From a virus: a stretch of 32,270 nucleotides of DNA. Below the pieces are notes generated by a model. It was given only the letters and a program-made list of their open reading frames with translations. It was not told the DNA's origin and searched no databases. Location of the stretch: IMG/VR virus record IMGVR_UViG_3300042691_004934, positions 1-32,270 of that record; one strand, 5' to 3'. Positions within the stretch are counted from its first letter, which is position 1, and every line of letters begins with the position of its first letter. This document shows positions 1 through 32,270 of the stretch, piece after piece. A program made the position numbers and the translations under genes.

Positions 1-490
1 GAAATAAACCTATATCAACAACACTATTGGCAAACATTGCGGTGTTTAAACCACCTGTAAATTCGCAATAAAGATTACTTGTACCCATTAAAGGAAATTC
101 TTGATAGGTAGATAATGTTGAACCACCAACCGCAATAGATGAGCTTGAATTTGTGTTTAAACCAACTGCCGACCATGCCAATGTGAATGTTGATGTGGCG
201 GTGTTGTGTTTACCAGTATTTTGAGCGGTATAATTAAATGTTTCAACGTCTAATATTGTTTCATTTGATACGCGTGTTCTAAAATCACTATCGATTTCGG
301 GTGATTGCAACCAAACATCACCGGCCGGATTTAAATTTTTTCCATCATCAATTTCAGAAAATATTTTAACCGCACTTACTGAATTGGGATTTAATGATGC
401 ATCACGTTCTAATGATGATTTTATTGCATAATCAGAATAAACATTTGCCAAATCCGGCGTGTTATTTCCACTTTGAATTTTTGTTGCCAT
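1..490 (-). CDS. virion structural protein, N-terminal part, cut by window edge
   Basis: Open from an ATG at 490 (MATKIQSGNNTPDLAN...) to position 1 without a stop, so 163 codons are visible and the C-terminus is missing. The segment is rich in Ser/Thr/Asn with alternating hydrophobics, as in beta-rich virion proteins, and contains FNYTAQNTGKH and FPLMGTSNLYCEF. From memory these resemble a large structural protein common in uncultured Bacteroidetes phages, whose C-terminal half resembles the fragment at the right end of this window. The start lies 3 nt after the stop of the upstream fibre gene. A role as a virion surface or tail appendage protein is inferred from position. Confidence 0.75.
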   Translation of the reverse strand, partial: MATKIQSGNNTPDLANVYSDYAIKSSLERDASLNPNSVSAVKIFSEIDDGKNLNPAGDVWLQSPEIDSDFRTRVSNETILDVETFNYTAQNTGKHNTATSTFTLAWSAVGLNTNSSSSIAVGGSTLSTYQEFPLMGTSNLYCEFTGGLNTAMFANSVVDIGLF

Positions 491-493
491 TTT

Positions 494-895
494 TTAATAT
501 TTTAATATATATACTTTTAAATTTGCCTTATAATTACCCGATGCGTTGTTATTTGCAATTGCACCCAACAACATGTTATTTCCGGTAACTGAAATAAAAT
601 TGGCATTTACGCCATTATTCACCCAATCATCAAAACTTGCAAATGATGTTCCATCATCATCAATTGGTGCAATTGTAACCCCCAAAATAGTGTTTGAAAA
701 TAAAACGTTTGTTTCGGTAACGGATGAAATATTCATTTCATTTCCAAATGCAAAAACAATTGTTGATTCTATTAACTGAAATTTGCCATCAACATAATCT
801 TTTCGGGCGGCATGATCGTTTTGTGATGTTGCCCCCAAATTGGTGATTTGGTTTCCACTAATATTTAAATCAACTATTTGTTTTTTTTCTGCCAT
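494..895 (-). CDS. small tail-fibre/appendage protein
   Basis: 133 aa. The N-terminus (residues 1-37) has the pattern of fibre attachment segments: a short lysine start, DLNISGNQITNLG, then HAARKDYVDGKF, matching the recurring N-I-x-N-L...AA-x-K-x-Y-V-D motif of phage fibres. The C-terminal half is an unassigned beta-rich stretch. It is probably a fibre tip or accessory that assembles with the 252-aa fibre upstream, with which it overlaps by one base (TAATG). No enzymatic motif is visible. Fibre class is moderately certain; its partner and receptor are unknown. Confidence 0.7.
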   Translation of the reverse strand: MAEKKQIVDLNISGNQITNLGATSQNDHAARKDYVDGKFQLIESTIVFAFGNEMNISSVTETNVLFSNTILGVTIAPIDDDGTSFASFDDWVNNGVNANFISVTGNNMLLGAIANNNASGNYKANLKVYILKY

Positions 896-1653
896 TACCC
901 AACCACAACAACGTTAACACTAACATTTGCACCATTTGCCGCAATCGTTACGGTATTAATGGTTGTATTCACAATTTCAACACCATAATGTTCATAGGTT
1001 GCAGCATCATAAACATTCACAACAACATCGCGCGTTCCTAAACTATGCGTGATCGTTTGCGCACCGGCTATTGTTCCGATTGTGGTTGTGGTTGAATATT
1101 TATTAACTAAATTTGTTAATCCTTGCAAAAATGATGCATTCTTTAATTTTGCCGGCGTTACAAAACGAGAATCATCCGTTCCGGCATCCGTTTCGGCTTG
1201 CGTTGCTATTTCGGCAACACCTTTGCGCGTTTCGGTTGCATCCGTTAAATTGTATTGAACCAACGTCCAATCACTAAATGATGCCGGATCATCCACGTTT
1301 GCAAATAATGAATCACCAATTTCCAATGGTTCCGAATAAAAATTACCGGCCGCCGTTACAACATAATAATCACCTTTTTTAATGGTTCCGGCCGTTGGTG
1401 ATGAATCCAAATTCGGCGTGTTTGTATTTGCATTATAACCACCTTTAAAATCTAATAATCCGGCAATATCATTAATATTTGCAACGGTAATTACCACCGA
1501 TCCATCATAATATTTAATGCGATCATCGGTTGTATTATACCAAAATTGGCCCTGATTTGGCGTTAATGGATCGGTTGCTAAATTTTGAATTACTGCATTT
1601 TGTAATTCATTTTTGTTTAAATCTATATTATGTAAAAATTTTTTCGTTGCCAT
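895..1653 (-). CDS. tail fibre protein
   Basis: 252 aa. The N-terminus (MATKKFLHNIDLNKNELQNA) and the following GQFWYNTTDDRIKYYDGS block (about residues 35-52) are typical of phage fibres with a repeated beta structure. Residues about 140-170 carry ATETRKGVAEIATQAETDAG followed by DDSRFVTPAKLKN, the collar-like motif found near the ends of many fibres. The last ~60 residues (HSLGTRDVVVNVYD...) look like a small beta-sandwich head domain also seen in other fibres. The gene lies between a 119-aa fibre-type protein and the 133-aa appendage and is likely host-range related. Confidence 0.85.
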   Translation of the reverse strand: MATKKFLHNIDLNKNELQNAVIQNLATDPLTPNQGQFWYNTTDDRIKYYDGSVVITVANINDIAGLLDFKGGYNANTNTPNLDSSPTAGTIKKGDYYVVTAAGNFYSEPLEIGDSLFANVDDPASFSDWTLVQYNLTDATETRKGVAEIATQAETDAGTDDSRFVTPAKLKNASFLQGLTNLVNKYSTTTTIGTIAGAQTITHSLGTRDVVVNVYDAATYEHYGVEIVNTTINTVTIAANGANVSVNVVVVG

Positions 1654-1654
1654 G

Positions 1655-2014
1655 TTAGTTTAAATATGCTTTGCCCGAAAATGGGGCGGAAAATTCAATT
1701 TTCAAATTATTATTATCGATGTGCGTTTCCGCACCATAAACAAATGATCCGGCGGAATCCACAACAACAACCGATGGATGTTTACCCATGTTATGGCTTA
1801 TGTTCCACGTTGCCGATGCTACACCCTGAACAAATAAAAAATGTTTATCACCTTGAAAATATGATAATGAATTATAATTCGAAACACCATCACCAAATTT
1901 TAATTTGCCGGTGTCAACCTCCAATGCCGGTTCACCCTCCGCCAAAATTGGATTTTTAGTTTGCCAATTTGCGAATGTGTCGCGCCTAACTTGTATTTTA
2001 ATGATCACACTCAT
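1655..2014 (-). CDS. tail fibre-type protein with hyaluronidase-like N-terminus
   Basis: 119 aa. Residues ~8-45 (RRDTFANWQTKNPILAEGEP, then TGKLKFGDG) match the widespread phage fibre motif RRGT..W...NP.L..GE......K.GDG. The C-terminus is a compact domain with WNISHNMGKHPSVVVVDSAG and a PFSGKAYLN end, seen appended to many fibre proteins. The start ATG overlaps the stop of a 59-aa gene (ATGA), indicating translational coupling. It is inferred to be part of the adhesion apparatus. Confidence 0.8.
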   Translation of the reverse strand: MSVIIKIQVRRDTFANWQTKNPILAEGEPALEVDTGKLKFGDGVSNYNSLSYFQGDKHFLFVQGVASATWNISHNMGKHPSVVVVDSAGSFVYGAETHIDNNNLKIEFSAPFSGKAYLN

Positions 2015-2190
2015 GCCGTACCACCTAATAATAAGCCATTAACCGGCGGATATGAAATTGTGTTTGCATTTCCGCCATCTATATTTATAATTATTGGGCA
2101 AATAGAATCTGAAATTCCGGAATTTATAATTGTTGCCGTTGATTCCAACGATGAAACAATGGTTGCCGTTGTTTGAATAACACAAATCAT
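2011..2190 (-). CDS. small 59-aa protein in fibre operon
   Basis: A 59-codon gene (MICVIQTTATIVSS... ending NGLLLGGTA) that fills the gap between the 123-aa and 119-aa genes exactly. Its ATG overlaps the upstream stop as ATGA (2187-2190), and its own TGA overlaps the next start as ATGA (2011-2014). This double coupling, plus codon use like the neighbours, argues that it is real. The sequence is Ile/Ser/Thr-rich with PIIINIDGG in the middle and could be a small beta-structured fibre or baseplate subunit. I do not recognise the family. Confidence 0.75.
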   Translation of the reverse strand: MICVIQTTATIVSSLESTATIINSGISDSICPIIINIDGGNANTISYPPVNGLLLGGTA

Positions 2191-2558
2191 ATTAAATCAA
2201 CATATTTTAAATTTGATTCTTTTAATTCGCACAATTTAATTTCGCCACTCGATTTTGTAATATCGCCACCATCAAAATTTAAATCAACCGCAATTGTTTT
2301 AACCTCATAAAAAACATCCTTACCAACAAACGCATTTTTTGTTTGTGACGCATTCACATATATTTCAAATTCGCCATTTGGGCCATCTGTTATGTTTATA
2401 AATCGAAATCCGATTTGTGGATTTAATGAAAACTGATCAATGGTGTACCCTTTTTGATAAACAACAACAACCAAACCGGCCAAACCTGACAAATCAATCG
2501 GTGTTCCGGCCTGATCTTTTATAACAATTTTTATTGTGGTATCGGTTCCCTTAATCAT
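2187..2558 (-). CDS. baseplate/fibre-associated beta-sandwich protein
   Basis: 123 aa beginning MIKGTDTTIKIVIKDQAG. Pattern and length resemble small immunoglobulin-like phage proteins (BppU N-terminal type: a polar TxxxxIxIxDxxGxPxDL start, then alternating strands, with NGEFEIYVNASQT in the second half). It lies between the hub-like 211-aa protein and the fibre cluster, suggesting that it links fibres to the baseplate. The family call is by general pattern only. Confidence 0.6.
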   Translation of the reverse strand: MIKGTDTTIKIVIKDQAGTPIDLSGLAGLVVVVYQKGYTIDQFSLNPQIGFRFINITDGPNGEFEIYVNASQTKNAFVGKDVFYEVKTIAVDLNFDGGDITKSSGEIKLCELKESNLKYVDLI

Positions 2559-2569
2559 GCTTAAATATA

Positions 2570-3205
2570 TTAAATCCTTAATTCAATTGGCGTTTCTGAA
2601 ACCATCTTTATAGTGAATAATTGTGAATTGTAAAACCCCTCATTTTGTTGGAATGAATAATTTTCAATTACCACATCATCGATGCCCAAATTGTTTAAAA
2701 ATGATGATGTGATTCTTAATTCCGTTGGAACTTTTAAAACCTCCACTAATGATGCAACTTCATCATCCGGATAATGCAATGGATTTTTTGAAACAATCAC
2801 GCCGCGAACCTCGATTTCAAAATCGCCATCAGAAATGTATTCTTTAATGGTTCCGTTCCGGCCTTGAATTGCGGTTTTCACTATATTTTTTGTTTGTGCT
2901 ACATTGAACAAAACGGTATCACAACCAAATGCCGGATATGTGATTTCAACATCATTTTCATCAAAATATGATCCGCCGTTTATGATAAGATTTGAAAAAA
3001 TTTCCGTTCCCAAATACGAAAATGCATCCGGTTGATCCGGTTCATTTGGATCAATAAAAAATAATTTTGGTTTAATGGCCTGAATTCCGGCCCCGCGACC
3101 ATATTTAACACCCGATTGAACCAATAAACGAACGGATTGTTCATTCACTTTTGGAAATCGCGGTGTTGCACCTTTTATCAAATCTTGTTCGTATTCAAAT
3201 GCCAT
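2570..3205 (-). CDS. putative tail/baseplate protein (DUF6046-like)
   Basis: 211 aa. It follows the tape measure directly with a one-base TAATG overlap, where many contractile-tail phages encode a DNA-circulation or hub-linking protein. I see a two-part beta-rich layout: an N-terminal ~110 residues ending near TYPAFGCDTVLFNVAQTKN, and a C-terminal section with DGDFEIEVRGVIVSKNPLHY and a final TIKMVSETPIELRI. From memory this matches a Bacteroidetes phage family annotated DUF6046. The function is inferred from position and no catalytic motif is seen. Confidence 0.6.
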   Translation of the reverse strand: MAFEYEQDLIKGATPRFPKVNEQSVRLLVQSGVKYGRGAGIQAIKPKLFFIDPNEPDQPDAFSYLGTEIFSNLIINGGSYFDENDVEITYPAFGCDTVLFNVAQTKNIVKTAIQGRNGTIKEYISDGDFEIEVRGVIVSKNPLHYPDDEVASLVEVLKVPTELRITSSFLNNLGIDDVVIENYSFQQNEGFYNSQLFTIKMVSETPIELRI

Positions 3206-4776
3206 TAATCAATTGCGGTTTGTGCGTTGTTTAACGCGTTAATTAATACTTTTGTTAATTGTTGTTCAACCTCGATTGCGGATTCCTTTAATGTGGTTGT
3301 TTCAACTTTTAATTGTTCCACTAATTTATTTATGTTTATATTAAAAACTTTCGGCGCGGTTCCAACAACTGATCCAATTTTGGAATCCAATGCGGTTGAT
3401 CCATCACCCATTTGGCCGGCTTTTTGTCCTGAAATTGTTTGTTTAACGCGGCCCAATAATCCGGATGAACTTAATAATTTTTGTTGTGCCAATGTTTGTT
3501 CATATAATTTACCGTATTTTATTTGATTTTCTGTATCGCCGGTAAACATCGCGCGTTCAAATTGCCCCTTTGTTGTAATTAAATCCTGAATCAATTTTGA
3601 TTTTCCGGCCTTAATCGCCTGATCAATGGCAATTGATTCCGTTAACCCTTTTTGTTTTTGCAATTCGGCGGTTTTTTCACGCAACCATTTCAATGCACCT
3701 TGTTCGGCTTGTTGTAATTCAAATGCGGTGGCATGCATTTCCTTATTTGCCGAAATCATATCATCATAAGCCGATTTTAATGCCACAAAACCACCAACAA
3801 CACCGGCCAAAATTGCAATAAATGGATTCGCTTGCAGCGTTAACATTGCGGTGTTTAAAATCCTTAACGCGCCGGCAAAACCTAATGTTGCGGTTTCCGC
3901 CAATAATAGATTTGAAACCCAATAAACACCAAACGCAACGGCCAAACCTTTAATCATTGCGGAATTTTTATCAACCCAATCAACTAATTTGATTAATATT
4001 TCAACCAATTTTCCAATTGTAGGCAAAACGGCCGCCGCAATTTTACGGCCTAATTCGGTTAAATTATCGATTAATGTTGAAACGCGACCACCAACCGTTT
4101 GCGATTGTTTGTCCATCATTCCGAAAAATTTGCCCCCTTTGGATGTTGCCGTTTCCATTGCTTTGGCAACCATTTCAAATGAAATTTTGCCGTTTTCCAT
4201 ATCCTTTTTTAATTGGGACATTGATTTACCGGTTGTTCGGCTTATCTCTTGTAATGGATTAAAACCGGAATTAATCATTTGTAAAACCTCTTGTCCCATT
4301 AAACGGCCGGCGGATTTTACTTGTCCGAATGCTAATGCCAAACCCTCAAAATTTTGCGCATTTCCACCGGAAACATCACCCAATTGTGATATTGTTGGCA
4401 TTATATCATCCGCCGCAACTCCAAATTGCAATAATGTTTTGGCGGATTTTTGCAATAAATCGGAATCAAACGGTGTTCGTGCGGCAAAATCTTTTAATTG
4501 CCCAATCAAATAATCAGCGTGTTCAACCGATCCTAACATAACCTCAAACGATGTGCGTGTTTGTTCGGCATTTACTCCTAAATCAAATATTTTTTTGGCT
4601 AATGCGCCAACGGCAACCGCGCCGCCAATTCTACCTAATACGCTACCGATCCCATTAAATGATGATTGTGTTTTTCCGGCTTGTTTTTCTAAATCTTTTA
4701 ATTTATCATCCGCACCCTTTAATGCTTGCGAAAATTGATCCCTAAGTTTTAATATATATTCGATTGTGTTTGCCAT
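3205..4776 (-). CDS. tail tape measure protein
   Basis: 523 aa. The N-terminus (residues ~1-45) is a charged helix typical of tape measures, followed by the conserved TIGR02675-type region: TRTSFEVMLGS (about 75-85), LKDFAARTPF, LLQFGVAADDI and GQEVLQMINSGFNPLQEIS. Hydrophobic segments at about residues 274-345 (AVAFGVYWVSNLLLA, ILAGVVGGFVAL) fit the membrane-active part of such proteins. At ~1.5 angstrom per residue the length implies a tail of roughly 80 nm (inference). The start overlaps the frameshift extension of the tail chaperone by 28 bases, as in lambda-like and Mu-like tails. Confidence 0.93.
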   Translation of the reverse strand: MANTIEYILKLRDQFSQALKGADDKLKDLEKQAGKTQSSFNGIGSVLGRIGGAVAVGALAKKIFDLGVNAEQTRTSFEVMLGSVEHADYLIGQLKDFAARTPFDSDLLQKSAKTLLQFGVAADDIMPTISQLGDVSGGNAQNFEGLALAFGQVKSAGRLMGQEVLQMINSGFNPLQEISRTTGKSMSQLKKDMENGKISFEMVAKAMETATSKGGKFFGMMDKQSQTVGGRVSTLIDNLTELGRKIAAAVLPTIGKLVEILIKLVDWVDKNSAMIKGLAVAFGVYWVSNLLLAETATLGFAGALRILNTAMLTLQANPFIAILAGVVGGFVALKSAYDDMISANKEMHATAFELQQAEQGALKWLREKTAELQKQKGLTESIAIDQAIKAGKSKLIQDLITTKGQFERAMFTGDTENQIKYGKLYEQTLAQQKLLSSSGLLGRVKQTISGQKAGQMGDGSTALDSKIGSVVGTAPKVFNININKLVEQLKVETTTLKESAIEVEQQLTKVLINALNNAQTAID

Positions 4777-4964
4777 TGTTTGCCGTTTAAACGATTATTT
4801 TCAAATTTCAATGCAAATTGCAAATCATTCCAAACCCTTGCGAAATCATCATCCGATAATTCATCCGGATTGATTTTAAAATAAAACCGGATCAATGAAT
4901 TCATTTTTCGTAATTCATCCCATCCGGCCGTTTCATCAATTTGGAACTGACTTAAATTTTTTTT
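4749..4964 (-). CDS. -1 frameshift extension of tail assembly chaperone (G-T type)
   Basis: After the slippery A_AAA_AAA at 4964-4958 the -1 frame stays open to a TAA at 4751-4749. The fused product would be 162 aa: 93 residues from the upstream frame plus 69 from this one (NLSQFQIDETAGWDELRK...). The extension overlaps the tape measure start by 28 nt. The T part is Trp/Phe/Asp-rich and acidic, as expected for the domain that binds the tape measure. It could instead start independently at an ATG at 4904 (51 aa, MNSLIRFYFKINPDEL). Frameshifting is more likely because the heptamer is ideal and sits just before the zero-frame stop. Confidence 0.85.
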   Translation of the reverse strand, partial: KKNLSQFQIDETAGWDELRKMNSLIRFYFKINPDELSDDDFARVWNDLQFALKFENNRLNGKQWQTQSNIY

Positions 4965-5236
4965 AATTCGGCGGTTTTGAATTCAATCAACTGATACGCT
5001 TGCAGCGCGGCCGGAATCAAATAATCATCGTTTGTTAATATTTCTTTATCGCCATCAATCCAACATGAATTCAAAATGATTTCGCCCGCTGAAATCAGTT
5101 GTGAATTTCCGCCACTAATACCCATTTTTGATAATGCGATTTCCACAACCGCGCGTGTTGGTTTTGATACGGTACATTTTTTATCATCAACGATAATTTC
5201 CGCGAATGGTTTTTTTGTTGTTTCCTTTGTTGCCAT
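4952..5236 (-). CDS. tail assembly chaperone (G-type)
   Basis: 94 aa, between tail tube and tape measure, the canonical position. The sequence is a small mixed alpha/beta protein (MATKETTKKPFAEIIVDD...) with FAEIIVDDKKCTVSKPTRAV at the start and a helical C-terminus (DDYLIPAALQAYQLIEFKTA). It ends ELKKI-stop within an oligo-A run (4957-4964) that allows a -1 shift into the 69-codon extension. In lambda (gpG/gpGT) and Mu (gp41/42) the short and extended forms coat the tape measure during tail assembly. Confidence 0.85.
   Translation of the reverse strand: MATKETTKKPFAEIIVDDKKCTVSKPTRAVVEIALSKMGISGGNSQLISAGEIILNSCWIDGDKEILTNDDYLIPAALQAYQLIEFKTAELKKI
4958..4964 (-). other. programmed -1 ribosomal frameshift site
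   Basis: The coding strand reads TTA AAA AAA ATT TAA. The A AAA AAA heptamer matches the X XXY YYZ slippery rule in the zero frame, and the zero-frame stop follows after one codon. Slippage by -1 opens a 69-codon frame. The total length of 488 nt (4749-5236) fits 162 codons plus stop minus one base. Confidence 0.85.
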
Positions 5237-5238
5237 TT

Positions 5239-5655
5239 TTATCTGAATTTAATATGTGAAATTACCAAATCAAATGCGCGTTTCACATCGGTATCACCTT
5301 GTGTTGATTCAACGCCATCATTCAAAAATTCACAATTTTTCAAAACGTGTGTAACCACTTTTTGTGCATTTAAGTATGTAACCGTAATATCAAACGCCGG
5401 TATTTGTAACAATGATCCGTTTGGTGCTGAATCTCTTAACGCCTCAACATCATTCATTGAAATGGTGATGTTTCCCGATGCATTAATTGCCCCATGTCCA
5501 CGCGAAACCGGTCGATTTCCCATGCCCATGTTGTTAACTTTTTCCTGTTCTTCTGTGTAACTGATGGCCGAAACGCCGGCCACCGGAACACCTAAAATGT
5601 TAACCACTATTTGCGCGAAATCGTATGCGCGCCCATTAATTAAAGGTAATGCCAT
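5239..5655 (-). CDS. tail tube protein
   Basis: 138 aa, directly downstream of the sheath gene and 2 nt upstream of the tail chaperone. It has the tube-protein plan: a MALPLINGRAYDFAQI start, a VNILGVPVAGVSAI strand pair, the long loop (NNMGMGNRPVSRGHG), ITISMNDVEAL, and a C-terminal strand pair with KRAFDLVISHIKFR. It forms the inner tube of the contractile tail. The call rests on length, pattern and position between sheath and tape measure. Confidence 0.88.
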   Translation of the reverse strand: MALPLINGRAYDFAQIVVNILGVPVAGVSAISYTEEQEKVNNMGMGNRPVSRGHGAINASGNITISMNDVEALRDSAPNGSLLQIPAFDITVTYLNAQKVVTHVLKNCEFLNDGVESTQGDTDVKRAFDLVISHIKFR

Positions 5656-5660
5656 TTTGT

Positions 5661-6830
5661 TTAAATATTAACTGTAAAACCAATGTTTATTTCAATTTGC
5701 CTTGCAACACCAACCGGAACAATTTTAATTGTTACCACCAATTTTGATGTACTTAAAACATTTTGTGTTGGATCGATCAATACTTTGTATTGACTTAATT
5801 CGCCATCCACTTGCATTTGCTCTAATGCGCGATCCGCATCATTTTTGAAAAATGCAATTGTGTCCTCACTTAATTTGCCATTCGCATCAACATACAATGG
5901 TGCATTAAGATTCGGCAACATAAATGCACGAACACCGCGAACCGCTTTATCGATTGTGCGATTGTTTTCGATTGTTGAATAATCCGATGTTGCAACAATG
6001 CATGTTGGCGTATCTTCAACAAATGATCCGGCATTTCCGATGTGTTTGCGCACAAATAAATAACCTTTGTTATCAATTGCCGTTAACAATGATGTTGCCA
6101 CATCTTTAACCTTTGTGCCATTAGCGAACGCCGGAACATTCAATTCCGTTCCATCGGTTAAATTGAATTTTGCAACCCATCCAATGTGTTCGTGTACTTT
6201 AGCAAGTGAAACCGCGCCCAATATCGCACCCAAACATGTTATTGAATAACTTTTTGCGGTTGCTAATGTTGAACCATAACCCGATCCATCTTCGCCAATT
6301 ACAACGGTAACATTTTTGGATGATAAGGTTGTTAAATCGCTTAATGTGCTTAAATCACTAACACCGGCAATGTTGCCCGAATAAATGATTTGAACCGGTT
6401 TGTGTTCGGTTTCCAATGTTGTGGCATGTGTTTGCAAAGTTCCAACGGTTGCCGTTGTGAATGTTGTTTCATCAAACACACCAATTTGGCGAATTTTACC
6501 ATCCGCGAAATTTTGTAATGTTTTTACAACTGAATAATCAATTGTTGCGTTATCAAATAGGCCGATATACAATTGGCCATCCGGTTGCATTCTGAAATAT
6601 TCAGAAATGTGATACCACATAACATCCGTATAAGTTCCGCCCTTTGCGATTCCTAATGATTCCGCTTGTGATAAGCTGAAAACTTGTTTGATGCGATCGG
6701 TTGTTGAAAAACCGGCCGGCAAATTGGCGTTGGCAATAAAGAAAACCAATCCGGAAATGTGATCTTCACCGGTTAATGGTCTGCCCAAACCTCCTTCGCC
6801 TTTTATGAATACTATATCAGAAAGTGCCAT
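5661..6830 (-). CDS. tail sheath protein (DUF2586-like)
   Basis: 389 aa. It begins MALSDIVFIKGEGGLGRPL, with LVFFIANANLPAG and MWYHISEYFRMQPDGQLYIG, features of the compact sheath family in Mu-like Bacteroidetes phages. The C-terminal part carries NRTIDKAVRGVRAFMLPNLN and a final SKLVVTIKIVPVGVARQIEI, the conserved sheath handle that interlocks neighbouring subunits. Its presence shows that the tail is contractile (myovirus morphology). It is followed closely by the tube gene. Confidence 0.9.
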   Translation of the reverse strand: MALSDIVFIKGEGGLGRPLTGEDHISGLVFFIANANLPAGFSTTDRIKQVFSLSQAESLGIAKGGTYTDVMWYHISEYFRMQPDGQLYIGLFDNATIDYSVVKTLQNFADGKIRQIGVFDETTFTTATVGTLQTHATTLETEHKPVQIIYSGNIAGVSDLSTLSDLTTLSSKNVTVVIGEDGSGYGSTLATAKSYSITCLGAILGAVSLAKVHEHIGWVAKFNLTDGTELNVPAFANGTKVKDVATSLLTAIDNKGYLFVRKHIGNAGSFVEDTPTCIVATSDYSTIENNRTIDKAVRGVRAFMLPNLNAPLYVDANGKLSEDTIAFFKNDADRALEQMQVDGELSQYKVLIDPTQNVLSTSKLVVTIKIVPVGVARQIEINIGFTVNI

Positions 6831-6832
6831 TT

Positions 6833-7045
6833 TTATTTTTTAGTTTTTTTTGGTTTGATTTCGTTTGTTGCTATTGTTTCCGGTTCAACAAACATACATT
6901 TCAAACGCGGTGATCTGCTTAATGAATAACCGAATGCGTTTTCTTTTCCAATATCGGATGGCGGAAATATTTGTCCATCTTCAACGATCCACGCACCGTT
7001 CATTTCATTAATTTTTTCACGATGTTTTTGAATGATTGTTTCCAT
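6833..7045 (-). CDS. small protein between capsid and sheath
   Basis: 70 aa (METIIQKHREKINEMNGAWI...), with a Pro/Ser-rich middle (GQIFPPSDIGKEN) and a basic, lysine-rich tail (EIKPKKTKK). It follows a hairpin terminator-like element downstream of the capsid gene and precedes the sheath by 2 nt. I do not recognise the family. By position it could be a connector, a minor capsid protein or a DNA-contacting protein. Confidence 0.65.
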   Translation of the reverse strand: METIIQKHREKINEMNGAWIVEDGQIFPPSDIGKENAFGYSLSRSPRLKCMFVEPETIATNEIKPKKTKK

Positions 7046-7055
7046 TTTTAAAAAT

Positions 7056-7077
7056 GGCCGGTATATTTCAACCGGCC
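7056..7077 (-). terminator. terminator or attenuator hairpin after capsid gene
   Basis: A perfect 7-bp GC-rich stem (GGCCGGT / ACCGGCC, 8-nt loop) is followed on the coding strand by ATTTTTA. It sits just after the major capsid stop (7088) and before the next gene at 7045. A partial terminator here would make capsid transcripts more abundant than tail transcripts (inference). Confidence 0.65.
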
Positions 7078-7087
7078 GTTTTATTTA

Positions 7088-7996
7088 TTATGCTTCTGTT
7101 TGTACTAATGCCGCAACACCTTTTTGGTCTGTTCTAAGGATTGAACCTCCCATCATAACCATTGCGCTGAATATTGATCCATAGTATTCCGGCTTGTTTT
7201 CATCCGCGAAAACTTTAATATCACCTTGTGCGAATGATACATAATCCATTTGGAACGCTAATGCACCTAAATGATCTGTTGCCGCACCGGCCGCGCCAAC
7301 CGCTTTTTTAACCGGTAATGCGCTATCGTCATAAACGTTTACAACCGGACGTGCCATGATGTTGAAACCATATAATTGGGTTAAAACTCCGCTTTCCTGA
7401 CTTGCACGTTCCATGTAATCGCGGCTCACTAATGTGCTATCCGCAAATAACTGATAATACATATCGGTTGGTAAAACTAAAAAACGGCCATTCATTGGTG
7501 CGTTATCCTTATCCAATTTCTTTGCCATTTTGCGAACATCATCCTTTGTGATTGCAAAACGTGTTCCGGTTGCTGATGGTGCTAATGCATCAGATGATGC
7601 CGATCCACTTGTGCGGAATATTGCATCCGATCCGGTTGCACCCCATAAATATGCTAATTCATCACCGATTCTCTCGCTTAATGCGCCGGTGTGTGAATTT
7701 AAAACGCTTACACGCTTGTTGTATGATGTTTGTAATTCTTCAACATCGGTGATGTGAATTGGTGCAACATCAAACGAACTTAGGTTGTAAGTTAATTCTG
7801 AATCTGTACGTTGTGCGATTGTTGCCGGAAAACTTGAACGATCTTTAGTGATCGCACCCAATGCGCCGGCTTGTGGTAAATGAACTGTTTTGTTTGAAAC
7901 GAATTCCGAATGGTTTGTTCCTTTTTGTATGAATGCCGAATTTCTATAAAGAACCTCCTGAATGCTATCAATCCAAATTTCTTTTTGTAATGCCAT
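7088..7996 (-). CDS. major capsid protein
   Basis: 302 aa. It starts MALQKEIWIDSIQEVLYRNS, with HLPQAGALGAIT and AQRTDSELTYNLSSFDVAP, hallmarks of HK97-fold capsids in Bacteroidetes phages. FLVLPTDMYYQLFADS (about residues 155-170) is the typical buried strand-helix, and the C-terminus contains EYYGSIFSAMVMMGGSILRTD. It lies immediately downstream of the protease/scaffold gene and is followed by a hairpin terminator. It forms the icosahedral shell. Confidence 0.92.
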   Translation of the reverse strand: MALQKEIWIDSIQEVLYRNSAFIQKGTNHSEFVSNKTVHLPQAGALGAITKDRSSFPATIAQRTDSELTYNLSSFDVAPIHITDVEELQTSYNKRVSVLNSHTGALSERIGDELAYLWGATGSDAIFRTSGSASSDALAPSATGTRFAITKDDVRKMAKKLDKDNAPMNGRFLVLPTDMYYQLFADSTLVSRDYMERASQESGVLTQLYGFNIMARPVVNVYDDSALPVKKAVGAAGAATDHLGALAFQMDYVSFAQGDIKVFADENKPEYYGSIFSAMVMMGGSILRTDQKGVAALVQTEA

Positions 7997-8018
7997 GATT
8001 TTGTTTTTTTATGGTTAA

Positions 8019-9158
8019 TTAATTTGTTTTTTTATAATACGCATTGAACAATGCATTGTATTGTTCAACATTTTCGTTTTTCATTTTCTTTAATCCTTGC
8101 GGATCGTTTTTTTCCCAATCGCGAATGTTCCATTTTTCGCGGCCGTTTTCTATTTGTGTTCCAATAAGATTTGAAATCTTAACAACCGGTTTTTTGAACG
8201 CATTTAACATCGTTTCAAATAATTCGGTGTTGTTTTGTGCGATTTCAACCAATTCATCGCGTTTGGTTGCATCTAATTTACCTGATGCGATTGCCTTATC
8301 AACTTTGTTTTCGGCAATTTTGTTTTCCAATTCTTTAATGGTTAACGCTGCATTTTCAACCTGATTTAACAATTCTGTTTTGGATTCGTTTAACGCGTTG
8401 ATAACATCGTTCAATTCCAAATTTGCATTTTGCAATTCGGAAATTTTGTTTTCAACCGCCGCAATTTTATCCATCACATCGTTTTCGGTTGATTCAACCG
8501 CCAATCCAAAATGATTTTTTATTAATTCCATTTCGTTTTCGTTTTCGTTTTTATTATATCCATGAACCGCACATGCCATTTCGATGATTTCATCGATGGA
8601 TGCGGTTGCCAATTTCTTTTTTTGAATTTTGCGTTTTGTGGTGTAAACCTCATCTATCATTCCGTATTCAACCGCCTGATCTGAATTCAACCACGTTTCA
8701 ACGGCCATCATTTGATCGATTTCCTTTGTGCTTAATTTAGTATTATTTGCAAAGATCGAAACCAATGATTGTTTCAATGATCTTAAAACCTCCATTTCCT
8801 TTTCATCCGGTTTTCTGCCAACATGTGGATCATGTACCATGATTTTCCCGAAATCAACCATGTATCGTTTTTTTCCGGCCATTGCGATCACTCCGGCCAT
8901 ACTTGCGGCAACGCCATCAACGTATGTGTTAACATTCATCGGTGAATTATAAATGGCGGTGAATATTGCAAAACCATCCAAAACGGAACCGCCGCCGGAA
9001 TTGATACGAACTTTTATTTCATTCAATCCAAATGATTCAAGGAATTTTAATTCCTCTGCAAATCGTTGGCCGCTTGTTCCATCCGATCCGATGTTGTTAT
9101 AAATCAACATTTCGGCGGTTGTTTCTGTTTGGTTTACTATAAATTTTAAATCATTCAT
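8019..9158 (-). CDS. ClpP-like prohead protease with C-terminal scaffold
   Basis: About 379 aa from the ATG at 9158; an in-frame TTG at 9173 would add five residues and overlap the preceding gene. The N-terminal ~190 residues are a ClpP/S49-type serine protease: INSGGGSVLDG (oxyanion loop), the nucleophile Ser86 in GVAASMAG, and His109 in IMVHDPHVG. The rest is a long coiled coil (about residues 210-300) with a conserved end (WNIRDWEKNDPQGL, then EQYNALFNAYYKK), typical of a fused scaffold. It should shape the prohead and then be removed by proteolysis. The capsid gene follows. Confidence 0.88.
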   Translation of the reverse strand: MNDLKFIVNQTETTAEMLIYNNIGSDGTSGQRFAEELKFLESFGLNEIKVRINSGGGSVLDGFAIFTAIYNSPMNVNTYVDGVAASMAGVIAMAGKKRYMVDFGKIMVHDPHVGRKPDEKEMEVLRSLKQSLVSIFANNTKLSTKEIDQMMAVETWLNSDQAVEYGMIDEVYTTKRKIQKKKLATASIDEIIEMACAVHGYNKNENENEMELIKNHFGLAVESTENDVMDKIAAVENKISELQNANLELNDVINALNESKTELLNQVENAALTIKELENKIAENKVDKAIASGKLDATKRDELVEIAQNNTELFETMLNAFKKPVVKISNLIGTQIENGREKWNIRDWEKNDPQGLKKMKNENVEQYNALFNAYYKKTN

Positions 9159-9169
9159 TGATCCTAAAT

Positions 9170-9379
9170 TCAATATTTATTTTTATTTGTGCAAACGGTG
9201 TTTCCATCTTTAAACGATTGATCCGGAAACGTGCGTTTCAAATCCTTATAAATAGTGGATTCGGATAGAAATAATTCCTTTGCCAATCGTTTGATTTCAC
9301 GTTCAACATGGATGGCATTTGCGCACCTTTTTTGCACATATTCGGCGCGTTGTTTGAAAATGGTTTCGTTTTTATGCAT
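9170..9379 (-). CDS. small helix-turn-helix protein
   Basis: 69 aa, with a clear helix-turn-helix at residues ~25-50: REIKRLAKELFLSESTIYKD, the second helix being SESTIYKDLKRTF. It sits within the head operon between the 170-aa gene and the prohead protease, an unusual place for a regulator. It could control late expression or be a small DNA-binding packaging factor. No dimerisation domain is seen. Confidence 0.7.
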   Translation of the reverse strand: MHKNETIFKQRAEYVQKRCANAIHVEREIKRLAKELFLSESTIYKDLKRTFPDQSFKDGNTVCTNKNKY

Positions 9380-9390
9380 GGTATATCGGT

Positions 9391-9903
9391 TTAATAATTT
9401 CCATCACCGGTGCGGATCACCTGATTATCAATATCCAAATCACGTTGGATTTCCAATTCATTGATTGTTGTTTGTGTTTTTCCAATTGGATCGGGTTGAT
9501 CCGGCAACATCAATTCAAAATCGGTTCGCCACACAATTACATTATCATGATTTGAATCCTGAACATCGCCGGTTCTGTTTAATGATGTGAAATCGGTTGT
9601 TTGGAATCCTTGCAATGAATTAAACACATCATGGATCAAATCAAAAATGGCGGTTTCCTCTGTTTTGTATTCCTCAAATCCGATGTGGATTGAAACGGTT
9701 ATTGATCCGGTTTGATATGATCTTTGTAATGATGCCCATTCGATCCGGCGGAACTCTATAAACGCACATGGATATGCAAACGCATTTTCGCGCGATTCAT
9801 TGTTGAATTGGTTATTGAACAAACGAATTGTTTTCAATGCCGGAACATCGGTTTTTAATTTGTTTGCGATTTCCTGATATAATATTTTAAATTTTGATGC
9901 CAT
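9391..9903 (-). CDS. putative tail terminator/completion protein
   Basis: 170 aa. The layout is an N-terminal helix (MASKFKILYQEIANKLKTDV), then FAYPCAFIEF, a long strand TGSITVSIHIGFEEY, then helix TAIFDLIHDVFNSLQGF and a final strand VIVWRTDFELML. This matches the alpha/beta fold of small tail terminators (gpU/gp37-like), though I base it on predicted structure and position after gpG. It overlaps the gpG stop by 17 nt. Confidence 0.6.
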   Translation of the reverse strand: MASKFKILYQEIANKLKTDVPALKTIRLFNNQFNNESRENAFAYPCAFIEFRRIEWASLQRSYQTGSITVSIHIGFEEYKTEETAIFDLIHDVFNSLQGFQTTDFTSLNRTGDVQDSNHDNVIVWRTDFELMLPDQPDPIGKTQTTINELEIQRDLDIDNQVIRTGDGNY

Positions 9904-10435
9904 TTTGTTTTAATAATTGTTTAACCTCATAATCAATTAAATGTTTGATCCCACGTTCCAATGTTGCTGATTCACCCATGAATTTACGTTGCGGAATCTT
10001 AACATCCAATTTTGTTTTTTTAGTTAATGCAATATTTTTGAACATCGGATCACCGGTTTCAAAATACATTGCCCACGCCCATCGGCGCATTTTCTTTGTT
10101 ACCGTTGGATGTGTTGTTCCGCCATCGTTGTGAATTTGCGCATAAGGAACACCGGTTGATTTGATCACAATTCGATTCCAATTGTGTGAAACCAATTTGA
10201 TGGAATCACGCAAAAATCCGTTATGTGATAATATTTTTTTGCCGGCCGATGGTGATCTGAATGTGTTGTATTCACGTTTTCTTTTTTGCCATGCATCAAA
10301 TCCATTATCGGTGAATCCTTGTTTAACAAATGATAATTTGAAAAATCGTTCCGCACGTTGACCAACAATCAACGGCAAATCGATCTTCGCTTTGCGAAAT
10401 GCTGATAATACTCTATTGATGTTTTTATCGACCAT
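9887..10435 (-). CDS. virion morphogenesis protein (Mu gpG-like)
   Basis: 182 aa. It has the family pattern FFKLSFVKQGFTDNGFDAWQ, then ILSHNGFLRDSIKL and IVIKSTGVPYAQIHNDGG, followed by a basic stretch (TKKMRRWAW) and a helical C-terminus. In Mu, gpG acts in tail/head joining and virion completion. It follows the gpF-like head protein by one small gene, as in Mu-type gene order. The start overlaps the preceding stop by one base. Confidence 0.85.
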   Translation of the reverse strand: MVDKNINRVLSAFRKAKIDLPLIVGQRAERFFKLSFVKQGFTDNGFDAWQKRKREYNTFRSPSAGKKILSHNGFLRDSIKLVSHNWNRIVIKSTGVPYAQIHNDGGTTHPTVTKKMRRWAWAMYFETGDPMFKNIALTKKTKLDVKIPQRKFMGESATLERGIKHLIDYEVKQLLKQNGIKI

Positions 10436-10635
10436 TAATAAATTTGATCCTTTTTTGGTTCATCTAATATTTCAACATTAAAAACTTTATTCAATGCATA
10501 AAAATGGCCATTTTCCGGTGATGATTTATCAACATCAACAACTAATTGAATAAATTTTTGCAATAATTTATCATCACAATTAACAATTCCATCATCCGAA
10601 ATTGTTGTTTTTATGTTATTAACTAATATCCTCAT
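10435..10635 (-). CDS. small protein between gpF-like and gpG-like genes
   Basis: 66 aa (MRILVNNIKTTISDDGIVN...), acidic, with two predicted strands at the start and FNVEILDEPKKDQIY at the end. It overlaps the upstream gene by 4 nt (ATGA) and the downstream gpG-like gene by 1 nt, so it is translationally coupled into the head operon. The family is not recognised. Structural or assembly roles are possible. Confidence 0.7.
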   Translation of the reverse strand: MRILVNNIKTTISDDGIVNCDDKLLQKFIQLVVDVDKSSPENGHFYALNKVFNVEILDEPKKDQIY

Positions 10636-12338
10636 TCGTTGAATAGTTTAAATACAAATTGAAAGTGATCAAAATCATTTTTAATAAATCCGTTTAAATC
10701 ACTTAATGCATGCGTAAACCACATCGATGTGATTTCAGTACCATGTTGATCATTTATCATTTGTCCGGAACGCCACACGTTCCAAAAATATTGTTTTCCG
10801 GTGTAAGGATTCCAAAATTTATCTGCTTTTGTTAATTCTGTTTTTTTATAATTTTTACCGGTTAAATCTTTTAATCGCTGAATTGGATAATCCTTTGTTC
10901 GTTGTTGGTAATATTGCTTTATTTTATTGAAATATTGCGCATTTTTATCCTCCAACATGTGGCCTAATTCATGGCAAATTGTTTCAAATGTTTCCTTTTT
11001 ATTGATTTTTATTGTTGATGAAACATATCCGGCGCGATTTGAATCCAATCCAACTTTAATTTTTACATCATTTGGAATTAATTTATTTCCAACTATTTTA
11101 TTAAAATATTCAAATCCGGTTTTAACTTGTGTTTTATCAACTGATTTTGAAACGGTATCAATTAAAGCGTTTGCCGATCCGTTATTTGAAAATAATAATC
11201 CGATAACATCGTTTGTATATTTATCAACTTGAGAATCCTTTAAAACTGATAATTCATCGTATTCATCACATAGTTTTTTAAAATCGGCTATTATTTGCGA
11301 TCTTTTTTCACCGGTTGCATATTTTGATAATTCAACCAAACCGCGTTTTTTTGCTAATATATCATCCATTTTCATTTGCGTTTCCAAATGAACCGGATTT
11401 GCATATTTTTCGGATTCTGTTTTTATGTATTCAATGCGATCATCAATTGTTTTGAATTTCTTATCATCGAATTGAATCACCGGCGGTTTGATTTCGGTTG
11501 CCACAGGTATCAAGTCTTTAACATCATTCGGGATCGGCATATCGAAATTTCGATCCTGATACGCTTTATACCTTGTATCAACTTTAAAATATGGGTGTGA
11601 TAATCCTTTTTGCTTATCATCCACAAAAATCACCTGATGTTTGCCCGAATTCAATCTAAACAATTGATCCGGCAATGTTACACCTTTAAATTCCGGCGTG
11701 CCATCATCGGTTGTTCCAATCTGATCCAATTTTGTGGGTGTTGCTTTGCGGATTTGGGTGATCGTACACCGGCAATTCCATCCGTTCGGCGGAAAATACT
11801 GATTCCAAAATTCATGATCAACCGGCAATGTGATCCCATCCATCGATGCGTGTTCCGGCCGAACTTTTGAATCATCTTTTGTTTCGTATCTTAAATATGG
11901 GAACGTGTTTTTTTGTGATGAATAGCGATCCCAATTTTTGGCCGATCGCGCTTGATTTATGGTTGTTCTATATTCAGCCTTTAACCATGCGCGGTTGTAT
12001 AAACTTTCAATTTTTGATGCACGTTTTTCGAATTCGGCAAATGATCGGATGTTTCCATTTTCATCCAACAATTGTGATTGCATATCCAATATTGATTGGA
12101 ATGTTTTTGCGGAACTGAAAACGGTGATGTTGGCCTTTAAATGGCGCACCGTTTCGAATTCCGGCATCATGATCGATTGATCATAACCGATTCCATAAAC
12201 ATCAAACACGCCTTGCGTCAAATAATTGGCCGTTTTTTCGTATAATTCAATAGGCAAATTGGCGATGTTTATTTCGCCGGTGAAAACCTTTTGAACTAAA
12301 TCGGCCGAATCGGCATCATTCCAATCAAAATTTGCCAT
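10632..12338 (-). CDS. Mu gpF-like head morphogenesis protein fused to HExxH metallopeptidase
   Basis: 568 aa. Residues ~1-200 are the SPP1 gp7/Mu gpF minor head domain, with the conserved core at about 149-197 (LRYETKDDSKVRPEHASMDG ... NGWNCRC). After a helical linker, the C-terminal ~150 residues form a zincin-like domain: HELGH at 456-460 (Glu457 catalytic, His456/460 zinc ligands), WNPYTGKQY, then GTEITSMW with Glu535 as a possible third ligand, and a closing DHFQFVFKLF. Fusions of head-protein and effector domains are known, and this one could act on host envelope or capsid proteins. It follows the portal with no gap. Confidence 0.88.
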   Translation of the reverse strand: MANFDWNDADSADLVQKVFTGEINIANLPIELYEKTANYLTQGVFDVYGIGYDQSIMMPEFETVRHLKANITVFSSAKTFQSILDMQSQLLDENGNIRSFAEFEKRASKIESLYNRAWLKAEYRTTINQARSAKNWDRYSSQKNTFPYLRYETKDDSKVRPEHASMDGITLPVDHEFWNQYFPPNGWNCRCTITQIRKATPTKLDQIGTTDDGTPEFKGVTLPDQLFRLNSGKHQVIFVDDKQKGLSHPYFKVDTRYKAYQDRNFDMPIPNDVKDLIPVATEIKPPVIQFDDKKFKTIDDRIEYIKTESEKYANPVHLETQMKMDDILAKKRGLVELSKYATGEKRSQIIADFKKLCDEYDELSVLKDSQVDKYTNDVIGLLFSNNGSANALIDTVSKSVDKTQVKTGFEYFNKIVGNKLIPNDVKIKVGLDSNRAGYVSSTIKINKKETFETICHELGHMLEDKNAQYFNKIKQYYQQRTKDYPIQRLKDLTGKNYKKTELTKADKFWNPYTGKQYFWNVWRSGQMINDQHGTEITSMWFTHALSDLNGFIKNDFDHFQFVFKLFNE

Positions 12339-13577
12339 TTAACAACAATTATCATCCTTTTTGAAAAATGGTTCGTATAAATTCGCAACATTTTGTATTT
12401 GCGATCCGGTTTTCATTTCAACCGGTGTTCCGTATTTTTGAGTTATGTAATCGGCCGGAATGTTGTAATATTTTAACAATTCCGAATCGATTTTGAATTG
12501 CTGATCAATTGTTAATTCATCGTTTTCGCAAAATTCAAATTTAATCCCCTCCGGCATGATGCCATGTTTCACCATTAATGGGATCAATTTATCATTCACA
12601 CAATTTTCAATGAATTCGCGATCCGCGAACGCGTACATTTGCGCAACACGTTCATGAACCTCCGCCGATCCGGCAAACGATTTTTCATCGGTTGTTCCGG
12701 TTTGGCCCAATATTAATTTGCTTAATTCCGAATTGGTGCGGTTCACCATTTCATCGTAAATTTTGAATGCATCGTTGGATGATGTTTCAACGAATTGGAT
12801 TTCATCGGTTGTATCGAACACACCCCATGTTGCCACATCCATTTCGCGCATCATTTGTTCCATCATTTGGCGCGAATCTTCATTTCGGATGTTTGTTTTC
12901 CCGATCCGGATCGGCATCCCGAATAAATCCGCCCTGATTGACCATGCACCTAACACACCTTTTTTCCAAATCACCAATGGTGCGGCTTTATTAAGCAAAC
13001 CCAAATCGGTTGATCCGATAAATATGTTCCAATCCGAATATGGTTCATCCTGATATGGGATTCCGTTATCACTTAGCGCATACAAATCAGTTTTAACAAT
13101 TCCGGTTTCCGGAACAACATATTCACGCGGTATCAGTTTAATATCATCAAAACCATCGTTTTTAATATCGCCTAATTCTATTAACGAATAGCCATAAAAT
13201 ATTGAATCAATGCAATATTGAATATACTTATTAAACCATTCGCGGTGCATCTGATCATCGATCGTTTCGTTTTCCGTTCCATCGTTATTTACAAACTTAT
13301 ATTCCGTTGATAGGATTGCCAATGATCGCGTTTGCATCAATGATGATAAATGTGCATCCAACACAATATCATTGAAAATGCGCATCAATTCAACGCGTGA
13401 TGGTGAAAACTTAGATTCGGCCGATGCGATTGCATTGCGCCATTTTTGGATGTCTTGTTTGTTGCGAACCAATTGCCGTTCGGTGATACGCGCCATTATT
13501 TGCGCATTATCCGGTTGTTGTTCATCCTTATTTTGAACCGATTTCAAACGGTTTATTTCGAATCCTAATATTTTCAT
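12339..13577 (-). CDS. portal protein (DUF935, Mu gp29-like)
   Basis: About 412 aa from the ATG at 13577, right after the previous stop; an upstream in-frame ATG at 13637 would overlap that gene by 59 nt and is less likely. DUF935 signatures include RITERQLVRNKQDIQKWRNA near the start, LMRIFNDIVLDAHLSSLMQTR, FYGYSLIEL, the VIWKKGVLGAWSIRADLFG wing, and DEKSFAGSAEVHERVAQMYA. The ring of portal subunits forms the DNA gate of the head. It lies between the gp36-like protein and the gpF-like head protein, as in Mu. Confidence 0.92.
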   Translation of the reverse strand: MKILGFEINRLKSVQNKDEQQPDNAQIMARITERQLVRNKQDIQKWRNAIASAESKFSPSRVELMRIFNDIVLDAHLSSLMQTRSLAILSTEYKFVNNDGTENETIDDQMHREWFNKYIQYCIDSIFYGYSLIELGDIKNDGFDDIKLIPREYVVPETGIVKTDLYALSDNGIPYQDEPYSDWNIFIGSTDLGLLNKAAPLVIWKKGVLGAWSIRADLFGMPIRIGKTNIRNEDSRQMMEQMMREMDVATWGVFDTTDEIQFVETSSNDAFKIYDEMVNRTNSELSKLILGQTGTTDEKSFAGSAEVHERVAQMYAFADREFIENCVNDKLIPLMVKHGIMPEGIKFEFCENDELTIDQQFKIDSELLKYYNIPADYITQKYGTPVEMKTGSQIQNVANLYEPFFKKDDNCC

Positions 13578-13578
13578 G

Positions 13579-14130
13579 TTAATATAATTGATCGGATTTT
13601 GATGTTCCAAAACGGATGTTTTTTCCGATGTTTTCATCCGGAACGGTTAATGTTGGTAAATCTGTGCTGATTAATGATTTGGCAACCATTTCCATCCATT
13701 TGATGGCATCATCGCGCCGTTGAATCCTAAATTCCGGTATATTGCGCGGATTTATTCGCGAATGTAGGTGATACAATGTTAAATCAATCAAATGCATTTT
13801 GATCAATGGGTTTCGCGGATCACCTTTTGACCATTTTGTTGAATCCGTTGGATCGATGCCAACAATGTTTGTTGTGCTAATGCATTTATATATTTGATCT
13901 TCAATATCCGGATATGCAACAACCGCATTTTGTGCGTATGTTGTGCCGGAATCGTATGCGTTTAAATCGATAAATATTTTAGCAACATCATATCGATGGC
14001 GCAAATATGATTCCATTTCCGATTGTGCGGCCAAAATGGTTTCGTTTAATAACGTTTGATCTTCACCGGTGATCACATCCAAATTTTCGCGTTGGATGGC
14101 CCTCAAAAAATCTGTTTCCCTTAAAAACAT
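13579..14130 (-). CDS. Mu gp36-like head-tail connector (DUF1320) with carbohydrate-binding-like insert
   Basis: 183 aa. The N-terminus (FLRETDFLRAIQRENLDVIT, then LLNETILAAQSEMESYLRHR) and C-terminus (HLIDLTLYHLHSRINPRNIP, then IQRRDDAIKWM) are the all-helical DUF1320/gp36 connector fold. Residues ~59-101 form an insert, YDSGTTYAQNAVVAYP...YKCISTT...DSTKWSKGD, that follows the pattern of CBM5/12 chitin-binding-like modules. The protein probably docks under the portal, with the insert displayed outside. It follows the terminase directly. Confidence 0.82.
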   Translation of the reverse strand: MFLRETDFLRAIQRENLDVITGEDQTLLNETILAAQSEMESYLRHRYDVAKIFIDLNAYDSGTTYAQNAVVAYPDIEDQIYKCISTTNIVGIDPTDSTKWSKGDPRNPLIKMHLIDLTLYHLHSRINPRNIPEFRIQRRDDAIKWMEMVAKSLISTDLPTLTVPDENIGKNIRFGTSKSDQLY

Positions 14131-15519
14131 TTAATATTTTCGATTTAATGTGCGCCGGCCTATATTGTACGAAATCGGATCATTGCCGCGCATAAATGAT
14201 TCGAATTCGTTTTTATAAATGCTACAAATGAAATAATCATTTGCATCGGATGTGTGGCCGTATTTTTCAAATGAAACGCCGTTTTTGTCGCGAATCCTTT
14301 GTTTTAGCTTTGTTCCATCCGCATCCATTTTTACAAAGTTATAATCATTTATAGTTTTTTCGCAATTTTTGCCAATTTTTATTGATACGTTTTCCATCAT
14401 GCCGGAAAAAATATTGTTAATAAAGTTACCACGCATCACAACCGATGGTGCGGATGATTCAACGCGATTAATTGGTTTTAATGGTTTTAATTCCTGAAAT
14501 ATAATATCAAAATCGTTATGCCCTTTTGTTGAACGTGTATCGCGTTGCCGACCGGCCGGATCACCATAAATAAAACATCCCGAATTGTGGTTTCCGTACT
14601 TATAAAAAATAGCCTTACACAATGCCGGCGTGTTGTTTTGTGGATCACTCAAACAAAATTCATCAATTTGGATGGCGTTTTTTCCTGATACCTGAAAAAC
14701 ATTTGCGGTGATATACGGAACCACGTTGAAATCGAATGTGATGTGAATCGGTTGTGATGGATCATAAACGGCCGTTGTGGTGTTTAATTCTGTTTTAAAT
14801 GATCGGTAAAATTCGCCACCGGTTTTTGGCATGGCGAACCAATCGCCATTCAATAAACGCGCGCGATCATACGGATCACTCATTGATTCCAATGTTTGCA
14901 TGTATAATTTCGCGAATTCCTTGTTCGGATTTGATTTTAATGTTGCCGGAATGTATTTTGTGCGTTGATCCAACCGTTGTTCGTAATATGGAACAATGAT
15001 TTCATGTTTAATCCACGAATCCGCCGGATTGCATGTGATTAATTGTTTTGGCTTTAATCCATAAACATGATGTTTATATCGGGTGCGCGTCAATAATAAA
15101 TCCGCCGCCCTTTTTGATACGTTTCCGCCCTCTTCAATTGCGCCATCGGTGTATTCGGTTGATCCTAATGATTCCCAATCCGGATCGGATGGATATTCAA
15201 ACAAATCTAAAAAAACAATCCGCGATCCGTTCGGAAAATCGATGTGCGATTTTTGATCATTGTAATTATACGGAATATTTAATTGCTTTAAACAATCAAA
15301 TAAAGTGATGGCAATTGAATTTTTAAGGTTTTTAAGTAATTCGCGCCCGATATATCCGCGCGTTTCCGGATAATTGATCCGTTGTGATATTTGCCACATC
15401 GAAATCAAAAATGATTTTCCGCCGCCGGCCTGACCGCCATATAAAACACGTTGCGTTGTTTGATCACTCAAATAATGCAATGCATTACTTTGTTCCTGAC
15501 TAAAATCAATTTCGATCAT
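14131..15519 (-). CDS. terminase large subunit
   Basis: 462 aa. The ATPase has Walker A GGQAGGGKS (residues 28-36), a Walker B region near SRIVFLDLFEY, and LLTRTRYKHHVYGLKPKQLI leading to the coupling motif. The nuclease domain carries ITFDFNVVPYITANVF and IYGDPAGRQRD, with acidic residues as expected for the RNase H-like fold, and a late NDYFICSIYKNEFE. It packages DNA into the prohead and cuts it. The start overlaps the HNH gene by 4 nt, so HNH, small and large subunit form one unit. Confidence 0.94.
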   Translation of the reverse strand: MIEIDFSQEQSNALHYLSDQTTQRVLYGGQAGGGKSFLISMWQISQRINYPETRGYIGRELLKNLKNSIAITLFDCLKQLNIPYNYNDQKSHIDFPNGSRIVFLDLFEYPSDPDWESLGSTEYTDGAIEEGGNVSKRAADLLLTRTRYKHHVYGLKPKQLITCNPADSWIKHEIIVPYYEQRLDQRTKYIPATLKSNPNKEFAKLYMQTLESMSDPYDRARLLNGDWFAMPKTGGEFYRSFKTELNTTTAVYDPSQPIHITFDFNVVPYITANVFQVSGKNAIQIDEFCLSDPQNNTPALCKAIFYKYGNHNSGCFIYGDPAGRQRDTRSTKGHNDFDIIFQELKPLKPINRVESSAPSVVMRGNFINNIFSGMMENVSIKIGKNCEKTINDYNFVKMDADGTKLKQRIRDKNGVSFEKYGHTSDANDYFICSIYKNEFESFMRGNDPISYNIGRRTLNRKY

Positions 15520-15818
15520 TTGTTCAATATATCATCCCCGAATAAATCATTTAACGATCGTTTTAATACCAAATCATTCCGGAATCCTTTGTGATCATGA
15601 AACCGATTGTGGCATTTTCTACACACCAAAATCAAATTCCGTTCATTGTGAATCATTGGGTGATCCGGTTTTTCGGATCTGAAAACAATGTGATGAACAT
15701 CCAACATTTTTGTCGTGATTCCGCATTGCTCACAAAATGAATAACCGAAATAATTAAATTGATCCAACCTTAATTTTGCGGATGTTTGGCGGAATTTATA
15801 ATCGGGTGATTTTTTCAT
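15516..15818 (-). CDS. HNH endonuclease
   Basis: 100 aa. The structural zinc site is C29xxC32 (CEQC) and C66xxC69 (CRKC), with the HNH catalytic core VHHI (His42-43), Asn62 in NERNLILV, and CHNRFH (His70/74). Small HNH proteins beside terminase and portal genes are needed for specific DNA cutting in HK97-type packaging. Here the gene lies between the small and large terminase subunits, with 4-nt overlaps on both sides. This suggests a role in genome cleavage rather than a selfish homing enzyme. Confidence 0.9.
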   Translation of the reverse strand: MKKSPDYKFRQTSAKLRLDQFNYFGYSFCEQCGITTKMLDVHHIVFRSEKPDHPMIHNERNLILVCRKCHNRFHDHKGFRNDLVLKRSLNDLFGDDILNK

Positions 15819-16228
15819 TTGGATGGCGGTTTAATATTGAATTTTATTTCTAATGCTTTGCCGCCCGATGTAATGTCGGTTTCGGTGCGTTCGGTGAATC
15901 CATCGTTTTTTCCTAATGTTTTCAAAACGAATTGCGCCCATTTGTTACGTTCGGCCACATTCAACCGATCATTCAACCCCTCCATCATTACCGTTTTGGC
16001 CATATCAACCACATACGATTTCAGCGATTCCACAAAATCCGAATATTCCGGATCGGTATTCATCCAATAATAATGCTTTTGCCGCCAATTTTCCCGAATA
16101 TGCGGATCACCCTTTGCAATATTATTACATGCGTTCGATACGTTCCCGAATGTATTTATAAGTTCATCCGCTAAAATACCCTTATCATGTAAGAACTTTT
16201 TTTTGATAATTTCGCTATCTTTATCCAT
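15815..16228 (-). CDS. terminase small subunit
   Basis: 137 aa. An N-terminal helix-turn-helix segment (about 15-60: LADELINTFGNVSNACNNIA, then HYYWMNTDPEY) resembles the homeodomain-like phBC6A51 small terminases. It is followed by a helical region ending in NKWAQFVLKTLGKNDGFTER and a polar tail (GGKALEIKFNIKPP). It would recognise the packaging site and recruit the large subunit. Position upstream of HNH and the large subunit supports the call. Confidence 0.82.
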   Translation of the reverse strand: MDKDSEIIKKKFLHDKGILADELINTFGNVSNACNNIAKGDPHIRENWRQKHYYWMNTDPEYSDFVESLKSYVVDMAKTVMMEGLNDRLNVAERNKWAQFVLKTLGKNDGFTERTETDITSGGKALEIKFNIKPPSK

Positions 16229-16230
16229 TT

Positions 16231-16338
16231 TTATTTCAATTTTCGCAATAAATAATCCAATATATTAACAAAAATCAAAATTAGTGTAATTAACACCGCC
16301 ATCAAACATCCGGCGAATATGTCAACCATTAGGATCAT
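16231..16338 (-). CDS. 35-aa single-span membrane peptide
   Basis: An ATG at 16338 overlaps the 132-aa gene's stop as ATGA and opens a 35-codon frame (MILMVDIFAGCLMAVLITLI...) ending 2 nt before the terminase small subunit. About 23 hydrophobic residues are followed by a basic end (LLRKLK), giving one membrane helix with a cytoplasmic C-terminus. The gene fills an otherwise empty gap. Function unknown; too short to assign. Confidence 0.6.
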   Translation of the reverse strand: MILMVDIFAGCLMAVLITLILIFVNILDYLLRKLK

Positions 16339-16733
16339 AAATTGTTTAATTCTGCCCATTCCTTTTTTAATACACTAATTTTCATCGTTAGGTGTTCCAA
16401 TATCTTGTTGATTTGATTTAATTGCAATTTTTTGGTTTGATATTCGCGTTCACATTCGATTTCCGTTTCCTTTAATCCTTTTGTTGAAACCTCCGCCATC
16501 GCCGTTGATTTATTCATGGCGAATGTTGCCGATAAATTTAATGATGAATCCGCCACCGCAAATTTGCGTGTGTGTTCCGCCATTAGATATTTTGAATATG
16601 CCTTTGCCGTTTGTTCGGCTAAATAATATGAATATGATGCCAATTCACCCTGAAAATGCAACAACTCCGGTATGGAATCCCATGTGTGGCCGGTTAATTG
16701 GTACTCATTTATTTTTTCTTTTATTTTTTCCAT
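16335..16733 (-). CDS. coiled-coil protein upstream of terminase
   Basis: 132 aa, almost wholly helical. It has a YYLAEQTAKAYSKYL segment and strong heptads in ETEIECEREYQTKKLQLNQI, giving a long coiled coil. Similar helical proteins often precede terminases in Bacteroidetes phages. The start overlaps the 52-aa gene by 29 nt, and the stop overlaps the next small gene by 4 nt. No enzymatic motif is seen. A packaging or scaffolding accessory role is only a guess. Confidence 0.7.
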   Translation of the reverse strand: MEKIKEKINEYQLTGHTWDSIPELLHFQGELASYSYYLAEQTAKAYSKYLMAEHTRKFAVADSSLNLSATFAMNKSTAMAEVSTKGLKETEIECEREYQTKKLQLNQINKILEHLTMKISVLKKEWAELNNL

Positions 16734-16863
16734 GTGTTGCGAATTTCACCTGACAAACCGCATACCGTTGATTTGAATCGTATTCGGCCATGTTAGGATC
16801 GGCCATGCATCGGTTTATAAAGGCCGATTTTGATTCGTTTTTATTTGGTGTTGGTATTGGCAT
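16705..16863 (-). CDS. 52-aa conserved phage protein, first gene of late operon
   Basis: A 52-codon gene (MPIPTPNKNESKSAFINRCM ... NQRYAVCQVKF) that overlaps the next gene by 29 nt. The pattern M-P-x-P...E-x-K-x-x-F-x-x-R-C-M...Q-R-x-A-V-C is a well-known small phage module, often found alone or fused to head and protease proteins in this genomic position. The two cysteines (C19 and C37) may pair or bind metal. It is the first gene after the promoter at 16887-16918, with a leader of about 18 nt. Confidence 0.82.
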   Translation of the reverse strand: MPIPTPNKNESKSAFINRCMADPNMAEYDSNQRYAVCQVKFATHGKNKRKNK

Positions 16864-16886
16864 TTTTTATCGTTTTGTTTCCTTTG

Positions 16887-16918
16887 CAAATTTACAAAAT
16901 TTTGTTGTATAAGCGCAA
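16887..16918 (-). promoter_or_regulatory. Bacteroidetes-type promoter for packaging/structural operon
   Basis: On the coding strand TTG (16918-16916), a 21-nt spacer and TAAATTTG (16894-16887) match the Bacteroidetes consensus TTG-N17-23-TAnnTTTG. The predicted start of RNA is about 18 nt before the 52-aa gene. It lies at the edge of the cassette island and is the only promoter I see between the island and the terminase genes. Confidence 0.65.
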
Positions 16919-16928
16919 TATTATGGCG

Positions 16929-16936
16929 GTTAGCGG
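16929..16936. repeat. lone cassette core site at left edge of island (GTTAGCGG)
   Basis: GTTAGCGG occurs here at the boundary between the phage body and the DUF4326 unit, identical to the core at 17355-17362. A TTATAAC follows at 16941-16947. I cannot find a clear stem partner, so this could be an insertion point or a decayed site. Confidence 0.45.
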
Positions 16937-16953
16937 ATAGTTATAACCAATGC

Positions 16954-17274
16954 TTACTGACATAGTTCTAATAAAGTATCTGCATGACATTCACAAGAAA
17001 GCGAACAAAAACACGCTAAGTTTTTACCTCTTAATGTTTTAATATTTTCGCTAATCCATTTAAACCTATCAAACTCAATACTCGCTTGTATTTCATCAAT
17101 CCATCGGTAAACCATAGCGTTGTTTAATATACATTCTCTGTATCTTAAAACCGCTTCCTTTGCTCCTAATTCACTTACTAAAAATGGATTGCCCCATTTA
17201 GTCGGTCTACCAACATAAACAGTATTTTCAGGCATCTTAAATCCTTTTGTTCGCTTTCTTTGTATTCGTTCCAT
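16954..17274 (-). CDS. DUF4326-family protein (cassette gene)
   Basis: 106 aa. The family signature is present at both ends: YVGRPTKWGNPFLV (residues 20-33) and LRGKNLACFCSLSCECHADT (82-101), where the Cys and His residues could bind metal. Biochemical function is unknown; such proteins are frequent in phages, plasmids and mobile regions. The gene begins 27 nt after the inverted-repeat element ending at 17302, is GATC-free, and has codon use unlike the phage body, all pointing to transfer. It is likely a moron or cassette cargo rather than essential. Confidence 0.85.
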   Translation of the reverse strand: MERIQRKRTKGFKMPENTVYVGRPTKWGNPFLVSELGAKEAVLRYRECILNNAMVYRWIDEIQASIEFDRFKWISENIKTLRGKNLACFCSLSCECHADTLLELCQ

Positions 17275-17301
17275 AATTATATTTCGTTAAATAATCGCAC
17301 T

Positions 17302-17362
17302 GGTTATAACAGCGTATAAAAGCCATTAAAAAAAACGGCTCTTATACGCAAACCGTTAGCGG
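17302..17362. repeat. attC-like inverted repeat 1
   Basis: + strand order: TTATAAC (17304-17310), one A, stem arm 17312-17324, 12-nt loop, stem arm 17337-17349 (12 of 13 positions pair), five bases AAACC, then GTTAGCG (17355-17361). It has the same core-A-stem...stem-5nt-GTTA plan as the two elements at 17694-17825 and 17923-18049. It separates the DUF4326 gene from the 147-aa gene, whose stop codon lies inside the GTTA core. Confidence 0.65.
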
Positions 17363-17760
17363 TAATACTGCGACATCGCTCCGTAGAAAGTTTGTGCCAT
17401 ATTCTCAAACTCTATCAAATCAATGTTTTTACTAACACACATATCAATTCTATCTTCACCCAAAACCATACACTCATACATTATTCCTATTCTGTTTGCG
17501 TATGGGTCACGGTCTGCATACTTTCTAAAATCATAAAACAATATGCCTATCTGGTAAATTTTATCTTCACCATTTTTAAAAGTTTTCCAATAACAGAAAT
17601 CTTCGTTTTTATGGTTTTGAACGTATCTTCTGTATCCTAATTCTTTGAGTTTGGTTTCCGTTTTAGATAACCATTCATCCCAAGAAGTACTACCGCTAAC
17701 ATCCGCTATAAGTAATGGCGGTTGCAGTGGTAATTGGACATTTGTGCTTTCTTTTGTCAT
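17356..17760 (-). CDS. unknown cassette protein
   Basis: About 134 aa from the ATG at 17760 (MTKESTNVQLPLQPPLLIAD); an ATG at 17799 would give 147 aa but lies inside a 20-bp stem. The body is a mixed alpha/beta domain (TETKLKELGYRRYVQNHKNE, then KIYQIGILFYDFRKY and IGIMYECMVLG). I do not recognise a family. Residues around PPLLIADVSG are encoded by the right-hand attC-like element, so the reading frame runs through that site. The stop lies in the core GTTA of element 1. The gene is GATC-free. Confidence 0.7.
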   Translation of the reverse strand: MTKESTNVQLPLQPPLLIADVSGSTSWDEWLSKTETKLKELGYRRYVQNHKNEDFCYWKTFKNGEDKIYQIGILFYDFRKYADRDPYANRIGIMYECMVLGEDRIDMCVSKNIDLIEFENMAQTFYGAMSQYYR

Positions 17761-17825
17761 TTGTACTAAATTTAAAGTGAGTAGTTCTAAATCCGCCACT
17801 ACTCATAGCGGAATACCGTTATAAG
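17694..17825. repeat. attC-like inverted repeat 2
   Basis: CGCTAAC (17694-17700), one A, then arm 17702-17721 pairs with arm 17793-17812 at 18 of 20 positions, then ATACC and GTTATAAG (17818-17825). The ~70-nt loop holds the likely start of the 147/134-aa gene, and the left arm is inside its coding region. The architecture is the same as in the neighbouring elements. At ~132 bp it is in the size range of long integron attC sites. Confidence 0.7.
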
Positions 17826-18001
17826 TCAGTTTGCTCAACTACTATTTTTAAGCATTCCCAACATTTATAACATTTATCTCTATAATATTCCCTTCGTATT
17901 TGTGGATGTTCGCAAACCGAACTTATAACAGCACCCTTGCGCAGTTTAGCATCAGGATTAGTTGGGGTTGCGTTATCTTTAAATTGTTTATCTGTTATCA
18001 T
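17819..18001 (-). CDS. small Cys/His zinc-ribbon-like cassette protein
   Basis: 60 aa. Cys30, His32, Cys44, Cys47 and Cys50 (CEH ... KCYKCWECLKI) suggest a small zinc-binding module. Residues ~20-29 (LRKGAVISSV) are encoded by the left arm and core of attC-like element 3, so the N-terminus may be a by-product of that site. The start codon sits in that element's loop. The stop overlaps the GTTATAA core of element 2. No GATC, and composition unlike the phage body. Function unknown. Confidence 0.65.
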   Translation of the reverse strand: MITDKQFKDNATPTNPDAKLRKGAVISSVCEHPQIRREYYRDKCYKCWECLKIVVEQTDL

Positions 18002-18049
18002 AATTTTTTGGTTATTAAATTAAACTGCGCAAGGCTGCAAAACGTTATG
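17923..18049. repeat. attC-like inverted repeat 3
   Basis: TTATAAC (17923-17929), one A, then arm 17931-17948 pairs with arm 18021-18038 at 17 of 18 positions, then AAAAC and GTTATG (18044-18049). The spacing on both sides (1 nt and 5 nt) equals that of elements 1 and 2 although the stem sequences differ. This is what attC sites show: conserved core and geometry with variable stem. The 72-nt loop contains the start of the 60-aa gene. Confidence 0.7.
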
Positions 18050-18062
18050 TTCAATTTTATTT

Positions 18063-18692
18063 TTAAAAAATCCCTCCCCACTGGTTCGCCATAGCATCCG
18101 CAATACCCTTGAATGTTTTACTTCTTGCTTTTCGCCTTTCTTCTTTAGGTAGTTTAAAAGTTTCGTAATGCAATCGGCTGTCAGTCCTTCCGCTTTTATG
18201 CACAATAATATCCGGCTCTACAATATTTGTAGGCTCTAATTTTGGCAATCCAACTAACCACAAACAAGTGCTTTTCCTTTCAGTATGTCCAAATTGGTAA
18301 GGCTGTATTATTTGAGTAGGCTTTTTGTAAAGTCGGCTCATTATTCCTATCGGGTTTTCAATGTAGCCTTTACCTATTTTCTCCAATGCCTCTGCACACT
18401 TCAAAAAATGCTCTACGGCTTCTGCTCTTTGTTCGTGTATATTTGGAAACCTATCAGCATATTCCGGTTTATAGTATTTATTAGCTGCAACTGTTAGCCG
18501 AGTGCATTCTGGGTGCATTCCTAAAAAATCAGGCTCAATCAATTTTATGGCTTCAAAGCAATCCATTTGTAAATGCCTTTCATGATATTTTCCACTTGCC
18601 GGTAATAAGTCGCAACTATAAGCATCATGTCCAGCGTTCAAAAATGCTTCCATTACCGTTTGGCTTTCTTCGTGTGTTATTAAAACTTTCAT
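18063..18692 (-). CDS. cytosine-C5 methyltransferase-like protein with altered motif IV
   Basis: 209 aa. The start MKVLITHEESQTVMEAF and GHDAYSCDLLPASGKYHERH fit a Rossmann SAM-binding fold. HPECTRLTVA (residues 60-69) is where C5-methyltransferases have PCQ, and IENPIGIMS (111-119) corresponds to the ENV motif. Many phages carry this short family annotated as DNA cytosine methyltransferase, but the missing PCQ and small target domain leave activity uncertain. It ends 18 nt from the core of element 3 and is GATC-free. Likely roles are DNA modification or anti-restriction, inferred. Confidence 0.75.
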   Translation of the reverse strand: MKVLITHEESQTVMEAFLNAGHDAYSCDLLPASGKYHERHLQMDCFEAIKLIEPDFLGMHPECTRLTVAANKYYKPEYADRFPNIHEQRAEAVEHFLKCAEALEKIGKGYIENPIGIMSRLYKKPTQIIQPYQFGHTERKSTCLWLVGLPKLEPTNIVEPDIIVHKSGRTDSRLHYETFKLPKEERRKARSKTFKGIADAMANQWGGIF

Positions 18693-18737
18693 ATTTCCCT
18701 CGCTATTTTTTAAAATCCGTTATTTTTTTTTAAGTTA

Positions 18738-18803
18738 ACCGCCGCATTTACTGTAATAAATTTATAACATAACCGGATTAATGGTTTAGTTATGCGCGGC
18801 GGT
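18738..18803. repeat. inverted repeat and core-like motif at right edge of island
   Basis: ACCGCCGC (18738-18745) pairs exactly with GCGGCGGT (18796-18803). Between them lie TTATAAC (18762-18768) and GTTATGCG (18789-18796), the same core words as the cassette elements, but the order does not match their geometry. The repeat spans the boundary between the methyltransferase unit and the VRR-NUC gene. Confidence 0.5.
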
Positions 18804-19175
18804 GATTTTTTTCCAATGTTCTGTATTCCCTGAAATATATCCGGCCAAAATATGATCAACATCATCCAAATTCCACGCGATCCATACACACCATCCCAAT
18901 TTTGTTAATTGGCCATGAAATAACAGTTGTGTTGGCCTGATTGATCCGCCCGATGTTTTCAGTTCGATGGCCAATCCGATCCATTTTCCGGATGGATTAA
19001 AGATCATTATATCCGGAACACCGGCAACAACACCCATTTTTTTGAACTTTGCGCCATCTTTTGCGTTTCGTTTTCCGCCGTTTGGAACATGGATCGCCAA
19101 CATTTCCGGATATTTTGATCGGATTAATTGCATCGCGCTGATCTGAAAATTATCTTCTTTGCCCTGATATTTCAT
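18786..19175 (-). CDS. VRR-NUC domain nuclease
   Basis: 129 aa, single-domain PD-(D/E)xK nuclease. Conserved elements are HVPNGGKRNAKDGAKFKKMG (residues 29-48), GVPDIMIF with Asp55, AIELKTSGG with Glu71 and Lys73, and the following Gln83 (RPTQ). Stand-alone phage VRR-NUC proteins are thought to resolve branched or flap DNA during replication or recombination. It overlaps the upstream 71-aa gene by 4 nt. The stop codon is beside the GTTATGCG of the cassette island edge, which may have inserted exactly at the gene's end. Confidence 0.92.
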   Translation of the reverse strand: MKYQGKEDNFQISAMQLIRSKYPEMLAIHVPNGGKRNAKDGAKFKKMGVVAGVPDIMIFNPSGKWIGLAIELKTSGGSIRPTQLLFHGQLTKLGWCVWIAWNLDDVDHILAGYISGNTEHWKKITAAHN

Positions 19176-19387
19176 AATTTGGTTATTTCATTTTTAACAT
19201 CATGCCAATATTTATCAATTTCGTTTATTGTTAATTTATACCCTAAATCATTTAATACGTTTTTATAAGTTGATTTTAATATTTCATCAACACATATCAA
19301 TGCGCATTGTTTTATTTCAACTTGCATTAATCCGGTTGGTAAATCAAATTTTTCAATTAATTCAATTGCTTTATCCTTTGGATTCAT
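19172..19387 (-). CDS. small conserved replication-module protein
   Basis: 71 aa. The pattern KAIELIEKF...KQCALICVDEIL...YWHDVKNEI is a small helical protein that recurs in Bacteroidetes phages and prophages (family known by sight, function unknown). It overlaps both neighbours by 4 nt (ATGA), linking the DUF6633-like gene to VRR-NUC in one transcript. Confidence 0.75.
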   Translation of the reverse strand: MNPKDKAIELIEKFDLPTGLMQVEIKQCALICVDEILKSTYKNVLNDLGYKLTINEIDKYWHDVKNEITKL

Positions 19388-20067
19388 TTCAGTTTTTCAA
19401 TTATGTGGTTCATCACTCCGTTAGTATTCTGCATTTCCAAATCCTTTAATATTCGATTTTTTCGATCCTGATCCATATCCGGCCACCTCTTTTGAATGTC
19501 ATCAAACCATTGTTCCAATGATGCGGTGTTTCGAACATGATTAACCGGTTTCATTCTTTTTTCCGGCATTTCGTTTAAATGCCTTTTAAATTGCTCGTAA
19601 TCGATCAAATCCGGTTGGCGGTTCTTTACCTTATTTTGATTATATCGTTCAACCTCGATCGCGTGTGTGCGATCCTGATCGTATTTTTCAAACCATTCCA
19701 ATATGATGGAACCATCCAAACGTTCATAAATTTTTCCGTATTGGCCTAACTTAGCATTTTCGAACAATAATTTGATTTCCTCAAACTTTAAAAAATAGTA
19801 TGATTTCGCGATCAATTTTGATGTTTCCATGATCTGAATTGCGTTCATTGGCCGCGAAACATTAAAAAATTCATTTACATTGGTTATTAATTGCGCCAAC
19901 AATTCCATGATTGCCGCATCACCATGATTGCGCCTTGCTAACGCAATTGATGGTGTTTCCAATTTAAGCACCTCCGCCGGATGATTGATTGCGCATATTT
20001 GCGAAATATTGTTCCAAAATACGTTTTGTATCTGCTTTAGATTCTGATTGTTTCTTTGTAGTTCCAT
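19384..20067 (-). CDS. DUF6633-like replication-module protein
   Basis: 227 aa. The N-terminal half has LKLETPSIALARRNHGD and MNAIQIMETSKLIAKSYYFL, then FENAKLGQYGKIYERLDGS and LEWFEKYDQDR, matching (from memory) the DUF6633 family next to replication initiators in Bacteroidetes phages. The C-terminal half is basic and helical. The first ~34 codons overlap the end of the initiator gene by 104 nt in another frame. A role such as helicase loading is suggested by location only. Confidence 0.75.
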   Translation of the reverse strand: MELQRNNQNLKQIQNVFWNNISQICAINHPAEVLKLETPSIALARRNHGDAAIMELLAQLITNVNEFFNVSRPMNAIQIMETSKLIAKSYYFLKFEEIKLLFENAKLGQYGKIYERLDGSIILEWFEKYDQDRTHAIEVERYNQNKVKNRQPDLIDYEQFKRHLNEMPEKRMKPVNHVRNTASLEQWFDDIQKRWPDMDQDRKNRILKDLEMQNTNGVMNHIIEKLK

Positions 20068-20731
20068 TTTTTATTTTGCTTAAAATCTCGTTAAACTTTG
20101 AATTAATTAAACTTAGTGATAAATTTTCATTGATCCATTGATCGTTTATATTTTTTAATAGGAATCGAAAATCATCGCGAATTTCCGCGCCTGAATTTTG
20201 GAATTGAATTTTATTGATTATTTGTTTAATTGCCGCGCCATCTTTGGCGGTGAAATAATAATCAACTTTTTTTAAATATTTATACCAATCCAAAAAATCT
20301 TTTTTAATTAAATTGAAATCTGAAACCGAATTTTTTAATTCGGCATGTTTTTTATCTGTTTTTTTATTATTTGGTTTATTATATGGTATTGGTTCGGCAT
20401 CTTCGCCATTTCGATTTGGCATTGTTGCCACATCGGTTTGGTTTAAAACACAATACCATTTGGTTTTATCGTATGGATTTTGATTGAAATTTCCCACACC
20501 AATTACATTTTGTTTTTCTAAATTTTCAAGTGATCTTCTTATTTGATCGTATGATAAATAAGGAAATAACTCACAAAATGCGTTTATTGAATTATAAGTC
20601 CAATAAAATCCATTATAAAAATGCTTATTATTTGATTGATTTTTTTTAACCCAAAACCGGATATTGTTTAAAATAATTGATTCATGCAATCCGTATTTAA
20701 CCGCATCATCAATATTAAAATGATGTTCCAT
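19964..20731 (-). CDS. phage replication initiator (replisome organizer-like)
   Basis: About 255 aa from the ATG at 20731 (MEHHFNIDDAVKYGLHESII); a GTG at 20764 would add 11 residues but lies in the hairpin loop. The N-terminal ~110 residues are a winged helix typical of phage replisome organizers: HESIILNNIRFWV, GFYWTYNSINAFCELFPYLS, QIRRSLENLEKQNVIGVGNF. The C-terminal part (FLDWYKYLKKVDYYFTAKDG ...) is the helical DnaD-like half. It should bind the origin and load helicase. A 17-bp RNA hairpin lies just upstream. Confidence 0.88.
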   Translation of the reverse strand: MEHHFNIDDAVKYGLHESIILNNIRFWVKKNQSNNKHFYNGFYWTYNSINAFCELFPYLSYDQIRRSLENLEKQNVIGVGNFNQNPYDKTKWYCVLNQTDVATMPNRNGEDAEPIPYNKPNNKKTDKKHAELKNSVSDFNLIKKDFLDWYKYLKKVDYYFTAKDGAAIKQIINKIQFQNSGAEIRDDFRFLLKNINDQWINENLSLSLINSKFNEILSKIKNGTTKKQSESKADTKRILEQYFANMRNQSSGGGA

Positions 20732-20742
20732 AAAATATAAAA

Positions 20743-20813
20743 CCCTCACCGGATTGATGTGCACCCCATTTTTCAGAACCGAAATTCATCAAATGGCATC
20801 AACCCAATGAGGG
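20743..20813 (-). promoter_or_regulatory. long RNA hairpin in leader of replication initiator
   Basis: In the transcript, the segment 20813-20797 (CCCTCATTGGGTTGATG) pairs with 20759-20743 (CATCAATCCGGTGAGGG) at all 17 positions, three of them G-U. Nested inside, CCATTT and AAATGG form a further 6-bp stem. The structure ends 11 nt before the likely start codon at 20731 and holds the alternative GTG in its loop. It could act as a translational control element or a protein-binding site. Confidence 0.7.
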
Positions 20814-20881
20814 CGAAAAATGTTATTATTTGAATGTGGGTGCAACACATATTTTTTCCTATCAATGAACGTTCCGCGAAT

Positions 20882-21160
20882 TTACAAATTCCGTTGCAAA
20901 TTATCAATATATTTATTTAATTCTAAAATATAAATATCCAATTTTTCACGCGTGAATGAATCGTGTTCCATGTATCGCAATACATGATTCCGGTGTTTGA
21001 TGAAATACCCAACCAAATATTCATTTGATAAGTATGGAACTTTTAAAACATTGCAAACAACCGAATGCGGAATGTTTAATTGATCTGATATGTATTCCGG
21101 CTTTTGATTATAATCATTGAACCGGCGTTTTATTTCATTTGTTTGTGAATCTGTTAACAT
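20882..21160 (-). CDS. small HTH-like protein
   Basis: 92 aa. Residues ~8-45 (EIKRRFNDYNQKPEYISDQL, then NIPHSVVCNVLKVPYLS) look like a helix-turn-helix, followed by a tyrosine-rich helical C-terminus (LVGYFIKHRNHVLRYMEHDS). Its start overlaps the 120-aa winged-helix gene by 26 nt. It lies upstream of the replication initiator, so regulation of that gene or origin binding are possible. Confidence 0.65.
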   Translation of the reverse strand: MLTDSQTNEIKRRFNDYNQKPEYISDQLNIPHSVVCNVLKVPYLSNEYLVGYFIKHRNHVLRYMEHDSFTREKLDIYILELNKYIDNLQRNL

Positions 21161-21497
21161 AATTTAATAATCCGTTTGATGCGCTTTTGATTGCATTGGC
21201 GCGTTGGTTTAAACTTAAAATTTCATCCTTTATTTCCTTTAGATCGATTGAATGCCAATATCCTTTTGAATTACTACAAATCGGCGCGATTCCGGTTGAT
21301 CGGATATAGTTGATCATTTTTCGCAACCTTGCATCCGTTAATTTGTAGCCTTTTGATTGCATTTTTTTAACGATTTCCGATGATTTAATTGCATTTTGTT
21401 TTCCTTTGTGGTATTCAAAACCCTTTAAGATCACCGGAATCATTAATTTTTCATCATAAGTTAATTCGAACGTGATATTTTCGAACCCTTTTATCAT
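21135..21497 (-). CDS. winged-helix-like early protein
   Basis: 120 aa. The pattern LTYDEKLMIPVILKG...NAIKSSEIVKKMQSKG...DARLRKMINYIRSTGIAPICSN and SKGYWHSID is a small winged-helix family frequent in Bacteroidetes phages (recognised from memory, function unknown). It overlaps the Gp157-like gene by 4 nt. It probably binds DNA near the replication genes. Confidence 0.78.
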   Translation of the reverse strand: MIKGFENITFELTYDEKLMIPVILKGFEYHKGKQNAIKSSEIVKKMQSKGYKLTDARLRKMINYIRSTGIAPICSNSKGYWHSIDLKEIKDEILSLNQRANAIKSASNGLLNYVNRFTNK

Positions 21498-21985
21498 TTG
21501 ATTTGTAGTGATACGGATTCAACAATTTGGCATCCATCAACCGATTCGCCGTTTTCAATTGCCGATTTGATCGCGGTTTTGTCCGGTGTTCCAACAATCT
21601 TTGTTTTCATGAACATTGCCGGAATCAAATTTTCATTAATCACATCAACCGATTTGTTTCGGCGAACACTCAATTTGAATGTGGAGGTTTCGAATTTTCC
21701 GCCACAAATAAAATCGATCGCATTGGCTAATGTTCCGCGCATCCAATCCACGCGGTTTTGTTTGGCCTTTTTTAAGGCCGTTAAACGTTTTATTTCAGCA
21801 TCGATGGCATCAATATCCGATTCAATCGTTTTGATGTAACCAACGTAATTTATGGCCTTTTGTGATAGGTTATTTTGGTTTAGTTCCAACGCTGTTTCAA
21901 TATCCGGTGTTATTTCACCATCCATTTCATCAGCCATGCGCATGATCGTTAAAAAATCTTCTGTTATGTTAAAAATTGTTTTCAT
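21494..21985 (-). CDS. siphovirus Gp157-family protein
   Basis: 163 aa. It matches the family closely: a MKTIFNITEDFLTIMRMADE start, a long central coiled coil (YIKTIESDIDAIDAEIKRLT, then ALKKAKQNRVDWMRGTL), GKFETSTFKLSVRRNKSV, and a C-terminal DKTAIKSAIENGE. Gp157 proteins accompany phage recombination and ssDNA-binding genes; one member was linked to phage resistance in streptococci, but the mechanism is unknown. It overlaps the 57-aa gene by 17 nt. Confidence 0.88.
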   Translation of the reverse strand: MKTIFNITEDFLTIMRMADEMDGEITPDIETALELNQNNLSQKAINYVGYIKTIESDIDAIDAEIKRLTALKKAKQNRVDWMRGTLANAIDFICGGKFETSTFKLSVRRNKSVDVINENLIPAMFMKTKIVGTPDKTAIKSAIENGESVDGCQIVESVSLQIK

Positions 21986-22142
21986 TGTTTCCGTTTTTTG
22001 TTTTTAGTATTTCGGTTATTAAACCGGTGTTGCAAATATCATTTATGATCGCTTTGCATTTTTCATCCGGTAGCCATCCAACCAACCGCATGGTGTGCGG
22101 TTGATTGTAGGCAATGAATTTAATGATTGTTAGTTTTTCCAT
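21969..22142 (-). CDS. 57-aa early protein
   Basis: An ATG at 22142 opens a 57-codon frame (MEKLTIIKFIAYNQPHTMRL ...) that fills the gap between the 194-aa and Gp157-like genes, overlapping them by 23 and 17 nt. GWLPDEKCKAIINDICNTGL in the middle looks like a folded helix region. Codon use agrees with the neighbours. Not recognised. Confidence 0.65.
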   Translation of the reverse strand: MEKLTIIKFIAYNQPHTMRLVGWLPDEKCKAIINDICNTGLITEILKTKNGNNENNF

Positions 22143-22704
22143 TCATCACATATTTGGTTAATTTTTCGCACATATCGATCACGTTGTCCGCAAATGTATT
22201 TGGATCATCACCAACATTTCCGGATGCGGTTAATATATCGAATGCCATCCGGCAACCAAATTGCCTGATCAAATGTATTTCTTTATTATCAGGTGCGGAA
22301 ATACCCGATCCCGATTGTTTTGATGATGATGCGTTTTGTTGTGCCGGATTTGATCCATTAGATGCCGATGGGGCTTGTCCTGATCTACCTAATTTTTTTT
22401 CAATATAAACTTTAAAACCTCGCCCTGATGGCGAAATCTTATATTGAACTAAATCGCCCTCACGAAAATAGTTGTTCACTTCGTTTCGATACATTGTTCC
22501 AATATCGCCATTTTCAAAAATAACCTCATGTTTGTATTTTGTTTCGTACATGTCGGTGAATTTGATTGATTTGATTTTTGATTCTTTTATTGTTTCCATG
22601 TTTTCAAATTGTTGTTGTGTTTCTTCTAATTGTTTATGATATATTATTTCGGCATCAATGCGATCCGCCAATTGGTTGATCAACCATTCCTTTGTTTGCC
22701 CCAT
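22120..22704 (-). CDS. unknown early protein with possible OB-like domain
   Basis: 194 aa. Residues ~40-108 form a beta-rich stretch (FTDMYETKYKHEVIFENGDI, then REGDLVQYKISPSGRGFKVY) that could be an OB-like fold. It is followed by a Ser/Gly/Asn/Gln-rich flexible linker (about 112-140) and a conserved-looking helix (IRQFGCRMAFDILTAS). Domain-linker-tip layout and a place next to Gp157 resemble ssDNA-binding proteins, but I see no diagnostic motif. An alternative ATG at 22599 would avoid the 50-nt overlap with the upstream gene. Confidence 0.7.
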   Translation of the reverse strand: MGQTKEWLINQLADRIDAEIIYHKQLEETQQQFENMETIKESKIKSIKFTDMYETKYKHEVIFENGDIGTMYRNEVNNYFREGDLVQYKISPSGRGFKVYIEKKLGRSGQAPSASNGSNPAQQNASSSKQSGSGISAPDNKEIHLIRQFGCRMAFDILTASGNVGDDPNTFADNVIDMCEKLTKYVMNGKTNNH

Positions 22705-22840
22705 CGAAATATTGTTTTAATGCATCATTAATAATTTCGTTATAACTTTTACCGGTTCTTACTTTATGAACCATCATTTTATTTTCATTATCCGCATTTA
22801 TACGCGCCGGATATTCCCATTTTTTGAACGTATTTCTCAT
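22655..22840 (-). CDS. small ribbon-helix-helix-like protein
   Basis: 61 aa. MMVHKVRTGKSYNEIINDAL (about residues 22-41) has the pattern of a ribbon-helix-helix repressor core, a short strand followed by SYNEIINDALKQYF. Upstream lies a basic N-terminus (MRNTFKKWEYPARI). It overlaps its neighbours (4 nt upstream, 50 nt downstream). It could be an early regulator, of moderate certainty. Confidence 0.6.
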   Translation of the reverse strand: MRNTFKKWEYPARINADNENKMMVHKVRTGKSYNEIINDALKQYFDGANKGMVDQPIGGSH

Positions 22841-23064
22841 AATTTGAATTTGTTTTTGAAAAAACGCGCATCACTTAATTCATACGCGATTTGTGTGTTT
22901 ATACCTAAATAAAATAAAACGGCCGGATCGGTTGTTGTTATTTCAAAATATGTTCCGGAATCATCTGAATGCAATTGTTTGTAATTAACAACCTCCGCGA
23001 ATATTTTGTTGCATGTACGGCGAAAATCATTCACCATATCATTTTGAACGATAATTGTTATCAT
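22837..23064 (-). CDS. small early protein
   Basis: 75 aa (MITIIVQNDMVNDFRRTCNK ...), predicted beta-alpha-beta-beta-alpha, with YFEITTTDPAVLFYLGINTQ in the second half. It is linked by 4-nt ATGA overlaps to both neighbours. The family is not recognised. Early host-takeover function is possible by position. Confidence 0.7.
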   Translation of the reverse strand: MITIIVQNDMVNDFRRTCNKIFAEVVNYKQLHSDDSGTYFEITTTDPAVLFYLGINTQIAYELSDARFFKNKFKL

Positions 23065-23345
23065 TGTAATTCTGAATTAAATTGTTCAACATTTATTGGA
23101 TTAATTATTTCCTTTCGAAATTCCGGTTTATAGCTGAAAATTAATGATATTTTTCCGGCCTTAATTATGGTGTAATAATCCGCAACATAATCCGTTGGCG
23201 CATTGATTCGGGTGTTGAATTCCAACGCAATTTTTAATAATTGGTTTTTGTCAACGTTGAAACCGATATTGATTTCCTTAGTTGTTGAATCTGCCATCAA
23301 TTCATTTAGCGATTCAATTAATTGTTTGATTTTGTTTGTTTCCAT
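23061..23345 (-). CDS. small early protein
   Basis: 94 aa (METNKIKQLIESLNELMADS ...). A charged N-terminal helix is followed by strands (KEINIGFNVDKNQLLKIALE, then YYTIIKAGKISLIFSYKPEF). It overlaps the 75-aa gene by 4 nt. The family is not recognised. Confidence 0.7.
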   Translation of the reverse strand: METNKIKQLIESLNELMADSTTKEINIGFNVDKNQLLKIALEFNTRINAPTDYVADYYTIIKAGKISLIFSYKPEFRKEIINPINVEQFNSELQ

Positions 23346-23454
23346 TGTTTATGTTTTTTTGTTGTTCTTTTATTAATTTTTGTTCTAAATATTGGATATA
23401 TAATTCTAAATTGAATTGATCCCAATAATACCGGTATTTGATTAATTCCATCAT
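23314..23454 (-). CDS. 46-aa early protein
   Basis: A 46-codon frame (MMELIKYRYYWDQFNLELYI ...) occupies the gap between the 64-aa and 94-aa genes, overlapping the latter by 32 nt. The first half is aromatic-rich and helical, and the second is Lys/Gln/Asn-rich. There is no independent support beyond position and codon use. Confidence 0.5.
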   Translation of the reverse strand: MMELIKYRYYWDQFNLELYIQYLEQKLIKEQQKNINNGNKQNQTIN

Positions 23455-23463
23455 GATTGTGTT

Positions 23464-23658
23464 TTATTGGTTAATTACTAAATAATAAACTCCATTTATA
23501 AATTCAACATAGACACCATCTTTTATACATAATTCTTTTTGTTTTTCCATATCAAACCCGAAATTTGGTTTAATAGGTAAGGAATAAAATTTTACGCCGT
23601 TTTTAGAAAAATAGTTAGTGTAAGCGAATTTTCCTGATTTTAAATTTAAAGTTTTCAT
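23464..23658 (-). CDS. first early gene, small unknown protein
   Basis: 64 aa (MKTLNLKSGKFAYTNYFSKN ...), beta-rich, ending VYVEFINGVYYLVINQ. It is the first gene after the early promoter at ~23691, so it is probably expressed first on infection. Such genes often modify host functions. No family recognised. Confidence 0.7.
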   Translation of the reverse strand: MKTLNLKSGKFAYTNYFSKNGVKFYSLPIKPNFGFDMEKQKELCIKDGVYVEFINGVYYLVINQ

Positions 23659-23690
23659 GATTTCCGTTTTTTAGTGTGATTTTGTTATTA

Positions 23691-23718
23691 CAAATATACA
23701 CTTTATATCGTATGATAT
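23691..23718 (-). promoter_or_regulatory. early promoter with near-palindromic operator
   Basis: TATATTTG on the coding strand (23698-23691) matches the Bacteroidetes -7 box TAnnTTTG, about 27 nt before the start of the 64-aa gene. I see no convincing -33 TTG at proper distance. Immediately upstream, 23705-23718 is a near-palindrome (ATATC-GTAT-GATAT) that would sit in the promoter spacer, a plausible repressor or activator site. Confidence 0.6.
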
Positions 23719-23727
23719 GATAAAAGG

Positions 23728-23752
23728 TTGCAAAAAAAGTAACTTTTTTTTA
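23728..23752. repeat. A/T-rich inverted repeat upstream of early promoter
   Basis: An oligo-A run, GTAAC, then an oligo-T run: AAAAAAAGT and ACTTTTTTT are complementary around a single A. It lies just upstream of the early promoter. As A-tract DNA it could bend the promoter region or be an UP-like element. Confidence 0.45.
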
Positions 23753-23798
23753 AAATAATTTATAAAATACTGAAAATCATTTGAATAAAAACACGAAC

Positions 23799-23853
23799 GG
23801 CCACCCTAATGGATGGCCAATTCATGCGGAAACAAGGCGGAAACCAATCCGCC
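23799..23853 (-). terminator. tandem hairpin terminator of late/lysis operon
   Basis: Two hairpins follow the spanin gene. The first has a 6-bp stem (GGCGGA/TCCGCC, 23836-23853). The second has an 8-bp stem including one G-U (GGCCATCC/GGGTGGCC, 23799-23818, 4-nt loop) followed by GTTCGTGTTTTTATT. The second is a good intrinsic terminator and separates late transcription from the early promoter. Confidence 0.75.
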
Positions 23854-23857
23854 GCAA

Positions 23858-24313
23858 CTATTTTTTTTGTCTTAAACTAACCAAAATCAAAACAAAAAGT
23901 AAACCTATTGATGATATTATTGCCGGAATCACCCACCATTGTTTCACTTTATATTCACGCGCCGGAATTTGATTTCCAACGATTTTTTCAATATATATTG
24001 TATCACCAACACATTCACTATTCACAAAAATGGAATCATGTTTGATCCACACTTTTGTTGTTAAACGATCTTTTGTGATGGTAATTGTATCATGCAATTG
24101 TTTCCAATGGAAAACCGTATCAACCGCCACCGTTTTTATTTGTACGGTGTCGCGGATGGTGTCGATTCTTTGTTTGAACAAATGTGATTCGTATTGTTGT
24201 AAGTAAGCCAAAACGCGTTCCGGCGTTGCCTTATTTACTTTTTTACGAATCCATTGTTCGTTTACGCATCCGCTAATTAGCGGAATCAGGATTATTAATA
24301 TCAGGTTTTTCAT
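23858..24313 (-). CDS. single-gene spanin (u-spanin-like lipoprotein)
   Basis: 151 aa. The N-terminus is a lipoprotein signal with lipobox LISGC (Cys16). The middle is a strand-rich periplasmic part with repeated DT(I/V) units (DTIRDTVQIKTVAVDTV). The C-terminus (about 124-146, WWVIPAIISSIGLLFVLILV) is a membrane helix with a basic end (RQKK). A lipid anchor in the outer membrane plus an inner-membrane helix in one chain is the u-spanin plan, for fusing the two membranes at lysis. It overlaps the holin-like gene by 41 nt. Confidence 0.82.
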   Translation of the reverse strand: MKNLILIILIPLISGCVNEQWIRKKVNKATPERVLAYLQQYESHLFKQRIDTIRDTVQIKTVAVDTVFHWKQLHDTITITKDRLTTKVWIKHDSIFVNSECVGDTIYIEKIVGNQIPAREYKVKQWWVIPAIISSIGLLFVLILVSLRQKK

Positions 24314-24551
24314 TTTGTTTCAATTTTTGCCATGTTGTCAATCCTAATAATGCAAGTATGAACGTTAAATCCATCAATAAGATTTCACCAATATATTCCC
24401 ACCGTTGCGATCTTAACCATTTAACATGAATTACCCAAACCATAACAATGGTTGATAACGCGGTTAATTTTCGAGCTGAATATCCGTTTGATTTCGTGTT
24501 CAACGAATTCAAAACATTTTCAAATATTTCATTTATCCTTTTTTTCACCAA
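24273..24551 (-). CDS. holin-like membrane protein
   Basis: 92 aa from a TTG at 24551, or 91 aa from the GTG immediately after; no ATG is available. Two membrane segments are visible: TALSTIVMVWVIHVKWL (about 29-45) and EILLMDLTFILALLGL (about 56-71), with a hydrophilic C-terminal tail. Size and place between endolysin and spanin fit a class II-type holin. The gene overlaps the 28-aa peptide gene by 23 nt and the spanin by 41 nt. Confidence 0.7.
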   Translation of the reverse strand: MVKKRINEIFENVLNSLNTKSNGYSARKLTALSTIVMVWVIHVKWLRSQRWEYIGEILLMDLTFILALLGLTTWQKLKQNEKPDINNPDSAN

Positions 24552-24615
24552 TGTAAATTGTTATGGCCAAAATAACTAATGATAAAATAAACATAATTGT
24601 TAATTTATAATCCAT
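24529..24615 (-). CDS. 28-aa membrane peptide in lysis cassette
   Basis: The ATG at 24615 overlaps the endolysin stop (TAATG) and opens 28 codons (MDYKLTIMFILSLVILAIT ...), ending inside the holin-like gene. There is one hydrophobic helix followed by GEKKDK, leaving a charged C-terminus in the cytoplasm. It could be a pinholin-like partner or an antiholin. The precise coupling argues for a real gene; function inferred. Confidence 0.55.
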   Translation of the reverse strand: MDYKLTIMFILSLVILAITIYIGEKKDK

Positions 24616-25064
24616 TAAAATGATCTTGTTCCGGTTTTGCTTACTTTTAATATTTGCATCCTATTTGGGCGGATTCTGCATTTTGAAACATGAACCCATG
24701 CCGGATTCGAATCATCCCCAAATTCCCAAATCAATTGATCAAAAATGCAATTTTTTTTAATCCAATCAAATATTTGTTTATTGGTGATACCTCCAAAAAT
24801 ATCCGCATCAATATCCATACTTTCGCCGGTTTGATGTTGCGAAAATTCCGCGCCACCAACTAATTTATTTGTTTCTTTATTTCGGAAAAAACTTGAAATC
24901 CCAATCGGAACACCAAAATGTTCGCGCAATGGTTCAAATATTTCCTTTGCCACATATTGCATGTTTAACAATTGTGTTTCATCCGGAATGTTTTTGATTC
25001 CGGCGCGGATCGCTGCATTGCTTTTTGTGGCTTCCGCTAACGTTATATTTTTTGATATTTCCAT
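24615..25064 (-). CDS. endolysin, M15 family peptidase
   Basis: 149 aa from the ATG at 25064, which overlaps the upstream stop (TAATG). It has the Peptidase M15 zinc site: SSFFRNKETNKLVGGAEFSQ then HQTGESMDID with His77 and Asp84 as ligands, and WVHVS with His125 as the third. Such enzymes cut peptide bonds of peptidoglycan stems (D-Ala-D-Ala or L-Ala-D-Glu type). No signal peptide or cell-wall binding domain is seen. It depends on the neighbouring holin-like proteins for export. Confidence 0.9.
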   Translation of the reverse strand: MEISKNITLAEATKSNAAIRAGIKNIPDETQLLNMQYVAKEIFEPLREHFGVPIGISSFFRNKETNKLVGGAEFSQHQTGESMDIDADIFGGITNKQIFDWIKKNCIFDQLIWEFGDDSNPAWVHVSKCRIRPNRMQILKVSKTGTRSF

Positions 25065-26002
25065 TATATTAATTCGAACGTAAATGATCCGGATAAACCC
25101 CAAACAAACAATGATAAAATATCGGATGTTGTTGCATAATTTTTCGATGGCGATGTTGCCATTTGATACCCTCTATTCCAAAACGCAATATTGCCATCAG
25201 GATTTCGCAATTCAAATATTAATGAATTTCCATTTGTTGAAACGGTGTGTGATCCTGAATTCGCATCACCTATATTTGAACAACTTGCAAAAAATAATGC
25301 GGTTTGATTGTTTTTAAATGTGATGGGTAAATTTTTAAATTTTAATGCGTATGCCGGTGATGTGGTGTAGCTTTGTGATGTTATTATATCAACCTTAAAA
25401 TTAACATGGCATTGTTTGCCTATTATTGAATATCTAAAATATGAATTTGATTGTGGGCGCACTTGCAAATTAATATCATTTCCCAAACCACCAACACCAT
25501 CATTTTGGCAAAAATTAAATGATTCAATAATATTTGCAAATTGATATTGCCCGAATTGCGGATTGATATTTTCAAAAATTTTATTGTGAATTGTTTCGGC
25601 CAACATAGGCATATAAGATCCGGCAACACCATTCAAAACAACACCCTTTCGAACCTGATATGTATCATTAACTGATGCATTTTGAAACGTTTTGTTTCCA
25701 TTTGGATCATAAGTGATCGCAACACCCCAATAATGAACCGCGCCACCTGATAAGGCCGCCGCAACCGAATGCGCATCCACTTGTAAAATTTCACCATTTA
25801 ACGAAATCCATCCGGCCGAAATATCATAATTTGATCCATTCAAAACCGATTCGCATCCCGATATAATAAACGAATCCGCCGGATTAATACCCCACGCCGA
25901 TAATAAACCGGTGAATGCATCGCGAACGGCTTGTTGTTCGAATCTTATATCTTCTAATACAAACGGAAATCCGCCATTTATGTTTGTGATTAATGTATTC
26001 AT
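25064..26002 (-). CDS. tail fibre / receptor-binding protein
   Basis: 312 aa. The N-terminal ~110 residues (INGGFPFVLEDIRFEQQAVR, then FIISGCESVLNGSNYDISAG and WISLNGEILQV) form an attachment domain common in Bacteroidetes phage fibres. The rest is beta-rich with polar repeats and an aromatic end (LSLFVWGLSGSFTFELI), typical of receptor-binding domains. It lies after the gpI-like baseplate protein and before the endolysin, the usual site for the adhesin in Mu-like phages. Host range probably depends on this C-terminal domain. Confidence 0.82.
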   Translation of the reverse strand: MNTLITNINGGFPFVLEDIRFEQQAVRDAFTGLLSAWGINPADSFIISGCESVLNGSNYDISAGWISLNGEILQVDAHSVAAALSGGAVHYWGVAITYDPNGNKTFQNASVNDTYQVRKGVVLNGVAGSYMPMLAETIHNKIFENINPQFGQYQFANIIESFNFCQNDGVGGLGNDINLQVRPQSNSYFRYSIIGKQCHVNFKVDIITSQSYTTSPAYALKFKNLPITFKNNQTALFFASCSNIGDANSGSHTVSTNGNSLIFELRNPDGNIAFWNRGYQMATSPSKNYATTSDILSLFVWGLSGSFTFELI

Positions 26003-26478
26003 TAGTATGATTGGAATTGATATTTTTTAAATGCTAAATTATATTGATCAATTGTTTTTCTTTGCGCAATTTCATTGAACGGCAACGCGATCGGATAAAA
26101 TACCGTAAAATGATTTTGTGATCCGTATTCAATAAAATTTCCAACATAAACCGGCGATAATTCCGCATTGTTGAACAAATATGTTTCCGGTTTTAATTCC
26201 GGTTTATTGAACAAATAAATGAAATCAATCGGCGGTTCCGTTTCAATGTATATGCCACGCGTAATTGGATCATGCAAATCATTCAACGTGTGTTCCAAAT
26301 AAATGGTTTGCGCTGAAAATGTTAACTTGTACTTTATATTTTCGGTTAATGATATAAAACGAATGTTTAATGATTTTAATGCGGCCATTGCGGAATAAAG
26401 GAATTCCAATGTTTTTTCGCCACGTTTGAAATGTGGCAAAACATTATAAATGATTTTATTAAAATCTAAACTAAACAA
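26002..26478 (-). CDS. baseplate protein (gpI/gp48-like)
   Basis: 158 aa. It follows the gpJ-like gene with an 8-nt overlap and starts FSLDFNKIIYNVLPHFKRGE. A helical/strand segment near the middle (LEHTLNDLHDPITRGIYIET) precedes the C-terminal domain. Position and size agree with tail protein I (Mu gp48), which connects the wedge to the fibre. Sequence similarity itself is faint. Confidence 0.6.
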   Translation of the reverse strand: MFSLDFNKIIYNVLPHFKRGEKTLEFLYSAMAALKSLNIRFISLTENIKYKLTFSAQTIYLEHTLNDLHDPITRGIYIETEPPIDFIYLFNKPELKPETYLFNNAELSPVYVGNFIEYGSQNHFTVFYPIALPFNEIAQRKTIDQYNLAFKKYQFQSY

Positions 26479-27337
26479 TGGTTGTGGTTTGATAGTTAAT
26501 AACTGAATTTAACGAATCATAAACTAAATATCCGGCATCAGGCGTATAATTTTGTGATGTGTTGGAATAACTTAATGCGCCATATTTTGCCATTGATGAA
26601 TTCAAACGTACATCAACCACGCCATTTGCATTTTGAATAACATCAACCAATGCCATCACGTTGTAAACACCATTAAACGGCAAATTTCCAATATATGAAT
26701 TGATCGCATCCAAAACCGGATTAACGGCCGGATTTTCCAATTCAAAACCGTTTAAATCTAATATTTGTGCATTATATTGAATATCCAAATTCAATTTCAA
26801 ATCATCACCATTATTCGAAACAACGGATGTTGGCGTTCCAACGAATTTAATTTGATTCAAATATGATATGAATGCGTTTTTTTCTGCCAATGTTAACGGA
26901 ATGGGCAACCCATTTCCATCCAATTTTGCAATTTTAAATCGCACCTGATAACCCAAATCAACAACCGCGCATCGTTTTATAATTTGATTTGCGGTGTTAA
27001 TTGTTGAATAAACATATTGTGATCCATTCCATGTTAATGAATCACCATATTGAAATGCTAATGATTCCGTTTGATACCACAACGGCGTTCCGGCAATAAT
27101 CTCATTTGAACGCGTTTCAATTTGTGCGGAAAATGTATCGAACAATGATTCGTGCGTGTATATCGCAAACGCCACACACCAAAACCACAAACGCCAAATG
27201 GCCACTTTTGATGTGGTTGTTAAATCATTCAATAAGGTTTGCGAATCATCAATTGATGGTTGCAATGCTGTTAATGTTGCCATGTTTTGTTTTTCGGCAA
27301 CAATTTCATCGTATATTTCCGCTATTGATCGCGCCAT
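26471..27337 (-). CDS. baseplate wedge protein (gpJ / Mu gp47-like)
   Basis: 288 aa. The N-terminus (ARSIAEIYDEIVAEKQNM) and the following WRLWFWCVAFAIYTHESLFD and LAFQYGDSL match gpJ-type proteins of Bacteroidetes phages. The middle and C-terminal parts are beta-rich with LNLDIQYNAQILDLNG and a long strand region. It is shorter than Mu gp47. With the gp25-like and gpI-like proteins it builds the baseplate wedge. Confidence 0.8.
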   Translation of the reverse strand: MARSIAEIYDEIVAEKQNMATLTALQPSIDDSQTLLNDLTTTSKVAIWRLWFWCVAFAIYTHESLFDTFSAQIETRSNEIIAGTPLWYQTESLAFQYGDSLTWNGSQYVYSTINTANQIIKRCAVVDLGYQVRFKIAKLDGNGLPIPLTLAEKNAFISYLNQIKFVGTPTSVVSNNGDDLKLNLDIQYNAQILDLNGFELENPAVNPVLDAINSYIGNLPFNGVYNVMALVDVIQNANGVVDVRLNSSMAKYGALSYSNTSQNYTPDAGYLVYDSLNSVINYQTTTIV

Positions 27338-27654
27338 TATTCCACTTTAAATATTTCGCAAAGGTTCAAAAGTTGTTCGGTTAATTCACCCTTATTATTT
27401 AACTCATTTAGGATGGATTTAATTTCTTTTGATTCCAAATCGGTGAATTCAATTTCGAATTCCGATTCCAATCCTTTTTGATTCAACATCATTCGTGTTT
27501 CATCAAAACGAATTTCAAATTCATCCAATTCACTTTGTGTGATTTGTACTTTCTTTTTAATATCCTTACGGATGATTAATTGTTTTAAATTGCCTTTTTC
27601 CGGCATGATCGATTGAATTGTGATTCGATCAATTAAGTTGATTTTTGTTTCCAT
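27337..27654 (-). CDS. small baseplate-region protein
   Basis: 105 aa (METKINLIDRITIQSIMPEK ...), charged and helical, with DEFEIRFDETRMMLNQKGLE in the middle. It lies between the 89-aa gene and gpJ, with one-base overlap to the latter. A family could not be recognised. It may be an assembly factor. Confidence 0.7.
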   Translation of the reverse strand: METKINLIDRITIQSIMPEKGNLKQLIIRKDIKKKVQITQSELDEFEIRFDETRMMLNQKGLESEFEIEFTDLESKEIKSILNELNNKGELTEQLLNLCEIFKVE

Positions 27655-27660
27655 TTGTTG

Positions 27661-27930
27661 CTATTCTATATTGTTTATTCCGTAAACACTTTTTAATTTT
27701 TCAACACCTTTTAAATCCGCTTGTTCCAAAACGGTTTGCATATCTAAGGAATCAAAAACCAAATTAAAAAAAGTTAATTCCGGTGTTTTGTAATTATCAG
27801 GAATTTCGAAATCCTGAATTTCGGATATGATTTCAAATTTAATATTTGCCTGAAATGTTGATGTTCCGTTTTCAATATCCACATCGGCCGATCCGGCTAA
27901 AATAGTTGTTTTTAAATGTTTATATTTCAT
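27661..27930 (-). CDS. small baseplate-region protein
   Basis: 89 aa (MKYKHLKTTILAGSADVDIE ...), beginning with strands (TFQANIKFEIISEIQDFEIP) and ending with a helix (LKGVEKLKSVYGI). Not recognised. It sits between the fibre gene at 27952-29025 and the 105-aa gene. Confidence 0.7.
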   Translation of the reverse strand: MKYKHLKTTILAGSADVDIENGTSTFQANIKFEIISEIQDFEIPDNYKTPELTFFNLVFDSLDMQTVLEQADLKGVEKLKSVYGINNIE

Positions 27931-27951
27931 TTTTTATGGTTTTTATTTATT

Positions 27952-29025
27952 TTACATATTTGTATGTGATACCCTTTGCCACGTTCCGTTTTGGTAAAAA
28001 CAAACATGATTAATTGTTGTGTTATATACCATTAATCCATTTGCCGGTGATGAAATTGCGTTGATTTGTGTTGTGGTCATTCGGGGCAATAAAACACCCT
28101 TATTTGTACTTACAATATCTAAAATTGATGATGTATTTGGCGCATTTGTTCCGATTCCAATTTGCCCAACTTCTGTATATTGTAATATTAATGGGTTTCC
28201 GGTTGTTGCTTGTAATGTTAAAATTTCATTTGCTAATCCACCCCAATATCCACCAATTCCAACACTTGTAATCCTTGCACCACCATTTAAATAGGACAAA
28301 CCCTCTACTTGTAATTTTACAACCGGACTAATTGTTCCAATACCTACCGTTCCATCATTTTGAACACAAAATAATGGACTATTTGAACTATTATCAATTT
28401 TCAATGCGTATGCACCGGATGCGGATGACGATCCAACAACATGAAGTCTTGCTGATGGGGATGATTGATTTATTCCAACATTTGTTCCATTATCAAATAT
28501 TAATGAACTTGATGTGATTGCGCCGTTGGTTGTTCCTTTTAAAACATAGTTTGTTGTTAACGGTGATCCGGTGGCGTGATATGCAATTTGTCCATCAAAC
28601 AAAGGTAAATAAACCGTTCTATTTGCGCCCTGACTTTGGTTGTTGCTTAAATATGTTATGAATATATTATCGCCATCCTTAAAACCAATTGTTTGTCCGG
28701 TATTTAAAACATTTCCGGTTGTTAAAACTTGCGCAATTGTTGGTGTTGATAAACTTAATGTTGCAAATTCCAAACCGGTTTCATCTGATTTAACTCTAAC
28801 TATTTTTAATGATTGCCCCAAATAGGTTGATGGCGTATCGCTTAACTCGATAAATTGATCGTTGTATGATGATATTAATTGTTTTATTTGATTTATTGTT
28901 GCCTTTTTGGATGTTCCGGCCGGATGCGATGTTGTATCACTTACATCAACAACATGAATCAAATCGGCCAAATCTAATGTGATAATTGCCGGAATTGATG
29001 GATCTGTTAACCTCTTTTTTGCCAT
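27952..29025 (-). CDS. tail fibre protein with repeated beta motifs
   Basis: 357 aa. The N-terminus (LTDPSIPAIITLDLADLIHV, then VVDVSDTTSHPAGTSKKATI) is a typical Bacteroidetes fibre attachment domain. The shaft has GIGT-type repeats (GTVGIGTISP, IGQIGIGTNAP-like), and the tip carries GVLLPRMTTTQINAIS and GLMVYNTTINHVCFYQNGTW, a widespread fibre end. There is no S74 chaperone peptidase. It lies between the LysM/gpX gene and the wedge genes and is likely a second fibre. Confidence 0.85.
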   Translation of the reverse strand: MAKKRLTDPSIPAIITLDLADLIHVVDVSDTTSHPAGTSKKATINQIKQLISSYNDQFIELSDTPSTYLGQSLKIVRVKSDETGLEFATLSLSTPTIAQVLTTGNVLNTGQTIGFKDGDNIFITYLSNNQSQGANRTVYLPLFDGQIAYHATGSPLTTNYVLKGTTNGAITSSSLIFDNGTNVGINQSSPSARLHVVGSSSASGAYALKIDNSSNSPLFCVQNDGTVGIGTISPVVKLQVEGLSYLNGGARITSVGIGGYWGGLANEILTLQATTGNPLILQYTEVGQIGIGTNAPNTSSILDIVSTNKGVLLPRMTTTQINAISSPANGLMVYNTTINHVCFYQNGTWQRVSHTNM

Positions 29026-29034
29026 GTTATAAAA

Positions 29035-29352
29035 TTAATTAAATTCAAATCCAATTCCATTTTGAAACATATATTCGCTGCCATCTTGCAACAATTTGTT
29101 TCCATCATCAGGAATATAAAATTCATCCGAATTGTTTGTTGAAAATGTTTCTTTTTTATATTGTTGAATATCTTTTTGCCCAATTAACAAATCATCAATA
29201 TACAATAATGTTCCGGCCGGAATATCGGAATCAAAATTGAAATCCGGATTCAATAATAAAAAATCGGATGTTTTTTCCAATGATCCGTAAAATTGCAAAA
29301 CAATATCCTGAATGTTTTGCCCCTCCGATGAAATAAATTTTTTAATTGCCAT
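29035..29352 (-). CDS. LysM / tail protein X-like
   Basis: 105 aa. Residues ~1-52 form a LysM motif (SSEGQNIQDIVLQFYGSLEK, then FLLLNPDFNFDSDIPAGTLL), as in gpX-type tail proteins; the rest is a Gln/Lys/Asp-rich extension ending NGIGFEFN. gpX-like proteins attach the tail to cell wall or hub. It overlaps the gp25-like gene by one base. Confidence 0.78.
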   Translation of the reverse strand: MAIKKFISSEGQNIQDIVLQFYGSLEKTSDFLLLNPDFNFDSDIPAGTLLYIDDLLIGQKDIQQYKKETFSTNNSDEFYIPDDGNKLLQDGSEYMFQNGIGFEFN

Positions 29353-29660
29353 TATTTTAAACGTTCTGCATCAATAAATATTTTGAATTCTCGATTAACT
29401 ATAATTTTTTTCGGCCGGTAATTATCTGCTTTTAATTGAATTGATATTTGTTGTTTGATGGATGCCGGATTGATCGGCGCGTTGTTCCATTGCATGATCC
29501 CCATTCCAATTAATGGCCATTGATAGTATTGGCCTTTATTGGCTTTTAATAAATGTTGAATGTGTTGTTGATCACTTAAATCAACTAAAAAATCACCGTT
29601 TTGAATTAACACATCCTCAATTGTATTTCCGGTGTCCTCGATCCTTATATCCTTAACCAT
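29352..29660 (-). CDS. baseplate wedge protein (gpW/gp25-like)
   Basis: 102 aa. It begins VKDIRIEDTGNTIEDVLIQN, a common N-terminus for these wedge proteins (Mu gp46/T4 gp25), followed by GQYYQWPLIGMGIMQWNNAP and a C-terminal ADNYRPKKIIVNREFK. Overlaps on both sides are one base. It starts assembly of the sheath from the baseplate. Confidence 0.82.
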   Translation of the reverse strand: MVKDIRIEDTGNTIEDVLIQNGDFLVDLSDQQHIQHLLKANKGQYYQWPLIGMGIMQWNNAPINPASIKQQISIQLKADNYRPKKIIVNREFKIFIDAERLK

Positions 29661-30181
29661 TAATGTTTAATTTTTAAATCTTCAATTGTATTTATATTTA
29701 TTTGCGGAATTACTGATCCGGCGTTAAATGCCGCCGAACTTGCGCCCGAATCCAATGCGCTTAATGCGACAAATCCTGATGCGGTTCCGGCTTTTAATAT
29801 GTTGATTTCGTTTTGCAACGTATTTAATGCCGTTTTTAATATTTCAATATTAACCAAACCGCCATTTGTGCCACCATTGAACAAAACATCATCACAATCA
29901 ATTTTGATTTGTTTGATTTCGGTTGTTAATGATACGAATGTTAATTCATTTGAAACATGCGAAACCAAAACCATTGAATTAATTTCCGGAATGATCACAA
30001 TTCCATTTGTTTTGCCCTCCAATGCTTGCAACAAACAATCAACATATTCAACGCCTGAAACAACCGATTTAACAACACATGTTCGGTTTGTTTCATCGAC
30101 TGAAATAACTTTTGCAAATTCCGAATAAACCATTTCATTTGATTTTGCCAAATCCCTTATTAATTCCCTGATTTTACTCAT
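29660..30181 (-). CDS. baseplate spike (gpV / Mu gp45-like)
   Basis: 173 aa. An OB-like N-terminal domain (YSEFAKVISVDETNRTCVVK, then GIVIIPEINSMVLVSHV) precedes a beta-helix and a C-terminal coiled coil (LKTALNTLQNEINILKAG) with a Ser/Ala-rich tip. This is the spike that pierces the outer membrane during contraction. It overlaps the hub gene by 4 nt. Confidence 0.84.
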   Translation of the reverse strand: MSKIRELIRDLAKSNEMVYSEFAKVISVDETNRTCVVKSVVSGVEYVDCLLQALEGKTNGIVIIPEINSMVLVSHVSNELTFVSLTTEIKQIKIDCDDVLFNGGTNGGLVNIEILKTALNTLQNEINILKAGTASGFVALSALDSGASSAAFNAGSVIPQININTIEDLKIKH

Positions 30182-31173
30182 TGCGCAATTCGATCCAAAT
30201 GTATTTTTTGCCGCCCACCATTCACCCCGAATGTGGTTTCCACTTTTTTCACATAAAATGATCCGTTTTTTTCCGGATATTTTTTCGATCTCAAATTAAC
30301 AATATCACCAAACATCACAATTGGATCAATGAATGTTGTAAATGATCCCGATAATCCATCGCGCTTGTACTCTTTTAATTTGTTTTCTGCCAATGCTTTT
30401 AACGCGGTTTGATCTTTTATGTTTAAACGTTCAAACACTTTTGTTTCGCCATCCGGATCACCCAAAACAACCTCCAATTTTTCACCGGTTTTTGTGATTG
30501 TGCGATAAACAATTCTAAATTTTATTTCGTTTTTATCATATACAACCAAATCATCATCAATCACATTAAATTCAAAATCAAATGTGTGTTCCTTGCGATC
30601 ATGAATATACGGAAAACCACAAATCAATTTATTTTCATTTAGTGTGTAAAATGTATGAAATCCATTTTTTTTAAGATCATCAAACGCCATTGCGGCCGTT
30701 GCGGTGTTTACCTGATATTGCGTGAACGGCGTTGTGGTTGCATTTCCTGAAACCTTATAATTCATTGTTGATCCTGATTCAATCATCAATTGTTTCATAA
30801 GATTTTCCAACGTAATATTTGAAAATGTTTTTGTGAATGATTTTTGTTTCAACTCGAACGTTAAATCATCACACATGATTTCAATCATGCTATTCACCGA
30901 AATTTTTGTGATATATCCAACAAATATTGTTGTTAATTGTGGCGTTGATTCCAAATATCCAATTGATATTTTAATTTTATCACCTCTTTTAAAAAATCCA
31001 TCCGATCCAACGGATATTTTTTTTCCATCACGCGTGAATCGATCCGGAACGCGGATTTTTGCGGTTTGCGTTAATTGTTCCCATCCGGATGAAATTTCAA
31101 TGGATTCAACCGCGCGAAAATAAACGAATTCCGTTTTGGTTTCAATTTCTATTTCACAATTTAACCGGAACAT
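30178..31173 (-). CDS. baseplate hub protein (late control D / gp27-like)
   Basis: 331 aa. It begins MFRLNCEIEIETKTEFVYFR, with IEISSGWEQLTQTAKIRVPD, GDKIKISIGYLE and FVGYITKISVNSMIEIMCDD, typical of gpD hubs. LKQKSFTKTFSNITLENLMK leads into the inner barrel, and the end (GDIVNLRSKKYPEKNGSFYV) includes the conserved final strand. It is the central hub joined to the spike. Confidence 0.87.
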   Translation of the reverse strand: MFRLNCEIEIETKTEFVYFRAVESIEISSGWEQLTQTAKIRVPDRFTRDGKKISVGSDGFFKRGDKIKISIGYLESTPQLTTIFVGYITKISVNSMIEIMCDDLTFELKQKSFTKTFSNITLENLMKQLMIESGSTMNYKVSGNATTTPFTQYQVNTATAAMAFDDLKKNGFHTFYTLNENKLICGFPYIHDRKEHTFDFEFNVIDDDLVVYDKNEIKFRIVYRTITKTGEKLEVVLGDPDGETKVFERLNIKDQTALKALAENKLKEYKRDGLSGSFTTFIDPIVMFGDIVNLRSKKYPEKNGSFYVKKVETTFGVNGGRQKIHLDRIAQ

Positions 31174-31539
31174 TTAATTTTCTAATTTTTCGATCCTTTT
31201 TTCCAACGATTGAAATAATTCTTTTATCACATTTGTTGAATTTTTATTATTATCAATTATCGAATTTATTCGTTCAATCAAAATGGATTGATTTGTTTCC
31301 ATTTGTGTTTTATGATCCTGCCAATATCTTTTTGATTCAAATTCCACTTTGTTAATTTCGAAACGAATATTTTCCATTTCGCGTTGTAATTTAATGAAAT
31401 CGAAATCCTTTATTTTGTTGTAATGATTATGCATTTTTTGATGTTCGGAATATATTGATTTAAAAAACCATGTAATAATGCCGATGATTGCTAAAAACAA
31501 CCATCCGGCAATATCTTTTAATATTTTAAACATTTCCAT
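31174..31539 (-). CDS. membrane-anchored coiled-coil protein
   Basis: 121 aa. One N-terminal membrane helix (GWLFLAIIGIITWFFKS, residues ~12-28) is followed by a long helical, heptad-containing soluble part (FIKLQREMENIRFEINKVEF ... FQSLEKRIEKLEN). Small one-span coiled-coil proteins such as XhlA-type are known in phages, but placement between a virion protein and the hub is unusual for lysis. Unknown; envelope penetration or superinfection roles are possible. Confidence 0.65.
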   Translation of the reverse strand: MEMFKILKDIAGWLFLAIIGIITWFFKSIYSEHQKMHNHYNKIKDFDFIKLQREMENIRFEINKVEFESKRYWQDHKTQMETNQSILIERINSIIDNNKNSTNVIKELFQSLEKRIEKLEN

Positions 31540-31542
31540 AAA

Positions 31543-32270
31543 CTATTCCCATGAATAAATTGGTTGCCATGTAAAATTAATCACTTGCGATGCGGTTGCC
31601 GTACCTACTAAAAATTTGCCAACCAATGCCACAAAATGTGCCGGTTCAACAAATATTGGCGCATTTGAAAAATCAACCTTTATTTCGCCATGTTGCGGTT
31701 GTGATCCGATTGCCGAACCAACCGCCCATGTTGCATAACCCAACGCAACGCGGCGCGGCGCTTTTGTAGCCGCCCCATCCGTTGTAGCTAATGAAACGGC
31801 CGTATGGCCAAACGCCAATGAAAATTGAATCGTTGTTGCGGTGGTTGCAACCGCCGCACCATTGTTTATTGCATCAATTACGATTCCGGTTATTTTGCAC
31901 CTTTTGCCCTGAACCGCTATGGATCCGGCCGGTATTTGATAGGATCCAAAAATTAAATCCGTTGCGGCGGCTGCTTGCGCATTAACCGCACCTTGTCCAC
32001 CCAAACCGGCCGGCAAATTAGCCGTTAATGCGGTGTTTGTAGGTGTTGCGGCCGTTGGATTTGTACTATTAGGATAGGTTGCCAATGATCCCATTGTTCC
32101 ACCACTTAACCCCTGATATGATCCAAATACCGCATTCCCTAATTCACCCAACGAACGTGTATAAACCGAACCGCCGATTGAAACAGAATAATCGGTTAAA
32201 ATAAATTGAACCGCCGATGCCGTTGCACCGGTGTTTGCGTGGCGAATAGAGAATGGCAAAGTTGAACTTA
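31543..32270 (-). CDS. virion structural protein, C-terminal part, cut by window edge
   Basis: An open frame from the right edge (no stop or clear start; SSTLPFSIRHANTG...) to a stop at 31543, at least 241 codons. Features are GNAVFGSYQGLSGGTMGSLA, then TAATPTNTALTANLPAGLGG and FGHTAVSLATTDGAATKAPR RVALGY, with the end NFTWQPIYSWE. From memory this is the C-terminal half of a large structural protein common in uncultured Bacteroidetes phages; the N-terminal half appears to be the gene at 1-490. The reading frame continues across the ends if the window is circular. Confidence 0.75.
   Translation of the reverse strand, partial: SSTLPFSIRHANTGATASAVQFILTDYSVSIGGSVYTRSLGELGNAVFGSYQGLSGGTMGSLATYPNSTNPTAATPTNTALTANLPAGLGGQGAVNAQAAAATDLIFGSYQIPAGSIAVQGKRCKITGIVIDAINNGAAVATTATTIQFSLAFGHTAVSLATTDGAATKAPRRVALGYATWAVGSAIGSQPQHGEIKVDFSNAPIFVEPAHFVALVGKFLVGTATASQVINFTWQPIYSWE

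Follow-up and report, generated by a model that had tools for sequence, protein, structure and literature searches.

Background

The closest described systems to the locus reported here are the integrons, together with the few phages that carry their gene cassettes. In the Vibrio superintegron, as here, single-gene cassettes form long arrays with repeats of about 125 bp, although these repeats (VCR) differ from the present sites in sequence and in spacing, and the recombinase differs as well. The canonical recombination site, attC, is composed of RYYYAAC and GTTRRRY boxes plus L boxes, with a central spacer unpaired on both sides. As for the enzyme, the IntI-specific domain is treated as defining for integrons (PMC9668308). 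A survey with IntegronFinder 2.0 reported a single complete integron in Bacteroidetes, that of Salinibacter ruber M1 (PMC9024848), while a small number of phages have been described with CALINs that contain methyltransferases, among them P12002L of Polaribacter, the attC2 of which IntI1 can recombine (PMC9892861).

Herein we analyse a virus record (the window, by which we mean this whole stretch) that is 32,270 bases long and has genes for packaging, portal and head; in it four small genes alternate with hairpins. We read this region as an array that belongs to a Bacteroidota-specific integron-like system, its four mobile cassettes of one gene each being recombined precisely at GTTA, probably by a host enzyme acting in trans, and put the probability of this reading at a little over 80%.

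Results

Geometry and boundaries of the array

Between 16,940 and 18,792 the window holds four minus-strand ORFs with three plus-strand hairpins in between (Table 1). An earlier note on this DNA had described inter-gene inverted repeats that share one geometry, and three of them are indeed present, exactly at the sites tabulated. The form TAAC-A-stem...stem-N5-GTTA occurs exactly three times in the window as against 0.035 expected in a Markov-1 control, 11 other spacing combinations of the hairpin site gave no match in the window, and on the minus strand all three sites fold well beyond dinucleotide shuffles (z from -3.4 to -5.1). Site 1, which lies outside the training set, still matches the covariance model R1 at E=1.7e-4. 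Cutting at GTTA (16940, 17355, 17818, 18044 and 18789) gives units of 415, 463, 226 and 745 bp with one minus-strand ORF each, much as had been estimated before (about 430, 460, 220 and 750 bp, single ORF each).

Table 1. Cassettes, genes, recombination sites and boundaries of the array (positions in the window)
Feature	Position	Strand	Description
Left boundary, putatively attI-like, first-cassette position	16920..16943	+	ATTATGGCGGTTAGCGGATA-GTTA, hairpin absent; end complementarity of cassette 1
Cassette 1	16940..17354	-	GTTATAACCAATGC ... DUF4326 gene ... GCACTGGTTATAAC + hairpin; mirrored ends, one ORF
DUF4326 protein, 106 aa	16954..17274	-	PF14216, 74 bits; phrog_464
Site 1, short 52-bp form	17307..17358	+	TAAC-A-GCGTATAAAAGCC...GGCTCTTATACGC-AAACC-GTTA
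Cassette 2	17355..17817	-	ends GTTAGCGGTAATAC ... GTACTACCGCTAAC + hairpin
ORF of unknown function	17356..17760	-	134 aa from ATG in site loop; 147 aa from GTG
Site 2, 125 bp	17697..17821	+	TAAC-A-TCCGCTATAAGTAATGGCGG...CCGCCACTACTCATAGCGGA-ATACC-GTTA; 89.5 bits, in model training set
Cassette 3	17818..18043	-	ends GTTATAAGTCAGTTTGC ... GCAAACCGAACTTATAAC + hairpin
60-aa ORF	17819..18001	-	start codon in site 3 loop, stop codon in site 2 core
Site 3, 122 bp	17926..18047	+	TAAC-A-GCACCCTTGCGCAGTTTA...TAAACTGCGCAAGGCTGC-AAAAC-GTTA; 59.9 bits, in model training set
Cassette 4	18044..18788	-	right-end TAAC at 18770 without standard hairpin (degenerate or junction)
DNA methyltransferase, 209 aa	18063..18692	-	phrog_757, 195 bits
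GTTA, right phage boundary	18789..18792	+	3' end of VRR_NUC gene (18786-19175)

The left limit, formerly placed at 16929, has to be moved to the GTTA at 16940, since the ends of cassette 1 mirror each other only from there. The three internal sites are standard, but the two array ends are both non-standard. We infer that the left boundary is the equivalent of attI; the corresponding place in Flavobacterium phages gains and loses whole cassettes (lillamy9-3; snork6-1 versus snork6-2). At the right end (TAAC 18770 / GTTA 18789) the standard stem is absent. Two further observations concern the flanks: within 16929-16943, 11 bases to the left of the cassette boundary, there is a second GTTAGCGG similar to the start of cassette 2, possibly the remnant of an earlier cassette; and within 18736-18805 a 7-bp stem, CCGCCGC / GCGGCGG, spans the right-end TAAC-GTTA pair, being either a degenerate site or chance.

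As to the genes, neither the ORF of cassette 2 nor the 60-aa ORF of cassette 3, which had looked zinc-ribbon-like in the earlier note, matches a Pfam or PHROG family. Genes 2 and 3 start within the loop of their right-hand site, so that their N-terminal codons cross the core. The methyltransferase gene of cassette 4 has 86% DNA identity to a cassette gene of virulent Flavobacterium phages, and the identity is limited to the gene.

Cassette ends mirror each other

Were the cassettes circles that recombine at GTTA, one would expect a match between the ends of any one unit and none between the flanks of a single site. In fact, the unit ends in the window form a longer inverted repeat than had been noticed before (TAACCAATGC/TAACCAGTGC and GCGGTAATAC/GCGGTAGTAC after GTTA): the mirroring reaches up to 15 bp around GTTA and is plain in cassettes 1-3, while in cassette 4 the match is weak, with the first four bases and then a patchy remainder. 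Among 71 bacterial cassettes, positions 1-5 after GTTA are complementary to the cassette's own other end in fractions of 0.87-0.93, and among 35 phage cassettes in 0.69-0.86. Position 7 is an invariant A that is almost never paired; in the bacterial cassettes own-end matching resumes at positions 8-11 (0.85) and ends at 12. Across one site, matching stays at shuffle level throughout, being 0.25-0.38 at most positions and 0.59 at positions 4 and 11, whose composition is biased and where shuffling gives 0.62 and 0.52. Moreover, the first four bases all match between own ends in 59/71 bacterial and 22/35 phage cassettes, as against 2/71 and 1/35 across the site. Mirrored own ends together with unmatched site flanks are, as far as sequence comparison can tell, the signature of circular cassettes recombining at GTTA.

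Distribution and structure of the site

The hairpins were searched for in Bacteroidetes genomes, a check that the earlier note had proposed, and the same sites were found in 130 of 297 Bacteroidota genomes (44% of sampled species), while the covariance model found none in 150 Pseudomonadota genomes or in 7 other control genomes, and had no match in a class 1 integron array. A blind scan of bacterial genomes was made with the 18-base right arm of the commonest site alone; most of the loci returned are from Bacteroidota, and in most of them a matching left arm is present as well, which brings the site as a whole to about 126 bases, a length near-constant in bacteria. In IMG/VR the same 18-base pattern picked 113 stretches. 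An attC array in a phage had been thought unusual, which does not hold for Bacteroidota viruses, as 73 of the 80 loci read from these stretches carry such sites; when the short form of the site was sought by an exact pattern, IMG/VR gave no match. The complete phages lillamy9-1 and hattifnatt9-1 have 12 and 11 sites respectively by the covariance model, all on one strand.

The anatomy of the site comprises an asymmetric spacer of 1 nt and 5 nt, a covarying stem of about 10 bp, an internal loop and a second stem. In an alignment of 60 sites (A1, with two from the window), the stem covariation score is 0.472, compared with 0.105 when shuffled and at most 0.085 when slid, and all 10 of the variable stem pairs show changes on both sides, with pair 5 being mostly a T-G wobble; pairing was one of the grounds on which the sites had been selected, so that the percentage of pairing is inflated. 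As a consequence of these results, the description of the units as attC-like gene cassettes stands in so far as they are mobile single-gene units at an attC-like core, but not in the sense of canonical integron attC, given the 1/5 spacer, the end repeat of up to 15 bp, and a model that misses the class 1 array and the 150 Pseudomonadota.

Cassettes gained, lost and moved in Flavobacterium phages

Near-identical pairs of phage isolates, which are virulent (PMC7077304), were compared base by base. For example, one and the same 439-bp cassette lies at 5642 in lillamy9-1 but at 2044 in lillamy9-3; the remaining array is nearly identical, and an upstream exonuclease gene differs too. This 439-bp cassette is present in sniff9-1 and absent from sniff9-2, with no substitution counted over the 9.3 kb compared. 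Isolates of snork6 differ by 342 bp at the first array position, those of mumin6 by 506 bp, and lillamy9-6 and morran9-1 by 794 and 476 bp. All simple breakpoints lie in short shared repeats of 6-12 bp that always include GTTA, whereas for random intervals of 300-900 bp the chance of having a GTTA repeat at the two ends is about 5e-5 per register (about 1 in 20,000). Lost cassettes leave a single GTTA at the empty site. Two of the events took place next to the conserved gene gp004, in the first position of the array, which may be attI-like behaviour; GTTA is also present after the chromosomal recombinase genes. Judged from these genome comparisons, the cassettes are precisely gained, lost and moved at GTTA in phages.

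According to the earlier note, it would speak against cassettes if relatives of the phage had these genes between unchanged flanks and yet lacked the inverted repeats; what the flavophages show is the contrary. In the window's own lineage, as sought by the terminase and neighbouring genes, there are one 6-kb contig that ends before the array and one weak VRR_NUC relative; because of this near-absence of related phages the empty site is not visible in that lineage, and it is the flavophages that gave the test.

These events also bear on two other explanations. Each unit might be a non-autonomous transposon (MITE-like or IS200/IS605-like) whose termini are inverted repeats and which has a hairpin end, as the inverted repeats at the unit ends and a hairpin adjoining a conserved tetranucleotide would suggest. 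However, the units stand head-to-tail sharing one GTTA, a single GTTA is left on loss, there is no target duplication beyond the core, the arrays lie beside a tyrosine recombinase, and each unit has a private end sequence, unlike a transposon family; by the empty-site and head-to-tail evidence, neither dependence on a Y1 transposase nor target-site duplication, which characterise such elements, is seen. We consider this explanation highly improbable. Slightly less probable still is that the hairpins are transcription terminators or regulatory RNA and that gene content varies by ordinary homologous recombination. Hairpins between genes and the mosaic nature of phage genomes would fit it, but the Rfam scan of the window gave no match (a tRNA search of the window found none either), and terminators would hardly account for the invariant TAAC/GTTA, the fixed 1/5 spacing, the near-constant length in bacteria and the private mirrored ends, nor homologous recombination for breakpoints that share only 6-12 bp and always contain GTTA.

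A recombinase beside the chromosomal arrays

The chromosomal arrays in Bacteroidota have at one end a tyrosine recombinase gene of about 300-580 aa that reads into the array. A close relative of this recombinase (E up to 1e-95) is present in 31 of the 297 genomes, and sites occur in 30 of these 31 versus 100 of the other 266 (Fisher p=4e-11). Recombinase and array are often on the same contig and strand (G078:C1, G080:C1, G295:C23, G037:C30, G279:C26, G119:C115, G163:C17 and G001:C12). As 100 site-positive genomes have no close copy, we assume remnants, other recombinases or missed genes there. The recombinase is also present in 96 of the 250 genomes sampled from the genus to which F. sedimenticola belongs. 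Truncated or stop-containing copies, some adjoining sites, were seen in five genomes (G213, G312, G317, G190 and G250), which suggests that the platform decays while the cassettes stay.

The best NCBIfam match for four of five array recombinases is NF040815 (XerA), with 201-231 bits and two of the five over the cut-off. On the integron integrase model TIGR02249 they reach 190-222 bits, below its cut-off of 265, in two stretches with the middle unmatched, whereas true IntIs mostly score 300-506 bits over the full model. In accordance with this, the distance between the motifs KGxKDR and HxLRH is 58-59 residues in all array recombinases measured versus 100 in 12/12 IntIs (the IntI1 sequence in this comparison is a 100% match to plasmid records), and thus the IntI-specific insertion of about 41 residues is missing in array recombinases. 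In a tree, IntI (support 100/100) forms a group distinct from the main array clade (22 rows, 98/98), and the sampled Xer proteins of Bacteroidota lie away from either; two array-linked recombinases, L144 and L308, fall outside the main clade and nearer to IntI. By their association with the arrays, we take these enzymes, related to IntI and XerA and forming a clade of their own without the IntI-specific insertion, to be the array recombinases. Array recombinases also have additional N-terminal sequence, at least some 75 aa long, in which a WS...W motif is conserved (L144:301-2043, L255:17255-18292, L256:16709-17848); it has no Pfam match and may be a module that binds the DNA of the folded site. 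AlphaFold2 run on one array recombinase with no alignment gave an unusable model (mean pLDDT 40).

It is here that the closest competing explanation has to be weighed, namely that these are canonical integron cassettes (CALIN) acquired via a host integron of the IntI type. The logic of attC-like hairpin, GTT core and attI-like entry point is the same, and the phage CALINs cited above show that integron cassettes do occur in phages. However, P12002L was searched and has no site of the present type, the class 1 array gives nothing with the site model, the array recombinases fall short of TIGR02249 in score and in motif distance, and Bacteroidetes had but the one complete integron in the survey above. 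We therefore hold a canonical origin unlikely, though better placed than the transposon or terminator explanations. The previous suggestion of help from a host integron or a related system thus survives in its second half: a related system it is, and not a canonical integron.

No tyrosine or serine recombinase in the window and two related phages, and reversed polarity of phage cassette genes

As had been noted for integron integrases, the cassettes come with no enzyme of their own: no tyrosine or serine recombinase was found in the window or in the two complete related phages, lillamy9-1 and hattifnatt9-1. In IMG/VR no contig has a close full-length array recombinase, the best being 47% identical over the catalytic part. 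Since the phages encode no such recombinase, the host enzyme probably acts in trans on phage cassettes.

Polarity was compared between the two groups by Fisher tests. In bacteria the cassette gene runs along the site direction in 53 of 54 cassettes, while in phages it does so in 0 of 31, with the start codon inside the site in 11 of the 31; among independently fetched IMG/VR loci, in a looser nearest-gene count, 6 genes run with and 155 against the site. Thus the viruses hold a mirror-image class of cassettes, whose genes point towards the attI-like end and so fit a leftward phage operon. The opposite polarity suggests two separate cassette pools, and as far as we have found this reversal between viruses and bacteria is unreported.

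DNA methyltransferases are common among the cargo. One methyltransferase cassette (AXF38279-like) is found in sniff, snork6, mumin, filifjonk and mymlan phages (L091:6210-7052, L095:5426-6268, L098:7419-8261) and has no annotation in those stretches of the lillamy, morran, hattifnatt and snusmum phages that were read. Nilsson et al. report that one specific methyltransferase was missing from every LMO9 phage whose plating on LMO6 was reduced, and the words integrase and insertion are not used there for these lytic phages (PMC7077304). The AXF38279-like cassette is a candidate for this LMO6-plating methyltransferase.

Discussion

From these results a mechanism may be proposed. Each cassette consists of GTTA, then the gene, then TAAC with the attC-like hairpin. 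In a circular intermediate the cassette ends would pair over up to 15 bp around the core and so complete the folded site, and recombination at GTTA with another site, or with the attI-like site at the left end, would insert or remove the cassette exactly. The host recombinase would act in trans on phage DNA during infection, presumably on the folded single strand, and for the phages the cassettes may be a reserve in which anti-restriction methyltransferases, along with accessory genes of other kinds, are shuffled.

On a larger scale, it seems likely, if somewhat less so than our reading of the locus itself, that Bacteroidota have a second, largely unrecognised kind of integron, with a recombinase related to IntI and XerA that never had or has lost the IntI-specific domain and with sites in about four of ten sampled species, and that their viruses, lytic ones included, keep a separate mirror-image pool shuffled by the host recombinase to change methyltransferases and other host-range genes. 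Our search of the open-access literature, with subscription papers and preprints outside its scope, did not find the system described; P12002L, tried as a known case of it, was rejected for having no such site. Standard integron surveys seem to miss the system. Integrons have been thought rare in Bacteroidota, yet a system that works similarly is present in nearly half of the species sampled and in many viruses. Because folded-site recombination apparently proceeds here without the IntI-specific domain, the system offers a test of what that domain is for, and also of the origin of integrons from Xer-like enzymes. Moreover, lytic phages swap whole accessory genes by site-specific recombination, and the variable cassettes include DNA methyltransferases.

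Comparison with known systems

Compared with the canonical integron, the system is alike in its single-gene cassettes, in an asymmetric folded site whose GTT core is completed by the next cassette, probably in entry at the array end that adjoins a tyrosine recombinase gene, and in precise excision and insertion, which our sequence comparisons show at GTTA. A recombinase gene lies beside the array in Bacteroidota chromosomes, none was found in the window, lillamy9-1 or hattifnatt9-1, and the IntI-specific domain is lacking in the array recombinases. The sites also depart from attC: GTTA is followed by variable bases, many of which break GTTRRRY, the spacer is 1/5, and the cassette-end repeat extends up to 15 bp with an invariant unpaired A, as against the 7-bp R box of attC. 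Unlike in the canonical integron, the recombinase without the IntI-specific insertion forms a separate clade and reads towards the array, and in phages the cassette gene is reversed relative to the site. The XerA-type enzymes (NF040815, 'site-specific tyrosine recombinase/integron integrase') resemble the array recombinases in the size of the catalytic domain, but most of the latter have an extra N-terminal part, and they adjoin cassette arrays and group with IntI rather than with the sampled Bacteroidota Xer proteins. Altogether, the system works like an integron, yet it is not a canonical one by its recombinase domain and its sites; it is a distinct integron-like platform of Bacteroidota with a virus-borne, polarity-reversed cassette pool.
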